From Erythrobacter sp. JK5 (GTDB lineage Bacteria > Pseudomonadota > Alphaproteobacteria > Sphingomonadales > Sphingomonadaceae), in NCBI RefSeq assembly GCF_018205975.1, contig NZ_CP073577.1, positions 558,001 to 622,000 of the forward strand: 64,000 bases of DNA, in the 5' to 3' direction. Positions 1 to 64,000 of the stretch are shown here, one piece after another. The position numbers and the translations under genes were made by a program. The notes below the pieces were generated by a model, which was not told where the DNA came from, did no database searches, and was given only the letters and a program-made list of their open reading frames with translations. How positions within the stretch are numbered: the first letter of the stretch is position 1; each line of letters starts with the position of its first letter.

Positions 1-48
1 CGCGCAGCGCACCCTGAAACCGCGCGCCGATTGGCGCGTTGGGCGGCC

Positions 49-1005
49 ATGGACGGACAACATCACGACATTCTGATCATCGGTGCGGGCATGGCCGGGC
101 TGACCTGCGCGACGCGGCTGGCCGAAGCGGGCTACCAGGTCCGCATCATCGACAAGGGCCGCGGGCCGGGCGGGAGGATGGCAGCCCGGCGGGCGGAGAT
201 CGCGGGCGAGGTCGTCTCGTTCGATCACGGTGCGCAGTATTTCACCGCGCGCGATCCCTCTTTCCGGGAGGTCGTGGAGGAGTGGGCGGCACAGGGCGTC
301 GTCGCCCCCTGGCCTGCCGCAGGCGACGACGCGTGGGTTGGCGTTCCCGGAATGAACGGACCGATCCGGGCGATGGCGGATTCGCTCGATGTGAATTGGG
401 GTATTCGTGCCGAGAGCATCGCGCGCAGTGCCGAAGGATGGCGCATCGAAGCGGGAGAAAGTTCTCTCACCGCGCAAACGGTACTTGTCGCGGTTCCAGC
501 TGAGCAGTCTTGCGCGTTGCTGAAACCGGTCGTGCCACAACTCGCTGCACTCGCCGGTTCCGTTCGGTCCGAACCGTGCTGGGCCGTGATGGCTGCCTTT
601 GCCGGACGGCTCGCGATCGAAGCGGACACGTTGCGCGATCCCGATGCGTGCATTTCATGGGCTGCGCGCAATTCGGCCAAGCCCGGGCGCTTGGGCACCG
701 AATGCTGGGTCCTGCACGCGTCGCCCGCGCGCAGTCGGGACCTTCTCGACGGGCCCGGCGAGGAGGTCGGGCCGCTGCTGCTGGCGGATTTCTTCGACCA
801 GACCGGAGCCGATCCGGTCTCTCCGATCCATCTCGTCGCGCATCGCTGGCTCTATGCCATGCCCGAAAAGGCCGGAGGCGAACCCGCGCGCTACGATGCC
901 GAGGCACGGATCGGCATCGCCGGCGACTACCTGCATTCGCCGCGGGTCGAGGGCGCGTTCCTGTCGGGCCGCGCGCTCGCCGAAAAGGTGCTGGCAGCCG
1001 CATAA
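49..1005 (+). CDS. NAD(P)/FAD-dependent oxidoreductase, renalase-like
   Basis: This is a 318-aa flavoprotein of the amine-oxidase/renalase type. The N-terminus carries the FAD-binding Rossmann motif GAGMAGL about ten residues in, followed by the acidic end of the second beta strand (IIDKGRGPGG) and an RMAARR segment typical of this group. The C-terminal GDYLHSPRVEGAFLSGRALA stretch is the usual second FAD contact. The ATG at 49 was chosen because it lies directly before the Rossmann strand; a TTG at 31 would add six residues. The substrate cannot be read from the sequence. It lies 63 bp upstream of the SDR gene and may be co-transcribed. Confidence 0.85.
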   Translation: MDGQHHDILIIGAGMAGLTCATRLAEAGYQVRIIDKGRGPGGRMAARRAEIAGEVVSFDHGAQYFTARDPSFREVVEEWAAQGVVAPWPAAGDDAWVGVPGMNGPIRAMADSLDVNWGIRAESIARSAEGWRIEAGESSLTAQTVLVAVPAEQSCALLKPVVPQLAALAGSVRSEPCWAVMAAFAGRLAIEADTLRDPDACISWAARNSAKPGRLGTECWVLHASPARSRDLLDGPGEEVGPLLLADFFDQTGADPVSPIHLVAHRWLYAMPEKAGGEPARYDAEARIGIAGDYLHSPRVEGAFLSGRALAEKVLAAA

Positions 1006-1068
1006 GCGCTAGTGGACGCGGCTCGCGCGCCGCGCTTACCTCGCCGCAGACCAGCGGGGAGAGAATGC

Positions 1069-1833
1069 ATGCAGGACCTGTTCGACCTTACCGGCAAGAC
1101 CGCAGTGATTACCGGGGCCGGGCGCGGCATCGGAGAGGGCATCGCCCACCTGCTTGCCGAAGCGGGCGCCAACGTCGTCTGCGCGGCGCGCTCGGCAGAC
1201 CAGATCGAACAGGTCGCCGAGGCGATCAACGCCCGCAATTCGGCGGGCAGGGCGGTGGCGCACGTCACCGACGTATCGCGTGAGGAAGACATGGAAGCGC
1301 TCGCCCAGCGCGCGGTCGACGAATTCGGGCGGCTCGATATCTGGATCAACAACGCGGGCGGATCGTTGGTCTCCGCGCCGCTGGTCGAGCTCGCCCCGGC
1401 AGAATGGGACAAGACGCTCGCGGTCAACCTCACTTCGGTATTCTGGGGGGTGCGCGCGGCGGTCAAGCACATGACAGACGGCGGCTCGATCGTGAACACC
1501 TCGAGCATGGCGGGGCGCGATCCGTTTCCCGGCAGCGGCCACTACAGCGCGGCCAAGGCGGGGGTGAGCATGCTGACCAAGACGCTCGCGCTCGAGCTTG
1601 GCCCGCAGAAGATCCGGGTGAACGCGATCCTGCCCGGCTTCGTGCCGACCGATACGGTGAAGCAGGCGCTCGACATGACCGACGAGGATTTCGGCCCGCT
1701 GCTGGAACAGCTGAACCTGCCCGCCGGGCGGCTTGGCACCCCGCGCGATATCGCCGCCTGCGTGCTCTACCTGGTCGGCGATTCGGGCGAATGGGTGACC
1801 GGGCAGAACCTGGTCGTGGCGGGGACGGTCTGA
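1069..1833 (+). CDS. SDR family oxidoreductase
   Basis: This is a 254-aa classical short-chain dehydrogenase/reductase, an NAD(P)-dependent cytosolic enzyme. Visible motifs are the cofactor glycine motif TGAGRGIG, the NNAG motif, the catalytic serine in NTSSMAG, and the YSAAK active-site tetrad segment. Length is normal for the family. The ATG at 1069 was chosen over an upstream in-frame start because a purine-rich GGGGAGAG sits just before it. The C-terminal TGQNLVVAGT is the family's usual end. The substrate is not predictable. Confidence 0.9.
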   Translation: MQDLFDLTGKTAVITGAGRGIGEGIAHLLAEAGANVVCAARSADQIEQVAEAINARNSAGRAVAHVTDVSREEDMEALAQRAVDEFGRLDIWINNAGGSLVSAPLVELAPAEWDKTLAVNLTSVFWGVRAAVKHMTDGGSIVNTSSMAGRDPFPGSGHYSAAKAGVSMLTKTLALELGPQKIRVNAILPGFVPTDTVKQALDMTDEDFGPLLEQLNLPAGRLGTPRDIAACVLYLVGDSGEWVTGQNLVVAGTV

Positions 1834-1838
1834 CCTGA

Positions 1839-1858
1839 GCACCCGCATCCTCGGGTGC
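1839..1858 (+). terminator. stem-loop after the SDR gene
   Basis: GCACCCG and CGGGTGC form a 7-bp stem around a 6-nt loop, starting five bases after the SDR stop codon. No clean U-tract follows, so termination is likely but not certain. Confidence 0.45.
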
Positions 1859-1900
1859 GTCTTCGGTGCGAACCGGCGGATGCCGGTCGATGCGGCACAG

Positions 1901-1975
1901 TGGCTGGGGTGGCAGGGATCGAACCTGCGAATGCCGGTACCAAAAACCGGTGCCTTACCACTTGGCTACACCCCA
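1901..1975 (-). tRNA. tRNA-Gln (anticodon UUG)
   Basis: The minus strand reads as a 75-nt cloverleaf with the acceptor stem TGGGGTG/CACCCCA, discriminator G and an encoded CCA end. The anticodon loop contains TTTTTGG, giving UUG, with a 5-bp anticodon stem (ACCGG/CCGGT). The T arm is GCAGG-TTCGATC-CCTGC. UUG decodes glutamine CAA and, by wobble, CAG. Confidence 0.96.
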
Positions 1976-1989
1976 GCAGAGTGGCGGGC

Positions 1990-2017
1990 ATATAACGCCT
2001 CGGGCGGGGATGTGAAG
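1990..2017 (-). promoter_or_regulatory. candidate promoter of tRNA-Gln
   Basis: On the minus strand a TTATAT -10 hexamer lies 14 bases before the mature tRNA 5' end. CTTCAC at 16-bp spacing is a weak -35. The distance fits a primary transcript with a very short 5' leader. Confidence 0.5.
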
Positions 2018-2031
2018 GGGTGAAAGGGCAG

Positions 2032-3411
2032 TTACGCGGGCGCGGCGCGGCGGGCCGAGAGGTCCGCTTCGACCCGGTCGATCACCGCGCGGTCGATCCC
2101 GTAAAAGAACAGCGCGGTTGCCGCCGGGATCATCACCGCTGCCGGAATGACGGCAAAGGCAAGCTGGATGCCCATCTGCGCAGTCTCGGATTGCTGCGCC
2201 CCCTTCACGAACCCGGTGATGTCGAGCATCACGCCCGGTATCGCCGATCCGAACGCGATCCCCGCCTTGACGCCGAACACCGACGCCGCGACCACCAGCG
2301 CGGTCATCTGCCGCCCGGATTTCCAGTCGATGAATTCGGCAATGTCGGTGAACATCGCAAACGACAGCACCATCAGCATCCCGAACCCGATCCCGACGAC
2401 ATACTGCACCAGCGTCTGCGGCCCGATCGCATCGAGCGGCAGGAAATAGAACAGCGTGATCATCGCCGCCTTGAGCACGCCCGCTGCGATCAGCAGGTGT
2501 GCTTTCTCGAAGCGCTTCTGCAGGACATTGCCGACGATCACCCCGGTCACCTGCCCCAGCGCCAGCGCGGTCAGGAACAGGGCGGTCCGGTCGAGGAACA
2601 GCAACACCGGCGATCCGTCGTCGCCGACGACATACTTGAAGAAGAACAGCGCGCTTCCCGCGCGTGAGGCGATCGCGGTGACGCCGAGGATCGCCGCGAC
2701 CGCGACCGCGATCCACGGCCCGGTGCGCACCAGCACGCCCAGATCGCTCCAGGGCGATGCGTTGGATTCGGCGGGCGGGATGCGCTCCCGCGTCGTCATG
2801 AAGGTCGTGAGCAGGCACAGCGTCGCGACGATCGCGATGCAGCAGACCGTCAGCAGGATCCCGAGCGCCTCGTCTCCGCCGCCGAATTCGCGCACCAGCG
2901 TGGTCGCAAGCACCCCGATCAGGATGCTCCCCGTCGCGGAAAAGAACATCCGGTAGGCGGTGACGCTGGCGCGCTCGCGCGAAGACGGCGAAATCACGCC
3001 CAGCAGACCGCCATAGGGCACGTTCACCGCGGTGAAAGCGAGCATCGAGAGCGAATAGGTGACATAGGCCCAGATCAGCAGCGAGGTTGTGCTCATCGTG
3101 GGGGCCGAAAAGATCAGCACCAGCGAAATCGCGAGCGGGATCGGGCCGAACAGCAAATAGGGACGGTAGCGGCCCCAGCGGGTGCGGGTGCGATCGGCGA
3201 TCACGCCCATCATCGGATCGGTGACGGCGTCGATCAGCTTGGTGAGCAACAGCATCAGCGCGATCGCCGCCGGGGCCAGTCCGCCGAGATCGACGAAGTA
3301 ATAGAGCAGGAAGACGCCGAAGAAATTGAGGATCAGCCCGGCGGCGAGATCGCCGATGCCGTAGCCGAGCTTTTCCGAAAGCCTGATCTTCGCGCTGCCC
3401 GTCGATGCCAA
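2032..3411 (-). CDS. MFS sugar:cation symporter (GPH family)
   Basis: This is a polytopic inner-membrane transporter of about 460 aa, glycoside-pentoside-hexuronide (GPH) type of the major facilitator superfamily. The N-terminus SEKLGYGIGDLAAGLIL is the family's helix-1 signature. KLIDAVTDPMMGVIADRTRTRWGRYRP is the conserved loop 2-3 segment with DP..G..aDrT.srwGr. About 12 hydrophobic helices are visible. No ATG exists near the start. TTG at 3411 is preferred because AAGGGAA lies seven bases upstream; TTG at 3435 would add eight residues. GPH carriers usually move sugars or glycosides with H+ or Na+; the substrate here is unknown. Confidence 0.85.
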   Translation of the reverse strand: MASTGSAKIRLSEKLGYGIGDLAAGLILNFFGVFLLYYFVDLGGLAPAAIALMLLLTKLIDAVTDPMMGVIADRTRTRWGRYRPYLLFGPIPLAISLVLIFSAPTMSTTSLLIWAYVTYSLSMLAFTAVNVPYGGLLGVISPSSRERASVTAYRMFFSATGSILIGVLATTLVREFGGGDEALGILLTVCCIAIVATLCLLTTFMTTRERIPPAESNASPWSDLGVLVRTGPWIAVAVAAILGVTAIASRAGSALFFFKYVVGDDGSPVLLFLDRTALFLTALALGQVTGVIVGNVLQKRFEKAHLLIAAGVLKAAMITLFYFLPLDAIGPQTLVQYVVGIGFGMLMVLSFAMFTDIAEFIDWKSGRQMTALVVAASVFGVKAGIAFGSAIPGVMLDITGFVKGAQQSETAQMGIQLAFAVIPAAVMIPAATALFFYGIDRAVIDRVEADLSARRAAPA

Positions 3412-3494
3412 ACCGGTTTCCCTTCGGAGACGCAATGGGCCGAAACCCCGCAGGGTTCCAGCCCGGATGCGTAGTCAGCAGCGCGGGCGCGCCG

Positions 3495-4355
3495 TCATTC
3501 GAGCGTCTTGCCTTCGAAATCGGCCGCCGAATGCCGCTCGCGCAGCTGGGTGGATTCATCGTCGCCCCACACCTTGTTGACGATCCGCCCGCGCTTCACC
3601 GCCGGACGCGCGGCGATTTCCTTCACCCAGCGCCCCACGTGTTCGTATTCGTCGATCGACAGGAAGCGTTTCGCATCGTTGTAGATTCCGCCGAACACGA
3701 ACGGTGCGAGCCATGGGAAATTGGCGATATCGGCGATGGTGTACTCGTCGCCGGCGAGGAACCGGCTGTCCGCCAGCCGCTTGTCGGCCACGTCGAAGAT
3801 CCGCTTGGTCTCCATCGCGTAGCGATTGATCGGGTATTCGTATTTCTCCGGCGCGTAGGCGTAGAAATGGCCGAAGCCGCCGCCGATGAAAGGGCCGGTG
3901 CCGACCTGCCAGAACACCCAGCTGAGCACCTCGGCGCGCGCGGCCGGATCGGTCGGCAGGAACTCGCCGAACTTTTCCGCCAGGTGGACCAGGATAGCGC
4001 CGCTCTCGAACACGCGGAACGGCCGGTCTCCGCTGTTGTCGAGCAGCGCGGGAATCTTCGAATTCGGATTGATGTTCACGAAGCCGCTGGTGAACTGTTC
4101 ACCTTCGCCGATATTGACCGTGTAGGCATCGTATTCCGCGCCCGCGTGCCCTTTTTCGAGCAGCTCCTCGAGCATCACCGTCACCTTCACCCCGTTGGGC
4201 GTGGCGAGCGAATAGAGCTGGAACGGATGCTCGCCCTGCGGCAGCGCCTTGTCCTCGCGCGCGCCCGAGGTGGGGCGATTGATATTGGCGAAACGCCCGC
4301 CGGATTCGGTGTCGGAGCTCCAGACTTCGGGCGGGGTGTAGGTGGGATCGGCCAT
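3495..4355 (-). CDS. yghU: glutathione-dependent disulfide-bond oxidoreductase YghU-like
   Basis: This is a 286-aa cytosolic glutathione S-transferase-fold protein of the YghU/Nu class; E. coli YghU is 288 aa. The long N-terminal extension before the thioredoxin fold (about residues 1-45), the NPNSKIPAL segment and ESGAILVHLAEKFG are diagnostic. The C-terminal helical domain carries LAGDEYTIADIANFPWLAP. The family reduces disulfides and peroxides with two bound glutathiones. The ATG has a strong AAGGAG eight bases upstream. It is divergent from the topoisomerase gene, with 117 bp between the starts. Confidence 0.9.
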   Translation of the reverse strand: MADPTYTPPEVWSSDTESGGRFANINRPTSGAREDKALPQGEHPFQLYSLATPNGVKVTVMLEELLEKGHAGAEYDAYTVNIGEGEQFTSGFVNINPNSKIPALLDNSGDRPFRVFESGAILVHLAEKFGEFLPTDPAARAEVLSWVFWQVGTGPFIGGGFGHFYAYAPEKYEYPINRYAMETKRIFDVADKRLADSRFLAGDEYTIADIANFPWLAPFVFGGIYNDAKRFLSIDEYEHVGRWVKEIAARPAVKRGRIVNKVWGDDESTQLRERHSAADFEGKTLE

Positions 4356-4472
4356 TCGGCTCTGCTCCTTGTTATGAAGGATGGTTGTCGTTCTGACCCG
4401 CTTTCGAGGTGGGCTATCGCAACGCCGAAGGCAAGGCGGAACCGGGCCGGTGGCTGGCGCATTTCCTTGACG

Positions 4473-5483
4473 ATGGAAAAGCTTATCTATGTCGATGACG
4501 GGTTGCCGGGCATCACGCGCAAGGGCGCGGGGACGGGATTTGCCTATTACACGCCCGACGGCGACCTGATCCGGTCGCGCAAGGAGCGGGCTCGGTTGAA
4601 CGCGATCGCGCTTCCACCGGCCTATCGCGATGCTTGGTTCTGTCCCATGGCCAACGGTCATATCCTTGCCACCGGCTATGACGACAAGGCGCGCAAGCAA
4701 TATCGCTATCACCCCGATTTCCGGACTTTGCGCGAAGGCGAAAAGTTCGATCGGGCGCGCGAATTCGGCGAAAGGCTGCCCGCAATGCGCCGCCGCGTCG
4801 AACGCGACATCAAGGGCGACGAGGCGACGCGAAGCCGGGTCCTCGCAGCGGTTGTGCGGCTGCTCGACATGGGGTTCGTGCGGATCGGCAACGAGGTCTA
4901 CAAGAAGACCAACAACTCCTTCGGTGCTTCCACCCTCAAGGATCGGCACGCGACCATATCGGGCAGTTCGGTCGAACTGCGCTTCGTCGGCAAGGGCGGG
5001 AAAGAGCGCCGCGTCGCCTTGCAGGACGAGGAGCTTGCCCGCGCGGTCGAGGATGCGCGCGATGTGCCCGGAGATCACCTGTTCCAGTATCACGACGCGG
5101 ACGGCGAGCGGCAGTCGATCGGCAGCGCCGACGTCAACGACTACATCCGCGAAACCATGGATGAACAATTTTCGGCCAAGGGCTTTCGCACCTGGCATGC
5201 CAGCGTGCTCGCCTTCTCGATGCTGGCCGAGGCGCGCGAGCGCCCGACCATTTCCGCTGTGCTCGAAGAGGTTTCCGACAAGCTTGGCAACACACCGACG
5301 GTGGCGCGCAACAGCTATATTCACCCGGCCGTGATTGACATCCTTTCACGCGACAACGGCTGGGAAGAGTGGCGCGAGAAGCAGGAACTGCCGCGCGCGA
5401 CGCGATACCTCACCCGGCACGAGCGCGGCCTGCTGGCGCTGCTGGACGAGGCCCCGCAGGCGGCGGAACTGCTTGCCGCCTAG
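4473..5483 (+). CDS. DNA topoisomerase IB
   Basis: This is a 336-aa poxvirus-type topoisomerase IB that relaxes supercoils through a 3'-phosphotyrosyl intermediate. The catalytic set is visible: Arg137 (FVRIGNE), Lys174 (GKGGK), Arg239 and His242 (FRTWHAS), and the nucleophile Tyr282 (NSYIHP). The N-terminal small domain spans about residues 1-85. The ATG at 4473 follows the divergent YghU promoter region. Bacterial TopIB is patchily distributed and thought to be horizontally acquired, although codon use here resembles the neighbours. Confidence 0.93.
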   Translation: MEKLIYVDDGLPGITRKGAGTGFAYYTPDGDLIRSRKERARLNAIALPPAYRDAWFCPMANGHILATGYDDKARKQYRYHPDFRTLREGEKFDRAREFGERLPAMRRRVERDIKGDEATRSRVLAAVVRLLDMGFVRIGNEVYKKTNNSFGASTLKDRHATISGSSVELRFVGKGGKERRVALQDEELARAVEDARDVPGDHLFQYHDADGERQSIGSADVNDYIRETMDEQFSAKGFRTWHASVLAFSMLAEARERPTISAVLEEVSDKLGNTPTVARNSYIHPAVIDILSRDNGWEEWREKQELPRATRYLTRHERGLLALLDEAPQAAELLAA

Positions 5484-5546
5484 GAAGTCGGCGCGATTGC
5501 GGCTAGAGGCCCCTGAAGTAGCGCATTTCCGGGAGCTTGCCATAGC

Positions 5547-7607
5547 ATGGGTGACACCGCACACCGCTTTTACGACATGCACGCGCATGGCTTCGTGCGC
5601 GTGGCGACCGCTACCCCGCGTTCGCGCACGGCGGATGTGGCCGCAAACACCGCCGGGGTGATCGCCGAGGCGAAGCGCGCGCACGCGGCGAACGTCGACC
5701 TGGTGGTCTATCCCGAACTTTGTCTGTCCTCCTACGCGATCGACGATCTGCATTTGCAGAACGCCCTGCTCGACCGGGTCGAGCGCGCGGTCGGCGAAGT
5801 GGTCGCGGCATCGAAGGAGATCGCGCCGGTGCTGGTGATCGGCGCACCGCTGCGCCGCACGGGCAAGCTGTACAATTGCGCGCTGGTGATCGCGGGCGGC
5901 GAACTGCTCGGCGTGATCCCCAAGAGCTACCTTCCGAACTATCGCGAATTCTACGAGAAGCGGCACTTCGCACACGGCCGCGACTGCCGGGATCTGTGGA
6001 TCGGCGTGAACGGCGAGGAAGCGCCGTTCGGCACCGATCTCGTGTTTGCCGCCGCCAACCTTCCCGGCTTCATTTTCGGGGTGGAGATCTGCGAGGATTT
6101 CTGGGCGCCCAATCCGCCTGGCACGCTGGCGGCGCTCGCCGGAGCGCAGATCCTGTGCAACCTTTCCGCCTCGCCGATTACCATCGGCCGCGCCGACGAC
6201 CGCAAGCTCCATTGCCGCAGTTCCTCGGCACGCAGCATTTGCGCCTATGTCTATTCGGCCAGCGGCTACGGCGAGAGCACCACCGACCTGTCGTGGGACG
6301 GGCAGGGGGTGATCTACGAGCTCGGAGACCTGCTGGCGGAAAGCGAACGGTTCGACACCGATCCGGAGCTGTGCGTGGTCGATATCGACCTCGATCGGAT
6401 CGCGGGCGAACGGCTGCGCAACCAGACCTTCTCCGACGCTGCCGAAGCGCACGGGCGGCCCGAAGACACGTATCGCCGGGTGGTGTTCGAGCACGCCTTT
6501 ACCGAAGGCGATATCGGTCTGCAGCGGCCGACGCGCCGGTTCCCGTTCGTGCCCAACCGCAGTCAGGCGCTCGACGAGGATTGTTACGAGGCGTTCAATA
6601 TTCAGGTCGATGCGCTGATGCGGCGGATCGAGGCGACCGGAGCGAAATCGCTCGCGATCGGCATTTCGGGTGGGCTCGACAGCACCCACGCGCTGATCGT
6701 CGCGGCCAAGGCCTGCGACCGGCTGGGCCTGCCGCGTACCACCATCCGCGGTTACACCATGCCCGGCTTCGCAACCTCGGACCAGACGAAGTCGAACGCC
6801 TGGAAGCTGATGGAAGCGATGGAGATCACTGCCGAGGAGATCGACATCAAGCCGGTCGCGCTCAAGATGTTCGAGGATATGGGCCACCCCTTCGCCGATG
6901 GCGAGCCGGTGCACGACATCACGTTCGAAAACGTGCAGGCGGGGCTGCGCACCGATTACCTGTTCCGGCTCGCGGGGCAGCATGGCGGGTTCGTGATCGG
7001 GACCGGCGACCTCAGCGAACTCGCGCTTGGCTGGTGCACCTATGGCGTGGGCGATCACATGAGCCATTACGGGGTCAACGCCGGGGTGCCGAAGACTCTG
7101 ATCCAGTACCTGATCCGCTGGTCGATCCAGACCGGGCAGTTCAGCGATGCCTGTTCGCAGGTGCTGGGCGCGATCGTCGATACCGAGATTTCGCCCGAGC
7201 TGGTCCCGGCGGGGGCGGACGGCGCGATCCAGTCGACCGAGAGCATCATCGGCCCCTACGAACTCAACGATTTCTTCCTGCACCACACGATCCGCTGGGG
7301 CCAGCGCCCGAGCAAGATCGCGTTCCTGGCGTGGCATGCATGGAAGGACGCGGCCGCCGGCCAGTGGCCCGAGGGGTTTCCGGAAGATCGCAAGAACCAG
7401 TACGACCTTCCGACCATTGCCGACTGGCTCGAGAAATTCCTCAAGCGCTTCTTCGGTTTCAGCCAGTTCAAGCGCAGCGCGCTGCCCAACGGGCCGAAGG
7501 TGAGTTCGGGAGGGGCACTGTCGCCGCGCGGAGACTGGCGTGCCCCGTCCGACGCGGTCGCCGACGTGTGGGTCGAAGAACTGCGCGACAGCCTGCCCGA
7601 TTGCTGA
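5547..7607 (+). CDS. nadE: glutamine-dependent NAD+ synthetase
   Basis: This 686-aa two-domain enzyme makes NAD+ from deamido-NAD+ and glutamine, the last step of NAD synthesis. The N-terminal nitrilase-like glutaminase domain has the triad Glu57 (YPELCLSS), Lys126 (IPKSYLPN) and Cys182 (VEICEDFW). The C-terminal ammonia-dependent synthetase domain has the ATP pyrophosphatase P-loop SGGLDS near residue 370 and GTGDLSELALGW. Length fits the long, ammonia-channelling form. A strong hairpin follows the stop. Confidence 0.96.
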   Translation: MGDTAHRFYDMHAHGFVRVATATPRSRTADVAANTAGVIAEAKRAHAANVDLVVYPELCLSSYAIDDLHLQNALLDRVERAVGEVVAASKEIAPVLVIGAPLRRTGKLYNCALVIAGGELLGVIPKSYLPNYREFYEKRHFAHGRDCRDLWIGVNGEEAPFGTDLVFAAANLPGFIFGVEICEDFWAPNPPGTLAALAGAQILCNLSASPITIGRADDRKLHCRSSSARSICAYVYSASGYGESTTDLSWDGQGVIYELGDLLAESERFDTDPELCVVDIDLDRIAGERLRNQTFSDAAEAHGRPEDTYRRVVFEHAFTEGDIGLQRPTRRFPFVPNRSQALDEDCYEAFNIQVDALMRRIEATGAKSLAIGISGGLDSTHALIVAAKACDRLGLPRTTIRGYTMPGFATSDQTKSNAWKLMEAMEITAEEIDIKPVALKMFEDMGHPFADGEPVHDITFENVQAGLRTDYLFRLAGQHGGFVIGTGDLSELALGWCTYGVGDHMSHYGVNAGVPKTLIQYLIRWSIQTGQFSDACSQVLGAIVDTEISPELVPAGADGAIQSTESIIGPYELNDFFLHHTIRWGQRPSKIAFLAWHAWKDAAAGQWPEGFPEDRKNQYDLPTIADWLEKFLKRFFGFSQFKRSALPNGPKVSSGGALSPRGDWRAPSDAVADVWVEELRDSLPDC

Positions 7608-7612
7608 TGCAA

Positions 7613-7643
7613 GAAAGCCGGGGTGCATCGCTGCACCCCGGCT
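7613..7643 (+). terminator. strong hairpin after nadE
   Basis: A perfect 12-bp stem, AGCCGGGGTGCA and its complement around TCGC, starts eight bases after the nadE stop. Flanking GCAAG/CTTGC can extend it. There is no U-tract, as is common in GC-rich genomes; it probably ends nadE and could also act on the convergent azoR transcript. Confidence 0.65.
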
Positions 7644-7762
7644 CTTGCGACCCTCCAGGGGCTCTCCGGTGCTTCGTGACCGATCGGCACGAAACTGCAT
7701 TTTGAGAGACAACGCCGCGAGCCACGCAAAGGTTCCGGGCACCAGGCAATCCGGCGTCCCCG

Positions 7763-8356
7763 TCAGGCTGCCAGCTTTTCGATCTCGGATTTCGCTTCGG
7801 CGATCTTTTCATCGGCGTTTTCGCCCATGATGCCGTCGGCGGCGATCACCTGCTCGGTCTCGATGCCGAGGAAGCCGAGGAAGAACTTCAGCCACTTGGT
7901 CATCAGGTCCGCGTCGCTGCCGACCGGAACGCCGCCGGATGCGACCGCGATATAGGCCTTCTTGCCGGTCAGCAGGCCCTCGGGGCCGTTCTCGGTGTAT
8001 TTGAAGGTAGTCCCTGCGCGGGCGACGAGATCGGCCCAGCTCTTGACCGTGGCGGGCACGCTGAAATTGTAGATCGGGGTCGAGATCACGATCGTGTCGG
8101 CGGCCTGCAACTCGGCGATCAGCGCGTTGCCGATCCTGGCAAGCTCGGCCTGTTCGGGCGTGCGCTCCGACGCGGGAGTGAGGTTTGCCGTGTGCCGCTC
8201 GTGGGTCAGATAGGGGATGTCGTTGGTCGACAGATCTCGGCGGGTGACACTGGCACCCGATTGCGCAGCGAGTTTTTCGACCAGCTTGTCGCCGAGATCG
8301 CGCGAAACGCTGTCGTCGTCGCGGATGCTGGCGGAGAGGTAGAGGATGTTGGACAT
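7763..8356 (-). CDS. azoR: FMN-dependent NADH-azoreductase
   Basis: This is a 197-aa flavodoxin-fold quinone/azo reductase. The N-terminal LYLSASIRDDDSVSRDL binds FMN phosphate, followed by the PIYNFSVPATVKSWADLV active-site loop and ASGGVPVG. The enzyme reduces quinones and azo bonds with NADH by a ping-pong mechanism. The start at 8356 has AAAGGAAT upstream. It lies 81 bp downstream of the pirin gene, and both are divergent from a LysR regulator, an arrangement typical of quinone or electrophile stress response. Confidence 0.93.
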   Translation of the reverse strand: MSNILYLSASIRDDDSVSRDLGDKLVEKLAAQSGASVTRRDLSTNDIPYLTHERHTANLTPASERTPEQAELARIGNALIAELQAADTIVISTPIYNFSVPATVKSWADLVARAGTTFKYTENGPEGLLTGKKAYIAVASGGVPVGSDADLMTKWLKFFLGFLGIETEQVIAADGIMGENADEKIAEAKSEIEKLAA

Positions 8357-8437
8357 GGGAATTCCTTTCTCGATTAGGGGGTTGTGAAAGGAACGACCGG
8401 GGCGGGGGATCGGTCCCCGGTCGTTCCGATGTGGGGG

Positions 8438-9139
8438 CTAAGCGGCGTCGACCAGGACGACTTCGCTGTCTTCGAGCGCGGTGATGGTCACAGCCTCGAG
8501 CTGGGTGATGGCGACACCGTCGCGGGCACTCGCCTCCACGTCGTCGATCCGCACCTTGCCGGTTGCGGGGACGAGGTAGAGGTGCCGGTCGGCGCTGCGC
8601 GGGGTGTAGGTCACGCTTTCGCCGGCCTTGATCGTTGCGCCGAGCACGCGGGCATCGGTGCGGATGGGCAGCGCATCATTGTCGTTGGCCGAGCCGCTGG
8701 CGAGGGGGACGAACTGCCCGGCGCGGTCGCCCTTCGGAAACTGGCGGGCGCCCCAGGTGGGTTCGCCGCCGCGCTGATCGGGGATGATCCAGATTTGGAA
8801 GATCTGCGTGTCCTCGTCCTCGCGGTTGTATTCCGAATGCTGCACGCCGCTGCCCGCGCTCATCACTTGCACGTCGCCCGCTTCGGTGCGGCCTTCGTTG
8901 CCCATGGAGTCGCGGTGCGTGATCGCGCCTTTGCGGACATAGGTGATGATTTCCATGTCGTTGTGCGGGTGGGTCGGGAAGCCGGTTCCGGCAGCAATCG
9001 TGTCGTCGTTCCAGACGCGCAGGCTGCCCCAGTGGACCCGCGCCGGATCGTGGTAGCCCGCAAACGAGAAGTGGTGATGCGCATCGAGCCAGCCGTGATT
9101 GGCGCTGCCGAGCGAGTTGAAGGGACGAAGTTCGATCAT
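8438..9139 (-). CDS. pirin family protein
   Basis: This is a 233-aa bicupin of the pirin family (YhhW/quercetinase type). The N-terminal cupin carries the metal motif FPTHPHNDMEIITYV and SAGSGVQHSEYN; the C-terminal cupin is degenerate. Some relatives have quercetin 2,3-dioxygenase activity. The start at 9139 is supported by GGAG seven bases upstream; an earlier in-frame start at 9193 would add 18 non-conserved residues. It is probably co-transcribed with azoR and controlled by the divergent LysR protein. Confidence 0.93.
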   Translation of the reverse strand: MIELRPFNSLGSANHGWLDAHHHFSFAGYHDPARVHWGSLRVWNDDTIAAGTGFPTHPHNDMEIITYVRKGAITHRDSMGNEGRTEAGDVQVMSAGSGVQHSEYNREDEDTQIFQIWIIPDQRGGEPTWGARQFPKGDRAGQFVPLASGSANDNDALPIRTDARVLGATIKAGESVTYTPRSADRHLYLVPATGKVRIDDVEASARDGVAITQLEAVTITALEDSEVVLVDAA

Positions 9140-9197
9140 TGTCTGTCTCCTGTGGGAGCAGGGTTGCTCTGTTGAAGCGGGAGATAAGGGCAATGGT

Positions 9198-9249
9198 TCG
9201 CACGGATAAGTGCGATAAAACTTGCCAAGATGTTCAGATTATCCGAACA
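9198..9249. promoter_or_regulatory. two palindromes between pirin and lysR genes
   Basis: The first dyad, 9198-9215, is TCGCAC-N6-GTGCGA. The second, 9231-9249, is TGTTCAGAT-T-ATCCGAACA, matching its own complement in 8 of 9 arm positions with a T-N11-A core typical of LysR-type operators. Both lie between the divergent starts, so they are the likely sites for LysR control of pirin-azoR and for autoregulation. Confidence 0.55.
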
Positions 9250-9256
9250 TACGGGC

Positions 9257-10159
9257 GTGAAACTCGGCGATCCCAGTCTCGATCAGCTTCGCATCTTCCT
9301 CGCCGTGGTCGAGCATGGCAGCTTCGGCGGTGCGGCTCGGGCCATGAACCGCGCGGTCTCGGCGATCAGCTATGGCATCGCGCAGCTGGAGGCGCAGCTC
9401 GCGGTGTCCCTGTTCGAGCGCGAAGGGTCGCGCAAACCGGTGCTGACCGAAGCGGGCGAAGGGCTGCTGGCCGAGGCGCGCGGCGTCGCCGACCGGGTCG
9501 ATGCGCTGCTGGCGAAGACGCGTTCGCTCCATGCCGGGCTGGAGAGCAGCGTCTCGCTCGTGCTCGACGTGATGGTGCCGGGCGAGGTCACGGCCAAGGT
9601 GCTGCGGCGGTTCCGGGAGATGTTCCCGACGGTCGCGCTGTCGCTCAATATCGAGGGGCTGGGCGCGGTGGCCGCCTGCCTGCTCGACGAGGATGGCGAC
9701 CTCGCTATCGGAGGCCCGATCATCGCCGATCACCCAGCGCTCGAGCGGCAGGTGGTGGGGGCGGTCGAGCTGGTGCCGGTGGCCGCTCCCGATCACCCGC
9801 TGGCGCAGCCGGGTATCCAGCCGGGCGAAAGCCGCAAGCATTTGCAACTGGTGCTGTCCGACCGCTCCTCGCTCACCGAGGGGCGCGAATTCTCGGTGCT
9901 CAGCCCCGAAAGCTGGCGGCTCGGCGATCTCGGCGCAAAGCACGCGCTGCTGAAGGAGGGGCTCGGTTGGGGCAACATGCCGCGCGCGGTGGTGGCGGGC
10001 GACCTCGAACGCGGCCGGCTGGTCGAACTAGACCTGCCCGAAAAGCCCGGCGCAGACTACACGCTGAGCGCGCTGTGGCGGCGCGACACGCGGCTCGGCC
10101 CCGCGACCAGCTGGCTGATCGATGCGTTTCGCGAGCAGCTGGAGCGGTGTCCGGCCTAG
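9257..10159 (+). CDS. LysR family transcriptional regulator
   Basis: This is a protein of about 300 aa with an N-terminal winged HTH (SLDQLRIFLAVVEHGSFGGAA...LEAQL) and a C-terminal periplasmic-binding-protein-like effector domain. The GTG at 9257 (VKLGDPSLDQL) is preferred over the ATG at 9230: it starts where LysR proteins normally start, and the ATG lies inside the operator-like palindrome 9231-9249. It is divergent from pirin-azoR, so it probably controls them in response to an electrophile or quinone. Its 3' end overlaps the convergent GST gene by four bases in a shared CCTAGG. Confidence 0.9.
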   Translation: MKLGDPSLDQLRIFLAVVEHGSFGGAARAMNRAVSAISYGIAQLEAQLAVSLFEREGSRKPVLTEAGEGLLAEARGVADRVDALLAKTRSLHAGLESSVSLVLDVMVPGEVTAKVLRRFREMFPTVALSLNIEGLGAVAACLLDEDGDLAIGGPIIADHPALERQVVGAVELVPVAAPDHPLAQPGIQPGESRKHLQLVLSDRSSLTEGREFSVLSPESWRLGDLGAKHALLKEGLGWGNMPRAVVAGDLERGRLVELDLPEKPGADYTLSALWRRDTRLGPATSWLIDAFREQLERCPA

Positions 10160-10821
10160 GGACCGAACAGGATCGGCTCGTCGCCCGCTTTCCACGGCGC
10201 GAATTTGGGCATGATCGCCCTGAACAGGTCCGAGGCGAGGTGGCGTTCCAGCCATTCCTGCACATGCGGCAATCCCTGCGCGTCGAACCAGTCGCGATCG
10301 GTGTTGGCGAACTGGCGGATGAAGGGGAACAGCGCGATATCGGCGAGGGTGGGCGTTTCGCCGCACAGATGTGCGCTTGAGCCGAGACGCGAATCGAGAT
10401 CGGTCAGGATCGCCAGGCCGGCGTTGCGATGGTCGAGCCGGAAAGTTTCCTCGTCTCCGTGTGCTTCATCGGGGTAGCGGGTCGGATATTTGTAGCGATC
10501 GAGGTGGTGCTTGAACGGGCCGTCGTTGCGCGCGATCAGCCCAGGAACTGACGGCGCATCGTCGCCTGCGAGCCAGCCTTTGGGATCGTTGCACTCCAGC
10601 GCCCAGTGCATGATCGCGATGCTCTCGTCGATCACGGTGCCATCGTCGAGCACCAGCACCGGCACGGTCGCCTTGGGCGAGGCTTCGGCGAGTTCGGGCG
10701 GCTTGTCGGCGAGCTTCACTTCGCGCAGCTCGACCGTGATCCGCGCCACCCACAGCGCCATGCGCGCGCGCATGGCATAGGGGCAGCGGCGGAAGCTGTA
10801 GAGGATCGGAGGCCTAGTCAT
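10156..10821 (-). CDS. glutathione S-transferase
   Basis: This is a 221-aa protein with an N-terminal thioredoxin-fold domain starting [18 protein letters not shown], where Cys and Tyr lie in the glutathione site. It continues with [23 protein letters not shown] and a helical C-terminal domain with the N-capping motif [13 protein letters not shown]. The start overlaps the end of trhO by eight bases, indicating translational coupling. The substrate is unknown. Confidence 0.9.
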
Positions 10822-11761
10822 CCTGATCGAGGAACGCCGCCCCGACATGGGCGGTTCCGCGTTTCCGCGCGAGCGCTTCCTGCCGCTGGCGCTCGGCGTA
10901 ACGGGCGCGCTGCTTCTCGCTGCGCTCGTCGAAACAGGCGGGGCAACTGACGCCTTCCTCGTAGGCGGGCGAGGCCGCATCCGAGCGCGAGACCGGGCGG
11001 CGGCAGGCGCGGCACAGCCCGTAGTCGCCGGTTTCGAGGCCGTGGCGCACCGTCACCCGCTCGTCGAACACGAAGCAGTCGCCGTGCCACCGGCTTTCAT
11101 CCTCGGGCACCTCTTCGAGGTATTTGAGGATGCCGCCCTTGAGGTGGTAGACCTCCTCCACCCCTTCGGCGCGCAGGAAGCTGGTCGATTTCTCGCAGCG
11201 AATCCCCCCGGTGCAGAACATCGCGACCTTTGTCTTGCCTGCGAGCAATTGCTCGCGGTTTTCGCGGAACCATGCGGGAAAGTCGCGGAAGCTGGCAGTG
11301 CGCGGATCGACCGCGCCTTCGAATGTCCCGACCGCCACTTCGTAATCGTTGCGGGTGTCGATCACGAGCGTGTCGGGATCGGCGATCAGCGCGTTCCAGT
11401 CGTGCGGATCGACATAGCGCCCGACGCTGTGGCGCGGGTCGATATCGGGCTCGCCCATGGTGACGATCTCGCGCTTGAGCCGGACCTTCATGCGGTGGAA
11501 CGGCATTTCGCTCGCGGTCGAGAATTTGACGTCGAGCTCGGCACAACCGGGCAGCTGGCGGATATGGTCGAGTACGGCGGTAAGAGCGTTGTCGGTTCCG
11601 GCGATGGTGCCGTTGATGCCTTCGTTGGCGAGCAGGAGCGTGCCTTTGACGCCCGCCTTCTCGCAAGCGACGAGCAGTGGGTCTTTCAGCGCAGCGGCGT
11701 CGTCGAAGGGCGTGAAGCGGTAGAGCGCGGCGACCTGGATTAAGGGGATGCTGACGGACAT
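10814..11761 (-). CDS. trhO: tRNA U34 hydroxylase TrhO (YceA), rhodanese domain
   Basis: This 315-aa protein is the oxygen-dependent enzyme that hydroxylates uridine 34 to 5-hydroxyuridine in some tRNAs, on the path to cmo5U/mcmo5U. An N-terminal acylphosphatase-like domain precedes a rhodanese domain (about residues 125-220) with active-site Cys in [15 protein letters not shown] Cys-rich segment follows (CRACRRPVS and CPAC). Length and domain order match YceA. It is the upstream partner of the overlapping GST gene. Confidence 0.93.
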
Positions 11762-11849
11762 GGACCCGGCTATTAGCGTGGTTCGCGATCAGCGGACACT
11801 TTTCAGTGGCGCTGCTGAACCGATGACACGGCGGCATCCCCCAACTCCC

Positions 11850-11937
11850 CGTCGCCCCGTGCTTGACACGGGGTCGGGCTTTTTTGCTTCAAAGTCTGAG
11901 GGAAGAAGCCTTGCCCCGGATCAAGTCCGGGGCGACG
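11850..11937. repeat. inverted pair of palindromic repeats (REPIN-like)
   Basis: The left copy (11850-11880) reads CGTCG then stem CCCCGTG-cttga-CACGGGG. The right copy (11911-11937) has stem CCCCGGA-tcaag-TCCGGGG followed by CGACG, the head read from the other strand. Heads point outward. The left copy ends in six T residues and could terminate plus-strand transcription. The pair lies between the divergent trhO upstream side and the ilvE 3' end. Confidence 0.7.
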
Positions 11938-11961
11938 ATGAAGGCGAATGCGAGTCTTTCG

Positions 11962-13056
<1,095 letters not shown>

Positions 13057-13126
13057 GGCCCACGCGATTAGTGGGGAGCGCCCCCAAGAGCAAGATTTGT
13101 GGTTCCTCGCGCAGAGTCTTTGTTTT

Positions 13127-13235
13127 CCGCACCCCATCCAGGGTGCGATATCCTCGCTCATGCGACCTGAAGGTCGCGTCGCTGCGGGCGCCCAGTCGGG
13201 CTTGCGGTCGCTAGCGCGACCGTGCTCCGCGACGC
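13127..13235 (+). repeat. ~105-bp structured repeat, copy 1
   Basis: Successive hairpins are CGCACCC.../GGGTGCG, GCGACC-tga-GGTCGC, and CGGTCGC-tagc-GCGACCG, linked by TCCTCGCTCA and GCTGCGGGCG. The same order of stems recurs at 27202-27302, 38485-38589 and, reversed, at 38861-38964, with compensating base changes in the stems. Confidence 0.75.
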
Positions 13236-13244
13236 GCTAGCTAG

Positions 13245-13350
13245 GTTGCGCTGGTTCGACGCCGCAGGCGTCGCAAGCGCAACCGCGCGCCCGGAGGGGT
13301 GGCCCCGCAGGGGTCGGGCCCCCGGAGGATAGCCAAGCGCGCGGATGCGC
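13245..13350 (-). repeat. ~105-bp structured repeat, copy 2 (inverted, diverged)
   Basis: Read on the minus strand it begins with the CGCGCGCATCCGCGCG hairpin. It ends with CTTGCGACGCCTGCGGCGTC and CCAGC, the same end as the copy at 38861-38964. Its middle section differs. It faces copy 1 tail to tail across about 10 bp. Confidence 0.65.
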
Positions 13351-13372
13351 GCGCCGGCGCTTGAGGCCCACA

Positions 13373-13416
13373 AACAAATGAAAAGGGCGGTCCCGCCCGT
13401 CGGGGAACCGCCCTTT
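13373..13416 (-). terminator. terminator of the small minus-strand transcript
   Basis: On the minus strand AAAGGGCGGT pairs with ACCGCCCTTT around a nested CCCG/CGGG stem, followed by TTTTCATTTGTTTG. This is a convincing Rho-independent terminator in that direction, lying about 50 bp after the small ORF. Confidence 0.7.
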
Positions 13417-13468
13417 CATGGTCAGCGGCCGGAAGTGCCGCTCACGAAGCCTTACTCGGTGATGGAAG

Positions 13469-13525
13469 TCACCGAATATGCCTCGCGCGGAAACTTGCCG
13501 ACCTCTCTACTGAACCATGAGACAT
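13469..13525 (-). CDS. 18-aa small ORF with a perfect Shine-Dalgarno sequence
   Basis: ATG at 13525 opens an 18-codon ORF (MSHGSVERSASFRARHIR). It is preceded at ideal spacing by AAAGGAGGTGATCC, the full complement of the 16S rRNA 3' end. A second reading frame on the same strand, without a usual start codon, stays open to 13452 with better codon use, so the true product is uncertain. The transcript has its own terminator. It could be a leader peptide, a small protein, or, read on the other strand, an RNA carrying an anti-SD sequence. The family is not recognised. Confidence 0.4.
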   Translation of the reverse strand: MSHGSVERSASFRARHIR

Positions 13526-13796
13526 CGGATCACCTCCTTTCGCGCTTGAAAGCCAAGACCCTGACCGTTTCACCGGGGGCCGAGAGCCGCGTTCGCCGCT
13601 GGCCTCACCTGCATATTTGAGTCGTTGTCGGCCCCAACACAAGACTTGAAATATCTTTTTCCCACGTCAGAATAGAACGCCGTTGCTCAAAAGGAGCATT
13701 GCACGACGCCGGAGGGAAACCTCGGGCGTCTTTCGTTTTCGGCGCTGGCGCTGTCCGCAGCTCGTCGCGGCGCTGTGGAAAGCGGGAAACGAATCC

Positions 13797-14354
13797 CTAC
13801 CGACAATCCTCGATCACCCGCGTTACTTCGACCCAGGCGGGAAGGTAGAGCGTGCGCTCGCCCTCGACCTCGAGCGCGAACCGACCCTTCGTGATCGCCA
13901 TCGCATCGAGCAAGGCGTCGCGCGCATCGATCTCGGCAGCGACCAGCGGGCTGCCGCTCTCGCGGGTGACCGCTTCGAGCATCCCGGTGCGGGTCTCGGT
14001 GCGGATCCGCATGGCTGCGGCCGCGCGGTTCGAGCCGAACCGTCCGATGCCGATCCGCCGGGTGCGCAGATCGCAGCGGACGATCGCCAGCGGCTCGGCC
14101 CGGCCGGTGCCGAAGATCGCGAAGGTCTCCTGGCTTTCGGCAGCGTAGCTCCAGTCGCCGGGGGTTTGCGGCGCGTCGAGATAATTGTCGAACACCGGCT
14201 CGGTCACCACCGGCGCGGGTGGCGGCGCGGGGCGCGGGGCGGGGGCCGGAGTTGCAGCCGGAGCGGGCGCGGCGGTGCGCGGGGCCGGAACGCAGGCGGC
14301 GATGAGACAAGTGAGCGCCAGCGCGCCGGCGACGTGGAGGTAGATCGCTTTCAT
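13797..14354 (-). CDS. putative lipoprotein, hypothetical
   Basis: This 185-aa protein has a lipoprotein signal peptide; the lipobox LIAAC places the modified Cys near residue 21. A Pro/Ala-rich linker (about residues 25-50) is followed by a globular domain beginning FDNYLDAPQTPGDWSYAAE. Two cysteines in that domain (VRCDLRTRR and the C-terminal VIEDCR) could form a disulfide. The globular part resembles uncharacterised envelope proteins of sphingomonads. The function is unknown. It is divergent from tlyA with only 34 bp between starts. Confidence 0.75.
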   Translation of the reverse strand: MKAIYLHVAGALALTCLIAACVPAPRTAAPAPAATPAPAPRPAPPPAPVVTEPVFDNYLDAPQTPGDWSYAAESQETFAIFGTGRAEPLAIVRCDLRTRRIGIGRFGSNRAAAAMRIRTETRTGMLEAVTRESGSPLVAAEIDARDALLDAMAITKGRFALEVEGERTLYLPAWVEVTRVIEDCR

Positions 14355-14388
14355 GCCGCCTCAATGCGCGCTAACGGCAAAAGGGTCC

Positions 14389-15174
14389 ATGAACAATCAC
14401 GAGAAACCCCCCGGGAATCCGGCGAACAAGAAGCGCGTCGATCATCTGCTGGTCGAACGCGAGCTCGCCGAAAGCCGCACCCGCGCGCAGGCGCTGGTGA
14501 TGGCGGGTGTGGTGTTCTCGGGCGAGAGCAAGATCGCCAAGCCGGGCCAGCAGCTAGCGCGGGACGCGCCGCTCGAAGTGCGCGGGCGCGATCATCCCTG
14601 GGTCAGCCGCGGCGGGATCAAGCTGGCGCATGCGATCGGGCATTTCGGCCTCGATCCCACGGGTGCGGTGGCGATGGATATCGGCAGCTCGACCGGCGGG
14701 TTCACCGACGTGCTGCTGACGCACGGGGCCGAGCATGTCTTCGCGGTCGACAGCGGGACCAACCAGCTCGCCTGGAAGCTGCGGCAAGACCCGCGCGTGA
14801 CCGTGCTCGAACAGACCAGCGCGCGGATCCTCACGCCCGAACACATCGATCGCGCGTGCAATTGGGTGGTGTGCGATGCGAGCTTCATCGGGCTCGCCAA
14901 GGTGCTCGAACGCCCGCTCGAACTGGCAGCCCGGGAATGTCAGTTGGTCGCTCTGATCAAGCCGCAATTCGAAGTCGCGCGCGAGGAAGTCGGCAAGGGC
15001 GGCGTGGTCCGCGATCCCGCCCTGCACGAGCGGGTGTGCGGCGAAGTTCGTGAATGGTTGGAGGGGCTTGGCTGGGACATCGAAGGTATCGTCGAAAGTC
15101 CCATCACCGGGCCGCAAGGGAACGTGGAGTTCCTGATTTCGGCGAGGCGCCCTGCGTCGTCATTGCGAGCGTAG
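14389..15174 (+). CDS. tlyA: TlyA family rRNA (cytidine-2'-O)-methyltransferase
   Basis: This 261-aa protein has an N-terminal S4 RNA-binding domain (KRVDHLLVERELAESRTRAQALVMAG) and a FtsJ-like methyltransferase domain (VSRGGIKLAHAIGHF, MDIGSSTGGFTDVLLTHGA, VALIKPQFE). TlyA enzymes 2'-O-methylate 16S C1409 and/or 23S C1920 and affect capreomycin sensitivity; some also act as hemolysins. The ATG at 14389 has AAAGGG upstream. The last codons and the stop lie inside the short repeat at 15158-15185, so the native C-terminus was replaced or extended by repeat sequence. Confidence 0.93.
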   Translation: MNNHEKPPGNPANKKRVDHLLVERELAESRTRAQALVMAGVVFSGESKIAKPGQQLARDAPLEVRGRDHPWVSRGGIKLAHAIGHFGLDPTGAVAMDIGSSTGGFTDVLLTHGAEHVFAVDSGTNQLAWKLRQDPRVTVLEQTSARILTPEHIDRACNWVVCDASFIGLAKVLERPLELAARECQLVALIKPQFEVAREEVGKGGVVRDPALHERVCGEVREWLEGLGWDIEGIVESPITGPQGNVEFLISARRPASSLRA

Positions 15175-15185
15175 CGAAGCAATCC
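15158..15185 (+). repeat. palindromic repeat, left flank of GIY-YIG pseudogene
   Basis: CGTCATTGCGAGCG-ta-GCGAAGCAATCC is a near-perfect hairpin with the CGTCA head on the left. The inverted partner is at 15497-15530. It overlaps the tlyA stop codon and directly abuts the nuclease remnant. Confidence 0.8.
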
Positions 15186-15491
15186 TTGGACCGAACATCC
15201 GATTTTCAGCCAGCCGCATACATTGTGGCGAACCACGAGAATGGAACGATTTACACGGGTGTGACCTCGAAGCTGCCTCGCCGGGCGTGGGAGCATCGGG
15301 AGGGTCTCGTCGACGGTTTCTCAAAGAGGCATGGCTGCAAGCGACTTGCCTGATTCGAACTTCATTCGACCATGGAAGCCGCGATCCTTCGGGAGAAGCA
15401 GATAAAGGGCGGATCGAGGGCAAGGAAAATCGCTCTTATCGAGACTTCAAATCCCGAATGGCGTGACTTGTTCTTTGATCTCAACCGCTAG
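15186..15491 (+). pseudogene. GIY-YIG nuclease pseudogene (in-frame stop)
   Basis: The frame encodes a small single-domain GIY-YIG nuclease: AYIVANHENGTIYTGVTSKLPRRAWEHR contains the two GIY/YIG strands and the catalytic Arg region. After KRLA comes TGA where homologues have a residue such as Trp in a LVWFE-like strand. The same frame then continues FELHSTMEAAILREKQIKG... (catalytic Glu helix) to NPEWRDLFFDLNR and a final TAG. No ATG start remains; TTG at 15186 is the first possible. It fills the space between two inverted repeats almost exactly and is a relative of the intact gene at 17779-18066. Confidence 0.8.
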
Positions 15492-15496
15492 CCCAT

Positions 15497-15530
15497 GGAT
15501 TGCTTCGTCGCTGCGCTCCTCGCAATGACG
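15497..15530 (-). repeat. palindromic repeat, right flank of GIY-YIG pseudogene
   Basis: This is an inverted copy of 15158-15185. On the minus strand it reads CGTCATTGCGAG, a CGCAGCG insert, then CGAAGCAATCC. The CGTCA head points outward. It lies between the nuclease remnant and the 3' end of the next gene. Confidence 0.8.
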
Positions 15531-15538
15531 AAAACACT

Positions 15539-16213
15539 TTAGGCCATTTCCTCTTCGGGCCAGTCGAGCGAATTGATCTTCGCATCGAGGTCGATCGGAG
15601 TCTGCGACAGCACCTCGACCCCGCTGGCCTTTTCGTAGGCGGCTTCCTCGCCGTGCTCCGCGACCAGTTCGGCGTGCTTGGCGTCGCGCGCGCGGATCAG
15701 TTCGGCGATCTCGTCGCGGTACAGCGCCACCATCGCGGTGACGAAGCGGTTGACGCAGTCGTCTTCCTTGGTGTGATCGACATTGTAGGCGGGCAGGTGC
15801 TCGATCATCACCTCCGCCGGAAACAGGAATTCATTGGTGACGAACCGGTTCACGGTGAACCACGCGCGCGGGATGCCCAGCGTGTCGATCGACAGCGCGA
15901 TCAGGTGCGTCACATGCGCGCGCGCCTCCTCGCGCTGCGGGGGCCAGACCTTGGGTTCGAGCCCCTCGGGCAGCTGCGTGCGGTGCAGGAACAGGTGGAA
16001 ATGGCCATGCTCGTCCGGATCGCGATCGCCGGGGGCGTGCACGTGGTAATACCAGCGCGCCTTGCAGAATTCGTCGCGCGCGTCGGCCTTTGGATAATGT
16101 TCCCAGAAGGTTGCGCCGCCTTCGGGCACCACGCGCAGCATCAGCGGTCGCTGTTCCTGCGCCATCCGGGTGATGGTTTCGATGACGGTCCGGGCGGCTT
16201 CGATCTGATCCAT
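15539..16213 (-). CDS. conserved hypothetical protein (DUF6969-like)
   Basis: This 224-aa soluble protein has no signal peptide. It is rich in His and aromatic residues: FWEHYPKADARDEF, ARWYYHVHAPGDRDPDEHGHFHLFLH, and a helical C-terminal half. The clustered histidines (HVH, HGHFH) suggest metal binding, but no family mechanism is known to me. It resembles the uncharacterised DUF6969 group of alphaproteobacteria; that assignment is from memory. The stop lies directly beside the repeat at 15497-15530. Confidence 0.75.
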   Translation of the reverse strand: MDQIEAARTVIETITRMAQEQRPLMLRVVPEGGATFWEHYPKADARDEFCKARWYYHVHAPGDRDPDEHGHFHLFLHRTQLPEGLEPKVWPPQREEARAHVTHLIALSIDTLGIPRAWFTVNRFVTNEFLFPAEVMIEHLPAYNVDHTKEDDCVNRFVTAMVALYRDEIAELIRARDAKHAELVAEHGEEAAYEKASGVEVLSQTPIDLDAKINSLDWPEEEMA

Positions 16214-16236
16214 GGCCAGCGCCTAGAATGCAGAAA

Positions 16237-16267
16237 GGCCGGCGGCAACATCGCGTTGCCACCGGCC
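16237..16267 (-). terminator. terminator after the Cys-rich lipoprotein gene
   Basis: GGCCGGTGGCAAC and GTTGCCGCCGGCC pair over 13 positions with one mismatch around a 5-nt loop, followed on the minus strand by TTTCTGC. It lies just downstream of the 16294-16551 gene. Confidence 0.75.
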
Positions 16268-16293
16268 AGTCCAATCAGGTCTGCAAGTGGTGC

Positions 16294-16551
16294 TTAGGCA
16301 GCCGGCTCGCAGCCGGCGGCGGCGCAGCAAGCACCTTCGCAAGCCGCTTCGCAGCCCGCCGCTGCACAGGCAGCGCCTTCGCATGCAGCAGCGCAAGCCG
16401 GGGCGGCTTCGCACGTGGCCGCGGCGCAGTCGGCGACGGCGGTGGTGTCGGCATCGGTGGCGGCGTCGTCGGCCGGAGCCGAGCACGCTGCCGTGGCAAC
16501 TGCGAGACCGCCGGCGACAGCGAGCATCGAAGCGAAGTTGGTCTTTTTCAT
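16294..16551 (-). CDS. small Ala/Cys-repeat lipoprotein
   Basis: This 85-aa protein has a lipoprotein signal peptide ending VATAAC, with lipidated Cys23. The mature chain is almost only Ala, Cys, Glu, Gly and Asp. Ten cysteines fall at 4-6 residue intervals (42, 47, 53, 57, 62, 67, 71, 75, 76, 81). A 14-residue unit starting CEGA and containing CAAAGCE is duplicated in tandem. The composition suggests a metal-binding or redox-buffering protein anchored in the envelope; this is inference. It is followed by a strong terminator and is monocistronic. No family is recognised. Confidence 0.7.
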   Translation of the reverse strand: MKKTNFASMLAVAGGLAVATAACSAPADDAATDADTTAVADCAAATCEAAPACAAACEGAACAAAGCEAACEGACCAAAGCEPAA

Positions 16552-16864
16552 GTAATTCGTTCCCCTAATTGGGCCCCTTATCGGGCAGGACGCGCGAAAG
16601 GATGATTTCTTGCCACCTCACGTCCCGAATCGCGGCAAGAATGTGGCGACGCTAGCAGAATGATGCGCGATCGCACACGGATTTCAGCTTGTTTCGTATT
16701 TCGCATGCAAAACTAATCGGTTGATGCACGCGCCGTCACGGCGAGGGGGACAAACGGGGGACGACGATTGGCGCAGAACGCGCGGTTGTGTATCCGCGCC
16801 TAAGGGCAATTCGGAGCGGCGAATCGCACGTGCACAGCGTCGCCGCCGGAGATCGGGAGAGACG
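16552..16864. other. 313-bp intergenic region
   Basis: This separates the divergent Cys-rich lipoprotein gene and tspO and must hold both promoters. TTGCAT-N18-TGAAAT on the minus strand around 16675-16705 is a candidate promoter for the lipoprotein gene. No further gene or RNA is visible. Confidence 0.35.
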
Positions 16865-17413
16865 ATGAATTTCCTCGCATCGAAGGCGCAGCTGCGCGCC
16901 AGCCTGCTGCGGTGGTCGCTGTTCCTGGTTCCCCTGATCGTGCTCTTGGGTTTTCTCGGCGGGCAGATGGGCAGCCCGCAGACGGCGTGGTTCGCAGGGC
17001 TGGCGAAACCCGCGATCTATCCGCCACCGGCTGCCTTCGGGATCGTCTGGAGCATCCTCTACGTTTTGATCGGATTTGCGCTTGCGCTGGTGGTGAGCGC
17101 GTGGGGCGCGGCCGGGCGCGGGGTCGCGATCGTCGTGTTCGCAGCGCATTTCATCGGCAATCTGGCGTGGACTGCGGTGTTTTTCGGCATGCAGGACATC
17201 ACCGGAGCGCTGATCGTTCTCGGCTACACGCTGGTCACCCTGGTGGCGGTGATCGCGGCATTCTGGCGGGTGCGACGCAGCGCCGCGTTGCTGTTGCTGC
17301 CGTATCTCGCGTGGGTCGCGTTCGCGACGCTGCTCAACTATCAGTTCCTTGCGCTCAATCCCGATGGCGGCGGGTCCGGCAGTACCGAGGCGGTCGAGCG
17401 GGTGCGGTTGTAG
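16865..17413 (+). CDS. tspO: TspO/MBR family protein
   Basis: This is a 182-aa inner- or outer-membrane tryptophan-rich sensory protein with five hydrophobic helices. Family marks are the loop PAIYPPPAAFGIVWSILYVLIG, NLAWTAVFFG, and the C-terminal AWVAFATLLNYQFLALN. TspO binds porphyrins and, in Rhodobacter, modulates photosynthesis gene expression in response to oxygen. This makes it of interest in a clade with aerobic phototrophs, though no photosynthesis genes lie in the window. The start has GGGAGAG seven bases upstream. Confidence 0.93.
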   Translation: MNFLASKAQLRASLLRWSLFLVPLIVLLGFLGGQMGSPQTAWFAGLAKPAIYPPPAAFGIVWSILYVLIGFALALVVSAWGAAGRGVAIVVFAAHFIGNLAWTAVFFGMQDITGALIVLGYTLVTLVAVIAAFWRVRRSAALLLLPYLAWVAFATLLNYQFLALNPDGGGSGSTEAVERVRL

Positions 17414-17457
17414 CAAATCCCCTTGCCCTCGAGCACGAGCATCGCCAGATAGCGCGC

Positions 17458-17706
17458 ATGCAAAGCGAAAACCCGATCATCGCCGACTTCGTCAAACTCG
17501 CCAACAGCGCGGCAGGCACCTTTGCCGGGATGACCCGCGAGGCGCGCGAGAGCGCCCGCGAACGCATGCGCGAGGCGCTGGGCGGAATGGATTTCGTCTC
17601 GCGCGAGGAGTTCGAGACGGTCAAGGCCATGGCGCAGAAGGCGCGCGAACAGGCCGACGCGCTCGAAGCCAAGGTCGCCGAGCTCGAGGCGAAGCTCGAA
17701 AAGTGA
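17458..17706 (+). CDS. ubiK: accessory factor UbiK family protein (BMFP)
   Basis: This 82-aa protein matches the membrane-fusogenic/UbiK (YqiC) family. An N-terminal amphipathic segment (IIADFVKLANSAAGTFAGM) precedes a coiled coil (about residues 45-82) ending EAKVAELEAKLEK, with the conserved FVSREEFETVKAMAQKAREQ motif. UbiK binds UbiJ and promotes aerobic ubiquinone synthesis in enterobacteria. The ATG at 17458 gives the canonical length. Confidence 0.85.
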   Translation: MQSENPIIADFVKLANSAAGTFAGMTREARESARERMREALGGMDFVSREEFETVKAMAQKAREQADALEAKVAELEAKLEK

Positions 17707-17708
17707 CC

Positions 17709-17739
17709 CGTCGCCCCTGCGAAGGCAGGGGCCCAGATA
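17709..17739 (+). repeat. palindromic repeat, left flank of GIY-YIG gene
   Basis: CGTCG head, stem CCCCTGC-gaag-GCAGGGG, tail CCCAGATA. It starts three bases after the ubiK stop. The inverted partner is at 18079-18112. Confidence 0.85.
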
Positions 17740-17778
17740 GGCTGGCTGTTTGGTCGATTCGCTCCTATTGGCGTGCTG

Positions 17779-18066
17779 ATGGGCGGCTGGGTCTACATCA
17801 TGACAAACGGACCGCACGGTACGCTGTATATCGGAGTGACCTCTGATCTGGTTTCTCGAATTGCCGCGTACCGGGAAGGGCGTGGCTCCGAGTTCTGCCG
17901 CAAGCATGGACTGACCCGCCTCGTCTATGTCGAGCGATATGAGAGGATCGACGACGCGATATCCCGCGAAAAGGCGATGAAGCGCTGGAAGCGGCAGTGG
18001 AAACTCAAGCTGATCAGGCGCGACAATCCCGACTGGAACGACCTGTTTGAGACGGTCAATGCGTAG
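17779..18066 (+). CDS. GIY-YIG nuclease family protein
   Basis: This is a 95-aa single-domain GIY-YIG endonuclease. WVYIMTNGPHGTLYIGVTSD carries the GIY and YIG strands, and the next helix has the catalytic Arg (LVSRIAAYREG). His-containing RKHGL, LVYVERY, and the Glu of DAISREKAMKRWKRQWK complete the active site; NPDWNDLF closes the fold. Such proteins are often misnamed as UvrC subunits. The ATG at 17779 is preferred to the GTG at 17773. The gene is bracketed at 39 and 12 bp by inverted palindromic repeats, which suggests it is part of a repeat-mobilising unit. Confidence 0.92.
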   Translation: MGGWVYIMTNGPHGTLYIGVTSDLVSRIAAYREGRGSEFCRKHGLTRLVYVERYERIDDAISREKAMKRWKRQWKLKLIRRDNPDWNDLFETVNA

Positions 18067-18078
18067 TCCGACACCGAC

Positions 18079-18112
18079 CGTTATCTGGACCCCTGCCTTC
18101 GCAGGGGTGACG
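18079..18112 (-). repeat. palindromic repeat, right flank of GIY-YIG gene
   Basis: On the minus strand it reads CGTCA, stem CCCCTGC-gaag-GCAGGGG, then TCCAGATAACG. The stem is identical to the left copy at 17709-17739 and the head points outward. Confidence 0.85.
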
Positions 18113-18125
18113 CAATGAGCTAGAC

Positions 18126-18728
18126 GTGCACCTGCGCGCCCCTGCCATTCTCGTCGCTTCCCGGCCTCACGGTGAAACCGCCACGATCGCGCGGTTGCTG
18201 ACCGAGGAATATGGCCTGGTCGCCGGCTACGTCGCCGGCGGGCGCGGGCGGCAATTGCGGCCGGTGATGATCCCGGGCAACCGCGTTGCGGCAGAATTGC
18301 GCGCCCGATCCGACAGCCAGCTGCCGTTTGCGCGGCTCGAGCTGGAAGAGAGCCGCGGCCCGTGGATGACCGAACCGCTGCCTGCCGCCGCAATCACCTG
18401 GGCCTGCGCGCTCACGGCCTCGTCCCTGCCCGAGCGCAATCCCTATCCCTCGCTCTATTCGGCGCTCGACGCGCTGCTTTCGGCGATCTGCAATGCGCCG
18501 TCCGCGCGCGGCTGGCTGGCCGCGATGGTGGCGTACGAGACCATGCTGCTGCGCGAGCTCGGCTATGGCGGGGAGCGCCCGGACATGCACAGCGGTTTCG
18601 ATACCCAGTTTGCCGCGTTCCGCCGTCTCCATCAGCCGCTGAAGCGCTACCTGTTTGCCGACAGCCATGGCGATGTTATGGCCGCGCGCGTGCTGTTGGG
18701 GGAGCGGCTGAGCCGCATGCAGGAGTGA
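18126..18728 (+). CDS. recO: DNA repair protein RecO (short form)
   Basis: This 200-aa protein has the N-terminal OB fold of RecO (APAILVASRPHGETATIARLLTEEYGLVAGYVAGGRGR) and the helical domain with YPSLYSALDALL and MVAYETMLLRELGYG. RecO anneals single strands coated with SSB and loads RecA with RecR. Typical RecO is about 240 aa. The zinc-binding segment that usually follows the LL.ELG helix, and the SP.SGRAV stretch, are absent here. Start is GTG at 18126. The gene lies 13 bp after the repeat unit and 10 bp before leuB. Confidence 0.85.
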   Translation: MHLRAPAILVASRPHGETATIARLLTEEYGLVAGYVAGGRGRQLRPVMIPGNRVAAELRARSDSQLPFARLELEESRGPWMTEPLPAAAITWACALTASSLPERNPYPSLYSALDALLSAICNAPSARGWLAAMVAYETMLLRELGYGGERPDMHSGFDTQFAAFRRLHQPLKRYLFADSHGDVMAARVLLGERLSRMQE

Positions 18729-18738
18729 GTTTCGGATC

Positions 18739-19797
18739 ATGAAGATTGCGGTTCTGCCGGGCGACGGGATCGGTCCCGAGGTAACGCGCGAAGCGGTGCG
18801 CGTGCTGGAAATGCTGGGCCTGCCCGGCCTCACCCTGTTCGACGGCGACGTCGGCGGCATCGCGTACAAGCGCCATGGCCAGCCGCTGCCCGAAGAAACG
18901 CTGACCATCGCGCATGCGTGCGACGCGGTGCTGTTCGGTGCGGTGGGCGATCCGGAGTGCGACGGGCTGGAGCGCAAACTGCGCCCCGAGCAGGCGATCC
19001 TCGGCCTGCGCAAGCATCTCGGACTGTTCGCCAATTTGCGCCCGGCGAGGGTATTTGCCGGGCTCGAACATCTCTCGCCCCTGAAGCCCGAAATCGCCCG
19101 CACGCTTGACGTGATGATCGTGCGCGAGCTCACCGGCGATATCTACTTCGGCGACAAGGGTGAGCGCGCGGCCAGCGACGGTTCGCGCGAGGGGTGGGAC
19201 ATGATGTCCTATTGCGAAACCGAAGTGCAGCGGATCGCCCGGGTCGCCTTCCGCACGGCGCGCAGCCGCGATTGCCGGGTCTGCAGCGTCGACAAGGCCA
19301 ATGTGCTCGAAACCAGCCAGGTGTGGCGCGATACGGTGAAGGCCGCAGCCGGATCGCATCCGGATATCGAGCTCAGCCACATGTATGTCGACAACGCGGC
19401 GATGCAGATCATCAGCAACCCGGCTCAGTTCGGCGTGATCCTGACCGGCAATCTGTTCGGCGATATCCTGTCCGACCTTGCGAGCGCAGCGGTCGGCTCG
19501 ATCGGACTGTTGCCGAGCGCCTCGATGGGCGACCGGGCGACCGAGTTCGGGCGGTTCGGCCTGTATGAACCCATCCACGGCAGCGCGCCCGATATCGCCG
19601 GGCAGGGCAAGGCCAACCCGATGGCAACGATCCTGTCGGCGGCGATGATGCTGCGGCATTCGTTCGGACGCGAAGCCGATGCGGTGCGGATCGAGACCGC
19701 GGTGGAGAGGGCGCTGGCCGACGGGATCCGCGGCGGCGATCTGGGCGGCGATCACGGCACCGAGGAAATCGGCGCGGCGGTGCGCGAGCGGCTGTAG
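18739..19797 (+). CDS. leuB: 3-isopropylmalate dehydrogenase
   Basis: This 352-aa enzyme oxidatively decarboxylates 3-isopropylmalate with NAD+ in leucine synthesis. Visible are LPGDGIGPEVT at the N-terminus, the substrate arginines in LRPEQAILGLRKHLGLFANLRPAR and MIVRELTGDIYFG, and the C-terminal GSAPDIAGQGKANPMATILSAAMML signature. leuA, leuC and leuD are not in this window, so the leucine genes are scattered. Confidence 0.96.
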   Translation: MKIAVLPGDGIGPEVTREAVRVLEMLGLPGLTLFDGDVGGIAYKRHGQPLPEETLTIAHACDAVLFGAVGDPECDGLERKLRPEQAILGLRKHLGLFANLRPARVFAGLEHLSPLKPEIARTLDVMIVRELTGDIYFGDKGERAASDGSREGWDMMSYCETEVQRIARVAFRTARSRDCRVCSVDKANVLETSQVWRDTVKAAAGSHPDIELSHMYVDNAAMQIISNPAQFGVILTGNLFGDILSDLASAAVGSIGLLPSASMGDRATEFGRFGLYEPIHGSAPDIAGQGKANPMATILSAAMMLRHSFGREADAVRIETAVERALADGIRGGDLGGDHGTEEIGAAVRERL

Positions 19798-19808
19798 CCG
19801 CAGCGTCC

Positions 19809-20900
19809 ATGACCCTCGACCTCGCGATCATCCTCCCGACGCTGAACGAGCGCGGCAATCTTGCGCCGCTGGTCGGGCGGATCGAGGAAGCGCTCGGGGC
19901 GGAAGGCTGGGAAGTGCTGATCGTCGACGACGACAGCGAGGATGGCACCGCCGACGAAGCGCGCGCGCTGGCCCTGCACGACCGGCGGGTGCGGGTCATC
20001 CAGCGGATCGGACGGCGAGGGCTGGCGAGCGCGGCGATCGAGGGATTCTGCGCCACCCCCGCGCCCTACTGCGCGGTGATGGACGCCGACCACCAGCACG
20101 ATCCCGCGCTGCTGCCGCAGATGCTCGCGAGTCTGACAGCCGGAGAGGCCGAGATCTGCGTCGCCTCTCGTTTCGTCGAAGGGAGCAGCACTGTAGACTG
20201 GGCCGAGCCGGAGCGAGAGCGCCTGTCCGGCCTCGCCAATGCCATGGCGCGCAGGCTGACCGGCGTGGACCTGACCGATCCGATGAGCGGATATTTCATG
20301 CTGCCGACCGCGAGTGCCCGCGCGCTGGTGCCGCGCCTGTCGGGCATCGGGTTCAAGATCCTGCTCGATCTGCTGGCCACCTCGGACAAGCCGATGAAGA
20401 TCAGGGAATTTCCGCTCACCTTCGCCCGCCGCCGCGAGGGTGAGAGCAAGCTCGATCGGGCGATCCTGTTCGATTTCCTCGCCGGACTTTACGACAAGAC
20501 CCTCGGGCAGCTGATCCCGACCCGCTTCGCGCTGTTCGGCACGGTTGGCGGGCTGGGCGTGATCGTGCACTATGCCGTGCTCGCGCTCCTGCTGGCGGGC
20601 ATGACCGCAACCTTCTGGAAGGCGCAGCTCGCGGCGGTCCTGACCGCGATGAGCTTCAACTTCTGGCTCAACAACTGGCTGACCTATCGCGACAAGCGGC
20701 TGACCGGCTGGGGCGATCTGCTGCGCGGCTGGGCCGGGTTCTGCCTCACCTGCGCGATCGGCGGTTTTGCGAACGTGGCAGTGGCGACCCTGCTCGAAAG
20801 CCGCGGCGTGTTCTGGGCGCTCGCGGCCTTATGCGGGATCCTGATCGGTTCGGTCTGGAACTACGCCCTCAGCAGCCGCTTCGTCTGGGGGAGGTATTGA
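19809..20900 (+). CDS. GT2 polyprenol-phosphate glycosyltransferase fused to GtrA domain
   Basis: This is a 363-aa two-domain protein. The N-terminal GT-A glycosyltransferase of the dolichol-phosphate mannosyltransferase type (about residues 1-230) has ILPTLNERGNL, VDDDSEDGT, the metal site MDADHQHDP and PMSGYFML. The C-terminal domain (about 235-363) is a four-helix GtrA-like membrane domain (FALFGTVGGLGVIVHYAVL, FNFWLNNWLTYRDKR). It probably makes and flips a lipid-linked sugar for envelope glycosylation. The divergently read GT39 gene nearby may use the same donor. The 3' end overlaps the convergent gene by 72 bp. Confidence 0.9.
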   Translation: MTLDLAIILPTLNERGNLAPLVGRIEEALGAEGWEVLIVDDDSEDGTADEARALALHDRRVRVIQRIGRRGLASAAIEGFCATPAPYCAVMDADHQHDPALLPQMLASLTAGEAEICVASRFVEGSSTVDWAEPERERLSGLANAMARRLTGVDLTDPMSGYFMLPTASARALVPRLSGIGFKILLDLLATSDKPMKIREFPLTFARRREGESKLDRAILFDFLAGLYDKTLGQLIPTRFALFGTVGGLGVIVHYAVLALLLAGMTATFWKAQLAAVLTAMSFNFWLNNWLTYRDKRLTGWGDLLRGWAGFCLTCAIGGFANVAVATLLESRGVFWALAALCGILIGSVWNYALSSRFVWGRY

Positions 20901-21266
20901 TTGCTTGGCAGTGTCGCCCTGCCTGAAGACGATCTTGTTCGCGACGCAGCGCTGATTGGGAACGTCGGTTGTGGTGGCACGCATGATCCTCGGCATTGCT
21001 TTTTGGACGATGCGCTCCTGCCTTTCGGTCAGGTCTTGGCGGGTCACGAACGCGCAGTCCACGAATCCGCCATTCGCATCGACCCTGCACCGAAAGTCGA
21101 CCTCCACCACTTCCGGCAAGATTCTGTCGATGTGGGTAGGCCAGGCATTGGTGATGGCCGCTTCGTCAAAGCGGAGTTCGCCCTTCGGCTGCGGACAATT
21201 GAACCGATCGTCGGCGCTTGCCGGGGAGGCAAGGACGAGTAGCGACGCAAGCATCCTCATCTTCAT
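20829..21266 (-). CDS. secreted hypothetical protein with TonB-C-like domain
   Basis: This 145-aa protein has an N-terminal signal peptide (MKMRMLASLLVLASPASA, cleavage before DD). The mature part has CPQPKGELRF, VEVDFRCRVDANGGFVDCAFVTR and QERIVQKAMPRIMRA. The strand-strand-helix order resembles the TonB C-terminal fold common in sphingomonad periplasmic proteins; four cysteines could pair. The start overlaps the GT39 stop in ATGA, indicating translational coupling. The function is unknown. Confidence 0.7.
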   Translation of the reverse strand: MKMRMLASLLVLASPASADDRFNCPQPKGELRFDEAAITNAWPTHIDRILPEVVEVDFRCRVDANGGFVDCAFVTRQDLTERQERIVQKAMPRIMRATTTDVPNQRCVANKIVFRQGDTAKQSIPPPDEAAAEGVVPDRTDQDPA

Positions 21267-22594
21267 CGCCACCCCGCAATCCATGCCCATTTCGCAAAGC
21301 TCATCGGGCCTTCGAGTTCGCCCGCCGTCAATATCCTGAAAAACAGCGCGAAGAACGCCGCGCTGCCGACAAGAACGACATAGCTGATCCAGCGATACTG
21401 CGCGCTGCGGTGGATGTCGCTCAGGCTCAGCGCCAGCGCCGCGAGCAGGAAACAGCTCGGCATCAGGTAATGGTAGTAGAACTGCACCGGCTTGGGCGCG
21501 ATCAGCCACAAGCCGAGGCTGACCGCGAAGCCGACGAATGCGCCCAGCCGCGCCCAGTCTCCGCGATACAGCCCGCTGACGAAGCACCACAGCAGCGCAG
21601 GCAGGCCCAGCAGCATCGTCAACGGATTGCCGATCAGCAGCACCCCGCGCTGCGCGTTGTCGGTGAACTCGTACAGATACCAGATGCCGCGCGCATTGAG
21701 CAGCCACTGGTCCCACGTGCTCTGGTAGTTGTGCGGCTTCATGACCGAGGCCTGCAGCTCGAGCATTTCGCGGTGCAGCCCGATCAGGCCGAGCTCGGCG
21801 AGCGGCGAGGGGCGGATCGCATCGCCAAGCCCGTATCCCGGGGCGAAAGTCAGCCCGTAGACGGCGAGCGGCACGATCCCGAGCCACACGAACGCTTCGA
21901 CCAGCGAGATTCCCGGCACCGGCACCCCGCGGGTGCTGACAAACAGCCGCTGTCGCCCGGCGGACAGGCGCGCGGCAAGAAAGGCGAGGCCGGGGACCAT
22001 CGCCAGCGGGACGGAGTTCCACTTCGAAGCGAGCGCGCAGCCGATCGCGATGCCGGTCAGCGCAAGCCGCCAGCGCCCGGTCTCGGGCTCGCGGATCGCC
22101 GCAGCGAACTGCCACGCGGCGAGCGCGAGGAACGCCGCCATGAAGATATCGAGCATCGCGATCCGCGCCTGCACGAACAGGTGGAACCCGGTGGCGAGCA
22201 GCACGCCGAACGCGATTGCAGCGAAGCGATCGTGGCTGGCGTGCCACAAGGCGCGCATGCTTGCCCCGATCGCGAAGGTCCCCGCGATCAGCGACGGCAG
22301 CCGCCAGCCCAGCGGGTTGTCGCCCAGCTGCCAGATGCCGAGCGCGATCAGCTGCTTGCCGAGCAGCGGGTGTTCGCGGTTGAGATAATCGCCGCCCGCC
22401 AGCAGCTCGCGCGCGGCGGGCAGGTAATGCACTTCGTCGAAATAGGGGGCCGACGGGATCGTCAGCCGGATCGCCGCCAGCGCCGCGAACATCGCCGGGA
22501 GCGCGAGACACCACAGCCACGGATCGGGCGGGCCATGGACCGGACCGGCGTGGTGCGGCGTGGCTGCCGGCGTTCGGGTTGCGACCTCGTGCAT
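21263..22594 (-). CDS. GT39-like mannosyltransferase, multispanning membrane protein
   Basis: This 443-aa integral membrane glycosyltransferase resembles bacterial protein O-mannosyltransferases (PMT/GT39). YFDEVHYLPAARELLAGGDYLNREHPLLGKQLIALG is the conserved first loop with the catalytic Asp-Glu pair and the HPPLGK-like motif. About ten to twelve hydrophobic helices and the KPHNYQSTWDQW loop follow. The enzymes transfer mannose from polyprenyl-phosphate mannose to exported proteins; the nearby GT2-GtrA protein could supply the donor. Confidence 0.88.
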   Translation of the reverse strand: MHEVATRTPAATPHHAGPVHGPPDPWLWCLALPAMFAALAAIRLTIPSAPYFDEVHYLPAARELLAGGDYLNREHPLLGKQLIALGIWQLGDNPLGWRLPSLIAGTFAIGASMRALWHASHDRFAAIAFGVLLATGFHLFVQARIAMLDIFMAAFLALAAWQFAAAIREPETGRWRLALTGIAIGCALASKWNSVPLAMVPGLAFLAARLSAGRQRLFVSTRGVPVPGISLVEAFVWLGIVPLAVYGLTFAPGYGLGDAIRPSPLAELGLIGLHREMLELQASVMKPHNYQSTWDQWLLNARGIWYLYEFTDNAQRGVLLIGNPLTMLLGLPALLWCFVSGLYRGDWARLGAFVGFAVSLGLWLIAPKPVQFYYHYLMPSCFLLAALALSLSDIHRSAQYRWISYVVLVGSAAFFALFFRILTAGELEGPMSFAKWAWIAGWR

Positions 22595-22638
22595 GCCCGC
22601 AAGCGCTTAGGAAAGCGCCCGTGGGCCTACAAGGGGAT

Positions 22639-23067
22639 TCACGCTTTGGCGGGTGCGACAGCGGCGGCGGTTTCGCCCTGGCTTTCGAGCCAGAACAGCC
22701 GCGCGATCATCGCGAGCAGTCCGATGCTGGCGGTGCAGGCCGACAGCAGCGCCCACAGCGGAACGTTCATGCCGGCCGCGCGGGCGCGCGGCGCGATGAA
22801 GAACAGCGCGATGATCACACACATCACGAGGTCCCACCACACCTGGATGCCGGTGAGGTTGCCGGTGTGGTTGGTGAAGAACATTACCACCCCTTCGGAC
22901 CAGATCTGCACCGCCGTGTAGGCACCGAATCCGGCCGCGAGCATCGCTGCAATCGTGGCGCTGCCGATGGTCGGTCTGGCGGTGAGGATATGCACCAGGC
23001 CTGCCGCACCGAAAACCAGCACGGCGACAAAGGTGACTTGCAGTGTATCCATGGGCAGCGTGTCCAT
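22639..23067 (-). CDS. membrane protein, target of divergent TetR regulator
   Basis: This 142-aa protein has four hydrophobic helices, an aromatic WWDLVMCVIIALFFIAPRARA segment between helices, and a charged C-terminus. It resembles DUF2834-type small membrane proteins, a weak assignment. The start at 23067 has GGAG at good spacing. It is transcribed away from the TetR gene across two palindromic operators, so it is almost certainly the regulated target, possibly involved in handling the TetR ligand. Confidence 0.75.
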   Translation of the reverse strand: MDTLPMDTLQVTFVAVLVFGAAGLVHILTARPTIGSATIAAMLAAGFGAYTAVQIWSEGVVMFFTNHTGNLTGIQVWWDLVMCVIIALFFIAPRARAAGMNVPLWALLSACTASIGLLAMIARLFWLESQGETAAAVAPAKA

Positions 23068-23086
23068 CGTTCGATCTCCGACTCGT

Positions 23087-23136
23087 TATGTAGCAGTTGC
23101 TACATAGACTGGTATCTTAATGTAGCAATCGCTACA
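23087..23136. promoter_or_regulatory. tandem TetR operators
   Basis: Two copies of the palindrome TGTAGC-N4-GCTACA occur at 23089-23104 and 23121-23136. Their centres are 32 bp apart, close to three helical turns. They occupy the whole gap between the divergent membrane-protein gene and tetR, so binding would repress both. Confidence 0.85.
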
Positions 23137-23144
23137 AGAGGAAA

Positions 23145-23693
23145 ATGTCGAAAGCGTCACTCTCGCGCGAAATGCTCCTGCCCAAGCTCGCCGCGCATGT
23201 TCTCAATCACGGGCTGGGCGGGGCAAGCCTGCGGCCGCTAGCCAGGGCGGCGGACACAAGCGACCGGATGCTGATCTACCATTTCGGCAACAAGGAGCAG
23301 CTGGTCGCCGACCTGCTCGACCATATTGCCGGGATCTATGCGACCGCGCTCGACGCGGCGATGGGGACGGAGCGACCAAGGACGCGCAAGGAATGTTTCG
23401 AGCGCCTGCTCGATCAGGGTCGCCACCCGATGATGCAACCGTTCATGGTGCTGTGGTGGGAGATCGTGGCGGGGTCGGCGCGCGGCATTCCCGGCTATCG
23501 CGAGGCGGCGGACGCGATGATGACGAAACAGCTCGCCTGGCTCGAAACGCAGATGCCGGCGGGCGATCCCGATCCGGCGGGCGGGGCGCGCTATCTGATG
23601 ACGCTTCTGGAGGGTACGCTGATGCTCGGCGCGGTTGGGCATGACCGCACAGCACGCGACGGGCTGCTTGCGAGTGGTCTCGCAGCCCCCTAA
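23145..23693 (+). CDS. TetR/AcrR family transcriptional regulator
   Basis: This is a 182-aa one-component repressor. The N-terminal HTH (SLRPLARAADTSDRMLIYHFGNKEQLVADLLD) is canonical for TetR. The C-terminal ligand-binding domain contains PFMVLWWEIVAGSARG and is not assignable to a ligand. AGAGGAAA precedes the ATG. The paired palindromes immediately upstream are its likely operators. metZ follows after 11 bp, so metZ may be under the same promoter. Confidence 0.92.
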   Translation: MSKASLSREMLLPKLAAHVLNHGLGGASLRPLARAADTSDRMLIYHFGNKEQLVADLLDHIAGIYATALDAAMGTERPRTRKECFERLLDQGRHPMMQPFMVLWWEIVAGSARGIPGYREAADAMMTKQLAWLETQMPAGDPDPAGGARYLMTLLEGTLMLGAVGHDRTARDGLLASGLAAP

Positions 23694-23704
23694 GCACGCG
23701 CGCA

Positions 23705-24922
23705 ATGAAGAAGACCACCGGAATGGACCGCGCCACGACGCGCAACTGGCGACCGGCTACGCGGGCGATACGCGGCGGGACCTGGCGCAGCGAGCATGGA
23801 GAGACCAGCGAGGCGCTGTTCCTCACTTCGGGCTATACCTACGACGACGCACAGACCGTTGCCGACCGGTTTGCGGGCGAGGCCGAGGGCATGACCTATT
23901 CGCGCCTCCAGAACCCGACCGTGGCGATGCTGGAGGAACGGATTGCGCTGCTCGAAGGCGCCGAGGCCTGCCGCGCGCAGGCGAGTGGGATGGCGGCGAT
24001 GACGGCGGCTTTGCTGTGCCAGCTTTCGACCGGAGATCACGTGGTGGCCGCGCGCGCCGCGTTCGGATCGTGCCGCTGGCTGGTCGACAACCTCCTGCCC
24101 CGCTTCGGGATCGAAACCTCGGTGATCGACAGCGCCGACAATACGCAATGGGAAGCCGCGATCCGCCCGAACACCAAGGTGTTCTTCTTCGAGAGCCCGG
24201 CCAATCCGACGCTCGACATCGTGGACCTCCAGTTTGTCTGCGATCTTGCCAAGGCACACGGAATCACCACGGTGGTCGATAACGCGTTTGCCAGTCCGGC
24301 GTTGCAACGCCCGCTCGAATTCGGCGCCGACGTGGTCGCCTACAGCGCGACCAAGCTGATGGACGGGCAGGGCCGGGTGCTCGCCGGAGCGGTGTGCGGA
24401 TCGGAGGAGTTCATCACCGAAACGCTGCTGCCGTTTCAGCGCAACACCGGGCCGAACCTCGCGCCGTTCAACGCATGGGTGGTGCTCAAGGGGCTGGAGA
24501 CGCTGAGCCTGCGCGCGCACAAGCAGAGCGAACAGGCGGTGGCGCTGGGCCGGTTTCTCGAGCCGCGCGTCGAGCAGGCGGGCGGGCGGATGCTCCACCC
24601 CGGTCTGCCGAGCCATCCGCGCCACAATCTCGCGCTCGTCCAGATGGATGCGACGGGGCCGATCTTCGCCTTCGATGTGGGCACCCGCGAGCGCGCCTTC
24701 GCGATTCTCGACGCGCTCGAACTGATCGATATCTCCAACAATATCGGCGACGCGCGCAGCCTGTTGTGCCACCCGGCCTCGACCACGCACGCCAGTATGG
24801 GCGAGGAGGCGCGTGCAGAGATGGGCGTGACCGAAGGGCTGCTGCGGATCAATGTCGGGCTGGAGGATATCGCCGACCTGACCGAGGATCTGGACCGCGC
24901 GCTGGCGGCGTCGGGTATCTAG
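23705..24922 (+). CDS. metZ: O-succinylhomoserine sulfhydrylase
   Basis: This 405-aa fold-type I PLP enzyme of the Cys/Met metabolism family makes homocysteine directly from O-succinylhomoserine and sulfide. Visible are TYSRLQNPTVAMLEERIALLEGAEAC, the phosphate-binding SGMAAMTAA, VDNAFASPALQ and the PLP lysine in YSATKLMDGQGR. The C-terminal GVTEGLLRINVGLED is standard. The MetZ assignment over MetB or MetC rests on overall similarity to alphaproteobacterial MetZ. No SAM riboswitch is possible in the 11-bp gap upstream. Confidence 0.9.
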   Translation: MKKTTGMDRATTRNWRPATRAIRGGTWRSEHGETSEALFLTSGYTYDDAQTVADRFAGEAEGMTYSRLQNPTVAMLEERIALLEGAEACRAQASGMAAMTAALLCQLSTGDHVVAARAAFGSCRWLVDNLLPRFGIETSVIDSADNTQWEAAIRPNTKVFFFESPANPTLDIVDLQFVCDLAKAHGITTVVDNAFASPALQRPLEFGADVVAYSATKLMDGQGRVLAGAVCGSEEFITETLLPFQRNTGPNLAPFNAWVVLKGLETLSLRAHKQSEQAVALGRFLEPRVEQAGGRMLHPGLPSHPRHNLALVQMDATGPIFAFDVGTRERAFAILDALELIDISNNIGDARSLLCHPASTTHASMGEEARAEMGVTEGLLRINVGLEDIADLTEDLDRALAASGI

Positions 24923-25026
24923 GGCTGCTGTTCTAGCAATTGCGAGGCGGCTCCGAGCACCGCTCCCAGACCAGCTTTCCTGGCATTAACCGGGCTTTCA
25001 GCACGCGAAATTACAAGCACCCGCTG

Positions 25027-25293
25027 ATGTTTGAGATTTTTGCCATCGTCTGTTTCTCGGTCGCCTTCGCAATCGTTTCTCTCCTCGCAACGATTTTCCT
25101 CGGCCTGACGATCGGGGCATGGGCGCCGGAACTTGCAGTAAGAGGAGACGGCCTCGCAGATATTCTGCGCCCGTGGCGTATCATCGCCGTTGGCGGTGCC
25201 ATCTATGGGATATTTGTGGCCGGGTCATTGCCTGCAGGTTCCTCCGAGCTTGCCGCCATATTCGCTCTTTGGACTTGGCTCGGCTTTGCTTGA
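25027..25293 (+). CDS. small hypothetical membrane protein
   Basis: This 88-aa protein starts MFEIFAIVCFSVAFAIVSLLATIFLGL, followed by a short polar loop and two more hydrophobic helices (IIAVGGAIYGIFVAGSLP and LAAIFALWTWLGF), so probably three membrane spans. Its GC content is lower than that of its neighbours. The frame is open upstream to 24940, but the ATG at 25027 best fits a membrane start. No family is recognised. Confidence 0.5.
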   Translation: MFEIFAIVCFSVAFAIVSLLATIFLGLTIGAWAPELAVRGDGLADILRPWRIIAVGGAIYGIFVAGSLPAGSSELAAIFALWTWLGFA

Positions 25294-25680
25294 TGCGCCC
25301 GATCGCGCACCATTGGATGAGGCTCGCATATCGTCTGGAATTCTATTTTTGAGGAAAATGCGGCCGATACGCAAAAGGCCGGCGCAGGCGTGCCTCACAC
25401 ATCCTGCACCGGCCTCATGCACATTGGCCCCTGGTCGGGGGTCGCTTGGAACGACAAGTCGGGGAACCACTCCCCCTGTCTACGCGCCGAAGACGTTAGC
25501 CGTATCGCAATTCCGTCCTAACAAACCGGATGCAAGTGCGGGAAACGCGAACTTAACCATACGCGCCCGCTCGAAACCGGCTATTGTGCATTGCAGCATG
25601 ACACCCTAGGTGTCGCTCGCTCACCTCTCCGCGACGCGTCCTGACGGGCGCCGCAACCATTCCAGATCCGGACACTTTTC
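25294..25680. other. 387-bp intergenic region with a minus-strand terminator
   Basis: Besides the terminator and small-RNA candidate described separately, it holds a 26-codon minus-strand ORF at 25480-25560 (MVKFAFPALASGLLGRNCDT...) that faintly recalls entericidin-like signal peptides but lacks a ribosome binding site. The sulP promoter must lie here; no clear hexamers are visible. Confidence 0.35.
25377..25480 (-). ncRNA. candidate small RNA ending in a strong terminator
   Basis: On the minus strand a GC-rich stretch with hairpins GGGGGAGTGG...CCCC and GTCG-ttccaag-CGAC runs into GGCCGGTGCAGG...CCTGCGCCGGCC, a 12-bp stem with one wobble followed by TTTTGCG. No protein gene on this strand explains the terminator. 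The 5' end is unknown and the RNA matches no family I recognise. Confidence 0.35.
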
Positions 25681-27195
25681 ATGCTTGCAGACCGCAGCTT
25701 CGCGGCCACTTTCCGCCGCGACTGGTTCGCGCAGCCGCGCGCCGACATCCTCGCCGGGATCGTCGTCGCCCTCGCGCTCATCCCCGAAGCGATCGGGTTC
25801 GCGCTGATCGCCGGCGTCGATCCGAGCGTCGGGCTGTATGCTTCGGTGGCGATCGCGATGGTCATCGCGTTCACCGGCGGACGACCGGGCATGATCTCGG
25901 CTGCGACCGCTGCGGTGGCGGTGGTGGTGATCCCGTTGGTGCGCGATTACGGCGTCGATTACCTGTTCGCTGCCACGATCCTGATGGGCGTGTTCCAGGG
26001 GATTGCCGCGCTGCTGCGGCTCGACCTGTTGATGCAGTTCGTCAGCCGCAGCGTCATCACCGGCTTCGTCAACGCGCTCGCGATCCTGATCTTCATGGCG
26101 CAGATCCCGCAGCTCCTGCCCGGCAATCCGGGGGTCGGCGTGTGGACCTGGGCGATGGTCGGTGCGGGCCTTGCGATCATCTACGGCTTCCCGCGCATCA
26201 CGAAGGCGGTGCCGAGCCCGCTGGTCGCGATCGTGCTGCTAACCGCAGCGGCGGTGTTCTGGGGCCTGCCGGTCAACAATGTCGCAGGCGAGGGCACGCT
26301 GCCGGACGGCCTGCCGACCTTCGCTCTGCCCGACGTCCCGCTGACGTGGGAGACGCTGCAGATCATCGCGCCCTATTCGCTGACGATGGCGGCGGTGGGC
26401 CTGCTCGAAAGCCTGCTCACCGCGCAGATCGTCGACGACATGACCCACACCGATAGCGACAAGCGCCGCGAAAGCGGCGGGCAGGGCGTCGCCAATGTCG
26501 TCGCTGCATGCTTCGGCGGAATGGGCGGGTGCGCGATGATCGGCCAGTCGGTCATCAACGTTGCCAGCGGCGGGCGAGGGCGGCTCTCGACCTTCACCGC
26601 CGGGGCGTTTCTGTTGTTCCTGCTGACCGTGCTCGGGTCCTATGTCGGGCAAGTGCCGATGCCCGCGCTGGTCGCGGTGATGATCATGGTCTCGATCGGA
26701 ACTTTCAGCTGGAACTCGATCCCCAACCTGCGCCGTCACCCGCCGACCAGCTCGATCGTGATGATCACCACCGTCGTGGTGGTGGTGTGGACCCACGACC
26801 TCGCGCTCGGCGTGCTGTCGGGCGTGCTGCTGTCGGGCATTTTCTTCGCACAGAAGGTCAAGAACCTCTTCGCCGTCGAACGTGTCCGCCGCCCGCACAG
26901 CGCGGTCTATGTCGTGACCGGCGAAATCTTCTTCGCCAGCGTCGACAAGTTCATCGAGAAGCTCGGACCCGAAAGCCAGTATGATGACGCCGCGCACCAC
27001 GTGGTGATCGATGTATCGAAGGCGCATTTCTGGGATATCTCGGCGATCGGGGCGCTGGAGAAGGTGGTCGACCGGATGCGCCGCAACGGGCGGCACACCC
27101 GCGTGGTCGGGCTGAACACCGCGAGCGCCGACCTGTTCGACAAGTTCGCGCTGGAAGATCGCACCGGGCTCGAGCTCGGTTTGGCACCGCATTGA
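25681..27195 (+). CDS. SulP family inorganic anion transporter
   Basis: This is a 504-aa inner-membrane SLC26/SulP transporter. The membrane domain has the family signature [32 protein letters not shown] and the substrate-site region near [25 protein letters not shown]. The C-terminal STAS domain starts near residue 405 ([15 protein letters not shown]...[22 protein letters not shown]). Candidate substrates are sulfate, bicarbonate or dicarboxylates; the sequence does not decide. A large structured repeat begins six bases after the stop. Confidence 0.92.
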
Positions 27196-27201
27196 TCTTT
27201 T

Positions 27202-27302
27202 GCGAAGGCGCATCCGCGCCTTCGTCCTCGGGGCTGATCCTCCGCTTCGCTACGGGCCCCTGCGGGCGGCCGGTCGGCCTTGCGGCGCTCCGCTCCGAGC
27301 GT
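27202..27302 (+). repeat. ~105-bp structured repeat, copy 3
   Basis: It opens with the hairpin GCGAAGGCGCATCCGCGCCTT, then TCCTC, a GGCCCCTGCGGGC stem, GGCCGGTCGGCCTTGCG, and a terminal GCTCCGCTCCGAGC stem. Order and linkers match the copies at 13127, 38485 and 38861. It may also terminate sulP. Confidence 0.65.
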
Positions 27303-27377
27303 TAGGTCTGAAAACCAGACTTGAAATCGTAGCGGCCTCATGCGACCTCCGTTGCAACAAACGGGAGAAAATTTGCC

Positions 27378-28007
27378 ATGGCCAACCGTGTCGAACTGCT
27401 GTTCGATTTCGTCAGCCCCAACGCCTACCTGATCTGGTGGCCGCTGCGCGATCTCATCAAGCGCACCGGAGCCGAGCTCGACGTGGTGCCGGTGTTTCTC
27501 GGCGGGATGCACAAGCTCACCGGCAACGCTCCGCCGATGATCCGCGACGCCGATGTGAAGGGCAAGGTCGAATATTCGATGCTAGAGATGCGCCGCTTTA
27601 TCGAAACGCATCAGCTCACCCGGTACAAGCTTCACCCGCAGTTCCCGTTCAACTCGATCACGTTGCAGCGGATGCTCTACGCCGCCGATCAGGACGGGCG
27701 CGGGGTACAATTCGTCGAAGCGATGCTGCCGCTGATCTGGGAGGAAGGGGTCGACGTGCTCGATCCCGAAAGCCTGGGTGCGGCGGTCACCAGGGCGGGC
27801 TTCGATGCGCAGGACCTGTTCGCCCGCGCGCAGACCGACGCGGTGAAACAGGGCCTGGTCGCCAACACCAGCGCGGCGGTGGAGCGCGGCGCATTCGGCA
27901 TTCCAACCATGTATGTCGGCACGACCGGTGCGGACCCGTCCAGTTTCGAGATGTTCTTCGGCAAGGAACGGCTGGGCCAGATCGAGGACGAGCTGACGAG
28001 GGGATAG
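27378..28007 (+). CDS. 2-hydroxychromene-2-carboxylate isomerase family protein (DsbA/GST-kappa fold)
   Basis: This 209-aa thioredoxin-fold protein is of the HCCA isomerase group. FDFVSPNAYLIWWPL at the N-terminus replaces the CxxC of DsbA by a Ser motif, as in glutathione-dependent HCCA isomerases. GAFGIPTMYVG is the conserved cis-proline segment. The classical role is the naphthalene-pathway isomerisation, but many copies serve other aromatic or thiol chemistry, and no ring-degradation genes lie nearby. GGGAGAAA precedes the ATG. Confidence 0.9.
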   Translation: MANRVELLFDFVSPNAYLIWWPLRDLIKRTGAELDVVPVFLGGMHKLTGNAPPMIRDADVKGKVEYSMLEMRRFIETHQLTRYKLHPQFPFNSITLQRMLYAADQDGRGVQFVEAMLPLIWEEGVDVLDPESLGAAVTRAGFDAQDLFARAQTDAVKQGLVANTSAAVERGAFGIPTMYVGTTGADPSSFEMFFGKERLGQIEDELTRG

Positions 28008-28019
28008 CGCCCCAACGAT

Positions 28020-28053
28020 TTGCGCCGACCTCACGGGAGTGAGGCCGGCGCAA
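28020..28053. terminator. bidirectional terminator between convergent genes
   Basis: TTGCGCCG-a-CCTCAC pairs with GTGAGG-c-CGGCGCAA around a GGGA loop, a 14-bp stem with one mismatch and A/T ends in both directions. It sits between the convergent isomerase and channel genes. Confidence 0.8.
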
Positions 28054-28074
28054 TGTCTGTCGGACCCGCTGTGC

Positions 28075-29277
28075 CTATTTCGGGTTCGACTCGTTCTTCC
28101 AGTCCTGCAGCATTTCGTGCGCGGTCTGACGTCCGCCGATGCCGAAGGCAATCGCAGCAGCGATCGCCACTGCACCGAGGATCGCGCCAAAGGCGATCAC
28201 CACGATCTCCGTCGCGATGCCCATGAAGCTCAGCCCCATGGCAATCGTGAGCGCGATGATCGCATAGCTTGCGATCCGCCCGATCTTCGCATCGCCGTTT
28301 TCGGAAATCAGCTTGGAAGCGATCCGGGCAATCACGAAACCGGCCGCGATCACCGCTGCGCCGAACACGATCCGCCCGCCGAGGCGCACGGCCTCATCGG
28401 CGATCCGCGAGACCACTTCGAAATTGAGCAGTCGCGCCGCCTCGGTGAAGGCGAACAGCATCACCGCGATCAGGATCACGTGATAGCTGACCCGCGAGAT
28501 CGAGAAGCGCTCTCCGCTGAGGCCGATGGCCGAACCGGTACGGTTGACCCCGAGGCCCGAGAGGAAGCTCTCCGCCGCACCCGCGATCCAGCGACCGATG
28601 AAGAATGCGGCAACCAGCACCAGCGCCGCAGCGATCACGTGTGGCACCGCCACAAGGATCGTCGCCAGCAGCTCGCGCAGCGGCACGGTGACCGCCGCGA
28701 TGCCGAGAACGTCGATCGCGGCAAGCGTGATCGGCAGCAGCACCAGCAGCTGCACTGCCGTTCCGGCGGCCGCCGCAACCGAAGTACGCGCCTTGGTCTG
28801 CTCGGCGGGGTCTGCGCCCTCTTCGGTCAGCCAGCGATCGATATTGAGCATGCCGACGGAATTTTCCGTGATACCCTTCGCGATCTTCGACAGCGCGATG
28901 CCGACGATGAAGATCGCCAGAGCCCCGATCAGGTTGGGAAGGAACATGCCGATTTCGTTCAGCAGCGAGTTGAGCGGTGCGACGACCGAGCCCAGCTGCA
29001 GCGGCTGGAGCGCGATCAGGAAACCGAACAGCCAAATCAGCCAATAGCCAAGCTTGCCGGCCTGGCTCCAGATTTCCTCGTTGGCTTCCTTGCGCGTATC
29101 ATCCTTTTGCCAGGGCGACTTCTCGCCGATCTTCCGGATGCCGCGCTCGATCAGCTTTGCGACGAAGTGGGTGATGACCAGGATGGCCAGTGCTGCGGCG
29201 ATCCTGGGGCCCCAAAGTATGAGGGTTGCGCCGACGCGTTCGAGCGCAGCCTCCATCCCGCTTGTGTCCAAATTCAT
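28075..29277 (-). CDS. mechanosensitive ion channel family protein (conserved TM-helix type)
   Basis: This 400-aa membrane protein is of the CmpX-like group, with repeated conserved TM helix units rather than a classic MscS. PLNSLLNEIGMFLPNLIGALAIFIVGIALSKI and VPLRELLATILVAVPHVIAAALVLVAAFFIGRW are the two copies of the signature. An RIASYAIIALTIAMGLSFMGIATEIVVIAFGAILGAVAIAAAIAFGIGG segment forms the pore-like end. GGGAGGAT precedes the ATG. A 25-bp palindrome 73 bp upstream suggests control by the neighbouring LysR protein. Confidence 0.85.
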   Translation of the reverse strand: MNLDTSGMEAALERVGATLILWGPRIAAALAILVITHFVAKLIERGIRKIGEKSPWQKDDTRKEANEEIWSQAGKLGYWLIWLFGFLIALQPLQLGSVVAPLNSLLNEIGMFLPNLIGALAIFIVGIALSKIAKGITENSVGMLNIDRWLTEEGADPAEQTKARTSVAAAAGTAVQLLVLLPITLAAIDVLGIAAVTVPLRELLATILVAVPHVIAAALVLVAAFFIGRWIAGAAESFLSGLGVNRTGSAIGLSGERFSISRVSYHVILIAVMLFAFTEAARLLNFEVVSRIADEAVRLGGRIVFGAAVIAAGFVIARIASKLISENGDAKIGRIASYAIIALTIAMGLSFMGIATEIVVIAFGAILGAVAIAAAIAFGIGGRQTAHEMLQDWKNESNPK

Positions 29278-29349
29278 GGTATCCTCCCTATTGCGACGTA
29301 TGGTTCTTAATGTGCCGTTCAGTTTTGGAGAAACCCGAATGTCGGGATG

Positions 29350-29374
29350 TTCAATTCGGGATATCCGAATTGAA
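29350..29374. promoter_or_regulatory. palindromic operator upstream of the channel gene
   Basis: TTCAATTCGG-GATAT-CCGAATTGAA has perfect 10-bp arms. It overlaps the lysR stop codon and lies 73 bp before the channel start. Nineteen of 25 positions match the site at 30199-30223 in front of the same lysR gene. Confidence 0.65.
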
Positions 29375-30199
29375 TCTGCTTTTCAGGCTCAGCACCACTT
29401 CGGCGGCGAGTTGTGCGTCCAGATCGCGGCGCCAGCATACGAAGGCGGGGAATTCGAACTCGGGAGCATCCGCCACCCGCGACAACTGGCCGCTCTCGAT
29501 TTGATTCTCGACTGATTTGAGCGGCATGTAGCCTGCCATCCTGGTCTGGATCAGCCAATTGGTCGAACGGCTTCCGAGATCGAGAACCAGCCCCGCTTGC
29601 GGCACAATATCGAGCCGCGAGGCGATCTCGACCCCGAGCGAACGGCCCCAATCGATCCGCACGAAATGGTCGCGCCAATGCTCGGGATCGCCGCCGGTCA
29701 CCATCACCAGCTGATCCTGGAACAGCGGCTCGGCACCGATATCGCGGCGAAAGATCGGATCGTGGACCACGATTATGTCGAGCGCTCCTTCGGCGAGGTC
29801 GCGGTTGAGCCGCGTCCAGGCCCCCGCGGTCGCCCGGATCGCAAGGTCGGGCAGCAGGTCGCTCACCTCGGCCAGCCACTGAATAAGGAACCCGTCCCAC
29901 AGAAAATACTGTCCACCGAAGGTGATCGACCGGGCGAACCGATCGGGCAGGGCGACTTCGTGCTGCGCGAATTCCCATGCCCGCACCGCCTGCCTGGCCG
30001 GGACCAGAAAGCGACGTCCGGCGGACGTCAGTTCGCAACCGCGCTTGTCGCGCACGAACAGCTTGGTGCCGAGCCGGAATTCGAGTTGCTTGATCCGCTC
30101 GGTCACGCTCGAGGGTGAGGCGTGCACCCGCTGTGCGGCTCCGGCAAAGCTGCCGGTGGCCGCTGCCGCGAGGAAGGTTCTGAAGGTCGTGATGTCCAT
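29351..30199 (-). CDS. LysR family transcriptional regulator
   Basis: This is a 282-aa regulator. The N-terminal HTH is TTFRTFLAAAATGSFAGAAQRVHASPSSVTERIKQLEFRLG, followed by a substrate-binding domain ending VLSLKSRFN. The inducer is unknown. Paired palindromes overlap its start (30199-30223) and lie between its stop and the channel gene (29350-29374), so it probably regulates itself, the channel and perhaps the divergent envelope operon at 30299-32483. Confidence 0.92.
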   Translation of the reverse strand: MDITTFRTFLAAAATGSFAGAAQRVHASPSSVTERIKQLEFRLGTKLFVRDKRGCELTSAGRRFLVPARQAVRAWEFAQHEVALPDRFARSITFGGQYFLWDGFLIQWLAEVSDLLPDLAIRATAGAWTRLNRDLAEGALDIIVVHDPIFRRDIGAEPLFQDQLVMVTGGDPEHWRDHFVRIDWGRSLGVEIASRLDIVPQAGLVLDLGSRSTNWLIQTRMAGYMPLKSVENQIESGQLSRVADAPEFEFPAFVCWRRDLDAQLAAEVVLSLKSRFNSDIPN

Positions 30200-30223
30200 T
30201 CAATCCCGATAATCCGAATTCAA
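30199..30223. promoter_or_regulatory. palindromic operator at the lysR start
   Basis: TTCAATCCCGAT-A-ATCCGAATTCAA is symmetric at 18 of 24 arm positions and shares its right half ATCCGAATT with the stronger palindrome at 29350-29374. It lies between lysR and the divergent gene at 30299. Confidence 0.55.
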
Positions 30224-30298
30224 CCTTCTGACAATCGCGTTATGCAGAATTTGACCGGGAGAATAACCTTCAAGCCAACGAATCGAAGGAGATTGACG

Positions 30299-30826
30299 AT
30301 GAAGGTTTTTCTGATTGCCGGCGGCCTCGCTCTGAGCGCGCTTGCCGTTCCGCAGGCGGCATTCGCCCAGCAGGATCAGGCGGCGGCAGGGATCGTGGTG
30401 ACCGGCAAGTTCCAGAAGGACTGGGACCGCGGGCACAAGCTCGAGGCCGAGGGTCTGCGCGACCTGCAATCGGCACAGCGCGACCTGGTCGAGTACAGCG
30501 CCGATGTCGTCAACGCGCAGGACTTGCGGGAAACGTCGCGCAGCCGCGCGGACAATGCCCGCCAGGCGCTCGAAAGCCTGACCGCGCGCCCGTTCTTCAG
30601 CAGCGCCGACGAAGCGCACAAATGGTCGAAGCAGGTCGAAAGCGCTGCTGCGGACTGGGCCAAGTATGACGAGCGCAGCGACAAGGGCGCCAAGGATTTC
30701 GAAAAAGCGCAAAGCCGCCAGCAGAAGGCGCAGGAGGCCGTCGACAAGGCGCAGGCCAAGATCGACAAGGGCCGGGGCATGAAGGCCGACGCCGAACTCG
30801 CCAGCCAGCGCGCCTCGATCCGCTAG
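30299..30826 (+). CDS. periplasmic coiled-coil protein, hypothetical
   Basis: This 175-aa protein has a clear signal peptide (cleavage after AAFA, before QQDQ). The mature part is almost all helical and charged, with long heptad-like stretches (residues about 45-80 and 110-165) rich in Lys, Glu, Ala and Gln. AAGGAG lies before the ATG. It is the first of four closely spaced plus-strand genes, divergent from a lysR gene. No known family. Confidence 0.75.
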   Translation: MKVFLIAGGLALSALAVPQAAFAQQDQAAAGIVVTGKFQKDWDRGHKLEAEGLRDLQSAQRDLVEYSADVVNAQDLRETSRSRADNARQALESLTARPFFSSADEAHKWSKQVESAAADWAKYDERSDKGAKDFEKAQSRQQKAQEAVDKAQAKIDKGRGMKADAELASQRASIR

Positions 30827-30851
30827 AATCGCTGCCGAACGGAGACAGGCG

Positions 30852-31367
30852 ATGTTTGCAAAACGCAGTGCGATCCAGCCGATGGTCGAACCCCCGGTCG
30901 GACCGGTCCGGTCGGGCGGGGCGGTCGATCACGTCGCCGCTGCAAGCGCGGTAATGGTGATCGGCCTCGGGGTCATGCAGCTCGCCGCTCCGTTCTTCAC
31001 CAGCCCGCTGACCGGGATGGAGGCCGGCACCGGCGGGACCATCATCGCGGTGCAGTGGATCGTCTTCGGCGCGATCCTCGCGACCGGCGGTTTGCTCCGC
31101 ATGCGCGTGGTCACGATGTTTGCGGCGGAATTCCTGCTGATCGCAGGCGTTGTCGCGGCAATCGTGACGATGCTCGGCAATCACGAGCCGATCCCGCTGC
31201 TGGTGCATGGCGCGATCGCATTCGTCGGGCTGACCAACGCCGGGCTCGCCCGCCTGACCGACAGCGCCGATCTCAAGCGCGAACTGCGTCTCGCCAAGGA
31301 GAGCGCCAGGATGTCGCGCGAGGACGAAAACAGTGTCGAAGAGACCAACGGAGCGCCCCATGCCTAA
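30852..31367 (+). CDS. hypothetical membrane protein, four helices
   Basis: This 171-aa protein has a Pro-rich cytosolic N-terminus, four hydrophobic helices (about residues 28-50, 58-80, 85-108, 112-132) and a charged C-terminal tail with ELRLAKESARMSREDE. GGAGACAGG precedes the ATG. Its stop overlaps the next start by eight bases, indicating coupling. The function is unknown. Confidence 0.7.
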   Translation: MFAKRSAIQPMVEPPVGPVRSGGAVDHVAAASAVMVIGLGVMQLAAPFFTSPLTGMEAGTGGTIIAVQWIVFGAILATGGLLRMRVVTMFAAEFLLIAGVVAAIVTMLGNHEPIPLLVHGAIAFVGLTNAGLARLTDSADLKRELRLAKESARMSREDENSVEETNGAPHA

Positions 31368-31896
31368 GCCGATCATCGATGTTCACGCCCTTGCCGAGCG
31401 CATGGCGATTACGCCCGAGGAGGCGCAACGGCTGGGCGAACGGTTCTTCACCAGCCTCGCCAAGGCCGAGAGCAGTCTGGGCGAAGCGCTGATCGCGGCG
31501 TCCAGGAATTCGCGCGTCCGGCCCAAGCAGGTCAAGGGCATGCTCGATCTGTTCGCCGCGGACTTCCGTGCTCCGCTGCCGCCCGAAACCGAATCGCTCG
31601 GCGAGCGGGTGAGCGATCTCGCCAGCGACGCCCGCGATCGGTTGACGGGCATGAAGGATCGCGTCGCCACGGGAATCGCTGCGATCGACGTTGCCGCGCT
31701 GCGCGAAGAGGGCGGCGAGAAAGTGGCCCGGCTGCGCCAGCGTGCGGCCGAGATCGACGTTGCCGAAATCGGCGACCAGGCGCGTGAACTGGGCGCACGA
31801 GCGGTGGATGGCGCGCGCGACCTGGCCGGCCAGGTGCGCAACAAGGTGAAGGCGAAGAAGGACGCGAAGTCCTCCCCGCCATGGGCTGACGAGTAA
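31360..31896 (+). CDS. hypothetical protein with amphipathic helical repeats
   Basis: This 178-aa protein has an N-terminal helical bundle (IIDVHALAERMAITPEEAQRLGERFFTSLAKAES) and a C-terminal half of amphipathic helices resembling apolipoprotein-like or membrane-surface repeats (RVSDLASDARDRL, RQRAAEIDVAEIGDQARELG, RAVDGARDLAGQVRNKVKAKK). ATG at 31360 overlaps the preceding gene; a GTG at 31333 would add nine residues. No family is recognised. Confidence 0.65.
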   Translation: MPKPIIDVHALAERMAITPEEAQRLGERFFTSLAKAESSLGEALIAASRNSRVRPKQVKGMLDLFAADFRAPLPPETESLGERVSDLASDARDRLTGMKDRVATGIAAIDVAALREEGGEKVARLRQRAAEIDVAEIGDQARELGARAVDGARDLAGQVRNKVKAKKDAKSSPPWADE

Positions 31897-31904
31897 GGCT
31901 GCGG

Positions 31905-32483
31905 ATGATGCCCTTCGGGTCAAGAATGGTCGCAGTCGGGCGGCAAGGGCGCAGGTTCCCCCTCACCCTTGCCGCTTCAGCCCTGTTCGCCGTGTTCGCG
32001 GCTCCGGTGCACGCGCAAAGCGGCGAGAAGCATGACAGCGTCGGCGAAGACGCGGTCGACGCGGTGACCCAGCCGCTGAGCGATCTCAACCTGCGCAGCA
32101 AGGATATCCCGCTGCTGCTGACGCTGGCGCAGCAAGCCCCCTACGATCTTACCAATCTCGACGATTGCGACGCGCTGCGCGGCGAGGTCGGCCGGCTCGA
32201 CGAGGTGCTCGGCCCCGATGCGGACGCGCCGCAGGATGAAGAGGGCCTGGTCAACAAGGGGCTCAAGACCGGCGGAAACATCCTGGGCGGGATGATCCCG
32301 TTCCGGGGTCTGGTGCGCCAGCTATCGGGCGCGAAGGCGGAGGAAAAACGCTGGGAGGCGGCGATCTATGCCGGGGTCGCCCGGCGCAGCTATCTCAAGG
32401 GGTACATGGCCGGAAAGTCATGCCTCACCAGCGAAGAGGAAACGATCCGCAGCGCCCGCGACGTGCTGAACCTGTCCGAGTAA
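31905..32483 (+). CDS. exported hypothetical protein
   Basis: This 192-aa protein has a positively charged N-terminus followed by a signal peptide hydrophobic core (LTLAASALFAVFAAPVHA, cleavage before QSGEK). The mature part contains a short hydrophobic glycine-rich segment (GLKTGGNILGGMIPFRGLVRQLSG), two cysteines, and a YLKGYMAGKSCL stretch. The true start could be the ATG at 31905, 31908 or 31926. It is the last gene of the group beginning at 30299. The function is unknown. Confidence 0.7.
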   Translation: MMPFGSRMVAVGRQGRRFPLTLAASALFAVFAAPVHAQSGEKHDSVGEDAVDAVTQPLSDLNLRSKDIPLLLTLAQQAPYDLTNLDDCDALRGEVGRLDEVLGPDADAPQDEEGLVNKGLKTGGNILGGMIPFRGLVRQLSGAKAEEKRWEAAIYAGVARRSYLKGYMAGKSCLTSEEETIRSARDVLNLSE

Positions 32484-32589
32484 GCGCACCCTCGCACCCC
32501 GGCAAATTTTGCCGGATACGGGATACAGGGGGGATTAACGGTGTTGGTGCTCTTGTGAGCCATACCAGAATCGCTAACTTGTGAGTCGT

Positions 32590-32997
32590 ATGAAAGAGCT
32601 GTTCCAACACGCTGCCATCACCGACGGGGTTACGGTCCGCGTCGCCGTCAACTTTTTGCCCGAGCAGTCGCATCCCGAGGCGGGCAAGTGGTTCTGGGTC
32701 TATCACATCCGAATCGAGAACGGCTCGCACGAGCCGCTGCAGCTGCGCACCCGGCACTGGCGGATCACCGATGCGCGCGGGATGGTGAACCATGTCGATG
32801 GCGAAGGGGTGGTGGGCGAACAGCCGCTGCTCGAACCCGGCCATAGCCACGATTACGTTTCGGGCTGCCCGCTGACGACGCCGCACGGTTCGATGGAAGG
32901 GTTCTACACCTTCCTGCGCGCCGACGGCACACCGCTGGAAGTGCGAATCCCGTTCTTCCCGCTCGCGGCCCCGGCCGAAGCCGACGAGCAGCGCTGA
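32590..32997 (+). CDS. apaG: ApaG domain protein
   Basis: This 135-aa fibronectin-III-like protein is of the ApaG family: VYHIRIENGSHEPLQLRTRHWRITDARG, VDGEGVVGEQPLLEPGHSHDYVSGCPL and GSMEGFYTF are the family signature. ApaG is linked to Co2+/Mg2+ homeostasis and Ap4A metabolism in enterobacteria, but its biochemical role is unsettled. ATG at 32590 is chosen; a GTG three codons upstream is also possible. Confidence 0.92.
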   Translation: MKELFQHAAITDGVTVRVAVNFLPEQSHPEAGKWFWVYHIRIENGSHEPLQLRTRHWRITDARGMVNHVDGEGVVGEQPLLEPGHSHDYVSGCPLTTPHGSMEGFYTFLRADGTPLEVRIPFFPLAAPAEADEQR

Positions 32998-33072
32998 CCC
33001 CATCGCCTCCATTTCGATACCGCGACAACGCGTTGCTTGCAGCCGGCAGGCACGCGGCCTAAATCGCCCGGC

Positions 33073-33864
33073 GTGAAACGCACGCACCTCCCTCTCAACG
33101 CCCTGCGCGTCTACGACGCGGCGGCGCGGCATCTCTCGTTCACCCGCGCGGCCGACGAGCTGGCGGTGACGCCCGCCGCCGTCGGCCAGCAGATTCGTGC
33201 GCTCGAAGACCACCTCGGCGTGGTCCTGTTCCGCCGCACTTCGAAGGGGCTCGAACTGACGCCCGAAGGCTGCGCCGGTCTCGATGCCCTGCGCGAAGGG
33301 TTCCTGCGGTTCGAAGAGAGCGTGCAGGCGATGCAGGCCGGGCAGGCGTCCGATCGCTACACGATCGCCGCGCCGCGCGAATTCTACGCCGAATGGCTGG
33401 CGCCGCGGCTCGCGAAGTTCCAGGCCGATACACCCGGCATCCAGTACATCCTCGTCGCCGAGGAGAACGCCGATTTCACCGAAGCCAACCTCGATCTCGC
33501 GATCCGGCTGGTCGACGGTCCGGAAGATCTCGAAGGGGTGCAGCTTGCCCCGGCGGAGCGAGTGGTCGTGGCCGCCCCGGAGGCGCGCGATGCGTGGATC
33601 GAGTGGCCCGGCGCGGCCTTGCCCGACGATGCCTCGCCCTGCATCAAGGCCGGGAGCGCGGGCCAGGCGCTGTCCTCCGCGCTCGCGGGGATGGGGCGCA
33701 CCGTGCTGCCGCTGCCACTGGTCGAAGGCGCGATCGCGGAGGGCAAGCTCGAACTGCTCGGCGGCCCCGAAGCCAGTCGCCGCGCCTATTGGCTGGTCGC
33801 CCCGTTGCCGCAATGGCGGCAGAAAAAGGTCAAGGCGCTGGTCGCGCATCTGACCGGTGGCTGA
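33073..33864 (+). CDS. LysR family regulator, GcvA type
   Basis: This 263-aa regulator starts VKRTHLPLNALRVYDAAARHLSFTRAADELAVTPAAVGQQIRALEDHLG, the hallmark of GcvA-like LysR proteins. The C-terminal effector domain is standard. GTG at 33073 fits the family; the frame is open 12 codons upstream. The GNAT gene starts inside its last codons (8-bp overlap), so the two are co-translated. Confidence 0.9.
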   Translation: MKRTHLPLNALRVYDAAARHLSFTRAADELAVTPAAVGQQIRALEDHLGVVLFRRTSKGLELTPEGCAGLDALREGFLRFEESVQAMQAGQASDRYTIAAPREFYAEWLAPRLAKFQADTPGIQYILVAEENADFTEANLDLAIRLVDGPEDLEGVQLAPAERVVVAAPEARDAWIEWPGAALPDDASPCIKAGSAGQALSSALAGMGRTVLPLPLVEGAIAEGKLELLGGPEASRRAYWLVAPLPQWRQKKVKALVAHLTGG

Positions 33865-34396
33865 GGTCCCGACTCTCGGGACCGCGCGTTTTACCCTGCG
33901 CCCCTTGCGGCGGTCCGACGCGGCGGCGCTGTTCCCGACCCTTTCGGACCCGGCGCAGTGCCTGTTCCTCACCCGTCCGGCTTTCGAAAGCGAGGCGGAG
34001 CTGTGGGCCTGGCTCGCCGAACCCGGCTGGCCCGGCCTGACCTGGATCGCCGAAGACGCACGCGGCGTGGCGGCGCGACTGGTCGCGGTGCCGGGTCACG
34101 AGGATGGCGTGGTCGAAATCGGCTACATCACCTGCGCCCACCGCCAGCGCGAAGGGGTGGCGCGCGAATGCGTGGCGGCGCTGATCGAGCACCTGATCGG
34201 CGACGGAGCGCGCAAGCTCACCGCCGAGGTCGATTGCGAGAACACCGCTTCGGTCGCGTTGCTGGAACGGCTGGGGTTCACCCGCGAAGCGCATCTGCGC
34301 CAGCACGAGACCACCCATGCGGGTCTGCGCGATGTCTATTGGTACGGATTGCTGGCGTCCGACCGGCGGCCGGGCCTCGTCAGCCGTTGTGAATGA
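33857..34396 (+). CDS. GNAT family N-acetyltransferase (RimJ-like)
   Basis: This 179-aa acetyltransferase is of the RimJ/RimL type. TARFTLRPLRRSDAAALFP opens the fold, YITCAHRQREGVARECVAALIEHL is the acetyl-CoA pyrophosphate-binding motif A, and CENTASVALLERLGF is motif B. The substrate is unknown. GTG start overlaps the upstream LysR gene by eight bases, and the 3' end overlaps the convergent nuclease gene by 17 bp. Confidence 0.9.
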   Translation: MAEVPTLGTARFTLRPLRRSDAAALFPTLSDPAQCLFLTRPAFESEAELWAWLAEPGWPGLTWIAEDARGVAARLVAVPGHEDGVVEIGYITCAHRQREGVARECVAALIEHLIGDGARKLTAEVDCENTASVALLERLGFTREAHLRQHETTHAGLRDVYWYGLLASDRRPGLVSRCE

Positions 34397-35576
34397 TCAC
34401 GATCGCCTGACCGGATGCGTCGGCTTCCTCGCAGGCGGCCAGGAACAGATCGCGGATAGCTTTGGTCTCCGGGGAGGATCGATCGAGTGCTGCGATATCG
34501 TCGCGGTGCTCCTTGATCGCGTCCGACAGGATCGCAACCGTCTCTTCCCCGAAAAAGCCCATGCGCCAATCGAGATCGTCGTCGGGCAGCAATTCGTGCG
34601 GCGAATTGGCGACGGCGGCTTGTGCCAGCTTGTCACCCACTCCCAGCGCTGTGCCGAACTGTTCGAATGCGGCGACGAAAGACTCGACCGACACATTGCA
34701 GGCTCCGACTTCCGTGCCCGATGCTTCGATCGCCGTTATGATCGCGGTGAGGCGTTGGGTTAAATCCGCACCGAAGAGCATGCTTGGCAGCAACCGTTCT
34801 TGCGCCAGGCAGAAGACAAATTCCTCGGTCATAGATTTCGCCTTGTCACTCGCGATAAAGTCCGTTGTAAACACCGTCCATCGGAAAGAGTTTTTGGTTT
34901 GGCAATGGCTGCTCTTGCGTCCCGCCCCTTTGACGATTCCAATCACTTTGCCACTGAGTTTTGGCGCGCCCTGCTTGCCGCGAAGCGCATTCAGCATCTT
35001 GGCCTTGAACACCTGCTCTGCCTTTGTCTTGGGTTTCAACGCCAGTACCGAGTTCGTGACCCACCGAACATCCATCTGATCGCCTTTCGCCGCACCTGTA
35101 CTCAGCTTGGCTTTCAAACCTTTGGCTTCCACGATTATTATCTCGGTTTCGTTGTTTTGCGCGTCGTATTCGGCCCAGATCTGATCGAAGCCCACTCCCG
35201 GCGCGAAACCGTAAACCAGCCTTGCCTTGGGATAGTAGTGTTTCATGTACTGCGTGGCAGCGATTTCGCCCAAGGCTTCGGTCACCTTTGCCTTGTGAGC
35301 CGAAATCTTCTCTTTCTTAAGCCGTTGTTCGTAGTGGTACTTGTGTTCGAAGAGCGCTTCCAGGTGCGGCTTGAGAGCTAGGGACCGATTGGCTTTCGGG
35401 ATGCCCTTCAGAATCGCGGCGCACCCCTGAACGCCGAATTTTTTCGTATTTTTTTCGAGTTCTTCCCGTCTGATCCGGATTCTTTCCGTGGAAGGCCTGA
35501 GTCGTCGTTTCGTCCGCTGGGCGGGCGACACATTGCTGCCCGCGCCCTTTTTCTTGCCCTGCTTCGCGCGCGCCAT
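34380..35576 (-). CDS. putative PD-(D/E)XK nuclease, REase-fold toxin-like
   Basis: This is a 398-aa protein in three parts. Residues 1-95 are very basic (Lys/Arg). Residues about 95-260 hold a restriction-endonuclease-like core: Glu103, Asp131 (GVGFDQIW), then Glu150-x-Lys152 (IIIVEAKG), followed by a QMDVRW motif, the usual pattern of REase-fold polymorphic toxins. Residues about 265-398 are acidic and helical. The start at 35576 follows the upstream stop by one base, with GAAGG before it. GC is lower than in its neighbours, suggesting transfer. No signal peptide. Confidence 0.65.
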   Translation of the reverse strand: MARAKQGKKKGAGSNVSPAQRTKRRLRPSTERIRIRREELEKNTKKFGVQGCAAILKGIPKANRSLALKPHLEALFEHKYHYEQRLKKEKISAHKAKVTEALGEIAATQYMKHYYPKARLVYGFAPGVGFDQIWAEYDAQNNETEIIIVEAKGLKAKLSTGAAKGDQMDVRWVTNSVLALKPKTKAEQVFKAKMLNALRGKQGAPKLSGKVIGIVKGAGRKSSHCQTKNSFRWTVFTTDFIASDKAKSMTEEFVFCLAQERLLPSMLFGADLTQRLTAIITAIEASGTEVGACNVSVESFVAAFEQFGTALGVGDKLAQAAVANSPHELLPDDDLDWRMGFFGEETVAILSDAIKEHRDDIAALDRSSPETKAIRDLFLAACEEADASGQAIVIIHNG

Positions 35577-35577
35577 T

Positions 35578-35964
35578 TCAGCCTTCTTTCGCACTGCTGG
35601 CGCGCAGGCGACGATCAAGGCCATGGGGGACATTTTCCCGAATGCGTTTCAGCAAAACAGGAGAGTTCACGATCCGGCCGATCCGCTCTTCCGGCTCGAT
35701 TCTGCGGTTGGTCAAAGCCGCTTGGACCGATCTTACCCGATAAAACTCCGCGTCGTAGCGGCCCAGCAACTCGCCGATACCCACCAGCGAGGGGGTATCG
35801 CTGATACCATATTCGATCCCCAGCTCGATCGCGCGCTCGGCGCACAGTTCCGCTGTCGCGGCGTCGGCACCCTTCGCTTCGAGCGCCGCGGCGACATCGT
35901 CGAAGGTCTGCGCGATCGCCGCATCGGCAAACGCATCCATCGTTGCATCCGTGATCTCGAGCAT
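35578..35964 (-). CDS. small helical protein, adaptor-like, paired with nuclease
   Basis: This 128-aa soluble protein (MLEITDATMDAFADAAIAQTF...) is helical, with AIELGIEYGISDTPSLVGIGELLGRYDAEFY in the middle. That segment aligns by eye with AYALGCEI...IPDDVTPMQMKARLDGWDF of the divergent gene at 36152. Similar small proteins accompany secreted effectors in other proteobacteria, as far as I recall. ATG at 35964 is chosen; the frame is open to 35997. It is immediately upstream of the nuclease gene. Confidence 0.6.
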   Translation of the reverse strand: MLEITDATMDAFADAAIAQTFDDVAAALEAKGADAATAELCAERAIELGIEYGISDTPSLVGIGELLGRYDAEFYRVRSVQAALTNRRIEPEERIGRIVNSPVLLKRIRENVPHGLDRRLRASSAKEG

Positions 35965-36151
35965 GGCGGCCCCCCGCAGTCCCAAGTCTGCGCCCATAGC
36001 AGATAATCGCGCTGCCCGACAGCATGCGCCAATACGGGATGCGCCGATCGGGCACGCTTGTGCTGGGCCGCAGAATTGATAAGCTCCATCAATGCAGCGG
36101 CTTCGGTCCGATTTTGCTCAAACCCCGGGGACAATCGCGAAGGCCCGCGCA

Positions 36152-36484
36152 GTGATCACGATTTCAGACAGTCTCTATGCGCGCTATCGGGAGGACGACT
36201 TCTACACCTTCCTGTTTGCGTTCCTGCGCGACAATGCGCGCGGCTCCCTGCGTGCGGCGCTGGGCGAGCGCGAGCGCTGCCGCGCGGTGTGGGCGCCGTT
36301 CTTCGAGCCCGAGCGCCCGAGGATGGAACTCGCGCTGCGCCACGCCTACGCGCTCGGCTGCGAAATTGCGGGCGAAGGGCTGGGGGGGACGATCCCCGAC
36401 GACGTCACCCCGATGCAGATGAAGGCGCGGCTGGATGGCTGGGACTTCGTGCCGTTTTCCGCCTTCGATCTGGAGCTGACCTGA
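36152..36484 (+). CDS. small helical protein, adaptor-like, paired with lipase-like protein
   Basis: This protein of about 110 aa starts at GTG 36152 (ITISDSLYARYREDD), which has GAAGG eight bases upstream. An ATG at 36092 would add 20 residues but has no ribosome binding site. Its ISDSLYARY opening and LG...IP...ARLDGWDF segment resemble the divergent small gene at 35578-35964. Its stop overlaps the next start in TGATG. Inferred role: chaperone or adaptor of the lipase-like protein; no known family is certain. Confidence 0.6.
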   Translation: MITISDSLYARYREDDFYTFLFAFLRDNARGSLRAALGERERCRAVWAPFFEPERPRMELALRHAYALGCEIAGEGLGGTIPDDVTPMQMKARLDGWDFVPFSAFDLELT

Positions 36485-37743
36485 TGGCCGGGACTGATCC
36501 TGCGCAACCCTGCGCCGATCCGTGCGCGCAGCAACGCGCCGACGATATCGCGCTCGCCAACGGTGCGCGCGACCTCGCCGACGCCTACCAGCAAAATGCG
36601 GTCAGCCGCCCGGGCCACCTCGGTCGGACCTGCGCGCAGCGTGCCCCGCAGATGCGCGAGGCAGCCGATCGCTTCGATCGCTACGGCGCGGCGATCCCGA
36701 GCGCGCGCGCGGCGGACGATCTCAACCAATTGGGCGATGGCAACACACGGCAGGTTTCCGCACCGTGTCTGGAGCGGTTGCCGCTTGACGCCGATGCGCT
36801 CAACCGAGAACTCGGCATTCCGCCCGGCAGCCCCAATGCGATCACCCCCAACGATCTGCGCAACGACACCACCGGGCACCGCGCGGCGATCTACCGTTCC
36901 AAGACCGACGGGCGGCTGATCATGGTCTCGCGCGACACCCAGCCGGATTCGCTCGTGGACTGGAAGACCAATATCGAGAACGGGCAGGGCTTCGACACCG
37001 ATCAATATGCCGCGACCCGCAGGCTGGCGACGAAAATGAATGCGTCGGGCCAGAATTTCGACATCAGCGGCTATTCCAAGGGCGGCGGGCTGGCGCAGGA
37101 GGCGGGGCTGCTGTCGCCCAATTCGAATGTGTATGTCTTCAACAGCGCGGGCCTGCACGAGGCTTCGCTGGCGCGCACCGGGCAGGGCAACTTCCAGTCG
37201 CTGAAGAACCGCACCCACTCCTTCAGCGCGGAAAACGATTTCCTGACCTTCATGAACACCACCACCGACCCCGGGCGCGAGGTTCGCAACGCGCAGTTCC
37301 TGCGCACGCATCTTGCCGGGGAGATGCCGGGTTCGATGAATCCGATGGCGATCCAGTACAGCAACCCGGAACACAGGATCCTTGCCGGACAGCGAACCAG
37401 GAACAGGCCGGACGTGGCAGCCGCCCAGCGCGCCGCGAACCAGGCCTTCCAGGCCGATCGCGCCCGGTTCCTCGAATCCGTCGACCAGATGATCGCCGGC
37501 GCCGCCGAGACGCCCGACTACGACCGGCTGTTCCCGCCGGTCAGGTCCTCCACCCACGATACCGTACCGGGCCGGTGGGGCCTGATGTCGGGGGTGGCCG
37601 GATCGACGGGGGCGAGCGGCGAGGAAGCGCGGTTCGGCAAGCTCGTGCAGCACAAGATGTCGCAGGTGCTCGGACCGATGGAGGCGCAGCTCGAGGACGA
37701 TCGAAACGCCTTGCAGAATTTCATGCGGTCATGCGGATCGTAG
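36484..37743 (+). CDS. lipase-like alpha/beta hydrolase, putative effector
   Basis: This 419-aa protein has no signal peptide. A Cys-containing N-terminal segment (about residues 1-70) precedes an alpha/beta-hydrolase core resembling DUF2974/Mbeg1-like lipases. The nucleophile elbow is GYSKGGG with Ser198, preceded by FDIS and followed by VYVFNSAGLHEAS and SFSAENDFLTF (likely catalytic Asp region). The C-terminal 80 residues are helical. Overlapping genes on both sides, a small protein before and an ankyrin lipoprotein after, match the order adaptor-effector-immunity. No VgrG or secretion genes lie in the window. Confidence 0.65.
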   Translation: MAGTDPAQPCADPCAQQRADDIALANGARDLADAYQQNAVSRPGHLGRTCAQRAPQMREAADRFDRYGAAIPSARAADDLNQLGDGNTRQVSAPCLERLPLDADALNRELGIPPGSPNAITPNDLRNDTTGHRAAIYRSKTDGRLIMVSRDTQPDSLVDWKTNIENGQGFDTDQYAATRRLATKMNASGQNFDISGYSKGGGLAQEAGLLSPNSNVYVFNSAGLHEASLARTGQGNFQSLKNRTHSFSAENDFLTFMNTTTDPGREVRNAQFLRTHLAGEMPGSMNPMAIQYSNPEHRILAGQRTRNRPDVAAAQRAANQAFQADRARFLESVDQMIAGAAETPDYDRLFPPVRSSTHDTVPGRWGLMSGVAGSTGASGEEARFGKLVQHKMSQVLGPMEAQLEDDRNALQNFMRSCGS

Positions 37744-38528
37744 GCCGCGCATTCATCGCCGCCGCACTTGCGTGGGCGGTGCCGGGATGCACAGCGCCGG
37801 ACAACGGAGACAGGACAACGCCAATGCAGTTCAGTGGACAGGATGCCGCGCTCGAAACCGCGATCGCCGCCGACGACCCGGCCGCGGTCGACGCCGCGAT
37901 CGCCGGCGGAGCCAACGTCAACGCCAGCGGCGCGGTCGGGGTCACCCCGCTCGCCTTCGCGGTCGGCACCGGGAAAGTGCAGGCGGCGCGGGCGCTGATC
38001 GCGCGCGGGGCCAACCCCAATCTCGAGGACGACGAGGGCGACACCGCCGTGACGCTCGCCGTCAACGGCTACGCCCGCGAGCCCGAACTGCTGCGGATGG
38101 TGCTCGATGCGGGCGGCAATCCCAACCAGCTGCGGCGCGATGGCGACCCGGTGATCGTGCGCTTCGTCAATGCCGCCGATCTCGAAGCGATCACCCTGAT
38201 GCACAGCAAGGGCGCGGACCTGAACGCGATCGCCAACCAGCAGCCGCTGGTGGTGTTCGCCGCCTATGGCGCGGACTGGGACGTGGTGTGGCACCTGATC
38301 ACGCTCGGCGCGGATCTCGAGGACCCGACGGCGCGCGAAGGGCTGGTCGAGGCGTTCAAGGTCCCCGGCGCGACGCTCCCCGACAGCCCGCTCTACCCGG
38401 CAAAGGTCAAGGTCTACGAGCACCTGCGCAAGCTGGGCGAGGAGCCGGTGCCCCGGCGGGGTATGAGGGGAGTCTTTGATTGTTCCGCACCCCATCCGGG
38501 GTGCGAAATCCTCGCTCACGCGGCCTGA
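37731..38528 (+). CDS. ankyrin-repeat lipoprotein, putative immunity protein
   Basis: This 265-aa protein has a lipoprotein signal (lipobox AVPGC, Cys20). At least four ankyrin repeats follow: AVDAAIAGGANVNASGAVGVTPLAFAVGTG, ARALIARGANPNLEDDEGDTAVTLAV, and two more to about residue 215. The ATG overlaps the end of the lipase-like gene by 13 bp. Periplasm-facing ankyrin proteins next to secreted lipases are plausible immunity proteins. The last 20 or so codons (from FDCSAPHPGC) lie within the structured repeat at 38485, so the original C-terminus has been replaced. Confidence 0.8.
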   Translation: MRIVGRAFIAAALAWAVPGCTAPDNGDRTTPMQFSGQDAALETAIAADDPAAVDAAIAGGANVNASGAVGVTPLAFAVGTGKVQAARALIARGANPNLEDDEGDTAVTLAVNGYAREPELLRMVLDAGGNPNQLRRDGDPVIVRFVNAADLEAITLMHSKGADLNAIANQQPLVVFAAYGADWDVVWHLITLGADLEDPTAREGLVEAFKVPGATLPDSPLYPAKVKVYEHLRKLGEEPVPRRGMRGVFDCSAPHPGCEILAHAA

Positions 38529-38589
38529 AGGCCGCATCGCTGCGGGCGGGCGGTCGCCCTTGCGGTCAGCTTCGCTGACCGTGCTCCGC
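38485..38589 (+). repeat. ~105-bp structured repeat, copy 4
   Basis: Stems in order: CGCACCCCATCCGGGGTGCG, CGGCC-tga-GGCCG, GGGCGGTCGCCC, and CGGTCAGC-ttc-GCTGACCG, with linkers TCCTCGCTCA and GCTGCGGGC. Compared with copy 1 the stems change on both sides together. It forms an inverted pair with 38861-38964 and supplies the stop of the ankyrin gene. Confidence 0.8.
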
Positions 38590-38599
38590 CACCAAGCCT

Positions 38600-38815
38600 C
38601 TACCCTTTCTTCCCGAGAATAATCCGCTCGTTCCGCTCGCGCCGCGCGACGATCTCCGGGTCCGTCCCCAGCCGCTGGCCGATCCGCCCTGCCTCGACAT
38701 GGGCAAGCCATTCGCGGGCGTGGCGCAGGCCGTCGCTGTCGCCCGGCGGGGACGCGACGCCGAAAGCCGCGCGGCCGGGGGGAAGGGGGGCGGCAGGATC
38801 GTGCTTGAGCGCCAT
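38600..38815 (-). CDS. small hypothetical protein between inverted repeats
   Basis: This 71-aa protein (MALKHDPAAPLPPGRAAFGVA...) has a Pro-rich N-terminus and a basic helical C-terminus (LRHAREWLAHVEAGRIGQRL...RRERNERIILGKKG). AAAGGAAT precedes the ATG at good spacing. It lies entirely between two inverted copies of the 105-bp repeat and shares direction with the gene at 38967. No family is recognised. Confidence 0.6.
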   Translation of the reverse strand: MALKHDPAAPLPPGRAAFGVASPPGDSDGLRHAREWLAHVEAGRIGQRLGTDPEIVARRERNERIILGKKG

Positions 38816-38860
38816 CAGTCTGATTCCTTTACGTCGTGTCCCGACTCTTGCCGGAGTGGG

Positions 38861-38964
38861 GCTGGCTCGACGCCGCAGGCGTCGCAAGGCCGACGGGCCG
38901 CCCGCAGCGACGCGCCCGGAGGGCGTGTGAGCGAGGAAATCGCGCCCGCGGATGCGGGTGCGCA
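38861..38964 (-). repeat. ~105-bp structured repeat, copy 5 (inverted)
   Basis: On the minus strand: CGCACCCGCATCCGCGGGCG, TTTCCTCGCTCAC, CGCCC-tc-CGGGCG, GTCGCTGCGGGCGG, CCTTGCG and ACGCCTGCGGCGT. It ends two bases before the stop of the 38967-39599 gene and mirrors copy 4. Confidence 0.8.
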
Positions 38965-38966
38965 TA

Positions 38967-39599
38967 TCAACGCTCTGCCTCCCATTTCGCTTCGAGTTCC
39001 TGCCGCCATTGCGCCACCTTGGCGTCGATCGAGCGGTGGATGCGCTTGATCCGCGCCGGATCGTTGGCGAGGCGGATCTGCTCGGCTGCGTACTCGGCCT
39101 TCACCCGCTCGTAGACCGGATGGCCGGGGCCGATATCCTTGGCCGGGTTGTAGCGATCGGCAAGGCGATTGCGCAGGAAGAACATGACCAGCGCCTCGTT
39201 ATGCCGGGTCTCGGTCCCCAGCACCTTGCCGGAAGAGACGACCATGCGCTTCTCGCCCTGGATCGCGCGGGTGAGCGCACTCGCCTCCAGCCGCGACACC
39301 CCGCGATCGATCGCCGCGTCCCACGCCGCGCGAAACTCCTCCGCCCCGGGCCGCTGGCGCAGCTTGTACAGCGCCTCCATACTCTTGCCGATATGCCGCG
39401 CGGCGGCGGTGACGATCCCGGTCGCGGCGAGATGCGCGATGAACTTGCGCTGGAGATCGGGCGTGATCGAGTTGCGGCGCGGATGGGTGTGCGGGACCGG
39501 CGCAAAGCCGAGCAGCGGATCGTCCGGCGCGGGCGGTTCGGCGGTGTAGGCAACCGCGGAGGTGGCCTGGCGGGCGATGGCGCGTTTGCATTCGGTCAT
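38967..39599 (-). CDS. HTH-containing hypothetical protein (terminase small subunit-like)
   Basis: This 210-aa protein has a central helix-turn-helix (TPDLQRKFIAHLAATGIVTAAARHIGKSMEALYKLRQRPGAEEF) of the type found in phage terminase small subunits and related sphingomonad proteins. A Pro-rich N-terminus precedes it and a basic helical tail (IKRIHRSIDAKVAQWRQELEAKWE) follows. No other phage genes are nearby, so it is more likely a chromosomal DNA-binding protein or phage relic. It is divergent from the regulator at 39809. Confidence 0.65.
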   Translation of the reverse strand: MTECKRAIARQATSAVAYTAEPPAPDDPLLGFAPVPHTHPRRNSITPDLQRKFIAHLAATGIVTAAARHIGKSMEALYKLRQRPGAEEFRAAWDAAIDRGVSRLEASALTRAIQGEKRMVVSSGKVLGTETRHNEALVMFFLRNRLADRYNPAKDIGPGHPVYERVKAEYAAEQIRLANDPARIKRIHRSIDAKVAQWRQELEAKWEAER

Positions 39600-39714
39600 T
39601 CAGGGGCTTTCCTTGCGCTACAACTTCCCCTTTCTTGCGCCCTATAGATCATCCACAGTCATGTAGGAAAGCAACTAACCGTCTATTTGCATTTCTCTTC
39701 AAACCGTGGTGTGA

Positions 39715-39786
39715 TTACCTCGGGTTAGGTAACAAAGACAAAAAAGCCGTGCCAGCCTGCGGGCCTGTTTGAAAGGCAGCCCGCAT
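39715..39786. promoter_or_regulatory. palindrome and leader hairpin upstream of the HTH regulator
   Basis: TTACCT-cgggtt-AGGTAA (39715-39732) is a perfect 6-bp dyad in the divergent promoter region. Downstream, TGCGGGC...GCCCGCA (39758-39786) forms a hairpin 22 bp before the start at 39809. Both are candidate sites for autoregulation. Confidence 0.4.
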
Positions 39787-39808
39787 AACATGAGGTTAGG
39801 GGGCAAGG

Positions 39809-40621
39809 ATGAACAAGGGGCGCAAGGACGCCGGGCATTTGCTCGCGCATCTGACCAATGGCGAACGCGATGTTGTCGCACTCATCGCGAAGCAAAAGCC
39901 ATTAGACGAAATCAAGGCGAAGATCGGTCTGCCACGGCGAACCATCGAAGGCCTGATCCACTCGGCAAAGATCATGCTGAGCGCGAATGGGGATCTGGTC
40001 GATGAATATCTCGCCATGGTCGAAGATTGGCAGCGGGAAACCGGCAGCAGGCTGTTTTCGAACATGATCGTCGCCAGCCCGGATGAGGCTGCGCTGGTCT
40101 CCGACCCGCCGCCGGCCGACAAATCGCGCATTCTTGAAGACATCGAAGCCAGCATGACGCCCGCCGAAATGCGCGATCTGGCCGGATCGCTGCTGCGGCT
40201 GGCCGATGCGTTCGAGCAGGACTGGTCACCCGACAGCGTGCAGGCGGCGTTCCATTGGCCATCGGGCGCGGCCAAGATCGAGCGCAATTCGCTCGAACTG
40301 GCCAAGCGTGCGACGCTGCTGGTGCGGCAGCGGCAGATGCGGGAGACATTCCTGCCCAGCGACCTGTTTGGCGAGCCGGGGTGGAACATGCTGCTCGACC
40401 TGTTCATCCAGTTCGCGGGCGGGGCGAAGGTTTCGGGCAAGAGCCTGTCGATCGCCGCCGGATGCCCGCAGACCACGGCGCTGCGGCACCTCGCGCGGCT
40501 GGAGGAAGCGGGGCTGGTGAAACGCGAACCCTCCCGCCACGACGCGCGGGTGACGCTCTACAGCCTGACCAAGCAGGGCGTGATCGGCGTGGGGCGGGTG
40601 CTGGAGCGGATGGTGGGGTAG
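39809..40621 (+). CDS. DNA-binding protein with two HTH domains (MarR-like C-terminus)
   Basis: This 270-aa protein has an N-terminal sigma/LuxR-like HTH (LTNGERDVVALIAKQKPLDEIKAKIGLPRRTIEGLIHSAKIML) and a C-terminal winged helix of MarR type (SIAAGCPQTTALRHLARLEEAGLVKREPSRHDARVTLYSLT). A helical linker of about 130 residues joins them. GGCAAGG precedes the ATG. It probably regulates a neighbouring accessory gene; the target is not known. Confidence 0.75.
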   Translation: MNKGRKDAGHLLAHLTNGERDVVALIAKQKPLDEIKAKIGLPRRTIEGLIHSAKIMLSANGDLVDEYLAMVEDWQRETGSRLFSNMIVASPDEAALVSDPPPADKSRILEDIEASMTPAEMRDLAGSLLRLADAFEQDWSPDSVQAAFHWPSGAAKIERNSLELAKRATLLVRQRQMRETFLPSDLFGEPGWNMLLDLFIQFAGGAKVSGKSLSIAAGCPQTTALRHLARLEEAGLVKREPSRHDARVTLYSLTKQGVIGVGRVLERMVG

Positions 40622-40701
40622 GGAAAAGCGGCGACACAGGGTTGCTTTTAAGATTTTCGACCTCTAATGAGGGTGAGATTCTTAAAAGCGAGGCAATTTC
40701 C

Positions 40702-41328
40702 GTGGCTACTTTCTCAACGCAAATCATTGATACGGAACTGGAAGTCGATGCACGACTCCATGACTTCGGACTGTCGCGTGATCAGATCCTTGCGATTGCG
40801 GATGTGGCGAAAGCCTGGGCGAGCGATGCGAGCCCTCTCATGCCGAAGAATGCTCCTGGTACGCTAGCTTACATTTACGGTGTGGAGGCACTGCGCCAGC
40901 AGCTGCTGGATGGAGAGTGGCAAGTTGACCGGACCCAGAATGTTGAGTCGGTGGTCAATCGTGTTCGGGGCATTCGTATCGGCTTTCAGAACGTCGATCA
41001 TTCGTGTGATTTGATGTTCCCTCCGATGCCGCGTTCGTCAAAAGGTTCGGCAGCCGAAGGCATGAGCGGGCCGACGCTGTTCGACTATGCCGGTATTGAG
41101 ACGGGACCTCTGACTGGTGTTTTGTCCGATGGCATTCCCACCTACTATGTGATGGTTGGCGAGGACGGATCTGTCGAATTGAGCCATCCGGTGATCTCGG
41201 AAGGTGCCTATAAAGACTTTGTTGAGCGAATCTTTGTTCGCGGTGTTGGAGACGACTGGGCCGAAGATATCGACCCGGAAACGGGACCGGTATCAGAATT
41301 CGATATTCCGGTTAGCCTCAAGCGCTGA
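40702..41328 (+). CDS. uncharacterised partner of XRE-ImmA protein
   Basis: This 208-aa soluble protein has a GTG start at 40702 with GAGG upstream. An acidic C-terminus follows a segment VNRVRGIRIGFQNVDHSCDLMFPPMPRSSKGSAAEGMS that recurs, as I recall it, in unnamed proteins encoded beside XRE-ImmA proteases. The stop is one base from the next ATG. GC is clearly lower than in surrounding genes. It may be the toxin or the protease substrate of a two-gene toxin-antitoxin or defence cassette; that role is inferred. Confidence 0.6.
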   Translation: MATFSTQIIDTELEVDARLHDFGLSRDQILAIADVAKAWASDASPLMPKNAPGTLAYIYGVEALRQQLLDGEWQVDRTQNVESVVNRVRGIRIGFQNVDHSCDLMFPPMPRSSKGSAAEGMSGPTLFDYAGIETGPLTGVLSDGIPTYYVMVGEDGSVELSHPVISEGAYKDFVERIFVRGVGDDWAEDIDPETGPVSEFDIPVSLKR

Positions 41329-41329
41329 T

Positions 41330-42400
41330 ATGCCATATTCTGGTGAAAGGTTAAGGATCGCCCGGCAGCGGCGAGGCCTTAGCGGGAAGCAGTTAGCTGA
41401 GAAGGCTGGCCTTACGCCAGTAACCATCTCAAAAGCTGAGAATGGACATCACGTAGAGGAAGCAACATTTGCTGCCTGCGCGGCGGCTCTTGATTATCCG
41501 ATTGAGTTCTTCTTGCTCGACGCACCACAGCAGATTCCTGCGGAGACTGTCAGCTTTCGCAGTCTCGCAAAGATGGGTGCTGCCGAGCGCGACGCAGCGC
41601 TGGCGGCTGGCACACTCGGGGTTGAGTTGTACGAGTGGGTTTCTGAAAGGTTTAATCTTCCGGCACCGGACTTGATTGACCTTAGTAAAGAGAGGGATCG
41701 ACCATACATCGCTGCCAGACTTCTTAGGCAGCATTGGGGATTAGGTGACAGGCCGATTGGCAATATGCTTGCTCTGCTCGAATCGAAGGGAGTTAGGGTT
41801 CTCTCGTTGGCCGAGAATACCAAGAATGTTGATGCATATTCCTTCTGGAAAGCCGAGCATCCTTATGTCTTCCTCAATCAAGAAAAAACGCCCGAGCGAT
41901 CAATATTTGATAGCGCACACGAATTGGGGCACCTCGTAATGCATCACCATGCAGGCGCGAAGTACAATCGCGACGCTGAATGTCAGGCGGACGCATTTGC
42001 GTCTGCATTTCTGATGCCCGAGGCGGACGTGATGAATGAGATTTGTGGAGTTTCAACGGCGTCACAAGTCATTCGGCACAAGTCTAGGTGGCGCGTGTCT
42101 GCGATGGCATTGGCCTATCGACTCCACAAGCTGAGTCTCATTTCTGAGTGGACCTATCGATCAATTTGCATTGAGCTTGGAAAACTTGGATATCGTAGCG
42201 CCGAGCCGACTGGAATTAAGCGCGAAACGTCAGTGGTTTGGGAGAAGGTTCTCTTAACTCTTTGGAATGAGCGGGTCACAAAAGCTGACATCGCGACAGA
42301 GCTCCGGATTCCGTATCATGAGCTTGAGGCGCTTATGTTTGAGTTGGCTGGTCCGAAATCGGCGAGCGGGAATAATGCTCGTTTAAGGCTAGTGCATTGA
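41330..42400 (+). CDS. XRE family regulator with ImmA/IrrE metallopeptidase domain
   Basis: This is a 356-aa protein. The N-terminal XRE HTH (residues about 6-61, SGKQLAEKAGLTPVTISKAENG) is followed by an ImmA/IrrE zinc peptidase with HELGH at 197-201 and the third ligand in AECQADAFASAFLMP. A C-terminal helical region of about 110 residues follows. Such proteins cleave their cognate repressor or partner on a stress signal, or act as antitoxins. The gene is AT-richer than its neighbours, suggesting transfer. The one-base gap to the upstream gene makes a tight pair. Confidence 0.88.
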   Translation: MPYSGERLRIARQRRGLSGKQLAEKAGLTPVTISKAENGHHVEEATFAACAAALDYPIEFFLLDAPQQIPAETVSFRSLAKMGAAERDAALAAGTLGVELYEWVSERFNLPAPDLIDLSKERDRPYIAARLLRQHWGLGDRPIGNMLALLESKGVRVLSLAENTKNVDAYSFWKAEHPYVFLNQEKTPERSIFDSAHELGHLVMHHHAGAKYNRDAECQADAFASAFLMPEADVMNEICGVSTASQVIRHKSRWRVSAMALAYRLHKLSLISEWTYRSICIELGKLGYRSAEPTGIKRETSVVWEKVLLTLWNERVTKADIATELRIPYHELEALMFELAGPKSASGNNARLRLVH

Positions 42401-42520
42401 AGGCACCCTTGACCCTTCCAAGGTTTCCCCCTAAGTGCCGCGCCATTCGAGGGCGTTGTGCGCCATTCGCTCGCCGCTCCCTCGCACAATAGAGCTGAAC
42501 ATTGCCGGTCCTGTCCTGCA

Positions 42521-42554
42521 GGCTTTGCTCGGAACGAGCGAGGCCTTTTCTATT
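42521..42554 (+). terminator. Rho-independent terminator after the XRE-ImmA cassette
   Basis: GGCTTTGCTCG pairs with CGAGCGAGGCC (11 bp, two G-U pairs) around a GAA loop, followed by TTTTCTATT. Confidence 0.8.
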
Positions 42555-42571
42555 GGGGCTTTTTGGTTTTG

Positions 42572-42601
42572 CTGGATCCCGGATCGGGGTCCGGGATGAC
42601 G
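42572..42601 (-). repeat. palindromic repeat, single copy
   Basis: On the minus strand it reads CGTCA, then stem TCCCGGA-ccccga-TCCGGGA, then TCCAG. Head and tail match the repeats flanking the GIY-YIG gene while the stem differs. Confidence 0.75.
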
Positions 42602-42696
42602 AAAGAGCTTAGCGAGGCAGCCGTCAAAGTAACCCGGTGGCCGAAGGGCCGGTTTGGGTGGAGTGTTTCAGCTTGGTGAACGCGCCGCGCGTGTGG

Positions 42697-42730
42697 CCTG
42701 TCATGCTTCGACAGGCTCAGCATGAGCGGC
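42697..42730. repeat. palindromic repeat of a different class
   Basis: TGTCATGCTTCGACAGG followed by CTCAGCATGAGCGG forms a CATGCT...AGCATG hairpin. This sequence type is widely dispersed in sphingomonads and related genomes. Confidence 0.6.
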
Positions 42731-42799
42731 ACTTGCCAAGCCTCACTCCTCACAGATCGTCCCGAGTTCCACCTTCATACGGTGAAGAGAAAGACTCAT

Positions 42800-43171
42800 A
42801 TGCCGACGATCAACCAGCTGGTCCGCAAGGGCCGCACTCCGCAGAAGGCCAAGTCCAAGGTCCCTGCGATGGAGCAGAACCCGCAAAAGCGCGGCGTCTG
42901 CACCCGCGTCTACACCACGACGCCGAAGAAGCCGAACTCCGCTCTGCGCAAGGTCGCCAAGGTGCGCCTGACCAACCAGCGCGAAGTCATCTCCTACATC
43001 CCGGGCGAAGGCCACAATTTGCAGGAGCACTCCGTCGTGCTGATCCGCGGCGGTCGTGTGCGCGACCTTCCGGGCGTGCGCTACCACGTGCTGCGCGGCG
43101 TGCTCGACACGCAGGGTGTGAAGGACCGCAAGCAGTCGCGCTCCAAATATGGTGCGAAGCGTCCGAAGTAA
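42800..43171 (+). CDS. rpsL: 30S ribosomal protein S12
   Basis: This 123-aa protein lies at the decoding centre. The conserved [20 protein letters not shown] retains Lys43, but the second streptomycin-related loop reads [11 protein letters not shown]. Position 88 is therefore Arg instead of the usual Lys, which in other bacteria gives streptomycin resistance. It is the first gene of the str operon. Confidence 0.98.
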
Positions 43172-43195
43172 GGAGAGGCATCCCGATCCCTTGTC

Positions 43196-43304
43196 CGTCA
43201 CCCCTGCGCAGGCAGGGGTCCAGATACGGGCAATTGCCGGGAGAGACTCAAGGTATCAGCGAGCCACGACCGTTATCTGGGTCCCCGCCTTCGCGGGGAT
43301 GACG
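43196..43304. repeat. inverted repeat pair (REPIN-like) between rpsL and rpsG
   Basis: The left copy (43196-43228) reads CGTCA, stem CCCCTGC-gcag-GCAGGGG, then TCCAGATA. The right copy (43271-43304) on the minus strand reads CGTCA, stem TCCCCGC-gaag-GCGGGGA, then CCCAGATAACG. Heads point outward, with 42 bp between them and no gene inside. Confidence 0.85.
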
Positions 43305-43347
43305 ATTTGAAGACGGTCGCTGCGCTCCCGACATTTGGAGAATAGAA

Positions 43348-43818
43348 ATGTCACGTCGTCGTCGTCCCGAAAAACGGGAAATCCTGCCTGATCCGAAGTT
43401 CGGAGATCAGGTGCTGTCGAAATTCATGAACAACCTGATGCTGGACGGCAAGAAGGCCGTTGCCGAGGGTATCGTCTACAGCGCGCTCGACACGGTCGAG
43501 GCCAAGGCCAAGGCCGATCCGGTGCAGCTGTTCCACGAAGCGCTGAACAATGTGAAGCCGCAGGTCGAGGTCCGCAGCCGCCGCGTCGGTGGGGCGACCT
43601 ACCAGGTGCCGGTCGAGGTCCGCCCCGAGCGTGCCCAGGCGCTGGCGATCCGCTGGCTGATCGGGGCCGCGCGCGGTCGTCCGGAAACCACCATGAGCGC
43701 GCGCCTTTCGGGCGAGCTGATGGATGCGGCCAACAATCGCGGCAACGCGGTGAAAAAGCGCGAGGACACGCACCGCATGGCGGACGCGAACCGCGCCTTC
43801 TCGCATTACCGCTGGTAG
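43348..43818 (+). CDS. rpsG: 30S ribosomal protein S7
   Basis: This 156-aa protein nucleates assembly of the 16S 3' domain. [18 protein letters not shown] and the [26 protein letters not shown] segment are canonical. GGAG lies seven bases before the ATG. It is separated from rpsL by an inverted repeat pair, unlike the tight spacing usual in str operons. Confidence 0.98.
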
Positions 43819-43928
43819 GGATTGCGCACCGGTCGGAAGCTGCGTCTTCCGACCGTCGCAATCGTCACTATATGGAGGCCGACCCGCTTTGAGACGGCGG
43901 CCTCCGCAAGACGACTAAGGAAACTGTT

Positions 43929-46061
<2,133 letters not shown>

Positions 46062-46153
46062 GCGGGCAAGCAAGGGTAGGGGCGGCGCCGGATTCAGCGG
46101 GCCCGCCTTTTCTCCCGCTACGAAATCATCTCAGACAGAAGGTATTACGAGAA

Positions 46154-47344
<1,191 letters not shown>

Positions 47345-47375
47345 GCGCCCGCTCCGCCAGGAGCGCGTGACATTC

Positions 47376-47412
47376 GGGGCCCGGTTCTCGCATGAGAGCC
47401 GGGCCCCAATTT
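47376..47412 (+). terminator. terminator of the str operon
   Basis: GGGGCCCGGTTCTC pairs with GAGAGCCGGGCCCC (14 bp, one G-U) around GCAT, followed by AATTTA. It starts 31 bases after the tuf stop. Confidence 0.85.
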
Positions 47413-47486
47413 ATGTGAGGCCCGTTTCGCCGATTTCGCGGAGTGGGTCGAGCAAGGCGAGGCGCAAATTTCATGGGCGAATGGGG

Positions 47487-47515
47487 TTGCCAGAATCCCC
47501 GCCCGACCGTATAGG
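47487..47515 (+). promoter_or_regulatory. candidate promoter of the S10 operon
   Basis: TTGCCA and TATAGG are separated by 17 bp, close to the sigma-70 type consensus of alphaproteobacteria. Transcription would start near 47523. Confidence 0.6.
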
Positions 47516-47667
47516 CGCGCCTACCGCAGCGGGGATTCGTTTCCGTTGCAACGAAATTCATGGGGCCTCCCGTCCGGGAAACCGGGGAAACAGGGTGGGC
47601 CTTTTATTTTTGGGAAGTGTCTCATCCCGTGGGGCAGTTCCTTGGCTCTTTCGCATCGGTGTAGGTA

Positions 47668-47979
47668 ATGGAAGCTCAGAATATCCGTATTCGCCTCAAG
47701 GCGTTCGACCATCGCGTTCTCGACCAGGCCACTGGCGAGATCGCAGACACCGCGCGTCGTACGGGTGCTCTCATTCGGGGCCCCATTCCCATGCCGACGC
47801 GTATCGAGAAGTTCACCGTGAACCGCGGCCCGCACATCGACAAAAAGTCGCGCGAGCAGTTCGAGGTGCGCACCTACAAGCGGTTGCTCGATATCGTGCA
47901 GCCCAACGCCCAGACGGTCGACGCGCTGATGAAGCTCGATCTGGCTGCGGGTGTTAACGTGGAAATCAAGCTGGCCTAA
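47668..47979 (+). CDS. rpsJ: 30S ribosomal protein S10
   Basis: This 103-aa protein of the 30S head is also NusE, the NusB partner in antitermination. [20 protein letters not shown] and [29 protein letters not shown] are canonical. It is the first gene of the S10 operon; rplC follows after a 233-bp gap that contains another repeat. Confidence 0.98.
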
Positions 47980-47995
47980 GCCGGTTTGTCTTTTG

Positions 47996-48014
47996 CCCCG
48001 GACTTGATCCGGGG
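47996..48014. repeat. palindromic repeat between rpsJ and rplC
   Basis: CCCCGGA-cttga-TCCGGGG is the stem class also seen at 11911-11937. A diverged second copy may lie near 48062-48090 (GCCGGATTGATCCGGGC). Confidence 0.65.
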
Positions 48015-48212
48015 TCGCCTGACAGGCGCGGTCCCCAGCGGACCGAAGACATAGAGATACCGCCGGATTGATCCGGGCTGCGTCTCCCGTCTCGCTCAAC
48101 CGGCCCGATGGCCGCGCGAGCATTCAGCCCGGACGGGGCGATGCATGACATTGATGGGCTGGCAAGCACGCGGGGATGGTCCCTGTGTGCCTCTGTGTAG
48201 GAGTTCAAGACG

Positions 48213-49076
48213 ATGCGCACTGGCGTGATCGCAAAGAAGGTTGGGATGACCCGCCTCTTCCAGGAGGACGGACGGCACGTGCCGGTTACCGTTCTCGCGC
48301 TGGAGGATTGTCAGGTCGTCTCGCACCGCACCGCCGACACCGATGGCTATTTTGCCGTCCAGCTCGGCGCGGGCGAAGCGAAACAGAAGAACGTTGCGAA
48401 GCCGCAGCGCGAGCATTTCGGCAAGGCCGGCGTCGGCCTTAAGAAGCGCGTAGCGGAGTTCCGCGTCGAAAACGAAGAGGGCCTGCCGCCCGTCGGTGCG
48501 ATGATCAGCGCCGATCACTTCGTCGCCGGCCAGAAGGTCGACATCACCGGGCATACCCAGGGTAAGGGCTTTGCCGGTGCGATGAAGCGCTGGGGTTTCG
48601 GCGGTCTGCGCGCGACGCACGGCGTTTCGCTCTCGCACCGTTCGCATGGTTCGACCGGTAACCGTCAGGATCCGGGCCGCGTGTTCAAGGGCAAGAAGAT
48701 GGCCGGTCACATGGGTGATCGCCAGCGTACGCAGCAGAACCTCGAGGTGGTCCGTACCGACGCCGATCGTGGCCTCATCTTCGTCAAGGGCTCGGTCCCC
48801 GGTTCGAAGAATGGCTGGCTGCTGGTGCGCGACGCGGTGAAGTTGGCTGCGGCCGACGACCTGCCGTTCCCGGCGGCGATCCTCGACACCTCCGCTCCCA
48901 CGGCCGAAGCGGCCGCGCCCGAGCAGGAAGCGCCGCAGAACGACGCCGCTCCCGAACAGGACGCTCCGGAAAAGGATGTCGCAACCGACGTCCCGAACCA
49001 GGGCGAAGAAGCTGCCGCCGACACCGGCGCGCCCGCCGACGACGCTTCGGCGGCTGACGAAAAGAAGGAAGACTGA
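48213..49076 (+). CDS. rplC: 50S ribosomal protein L3 with acidic C-terminal tail
   Basis: The conserved L3 core (residues 1 to about 228) includes the peptidyl-transferase loop region [25 protein letters not shown]. It is followed by an Ala/Glu/Asp/Pro-rich tail of about 60 residues ([19 protein letters not shown]...DEKKED) absent from E. coli L3. The tail is low complexity and acidic. rplD follows after 3 bp. Confidence 0.97.
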
Positions 49077-49079
49077 GCC

Positions 49080-49703
49080 ATGAAGGTGAAGGTCCAGAAA
49101 ATCGACGGGAAGGCGTCGGGCGATATCGAACTGTCGGATGACGTGTTCGGCATCGAGCCGCGCGCCGACATCCTGCACCGCGTGGTGACGTGGCAGCTCG
49201 AGAACCGCCGCGGCACCGCCCGCCCGACGCGCGAGCGCTCGGACGTCAACCGCACCGGCAAGAAGTTCGGCAAGCAGAAGGGCTCGGGCGGCGCCCGTCA
49301 CGGTGCCCGTTCCGCGCCGATCTTCATCGGTGGTGGTAAGGCCCACGGTGCCCGCAAGCGCGAGTTCGAGCAGTCGCTCAACAAGAAGATCCGCGCCCTC
49401 GGCCTCAAGATGGCGCTTTCGAGCAAGGCCAAGGACGGCCTGATCGTGGTCGACAGCCTGTCGCTCAAGGACGCCAAGACCAAGGTGCTCAAGGGCCAGC
49501 TCGACAAGGCCGGCTTCAGCGGCAAGGTGCTGGTGATCGACGGCGAAAGCGTGGACGCGGGCTTCAAGAAGGCCGCCGGCAACCTCCCGGGGATCAACGT
49601 GCTCCCGGCGATGGGCGCCAACGTCTACGACATTCTCAACCACGACACGCTGGTCCTGACCAAGGATGCGGTCGAAAAGCTGGAGGCGCGCTTCAATGGC
49701 TAA
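49080..49703 (+). CDS. rplD: 50S ribosomal protein L4
   Basis: This 207-aa protein has a long loop lining the exit-tunnel constriction ([26 protein letters not shown]). In enterobacteria it also represses its own operon. The last codons overlap rplW by eight bases. Confidence 0.97.
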
Positions 49704-50016
49704 GAAAAGCGAAATCGATGCGCGTCATTACGACGTGATCCTGGCCCCGCACATCACCGAGAAGTCGACCATGGCTTCCGAGCACAATGCGGTGGTCTTC
49801 AAGGTGGCGGGCGATGCAACCAAGCCGCAGATCAAGGAAGCTGTCGAAGCGATCTACGCTGCGCAGAAAGCCAAGGTCGTCGCGGTGAACACGATCGTCA
49901 CCAAGGGCAAGACGAAGCGCTGGCGGGGCAAGCCCTACAAGCGTTCGGACGTCAAGAAGGCGATCGTCACGCTCGCAGAGGGCACGATGATCGACATCAC
50001 TGAGGGTGTGAACTGA
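49696..50016 (+). CDS. rplW: 50S ribosomal protein L23
   Basis: This 106-aa protein lies at the tunnel exit and docks trigger factor and [36 protein letters not shown] is the family core. ATG at 49696 lies inside rplD; the stop shares a base with the rplB start. Confidence 0.97.
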
Positions 50017-50852
50017 TGGCACTCAAGAACTACAAACCGACCAGCCCCGCTCGCCGCGGCCTGATCCTCGTCGACAAGTCGGGCCTGCACAAGGGCGGCC
50101 CGGTGAAGTCGCTGACGGAAGGCAAGCGCAAGACCGGTGGCCGGAACAACAAGGGCCATGTCACCTCGCGCGGCATGGGCGGCGGTCACAAGCAGAAATA
50201 CCGCTTCATCGATTTCAAGCGGCGCAAGTGGGATGTCCCCGCAACCGTCGAGCGGATCGAATACGACCCCAACCGCACCGCGTTCATCGCGCTCCTCAAG
50301 TACGAGGACGGCGAGCTCGCCTACATCATCTGCCCGCAGCGTCTCGCTGTTGGTGACACGGTGGTCGCCGGCGAAAAGACCGACACCAAGCCGGGCAACG
50401 CGATGCTGCTGGGCCAGATGCCGGTCGGCACGATCTGCCACAATGTCGAGATGAAGCCGGGCAAGGGCGGCCAGATCGCCCGTTCGGCAGGCGCCTATGT
50501 CCAGCTCGTCGGTCGCGACCGCGGGATGGTTATCGTGCGGCTCAACTCGGGCGAGCAGCGTTACCTGCGCGCCGATTGCATGGGCACGGTCGGTGCGGTG
50601 TCGAACCCCGACAACCAGAACCAGAACCTGGGCAAGGCTGGTCGTCGCCGGTGGATGGGGCGCAAGCCGCTGACCCGCGGTGTCGCCAAGAACCCGGTCG
50701 ATCACCCGCACGGCGGTGGTGAAGGCCGCACCAGCGGTGGCCGTCACCCGGTGACCCCGTGGGGCAAGCCGACCAAGGGCGCCCGTACCCGCAAGAACAA
50801 GCAGACGGACAAGATGATCATCCGTTCGCGTCACGCGAAGAAGAAGAGGTAA
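50016..50852 (+). CDS. rplB: 50S ribosomal protein L2
   Basis: This 278-aa protein is needed for peptidyl transferase assembly. The conserved histidine loop [17 protein letters not shown] is intact and the C-terminus is basic. It starts on the last base of rplW and is followed by rpsS after 6 bp. Confidence 0.98.
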
Positions 50853-50858
50853 TAGACG

Positions 50859-51134
50859 ATGGCACGTTCCGTCTGGAAAGGTCCGTTTGTCGAGCTCAGC
50901 CTGCTCAAGAAGGCGGAGACCGCGCAGGAATCGGGTGGCAACAAGCCGATCAAGACCTGGTCGCGCCGCTCCACCATCCTGCCGCAGTTCGTCGGGCTGA
51001 CCTTCAATGTCTACAACGGACAGAAGTTCATTCCCGTTTCGGTTTCGGAAGAAATGGTCGGTCACAAGCTCGGCGAGTTCGCGCCCACGCGCAACTTCCC
51101 CGGTCACGCTTCCGACAAGAAGGGCAAGCGCTAA
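50859..51134 (+). CDS. rpsS: 30S ribosomal protein S19
   Basis: This 91-aa protein forms a head complex with S13. [31 protein letters not shown] and [11 protein letters not shown] are canonical. The stop overlaps the rplV start (TAATG). Confidence 0.98.
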
Positions 51135-51511
51135 TGGGCAAGGCAAAGGCACCCCGCCGCGTTGCGGACAACGAGGCGTTGGCCGTCGGCACCACCATTC
51201 GTGGGTCGGCGCAGAAGCTCAACCTCGTTGCCGAACTGATCCGCGGCAAGAAGGCCGAAGAGGCCATGAACATCCTCTCCTTCTCCAAGAAGGCGATGGC
51301 GAAAGACGCCAGCAAGGTGCTCGCCTCGGCGATCGCCAACGCGGAAAACAATCACAACCTGGACGTCGACGCACTGATCGTTGCGGAAGCTTCGGTCGGC
51401 AAGTCGATCACCATGAAGCGGTTCCACACGCGCGGTCGCGGCAAGTCGACCCGGATCCTCAAGCCGTTCAGCCGGCTGCGGATCGTGGTTCGCGAACACG
51501 AGGAAGCGTAA
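51134..51511 (+). CDS. rplV: 50S ribosomal protein L22
   Basis: This 125-aa protein has a beta hairpin reaching into the exit tunnel ([25 protein letters not shown]). The start overlaps the rpsS stop by one base; rpsC begins one base after its stop. Confidence 0.97.
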
Positions 51512-51512
51512 G

Positions 51513-52208
51513 ATGGGCCAGAAGAGCAATCCGATCGGTCTGCGCCTGCAGATCAACCGCACCTGGGACAGCCGGTGGTACGCCGAGGGGCGCGACTATG
51601 CCGCGCTGCTCGCCGAGGACATCAAGATCCGCAAGTATATCGTCGAGAACCTGCCGCAGGCGGCGATCTCGAAGGTGGTGATCGAGCGTCCGGCCAAGCT
51701 GTGCCGCATTTCGATCTATGCCGCTCGACCCGGCGTGATCATCGGCAAGAAGGGCGCGGATATCGAAAAGCTGCGCACCAAGCTTTCGTCGATGACCGAC
51801 AGCGAAGTGAAGCTGAACATCGTCGAGATCCGCAAGCCGGAAATCGACGCGAAGCTCGTCGCCCAGGGCGTCGCCGACCAGCTGGTTCGCCGTGTCGCGT
51901 TCCGCCGGGCGATGAAGCGTGCGGTGCAGTCTGCGCTGCGTCTGGGTGCCGAAGGCATCAAGATCGTCTGCGGTGGTCGTCTCGGCGGGGCGGAAATCGC
52001 CCGCGTCGAATGGTACCGCGAAGGCCGTGTGCCGCTGCACACGCTGCGCGCGAATATCGATTATGCCGAAACCGAGGCGCTGACCGCCTACGGGATCATC
52101 GGCATCAAGGTGTGGATTTTCAAAGGCGAGATTCTTGCGCACGATCCGACCGCGCAGGACCGCCTGATGATGGAAGCGCAGACGTCCGGCGTCCGCCCGG
52201 CACGTTGA
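51513..52208 (+). CDS. rpsC: 30S ribosomal protein S3
   Basis: This 231-aa protein at the mRNA entry has a KH domain with the GKKG loop ([17 protein letters not shown]) and a C-terminal domain with [18 protein letters not shown]. It contributes to mRNA unwinding by the ribosome. Confidence 0.98.
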
Positions 52209-52218
52209 GGTAAGAACA

Positions 52219-52653
52219 ATGCTGCAACCGAAAAAAACCAAGTATCGCAAGGCCTTCAAGGGCCGGATCAAGGGCGAGGCGAAGGGCGGCACCACGCTGA
52301 ACTTCGGGGCCTACGGTCTCAAGGCGCTCGAGCCGGAACGCATCACCGCGCGCCAGATCGAAGCCGCGCGTCGTGCGATCACCCGCGCGATGAAGCGTCA
52401 GGGTCGCCTGTGGATCCGCGTCTTCCCCGACGTGCCGGTATCCAAGAAGCCTGCCGAAGTGCGTCAGGGTAAGGGTAAGGGCTCGGTCGAATACTGGGCT
52501 GCTCGCGTGAAGCCGGGCCGCATCCTGTTCGAACTCGACGGTGTTCCCGGCCCGCTGGCCGCGCTCGCCTTCGAACGCGCGGCGATGAAGCTGCCGATCA
52601 AGACCAAGGTCGTGGCCCGCATGGGCGACACCTCGCACCTGGGAGGCAACTGA
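52219..52653 (+). CDS. rplP: 50S ribosomal protein L16
   Basis: This 144-aa protein lies near the A site. [32 protein letters not shown] and [24 protein letters not shown] are canonical. The stop shares a base with the rpmC start (TGATG). Confidence 0.98.
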
Positions 52654-52877
52654 TGGCAAAGGATTCAGGACGTTTCGAGGATCTTCGCACGAAGACCGAC
52701 GACCAGCTGACCGCCGAGCTCACCGAGCTCAAGCGCGAACAGTTCAACCTGCGCTTCCAGGCTGCGACCAACCAGCTCGAAAAGCCTTCGCGGATCCGCG
52801 AAGTGCGGCGCACGATTGCGCAGATCAAGACGCTGCAGAACGAGCGCGCGGCCGCTGCCGCGACCGCAAAGGCGTAA
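52653..52877 (+). CDS. rpmC: 50S ribosomal protein L29
   Basis: This 74-aa helical hairpin protein near the tunnel exit contains [38 protein letters not shown], with an Ala-rich tail. It is translationally coupled to rplP. Confidence 0.96.
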
Positions 52878-52887
52878 GGAGTAGACA

Positions 52888-53178
52888 ATGCCGAAACGTA
52901 TCCTCGTCGGGACTGTCACCTCCGACAAGACCGACAAGACCGTGACCGTACTGGTCGAACGCAAGGTGAAGCACCCGCTCTACGGGAAGATCATCCGGCG
53001 TTCGAAGAAGTACCACGCTCACGACGAACAGAACGAATATACGCTGGGCGACGTCGTCCGCATCGAGGAGACCAAGCCGATCTCCAAGACCAAGACCTGG
53101 ATCGTCAAGGACCGGGTCGTTGCGGGCGGAACCCAGGCGATCGAAGCCGATCTCGATGTCGAGGCGGCAGGTAACTGA
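52888..53178 (+). CDS. rpsQ: 30S ribosomal protein S17
   Basis: This 96-aa OB-fold protein contains [45 protein letters not shown]. The C-terminus is about ten residues longer than in E. coli. A 71-bp gap follows before rplN. Confidence 0.97.
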
Positions 53179-53249
53179 ACTGACGTAGGAACTGCCGGGC
53201 CCCGGTCGATTTCGGGTGTCTCGGCAAGCCAAGAGAAGGAAACGGATCA

Positions 53250-53618
53250 ATGATCCAGATGCAATCCAATCTCGACGTCGCGGACAACAGCGGCGCCAAG
53301 CGCGTCCAGTGCATCAAGGTGCTGGGCGGCTCGAAGCGCCGGTTTGCCTCCGTCGGCGACGTGATCGTGGTTTCCGTGAAGGAAGCCCAGCCGCGTGCCA
53401 AGGTGAAGAAGGGCGACGTTCATCGCGCCGTGATCGTGCGCACCAAGAAGGACGTTCGCCGTCCCGATGGCAGCGTGATCCGCTTCGACAGCAACGCGGC
53501 CGTGCTCGTGAACAAGAGCGAGGAGCCGATCGGCACCCGCATCTTCGGCCCGGTGGTGCGCGAACTGCGCGGCCGCGGGTTCATGAAGATCATCTCGCTC
53601 GCGCCGGAGGTGCTCTAA
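53250..53618 (+). CDS. rplN: 50S ribosomal protein L14
   Basis: This 122-aa protein forms an intersubunit bridge. [27 protein letters not shown] and [11 protein letters not shown] are canonical. AAGGAAAC precedes the ATG; rplX begins one base after the stop. Confidence 0.98.
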
Positions 53619-53619
53619 G

Positions 53620-53940
53620 ATGGCATCCGCTAAGATCAAGAAGGGCGACAGCGTCGTCGTGCTTTCGGGCAAGGACAAGGGCCGCACCGGCACCGTCCAG
53701 CAGGTCATGCCGAAGGATGGCAAGATCGTCGTCGAAGGCATCAACGTAATCGCCCGTCACCGCAAGCCGAGCCAGACCAACCCGCAGGGCGGCATCGACC
53801 GGTATCCGGCCCCGATGCACCTGTCGAAAGTCGCGCTCGCCGATCCCAAGGATGGCAAGCCCACCCGCGTCCGTTTCGAAGAGAAGGACGGCAAGAAGGT
53901 GCGCGTTGCCGTGAAGAGTGGGGAGACCATCGATGGCTGA
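53620..53940 (+). CDS. rplX: 50S ribosomal protein L24
   Basis: This 106-aa KOW-domain protein is an assembly initiator. [22 protein letters not shown] is the KOW motif and [17 protein letters not shown] is conserved. The stop overlaps the rplE start by eight bases. Confidence 0.97.
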
Positions 53941-54517
53941 TTACACTCCGCGCCTGAAGTCCCGCTACGAGGACCAGATCGTCAAGGCGATGACCGAGAA
54001 GTTCGGTTACAAGAATCGTCTCGAAGTGCCCCGGCTCGCAAAGATCACGCTCAACATGGGCGTGGGCGAGGCGAGCCAGGACAAGAAGAAGGTGCAGACC
54101 GCCGCCGAGGAAATGGCGCTGATCGCAGGTCAGAAGCCGGTCATCACCAAGGCCAAGAAGTCGATCGCCCAGTTCAAGCTGCGCGAAGGCATGCCGATCG
54201 GCTGCAAGGTCACCCTGCGCCGCGACCGGATGTACGAATTCATGGACCGTCTGGTGACGATCGCCATGCCGCGCATCCGCGACTTTCGCGGGCTCAACGC
54301 CAAATCGTTCGACGGTCGCGGCAACTACGCGATGGGTCTCAAGGAACAGATCGTGTTCCCCGAGATCAGCTACGACAAGATCGAGAAAGTGCGGGGGATG
54401 GACATCATCGTGACCACCACCGCGAAGACCGACGAGGAGGCGCGCGAATTGCTGCGTCTGTTCGGCTTCCCGTTCCAGGGTGAAGCCGCCGCGTCCGACC
54501 AGAAAGAAGCGGCCTGA
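53933..54517 (+). CDS. rplE: 50S ribosomal protein L5
   Basis: This 194-aa 5S rRNA-binding protein contains [43 protein letters not shown] and [21 protein letters not shown]. Its C-terminus is about 12 residues longer than in E. coli ([12 protein letters not shown]). Confidence 0.97.
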
Positions 54518-54545
54518 GGCCGGTAAGGAAGAGAGCTTAAGTCCA

Positions 54546-54851
54546 ATGGCGAAACTGAGTTCCATCAACAAGAACGAGCGTCGCAAGAAGCTCGTGAAGC
54601 AATACGCTGCGAAGTACGAGAAGCTGAAGGCGATCGCGAACGACAAGTCGCTCGACGAGACCGAGCGGCTCGTGGCGCGCCTCAAGATGGCCGAGATTCC
54701 GCGCAACGCGAATCCGACCCGCGTGCGCAATCGCTGCGCCACCACCGGCCGCCCGCGCGGCTATTATCGCAAGTTCGGCATCAACCGCATCGAACTGCGT
54801 CAACTCGGCAACCGGGGCATGATCCCCGGCCTGACGAAGTCGAGCTGGTGA
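54546..54851 (+). CDS. rpsN: 30S ribosomal protein S14 (zinc-free form)
   Basis: This 101-aa long-form S14 lacks the CxxC pairs (only one Cys, in [27 protein letters not shown]), so it is the zinc-independent type. The start at 54546 follows rplE by 28 bp. Confidence 0.97.
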
Positions 54852-54862
54852 GGATCTGACGA

Positions 54863-55258
54863 ATGGCTATGACCGATCCCCTGGGTGACATGCTCACCCG
54901 CATCCGCAACGGCCAGCAGGCGAAGAAGGACAGCGTCCTTTCGCCCGCGTCCAAGCTGCGTGCGAACGTGCTCGAAGTGCTTCAGCGCGAAGGCTACATC
55001 CGTGGCTACAGCGAAGACGAGAGCGGCAAGCACAAGGCGCTGCGGATCGAACTGAAGTATTTCGAAGGCGAACCGGCGATCAAGCATGTCGCCCGCGTCT
55101 CCAAGCCCGGCCGCCGGATCTACTCGGGCTCGAAAGAGCTGCCGACCGTCCGCAACGGCCTGGGCATCACCATCGTCTCGACCCCGAAGGGCGTGCTGTC
55201 GGATGCCGAAGCGCGCACCGAGAATGTCGGCGGCGAAGTGCTGGCGGAGGTGTTCTGA
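54863..55258 (+). CDS. rpsH: 30S ribosomal protein S8
   Basis: This 131-aa protein binds the central 16S domain. [15 protein letters not shown] at the N-terminus and [23 protein letters not shown] at the C-terminus are canonical. The start could be the ATG at 54863 or two codons later. The stop overlaps rplF in TGATG. Confidence 0.97.
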
Positions 55259-55791
55259 TGAGCCGCATCGGCAAACAGGCCGTGGCGATCCCGAGCGGGG
55301 TCACGGCCAATATCGACAACGGCACGCTGACCGTGAAGGGCCCCAAGGGCACGCTCACGCTCGGTCTCAGCGACCTGATCGACTACAAGGTCGAAGGCGA
55401 CGAGATCCAGGTCAACCCGGCCAACGACAGCAAGCAGGCGCGGTCCTACTGGGGCATGCAGCGCACGCTGGTGTCGAACCTGGTCGAAGGCGTGACCGAA
55501 GGCTTTTCGAAGACGCTCGAGATTTCGGGCGTCGGCTACCGTGCACAGGCGCAGGGCAAGAAGCTCAAGCTGCAGCTCGGTTTCAGCCACGACGTCGATC
55601 TCGACGTGCCCGAAGGTATCGAAGTCAAGACGCCCGATCAGACCACGGTCGAGATCTCCGGCATCGACAAGCAGGCCGTGGGCCAGTTTGCCGCCGAAGT
55701 CCGCCGCTGGCGCAAGCCCGAACCCTACAAGGGCAAGGGCATCAAGTATCGCGGCGAATATGTCTTCCGCAAGGAAGGGAAGAAGAAGTAA
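55258..55791 (+). CDS. rplF: 50S ribosomal protein L6
   Basis: This 177-aa protein near the factor-binding site has two similar domains. [14 protein letters not shown], the central [20 protein letters not shown] and the C-terminal [25 protein letters not shown] are canonical. Confidence 0.98.
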
Positions 55792-55792
55792 G

Positions 55793-56137
55793 ATGGCCAA
55801 ACTGTCTCTCTTTGAACGGCGCCGCCGCCGCGTGCGCACCGCGCTCCGCAATCGGGCCGGTGGCAAGCCGCGCCTGTCGGTCCACCGTACCGGTCGCCAC
55901 ATCTACGCGCAGATCATCAACGATGCAGAAGGCCGCACCGTGGCCGCTGCCTCGACGCTGGGCGCGAAGAAGTCGGGCGCGAATGTCGATGCCGCCGCAC
56001 AGGTGGGCAAGGATATCGCCGCTGCCGCCAAGAAGGCGGGCGTGACCACTGTCGTGTTCGATCGCGGCGGGTTCCTGTTTCATGGCCGCGTCAAGGCGCT
56101 GGCCGATGCCGCCCGCGAAGGCGGGCTGGAGTTCTGA
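55793..56137 (+). CDS. rplR: 50S ribosomal protein L18
   Basis: This 114-aa 5S rRNA-binding protein contains [35 protein letters not shown] and [28 protein letters not shown]. It starts one base after the rplF stop and overlaps rpsE by one base. Confidence 0.98.
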
Positions 56138-56994
56138 TGATGGCTGACGACAAGAAAACCGAAGCGCCCGAAACGGCTCCGGAAACCGAAACTCCGGCCG
56201 TTGCGGAAACGCCGAGCGAAGCTGCCGACAACCAGTCGGCCGCGGCCGAGCCGAGCGCGCAACCGACCGAAGAACCCAAGACCGAAGCCGCTCCGGCGGA
56301 AGCTGCGCCAGCCCCGGCGGAAGCCGCGCCGGCCCCGGCGGAGCAGCCGCAGCAGCGCGAAGGTCGCGGGCGTGGTCGCGGTGGCAACCGTGACGGTGGC
56401 GGTCGTGGTCGTGGTCGCGGAGGCCGTGACGGCAACCGCGGTCGCCGCGAAGAGGAAGATGACGGCATCATCGAGAAGCTGGTGCACATCAACCGCGTCT
56501 CCAAGACAGTGAAGGGCGGCAAGCGCTTCGGCTTCGCCGCGCTCGTCGTGGTCGGCGACGGTCAGGGCCGGGTCGGTTTTGGTCACGGCAAGGCGCGCGA
56601 AGTGCCCGAGGCGATCACCAAGGCGACCGCAGCCGCGCGCAAGAAGATGATCCGCGTCCCGCTCAAGGAAGGCCGCACGTTGCACCATGACGGCAACGGC
56701 CGGTTCGGTGCCGGCAAGGTGACCCTGCGCACCGCGCCTCCGGGTACCGGCATCATCGCCGGTGGTCCGATGCGCGCCGTGTTCGAAAGCCTCGGCGTTG
56801 CCGACGTGGTGACCAAGTCGGTCGGCACCTCGAACCCCTACAACATGATCCGCGCCACGTTCGAGGCGCTGCAGGAGCAGACTTCGCCGAAGTCGGTGGC
56901 GCAGCGTCGCGGCAAGAAGGTCGTCGACCTGCTGGGTCGCGGTGGCGCCAGCGCAGCCGAGGCCGAAGCCGACGCCGCAGCGGTTGTGGAGTAA
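56137..56994 (+). CDS. rpsE: 30S ribosomal protein S5 with long N-terminal extension
   Basis: At 285 aa it is over 100 residues longer than typical S5 (about 167 aa). Residues 1-72 are acidic and rich in Ala, Pro and Glu, including a repeated EAAPAPA unit. Residues 74-104 are Arg/Gly repeats ([18 protein letters not shown]), and the conserved core begins near [21 protein letters not shown] (residue 108). The core motifs for the fidelity centre are intact. The start may be the first or second of two adjacent ATGs. Confidence 0.97.
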
Positions 56995-56999
56995 GACCC

Positions 57000-57185
57000 A
57001 TGGCAGACAAGAAAACCATCAAGATCAAGCAGGTCGGTTCGCCGATCCGCCGTCCCGAAAGCCAGCGCAAGATCCTGATCGGGCTGGGCCTCAACAAGAT
57101 GCACAAGGTCGTCGAACGTCAGGATACTCCTGAAGTGCGCGGCGCGATCGCCAAGATTGCGCATCTGGTTGAAGTGGTCGACTGA
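57000..57185 (+). CDS. rpmD: 50S ribosomal protein L30
   Basis: This 61-aa protein contains [44 protein letters not shown], canonical throughout. It is followed by an inverted repeat pair before rplO. Confidence 0.97.
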
Positions 57186-57194
57186 ATGTAACGC

Positions 57195-57273
57195 GTGAGT
57201 CCCCGCGAAGGCGGGGACCTCCGGCCACTCGCACGACGCAGTGGCACGAGATCCCCGCCTTCGCGGGGTTCAC
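57195..57273. repeat. inverted repeat pair (REPIN-like) between rpmD and rplO
   Basis: The left copy (57195-57220) reads GTGAG then stem TCCCCGC-gaag-GCGGGGA. The right copy (57249-57273) on the minus strand reads GTGAA, stem CCCCGC-gaag-GCGGGG, then ATCTC. Orientation is the same as for other pairs; the head is diverged from CGTCA. Confidence 0.8.
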
Positions 57274-57313
57274 ACCTCAGGAAGCGCGAACAAAAGCGAA
57301 AGCGAGTGCAGAC

Positions 57314-57805
57314 ATGAAACTCAACGACATCCGTGACAATCCCGGCGCCCGCAAGGGTCGCATGCGCGTAGGCCGTGGCATCGGCTCGGGCAAGGGCAAG
57401 ACCGCCGCGCGCGGCCAGAAGGGCCAGAAGAGCCGTTCGGGCGTCGCGATCAAGGGCTTCGAAGGCGGCCAGATGCCGCTCCACATGCGCCTGCCGAAGC
57501 GCGGGTTCAACAACCCGTTCGGCAAGGACTACGCCGAAGTGAACATCGGCATGGTGCAGAAGTGGATCGACGCCAAGAAGCTCGACGGCAAGAAGGACAT
57601 CACCGAAGACGCGCTGCGCGCCTGCGGCCTTGTGCGCGGCGGCAAGGACGGCGTTCGGCTGCTCGGCAAGGGCGAGTTCACGGCCAAGGCCAAGTTCGTC
57701 GTCACCGGCGCGACCAAAGGCGCGATCGCCGCGGTCGAGAAGGCTGGCGGCAGCGTTGAAGTGACCGCTCCGGCGAAGGCCGACGCGGCCGCCGAGAGCG
57801 AATAA
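57314..57805 (+). CDS. rplO: 50S ribosomal protein L15
   Basis: This 163-aa late-assembly protein contains [43 protein letters not shown], the Gly/Lys-rich N-terminal signature, and ends in an Ala-rich tail. A 115-bp gap precedes secY. Confidence 0.98.
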
Positions 57806-57920
57806 AGCGACAAAACGGGGAGCGGGGGTTCGACAACGGGCCGCCCGCTCCCTACTTATCGTCTCTGAGCCGGGGCGCCCTTGGGCCAGTCCGGCAAACG
57901 ACTAGGATCGACGATACGAC

Positions 57921-59285
57921 ATGGCTACACGCGCCGACAGCATTGCGAGCAATCTGAACCTCGCGAATTTTTCCAAGGCCACCGAGCTGCGCCAGCGAAT
58001 CTGGTTCACGATCGGCGCGCTGATCGTGTTCCGGTTTCTCAGCTTCATCCCGCTGCCCGGCGTGAACCCGGCGGCGCTCCAGAACCTCGCGGATCTCGGA
58101 CGCGGCGGCATTCTCGATCTGTTCAACACCTTTTCGGGCGGCAGCCTCGAGCGCATGAGCCTCATCGCGCTCGGCGTGATGCCCTACATCACCGCTTCGA
58201 TCGTGGTGCAGATGGCCGCGGCGCTGCACCCGACGCTCGCCGCGCTCAAGAAAGAGGGCGCGACCGGGCGGCAGAAGCTCAACCAGTACACCCGTTACGG
58301 TACGGTGTTCCTGTGCGCGATCCAGGGCTGGTTCCTGGCATCGGGCCTCGAAAGCTTCAGCGCGCAGAACGGCATCGCCGCCGTGGTCGATCCCGGCTAC
58401 ATGTTCCGCATCGGCGCGGTCGTCAGCCTCGTCGGCGGCACGATGTTCCTGCTGTGGCTGGGCGAACAGATCACCTCGCGCGGGATCGGCAACGGCGTCT
58501 CGCTGATCATCATGGCGGGCATCGTCGCGCAGTTCCCGATGTTCGCGACCAACCTGTTCGAAGGCGGGCGGACCGGAGCGATCGCGCCGGGGATCATCAT
58601 CGGCTTCATCGTCATGGTCGTCGTGTTGATCGTCGGCATCGCCTTCGTCGAACGCGCCCAGCGGCGGCTGCTGATCCAGTATCCGAAACGCGCGACGCAG
58701 CAGGGCATGATGCAGGCCGACCGCTCGCACCTGCCGCTCAAGCTCAACACTGCCGGCGTCATTCCGCCGATCTTTGCCAGCTCGCTGCTGCTGCTGCCGC
58801 TCACGATCTCGCAGTTCGCGGGCAATTCGGTCGACACCGAAAGCACGTTCGGCACCGCGATCGTGACGCTCAATCAGTATCTTGCGCACGGGCAACCGAT
58901 CTACATGCTGCTCTATGCGATCGGGATCATCTTCTTCTGCTTCTTCTACACCGCCGTGGTGTTCAACCCGGAAGAGACGGCGGACAACCTCAAGAAGAAC
59001 GGCGGCTTCATTCCCGGCATCCGTCCGGGCAAACGTACCGCCGAGTATCTTGAATACGTGCTCTCGCGCATCACCGTGGTCGGTGCGATCTATCTCACGG
59101 TCGTGTGCGTGGTGCCCGAATACATGATCGCCCAGACCGGCATTCCGCTGTTCCTCGGCGGGACCAGCCTGCTGATCGTCGTCAACGTGACGGTCGATAC
59201 GCTGAGCCAGGTGCAATCGCATCTGCTGGCGCATCAATATGGCGACCTGATCAAGAAGGCTAAGTTGAAAGGCCGGTTGCGGTAA
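57921..59285 (+). CDS. secY: preprotein translocase subunit SecY
   Basis: This 454-aa inner-membrane channel protein has ten membrane helices. FRFLSFIPLPGVNP is the plug region entry, GVMPYITASIVVQMAAALHP is helix 2, and the cytosolic loops with EVMEKERN-like FVERAQRRLLIQYPKR and FNPEETADNLKKNGGFIPGIRPG are canonical. It forms SecYEG for protein export and insertion. Confidence 0.98.
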   Translation: MATRADSIASNLNLANFSKATELRQRIWFTIGALIVFRFLSFIPLPGVNPAALQNLADLGRGGILDLFNTFSGGSLERMSLIALGVMPYITASIVVQMAAALHPTLAALKKEGATGRQKLNQYTRYGTVFLCAIQGWFLASGLESFSAQNGIAAVVDPGYMFRIGAVVSLVGGTMFLLWLGEQITSRGIGNGVSLIIMAGIVAQFPMFATNLFEGGRTGAIAPGIIIGFIVMVVVLIVGIAFVERAQRRLLIQYPKRATQQGMMQADRSHLPLKLNTAGVIPPIFASSLLLLPLTISQFAGNSVDTESTFGTAIVTLNQYLAHGQPIYMLLYAIGIIFFCFFYTAVVFNPEETADNLKKNGGFIPGIRPGKRTAEYLEYVLSRITVVGAIYLTVVCVVPEYMIAQTGIPLFLGGTSLLIVVNVTVDTLSQVQSHLLAHQYGDLIKKAKLKGRLR

Positions 59286-59350
59286 CGCACACGCGTGGCG
59301 CTGGCGAAAATGAACGCGGCGTTCGTCCGCGCGACTTTGGGGGATTGTTG

Positions 59351-59995
59351 GTGAACATCATTCTTCTTGGCCCTCCCGGGGCTGGCAAGGGTACGCAAAG
59401 CGCCGGGCTGGTCGAGCGGCATGGCATGCGCCAGCTTTCGACCGGAGACATGCTGCGCGCAGCGGTCAAGGCCGAAACGCCGGTCGGCCTGGAGGCCAAG
59501 GCGGTGATGGATCGCGGCGAGCTGGTCTCGGATGCGATTGTTTCGGCGCTGATCGACGATAACCTCGCGGCGATGGACGCGCAGACCGGCGCGATCTTCG
59601 ACGGGTATCCCCGCACCGCCGCGCAGGCCGACGATCTCGACCGTATCCTCGCCAGGCACGGTCGCTCGCTCGACCACGTGATCGAGCTGGAAGTCGATGT
59701 GGATGCGCTGGTCGAGCGCATTACCGGCCGGTTTTCCTGCGCCAATTGCGGCGCGCTCTACCACGACACCGCCAATCCGCCCGCCAAACCAGGCGTGTGC
59801 GACACGTGCGGCAGCACCGAATTCAAGCGTCGGCCCGACGACAACGAGGAAACCGTGCGCACCCGGATGGAGGAATACCGCGCCAAGACCGCGCCGATCC
59901 TTCCCGGCTATGAAGCGCGCGGGATCGTCACCCGGGTCGACGGCATGGCCTCGATCGACGACGTGGCCGGGGCGATCGACGCGATCCTCGCCTGA
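59351..59995 (+). CDS. adk: adenylate kinase, zinc-lid form
   Basis: This 214-aa enzyme interconverts ATP, ADP and AMP. The P-loop is GPPGAGKGT; the AMP-binding DGYPRTAAQA follows; the long LID carries four cysteines (CANC and CDTC), so it binds zinc. The start is GTG at 59351, because GGGGG lies seven bases upstream and homologues begin MNIILLGPPG; two TTG codons just before are alternatives. Confidence 0.97.
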   Translation: MNIILLGPPGAGKGTQSAGLVERHGMRQLSTGDMLRAAVKAETPVGLEAKAVMDRGELVSDAIVSALIDDNLAAMDAQTGAIFDGYPRTAAQADDLDRILARHGRSLDHVIELEVDVDALVERITGRFSCANCGALYHDTANPPAKPGVCDTCGSTEFKRRPDDNEETVRTRMEEYRAKTAPILPGYEARGIVTRVDGMASIDDVAGAIDAILA

Positions 59996-60062
59996 CCCGG
60001 CGCTGGGGGCTTTGCGGGCGACCGGCAATGCCCTAGGTCGGGTGCGAAGGGAGAACCCAATC

Positions 60063-60743
60063 ATGCCGCTCCGCATCGCGCCCCTCGCCGGTATCGCACT
60101 GGCCTTTGCCGCCGCGCCGCTCGCCGCCGAAGTTGTCGACACCAGCGCCAGCGGCTTCGTCACCCGCGACGAGGCAGTAGTCGAGGCCGATCTCAAGGAT
60201 ACGTGGCTGGCACTGATCGCGCCGGCGAAGTGGTGGAATTCGGCGCATACCTGGTCGGGCGATTCCGCCAATCTGACCATGCGGCCGCAGGCCGGCGGCT
60301 GTTTTTGCGAGCGCATTCCCGAAGATCCCGATCCCGACCGGATCACCCTCGAAGGCAGCGTCGAACATATGCGCGTGATCCACGCCTTTCCGGAAAAGGC
60401 GCTGCGGCTGCAGGGCGCGCTCGGGCCGTTGCAGAGCGAACCGGTAACGGGCGTGCTGACCATCGCGCTGACGAAGGTCGACGACGGCACCAGGATCGTC
60501 TGGGAATACAACGTCGGCGGCCCGATGCGCTACAAGGTGGCGGATATCTCCAAGGCGGTCGACGGGGTGATGACCCAGCAGCTCGCCGGTCTCGCCGCGC
60601 TGCTGGGGCGGGTCGAAGGCCCGGAACCCGCGTCTGAGACTGCCGACGAGCCCGAAGACGCCGAACCAGCCGAGGAACCGCTGGAGGATGCCGCTGCCGA
60701 ACCGAGCGTGGATCAGGCTTTCGGCGATCTGTCGGACGGGTAA
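60063..60743 (+). CDS. exported SRPBCC-like protein with acidic tail
   Basis: This 226-aa protein has a signal peptide (cleavage near PLAAEVVD). The domain resembles START/SRPBCC proteins (polyketide cyclase type): ALIAPAKWWNSAHTWSGDSANLTM, a CFCE pair, HMRVIHAFPEKALRLQGALGPLQ, and TRIVWEYNVGG. An acidic Glu/Ala tail of about 40 residues follows. It interrupts the usual adk-rpsM order of ribosomal clusters; its ligand is unknown. Confidence 0.75.
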   Translation: MPLRIAPLAGIALAFAAAPLAAEVVDTSASGFVTRDEAVVEADLKDTWLALIAPAKWWNSAHTWSGDSANLTMRPQAGGCFCERIPEDPDPDRITLEGSVEHMRVIHAFPEKALRLQGALGPLQSEPVTGVLTIALTKVDDGTRIVWEYNVGGPMRYKVADISKAVDGVMTQQLAGLAALLGRVEGPEPASETADEPEDAEPAEEPLEDAAAEPSVDQAFGDLSDG

Positions 60744-61105
60744 GCGCGGGCCTCGGGCCGCTGCTTTCCACCACGCCCCGCTTCCCGCTTTTGACCCGCA
60801 CGGCGTTTGGGTGTATTTCGACGCTTGAAAACATTCCCGGGCGGCCCATATCGGCGGCTCGGTCGATTATGCGCAGCTAGCGGTTGACGGGAACCCCGAT
60901 TCGCCGTAAGCGCGCGGCTCATTCGACACGTTCGAACCCAGTCCGGCAGGCATCGCCGCTGCGCGTATGCCATCCGGGCTTTTGCCGTTTCGAGACCCTG
61001 CCCACGGCACGGTCGGCCTCGGCAGCGGATGCGTCGGTGAGTTGAGCGTTGAGATAGGGGCTCCGGCAGCCAAGCCGCAAACCCCTGTGGAGCATGGAGA
61101 ATTAA
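60744..61105. other. 362-bp gap before rpsM
   Basis: It holds a candidate promoter for the alpha operon (60884-60912) and a leader of about 190 nt. No gene or repeat of the common classes is seen. Confidence 0.5.
60884..60912 (+). promoter_or_regulatory. candidate promoter of rpsM-rpsK-rpoA-rplQ
   Basis: TTGACG and TAAGCG are separated by 17 bp. The -35 is near perfect and the -10 weak, a pattern seen at strong, regulated alphaproteobacterial promoters. Confidence 0.45.
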
Positions 61106-61474
61106 GTGGCTCGTATTGCCGGGGTAAACATCCCCACCAACAAGCGCGTTATTATCGCGCTGACCTACATTCACGGGATCGGTCGCACCACGGCCGTCAA
61201 GATCGCCGACAAGCTTGGCATTGCGCACAGCGCCCGCGTGCAGGACCTCACCGACGAGGAAGTGCTGCGGATCCGCGAAACGATCGACGCCGACCATCAG
61301 GTCGAAGGCGATCTTCGTCGCGAAACCGCGATGAACATCAAGCGCCTGATGGACCTGCGTTCGTATCGCGGCCTGCGTCATCGCAACCAGCTGCCCGTCC
61401 GCGGCCAGCGCACGCACACCAATGCCCGCACCCGCAAGGGCAAGGCCAAGCCGATCGCCGGGAAGAAGAAGTAA
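61106..61474 (+). CDS. rpsM: 30S ribosomal protein S13
   Basis: This 122-aa protein contacts tRNA and the 50S B1 bridge. [25 protein letters not shown] and the basic C-terminus [24 protein letters not shown] are canonical. The start is GTG at 61106 with GGAGAA upstream. Confidence 0.98.
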
Positions 61475-61530
61475 GCTCGGGGCGACCCGACGCTTTTTCC
61501 TTCACCCGCATTCAATAAGGAATACGAGAA

Positions 61531-61920
61531 ATGGCACGCGAACCCGGCAAAGTAAGGCGCCGCGACAAAAAGAACATCACCAGCGGCGTTGCGCATATCA
61601 ACGCCAGCTTCAACAACACGATGATCACCATCACCGATGCGCAGGGCAATGCGATCAGCTGGTCCAGCGCCGGCATGATGGGTTTCAAGGGCAGCCGCAA
61701 GTCGACCCCGTATGCAGCGCAGGTCGCTGCCGACGATGCCGGCAAGAAGGCTGCCGAGCACGGTGTGCGCACTCTCGAAGTCGAAGTGAAGGGTCCGGGC
61801 TCGGGGCGCGAAAGCGCACTGCGCGGTCTCGCCGCAGTCGGCTTCAACATCACCTCGATCCGCGACGTGACGCCGATCCCGCACAACGGGGTTCGTCCGT
61901 CCAAGCGTCGCAGGGTCTGA
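61531..61920 (+). CDS. rpsK: 30S ribosomal protein S11
   Basis: This 129-aa platform protein contains [44 protein letters not shown] and the C-terminal [18 protein letters not shown], canonical throughout. A 131-bp structured gap precedes rpoA. Confidence 0.98.
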
Positions 61921-61946
61921 CTCAGGCGTCTGATCCGATACTTCCC

Positions 61947-62009
61947 GGCGACCGGACAGGGTCGCCGAGACTTTCCCGGACCGGACGCGCTCTCACCAGC
62001 GCCCGGTCC
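61947..62009 (+). promoter_or_regulatory. two hairpins in the rpoA leader
   Basis: GGCGACC...GGTCGCC (61947-61966) and GGACCGG...CCGGTCC (61978-62009) fold in sequence; the second is followed by GCCCATATTTT. They may attenuate or process transcripts between rpsK and rpoA. rpsD, the classical regulator of this operon, is not in the window. Confidence 0.4.
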
Positions 62010-62051
62010 GCCCATATTTTGAACCGCTGCAAGGCGAATTAGGGGAAATCC

Positions 62052-63107
62052 ATGTCCGTCAACACGAAGAACTGGCAGGAACTCAAGAAACCCAACACCC
62101 TGGAAATCAAGGAAGGCGGCGACAAGTCCCGCAAGACCACCTTCGTTGCAGAACCGCTCGAGCGTGGCTTCGGCCTGACGCTCGGCAATGCGCTGCGCCG
62201 GGTGCTGCTCTCCTCGCTCCAGGGTGCCGCGATCACGTCGATCAAGATCGAGAACGTGCTGCACGAATTTTCCTCGCTCGCAGGTGTGCGCGAGGACGTG
62301 ACCGACATCGTCCTGAACGTGAAGCAGATCGCGCTCAAGATGGAAGGCGAAGGCCCCAAGCGGCTGCAGCTTTCCGCCACCGGCCCGGCCGAAGTGAAGG
62401 CCGGAGACATCGCCGTTTCCGGCGACATCGAAGTGATGAACAAGGACCTCGTCCTGTGCCACCTCGATGAAGGCGCGACGCTGAACATGGAACTGACCGC
62501 CGACGTGGGCAAGGGCTACTCGCCCGCGGTCCAGAACCGTCCGATCGATGCGCCGATCGGCCTGATCCCGGTCGATTCGCTCTACAGCCCGGTTCGCCAG
62601 GTCAGCTACAAGGTCGAAAACGCGCGTGTCGGGCAGGAGCTCGACTACGACAAGCTTTCGCTGACGATCGAAACCGACGGCACCGTCACCCCGGAAGATG
62701 CGGTGGCCTATGCCGCGCGTATCCTGCAGGATCAGCTGACGCTGTTCGTCCACTTCGAAGACGGCATTCCGCAGCCGCAGGCGGCCATGATCGGCCACGC
62801 CGCGCAGCCGCAGGAAGACGATGCCAACCAGCTCAACCGTTACCTGCTCAAGAAGGTCGACGAGCTCGAGCTGTCGGTGCGGTCGGCCAACTGCCTCAAG
62901 AACGACAACATCATCTATATCGGCGACCTGGTCCAGAAGACCGAAGCCGAGATGCTGCGCACGCCGAATTTCGGCCGCAAGTCGCTCAATGAGATCAAGG
63001 AAGTGCTTTCCAGCATGGGCCTGCGCCTCGGGATGGATATCCCTGGCTGGCCGCCGGAAAACATCGAGGAAATGGCCAAGAAGCTCGAACAGGAACTGCT
63101 TGGCTGA
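62052..63107 (+). CDS. rpoA: RNA polymerase subunit alpha
   Basis: This 351-aa subunit has an N-terminal assembly domain ([21 protein letters not shown]) and a C-terminal DNA- and activator-binding domain ([48 protein letters not shown]). Length is about 20 residues above E. coli, usual for alphaproteobacteria. Confidence 0.98.
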
Positions 63108-63118
63108 CGATGCTGTGA

Positions 63119-63148
63119 GCTCCTGCGGAAGCAGGAGCCCGGTTTTTT
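63119..63148 (+). terminator. hairpin with T-tract after rpoA
   Basis: GCTCCTGC-ggaa-GCAGGAGC is followed, four bases later, by TTTTTT. It starts 11 bases after the rpoA stop and could reduce readthrough into rplQ. Confidence 0.65.
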
Positions 63149-63156
63149 CGCACAGG

Positions 63157-63177
63157 GCTCCGGATCAAGTCCGGAGC
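63157..63177. repeat. palindromic repeat between rpoA and rplQ
   Basis: GCTCCGGA-tcaag-TCCGGAGC is a stem variant of the class at 11911-11937 and 47996-48014. Confidence 0.65.
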
Positions 63178-63262
63178 GCACATAGGGCGATGGTCTGGAG
63201 CCCTGATCCGGACCAGCTACGGGCTACCTGATACGGGCCCATATCGAACGAAGGAAGATACG

Positions 63263-63685
63263 ATGCGTCACGGAATTTCGCAGCGCAAGCTGAGCCGCAA
63301 GTCGGGCCACCGCAAGGCCCTGTTCCGCAACATGGCTGCCGCGCTCATCAAGCACGAACAGATCCAGACCACGCTGCCCAAGGCGAAGGAACTGCGTCCC
63401 TATATCGAAAAGCTCATCACGCTGGCCAAGCGCGGCGGTCTGTCGAATCGTCGCCTCGCCCAGGCGCGGCTGCTCGACGAGACCCAGCTCAAGAAGCTGT
63501 TCGATGTGCTGGCCGAGCGGTACAGCGACCGTGAAGGTGGCTACACCCGCATCATCAAGGCCGGTTACCGCGCCAGCGACAGTGCGCAGATGGCGATCAT
63601 CGAATTCGTCGACCGCGACCCCGATGCGAAGGGGCAGGACAGCGGCCCGGACATGAGCGAAGCGAGCGAATACGAAGACGCGTAG
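63263..63685 (+). CDS. rplQ: 50S ribosomal protein L17
   Basis: This 140-aa protein near the tunnel exit starts [23 protein letters not shown], the family signature; [21 protein letters not shown] follows. AAGGAAGA precedes the ATG. It is the last gene of the ribosomal cluster. Confidence 0.98.
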
Positions 63686-63693
63686 GCACCGGC

Positions 63694-63775
63694 CGTCACC
63701 TTGGCGAAAGCTCGGGGTCCAGGGCGGCTAGGTGACACGGAGCAGCTTGAGGTCCCGGCTTACGCCGGGATGACG
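63694..63775. repeat. inverted repeat pair (REPIN-like) after rplQ
   Basis: The left copy (63694-63723) reads CGTCACC, a degraded stem around GCGAAAGC, then TCCAGG. The right copy (63750-63775) on the minus strand reads CGTCA, stem TCCCGGC-gta-GCCGGGA, then CCT. Heads point outward. Confidence 0.7.
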
Positions 63776-63784
63776 AAGCCATAG

Positions 63785-63818
63785 AGGGGCCGGCGGGGCG
63801 ATCCGCTGGCCCCTTTGC
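63785..63818 (+). terminator. terminator after rplQ
   Basis: AGGGGCCGGCGG pairs with CCGCTGGCCCCT over 12 positions with one mismatch around a 6-nt loop, followed by TTGCTTTG. Confidence 0.7.
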
Positions 63819-63827
63819 TTTGCGCGC

Positions 63828-63856
63828 TTGACTTTCCTGCGGAATAGTCTGATATT
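63828..63856 (+). promoter_or_regulatory. promoter of the GbsR-type gene (leaderless)
   Basis: TTGACT and GATATT are spaced by 17 bp. The expected start site, about seven bases after the -10, falls on or beside the A of the ATG at 63863, predicting a leaderless mRNA. Confidence 0.6.
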
Positions 63857-63874
63857 TCTGTCATGACAGAAATA
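63853..63874. promoter_or_regulatory. perfect 22-bp palindrome over the start codon
   Basis: TATTTCTGTCA and TGACAGAAATA are exact inverted repeats meeting at the ATG of the regulator gene. Overlap with the -10 and start site implies autorepression. Confidence 0.75.
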
Positions 63875-64000
63875 CGTGTCGAGTCGGAACTTTCGCCTTC
63901 GGTGGCCCGGTTCGTCCTCCACTGGGGCGATCTTGGCGGGCAATGGGGCGTGAACCGTTCGGTGGCGCAGATCCACGCGCTGCTGTTCATCGCCGACGAT
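63863..64000 (+). CDS. GbsR/MarR family transcriptional regulator (partial)
   Basis: Only the first 46 codons lie in the window. MTEIRVESELSPSVARFVLHWGDLGGQWGVNRSVAQIHALLFIADD matches the start of GbsR-like MarR regulators, where FV.HWG..WG..R..A...ALL is typical. No ribosome binding site is visible, in line with leaderless expression. Targets lie beyond the window edge. Confidence 0.8.
   Translation, partial: MTEIRVESELSPSVARFVLHWGDLGGQWGVNRSVAQIHALLFIADD

Follow-up and report, generated by a model that had tools for sequence, protein, structure and literature searches.

Two GIY-YIG units at the locus

The window, a stretch of 64,000 nucleotides from Erythrobacter sp. JK5, harbors two units in which a small GIY-YIG frame is enclosed by an inverted pair of palindromic repeats. 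The second unit (17709-18112) is the intact one. Its repeats, assigned to class A.tgc, occupy 17709..17736 on the + strand and 18085..18112 on the - strand, where the head also points outward, and are CGTC-headed 28-mers inside 31-nt arms of 94% complementarity. Each folds as 4+8+4+8+4, with a 4-nt head, an 8-bp stem, the 4-nt loop GAAG and the 4-nt tail CCAG. The gene between them (17773..18066, + strand) encodes a 97-aa GIY-YIG nuclease (PF01541, E=1.1e-12) with a GIY-YIG-type fold in its predicted structure and with residues Y8, Y19, R29, E66 and N85 invariant in a 20-row alignment. PDB 1zg2, a UPF0213 GIY-YIG protein, is the solved structure closest in sequence (E=4.1e-5) and also ranks first by fold (E=1.2e-3). 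In contrast to the nuclease of the window, the two proteins that we take by eye to be UPF0213-like (L037 and L038) are encoded without a flanking class repeat.

The first unit (15158-15530) belongs to class C. Its CGTCATTGCGAG heads, at 15158 (+) and 15530 (-), bound a GIY-YIG frame, the left repeat (CGTCATTGCGAG...GAAGCAATCC, + strand, head outward) covering 15158..15185 and the right repeat 15497..15530 on the - strand with its head pointing outward. The nuclease frame (15186..15491, + strand) is interrupted by an in-frame TGA at 15351-15353, a position occupied by W in the two class C relatives compared, so that only one of the two units in the window retains an intact gene. A TTG lies at 15186, the GIY-YIG domain is preceded by no ATG downstream of the left repeat, and the frame stays open upstream as far as an ATG at 15054, within the preceding ORF. 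That ORF (14353-15174), which by eye is presumably tlyA-like, has its stop codon inside the left class C repeat. Folded singly, the left hairpin is weak (-2.7 kcal/mol, z -0.23), and the folding of the class C repeat in this unit is weak and irregular against the pattern of the CGTC superfamily.

The first-pass annotation had described two nuclease units with inverted repeats of differing stem classes, heads outward and tails toward the gene. Both units exist, and their orientation and difference in class (C and A.tgc) were borne out, with the correction that the gene of the first is broken. The right-hand coordinates it gave, 15497 and 18079, mark the gene-facing edge of the right repeats, exactly or to within a few bases; the heads lie at 15530 and 18112. 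Searches of reference collections returned no PADLOC match, no NCBIfam match above cut-offs, no Rfam match at 14000-19000 and, for the L046 protein, no match in phages.

Flanking repeats are common at small GIY-YIG genes

Among the matches listed in a search of 61 genomes, we considered 111 small GIY-YIG genes (106 outside the genome of the window and 5 in it), taking every listed match whose frame length did not suggest uvrC. As controls we used 1080 positions chosen at random in these loci and 13 of the uvrC matches in the list. An inverted-repeat score of at least 16 was reached at 80/111 of these genes versus 4/1080 random positions and 0/13 uvrC genes, and a score of at least 18 at 77/111 versus 0/1080 and 0/13, respectively. 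The enrichment anticipated by the first-pass annotation is thus strong against these two controls. A palindrome of the same class was present on both flanks of 83/111 listed genes, while the class repeat was absent at 11/111. In the genome of the window, all five small GIY-YIG genes carry CGTC-headed palindromes, the class differing from gene to gene, and four of the genes have them on both flanks.

A cross-genome set of 70 loci, taken across all genomes, had 32 positives near the gene versus 1 at the distal flanks; loci labelled Sphingomonas in this set scored 10 or less in 16/17 cases. A mismatched-flank control for the same set (64/391 at a score of at least 16) was rejected as invalid because the repeat is common to several loci, and the distal flanks of the same loci were used instead. 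Relatives of the intact protein were also found in 34 plasmid records, and the class C repeat in 5. At four of the five plasmid loci examined an inverted pair scored at least 26, and none was present at the Rhizobium rhododendri locus.

Nuclease and repeat are matched by class

Repeat classes were labelled with motifs composed after inspection of the same flanks, the nuclease sequences playing no part, and in tests that treat genomes as independent these classes follow the nuclease phylogeny: mapping repeat class onto the nuclease tree required 22 changes versus a shuffled mean of 72.4 and minimum of 65, and when each nuclease was compared with its nearest counterpart from a different site and genome, the fine class agreed in 58/81 cases (shuffled mean 8.5, maximum 21). 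Small GIY-YIG nucleases and these repeats are associated, and they are matched class by class, as the first-pass annotation had proposed checking for nuclease clade and stem class. Heads are of two types, CGTC or, in classes E and F, CCGTTCG, and the class B repeat has the loop CTTGA. The 82 units of the genus occupy 42-51 distinct sites, with the 13 units of class A.gcg spread over 11 sites and 6/7 class D units at one site across species. The nucleases are under purifying selection (median dN/dS 0.135; 0/82 pairs at 1 or above).

Empty sites and duplicated units

Within the genus, most resolved relatives have an empty site in place of each unit, which agrees with the expectation of empty alleles in the first-pass annotation. 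Between ubiK and recO, for example, the gap is at most 44 nt in 24/27 resolved loci versus 418 here (the names tlyA, ubiK, recO and sucD being assigned by eye). The joined flanks of both units in the window matched empty sites at 70-79% identity, a level of divergence that hides the exact edges; in these comparisons, made with one genome per species, neither a target-site duplication nor a precise junction was seen. Units are also duplicated within six genomes (G028, G026, G033, G036, G038 and G012), where similarity is limited to about 415-481 bp and extends up to ~50 nt past the CGTC heads, often more on one side.

Two side observations concern the sequence beyond the heads. Some 8-mers are over-represented there (for instance in 11/97 elements versus 1 expected), which may be due to sites that related species have in common. 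At a distance of no more than 90 nt, a GCGGACAT/GGGTCGTTAGC-like motif accompanies 15/64 units and 2/33 dimers versus 4% of random positions, and in a narrower form at 6/97 versus 2.5%; it is a lead only, because it was composed after viewing the same flanks.

Gene-less repeats often form head-out dimers

Outside the units, the repeats are often paired as 75-120-bp dimers with heads outward. The window holds two such dimers without a gene, one of class B (11850..11937, 88 bp, a single hairpin with z -5.87) and one of class A (43196..43304, 109 bp, z -4.03), the right end of the latter sharing CCAGATAACGGTCG with that of the 17709-18112 unit. The genome of the window contains 26 class A copies, of which 16 make up 8 closely spaced head-out pairs, as well as 48 class C heads, its class C nuclease being present only in broken form. 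Among the matches listed, 114 class C copies in four genomes (excluding G011, partly listed, and G063, with two copies) form 37 head-out dimers, with none head-in or in tandem within 200 nt. Same-class neighbors within 600 nt were head-out in 97 cases versus head-in in 24. A comparison of dimer interiors with unit ends gave a small same-class excess among non-independent pairs, with one clear example in the window.

Copies lying outside units occur in greater numbers where the matching nuclease is listed (class C, P=2.7e-4; E, 0.0042; D, 0.006; B.gtg, 0.013), again with genomes treated as independent. Class C repeats are also more numerous where the class B.gtg nuclease is present (P=0.0085), so part of this abundance signal may reflect shared ancestry.

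Relation to known repeat systems

The repeats resemble the CGTC-tagged REP superfamily, which in a published survey has an unpaired CGTC head, a stem of 8 bp (8-9 bp across the superfamily), a loop of 4 nt (4-5 nt) and an unpaired CCA-like tail, and occurs mostly in Alphaproteobacteria, with CGTC-type repeats reported from five phyla and the Neisseria dRS3 element identified as a CGTC-1 repeat (Di Nocera, De Gregorio, Rocco 2013, PMC3733652). The head, stem, loop and tail of class A fit these published measures, and dispersed copies, mostly in inverted dimers, are found in both (classes A and C here). A-T pairing at the first two stem positions, described there as almost invariable (PMC3733652), is present in class A.gcg, which has ATTCCCGC, and absent in the 17709 unit, which has GC on the left and AC on the right. 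A difference is the class-wise tie to a GIY-YIG nuclease; the survey concluded that a dedicated transposase is apparently missing for CGTC repeats, and the term GIY is absent from its main text (PMC3733652).

The layout is equally reminiscent of RAYTs and REPINs, for which the literature describes an enzyme gene tied to REPs, dispersed inverted doublets that form hairpins, and co-evolution of enzyme and repeat (PMC3116915, PMC8266576, PMC2817692). All three features recur here, the dimers at 11850-11937 and 43196-43304 being REPIN-like doublets that fold into one hairpin, and the RAYT/REPIN-like arrangement recognized by the first-pass annotation is upheld, including the head-out dimers elsewhere in the genomes. 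The enzyme differs, however, being GIY-YIG rather than an HUH Y1 tyrosine transposase, as does the head, which is CGTC or CCGTTCG here and GTAG there.

A third comparison is with Ssn of Neisseria, reportedly described in Nat Commun in 2025 as a site-specific single-stranded GIY-YIG nuclease with NTS repeats, and said to be presented there for its role in transformation and as a tool. Both systems combine a single-domain GIY-YIG nuclease and a cognate DNA repeat, and the residues expected to be catalytic are intact in the 17773-18066 gene, unit 1 being broken. A gonococcal relative of the nuclease (46.5% identity) is located among CGTC-1-like repeats. What would set the present system apart from Ssn is the occurrence of five nuclease-class pairs in one genome, of gene-flanking head-out modules and of REPIN-like dimers. 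No paper linking a GIY-YIG nuclease to CGTC or REP repeats was found among the matches listed in the open-licence PMC literature; nevertheless, the statement in the first-pass annotation that no such partnership had been described is doubtful, its claim to novelty being weakened by the reported Ssn/NTS nuclease, and the neisserial relative lies among CGTC-type repeats.

Discussion

We consider it probable that the units are class-specific nuclease-repeat modules that spread in the manner of RAYTs and REPINs. Each would be a small selfish element in which two inverted CGTC-headed palindromes, probably the recognition sequence of the nuclease itself, enclose its single-domain GIY-YIG gene. Most likely, the nuclease would bind and nick the repeat of its own class when this is single-stranded or extruded as a hairpin, and cutting followed by host repair or replication could copy the module and, in trans, the gene-less dimers of the same repeat, which would represent a non-autonomous, REPIN-like form. 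Nuclease and repeat would have diversified jointly into classes, and several pairs could consequently coexist in one genome. Several observations speak against this reading: similarity between duplicated units continues past the CGTC heads, head-in pairs occur as well, some small GIY-YIG genes have no class repeat, nearly all the Sphingomonas loci score low, the class B.gtg nuclease goes along with class C repeats, and the genome of the window has many class C heads beside a broken class C nuclease. In addition, a covalent intermediate like that of HUH transposases is not known for GIY-YIG enzymes, and complete transposition would accordingly call for further host factors.

Rather unlikely, though the likeliest of the alternatives, is a regulator like Ssn that would guide DNA uptake or recombination by cleaving single-stranded repeats of its class, with the repeats spreading or persisting by other means and the flanking pair acting as the nuclease's own target or as expression control instead of mobile ends. 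The reported Ssn/NTS system and the setting of the neisserial relative are in keeping with such a role, as is the retention of many same-class units at one site across species, exemplified by class D. Against it stand the many sites occupied by a single class such as A.gcg, the duplicate units within genomes, the lack of units in most resolved relatives and the existence of a dimer with unit-like ends.

A free-standing homing endonuclease whose gene is copied by repair into the uninterrupted site that it cuts, with incidental repeats, is very improbable. GIY-YIG enzymes do include such endonucleases (PMC1564403), and most resolved relatives lack the insert; yet an insert of this kind would split its homing target, a same-class palindrome is kept on both sides of 83/111 listed genes, the repeat class tracks the nuclease at differing sites, and gene-less dimers of the same classes occur elsewhere in the genomes. 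Complete repeats stand on both flanks of the units, whose junctions are too diverged to be read. We give hardly any credence to movement of the repeats in trans by a RAYT or other IS200/IS605-type transposase with the nuclease units as cargo: despite the documented REPIN-RAYT link (PMC3116915, PMC8266576), PF01797 has no match at E 0.001 in the genome of the window and none in 34/37 genus genomes searched (that of the window included), many of them repeat-bearing, and 0/15 fetched PF01797 loci had any repeat class in their flanks, taken to at most 1.5 kb. That the palindromes are terminators of transcription or hairpins protecting mRNA, gathering beside any small gene, is an idea in line with the mostly downstream position of REPs relative to coding regions (PMC3733652), but is just as hard to credit when the repeats flank the gene on either side, their heads mostly turned outward, match the nuclease clade by class, and are rare at random positions and absent at uvrC, the two controls used.

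The tendency of related enzymes to retain one repeat type suggests that they are the partners so far missing for a widespread repeat family. The chances seem about even that small GIY-YIG nucleases are the mobilizing enzymes of the whole CGTC-tagged superfamily and of the CCGTTCG-headed family across many phyla, in a transposition-like process that would dispense with HUH, DDE and serine/tyrosine recombinases and in which a class-specific hairpin-nicking nuclease and host repair would copy both the module and its gene-less dimers. The class-matched nuclease is a candidate for the enzyme of CGTC-type repeats that the 2013 survey left open. If mobilization proves true, a simple nicking nuclease can drive the spread of repeats without a classical transposase. 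The co-diverged nuclease-hairpin pairs would also provide a natural series for the study and use of sequence-specific single-stranded DNA cutting.

Nuclease genes and flanking repeats in the window

The unit at 17709-18112 comprises two 28-nt palindromes, with CGTC heads pointing outward, around an intact GIY-YIG gene encoding 97 aa. In the unit at 15158-15530, repeats of another class (class C, CGTCATTGCGAG...GAAGCAATCC) surround a GIY-YIG frame broken by an in-frame TGA at 15351-15353, where both class C relatives compared carry tryptophan, and the left repeat contains the stop codon of the ORF at 14353-15174 (tlyA-like by eye). The two bracketed small GIY-YIG genes described in the first-pass annotation are both present, with outward heads in both units, but the gene of the 15158 unit is broken by the TGA. 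Residues Y8, Y19, R29, E66 and N85 of the intact protein, which we take to be catalytic, are invariant in a 20-row alignment. The nearest fold to its structural model (mean pLDDT 95.3) is a UPF0213 structure, followed by Slx1, with a best E-value of 1.2e-3 that is weak by score. An 85-aa ORF at 16294-16551 on the minus strand starts like a signal peptide and has a long tail rich in Ala and Cys, containing many cysteines.

Enrichment of repeats around small GIY-YIG genes

The window's genome, a single contig of 3.34 Mb, was compared with 36 genomes from its own genus and 24 others from its order. All 111 small GIY-YIG genes among the Pfam matches listed for these 61 genomes were taken with up to 5 kb per side and scored by the best inverted repeat, without gaps, between flanks of 300 nt; controls were 1080 positions drawn at random from those loci and 13 uvrC genes. 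A score of at least 16 was reached by 80 of the 111 genes versus 4 random positions and no uvrC gene; the corresponding counts were 77, 0 and 0 at a score of at least 18, and 98, 30 and 1 at 12. Class cores within 260-nt flanks had their heads outward in 184 cases and inward in 47. A repeat class could be assigned to 100 of the 111 listed genes, on both flanks in 83 (one mismatch allowed), and was absent at 11, including L037 and L038 (UPF0213-like by eye). Of the six GIY-YIG matches in the window's genome, five are small genes and the sixth is uvrC-like, with a 686-aa frame. Among the small genes, outward-headed class repeats occur on at least one flank of all five and on both flanks of four, and the five genes carry five different fine repeat classes.

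In a wider set, the best 80 loci of a longer match list from one query against all genomes, 70 had sufficiently long flanks, and a score of at least 16 was found near the gene in 32/70 versus 1/70 at distal flanks. The positives came from several proteobacterial classes and from MAGs labelled Patescibacteria, Atribacteria, Thermoflexus and Halobacteria, labels that may be wrong. Against the enrichment, 16 of 17 wider-set loci labelled Sphingomonas scored at most 10; at such loci without strong flanking inverted repeats (L218, L223, L227, L230-L237, L241, L247, L249, L252 and L253) the nuclease has possibly been domesticated. PF01797 (RAYT/IS200-type) had no match in the window's genome and matches in 3/37 genus genomes, and the repeats were absent from all 15 PF01797 loci fetched.

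Repeat class and nuclease relationship

On a nuclease tree with few alignment columns and many open forks, repeat class changed 22 times versus a shuffled mean of 72.4 and minimum of 65 (500 shuffles); the changes numbered 17 versus 58.2 for both-flank rows and 13 versus 51.7 for same-genus both-flank rows. To take out inheritance in place, units were grouped by common flanking genes; the 82 genus units then fall into 42 sites when one shared flank suffices and 51 when both are required. The nearest nuclease from a different genome and site had the same fine class in 58/81 cases and the same broad class in 69/81, with fine-class agreement under shuffled labels averaging 8.5 and reaching at most 21 (1000 shuffles); 12 of the 23 fine-class mismatches involve classes (D, F, A.ggc) that in this set are confined, or almost confined, to a single site. 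Two broad repeat types pair with two nuclease clades: CGTC-headed repeats accompany the clade that includes the window's genes, and CCGTTCG-headed repeats (E, F) accompany a YTGHTDDL clade. Within classes, the nuclease domain has a median dN/dS of 0.135, and none of 82 pairs, which are not independent, reaches 1. A sucD-like (by eye) neighbourhood (L141, L076, L078, L043, L091) carries A.ggc units in three species and GTGAGTCC-headed units in two, reflecting either several separate insertions or a joint change of nuclease and repeat at a fixed site.

Repeat abundance, dimers and gain of units

Repeats outside units were counted in 37 genomes, treated as independent, with nuclease presence judged among the matches listed and nuclease class taken from its flanking repeat. 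Medians with versus without a listed matching nuclease were 34 and 3 for class C (11 versus 26 genomes, P=2.7e-4), 9 and 2.5 for class E (9 versus 28, P=0.0042), 6 and 0 for class D (7 versus 30, P=0.006), and 2 and 0 for B.gtg (9 versus 28, P=0.013). Cross-class tests gave P >0.05 in 11/12, the exception being B.gtg nuclease against class C repeats (P=0.0085).

Many of these repeats form gene-less, REPIN-like head-out dimers. The class A pattern has 26 copies in the window's genome (reversed control, 0): 7 lie next to three nucleases, 16 make up eight close head-out pairs spanning 75-109 nt, and 3 are single. Among 114 class C copies in four genomes, 37 pairs were head-out, with spans of 64-121 nt (mostly 99-104), and head-in or tandem pairs within 200 nt were absent; four pairs had nuclease-unit spacing, three of them units of the present set. 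Head-in pairs do exist, as same-class neighbours within 600 nt in all fetched DNA comprised 97 head-out, 24 head-in and 12 tandem pairs. The window's class B dimer (11850-11937) and class A dimer (43196-43304) each fold into one hairpin, and the latter has CCAGATAACGGTCG at its right end in common with the corresponding end of the 17709 unit, as expected if dimers come from units.

In 24/27 resolved loci, no more than 44 nt separate ubiK from recO (names by eye), versus 418 nt in the window; the gap measures 370 nt in L161 (genome G020), where the part inspected showed no CGTC repeat and another small ORF may lie, and 375 nt in L165 (G021). After the tlyA-like gene (15/30 loci resolved), the gap is 12-141 nt in 12 of the 14 other resolved loci and 523 and 316 nt in two. 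Six genomes (G028, G026, G033, G036, G038, G012) each hold two similar unit copies at separate places, 81.5-98.5% identical over 415-481 bp with flanks that do not align; the similarity ends near the heads, not exactly there, reaching up to ~50 nt past them. No target-site duplication was found at units. Another palindromic motif (ATGTCCGC...GGGTCGTTAGCGGACAT-like) occurs in outer flanks (e.g. L074, L075, L088, L118, L125), within 90 nt of 15/64 units versus 4% of random positions, having been defined after inspecting these flanks; it is possibly an insertion target or the end of a larger unit.

Interpretation

These observations fit an enzyme-repeat module that is class-specific and spreads in the manner of RAYT and REPIN. 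CGTC repeats were defined by Di Nocera et al., with neisserial dRS3 as CGTC-1, and the authors concluded that they apparently lack a dedicated transposase (PMC3733652). A gonococcal relative of the window's nuclease sits among CGTC-1-type repeats. This connects our finding to the Ssn nuclease/NTS of Neisseria, reportedly published in 2025, so the partnership as such, put forward as novel in the first-pass annotation, is probably already known for Neisseria; class-by-class co-variation, five pairs in one genome, REPIN-like dimers and the CGTC-family tie were not found in the open-licence literature searched. The 2.17-Mb Neisseria gonorrhoeae records NZ_CP119140.1 and NZ_CP119142.1, classed as plasmids, resemble chromosomes.

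By analogy with GIY-YIG chemistry and with the Ssn nuclease, the enzyme would cut single-stranded or hairpin repeats, and such cutting may in turn drive their copying. The main alternative is that cleavage of the repeats serves a different function, for instance regulating DNA uptake. The window's genome, with 48 class C heads and a broken gene as the only class C nuclease found, offers a test case for repeats whose enzyme was lost.
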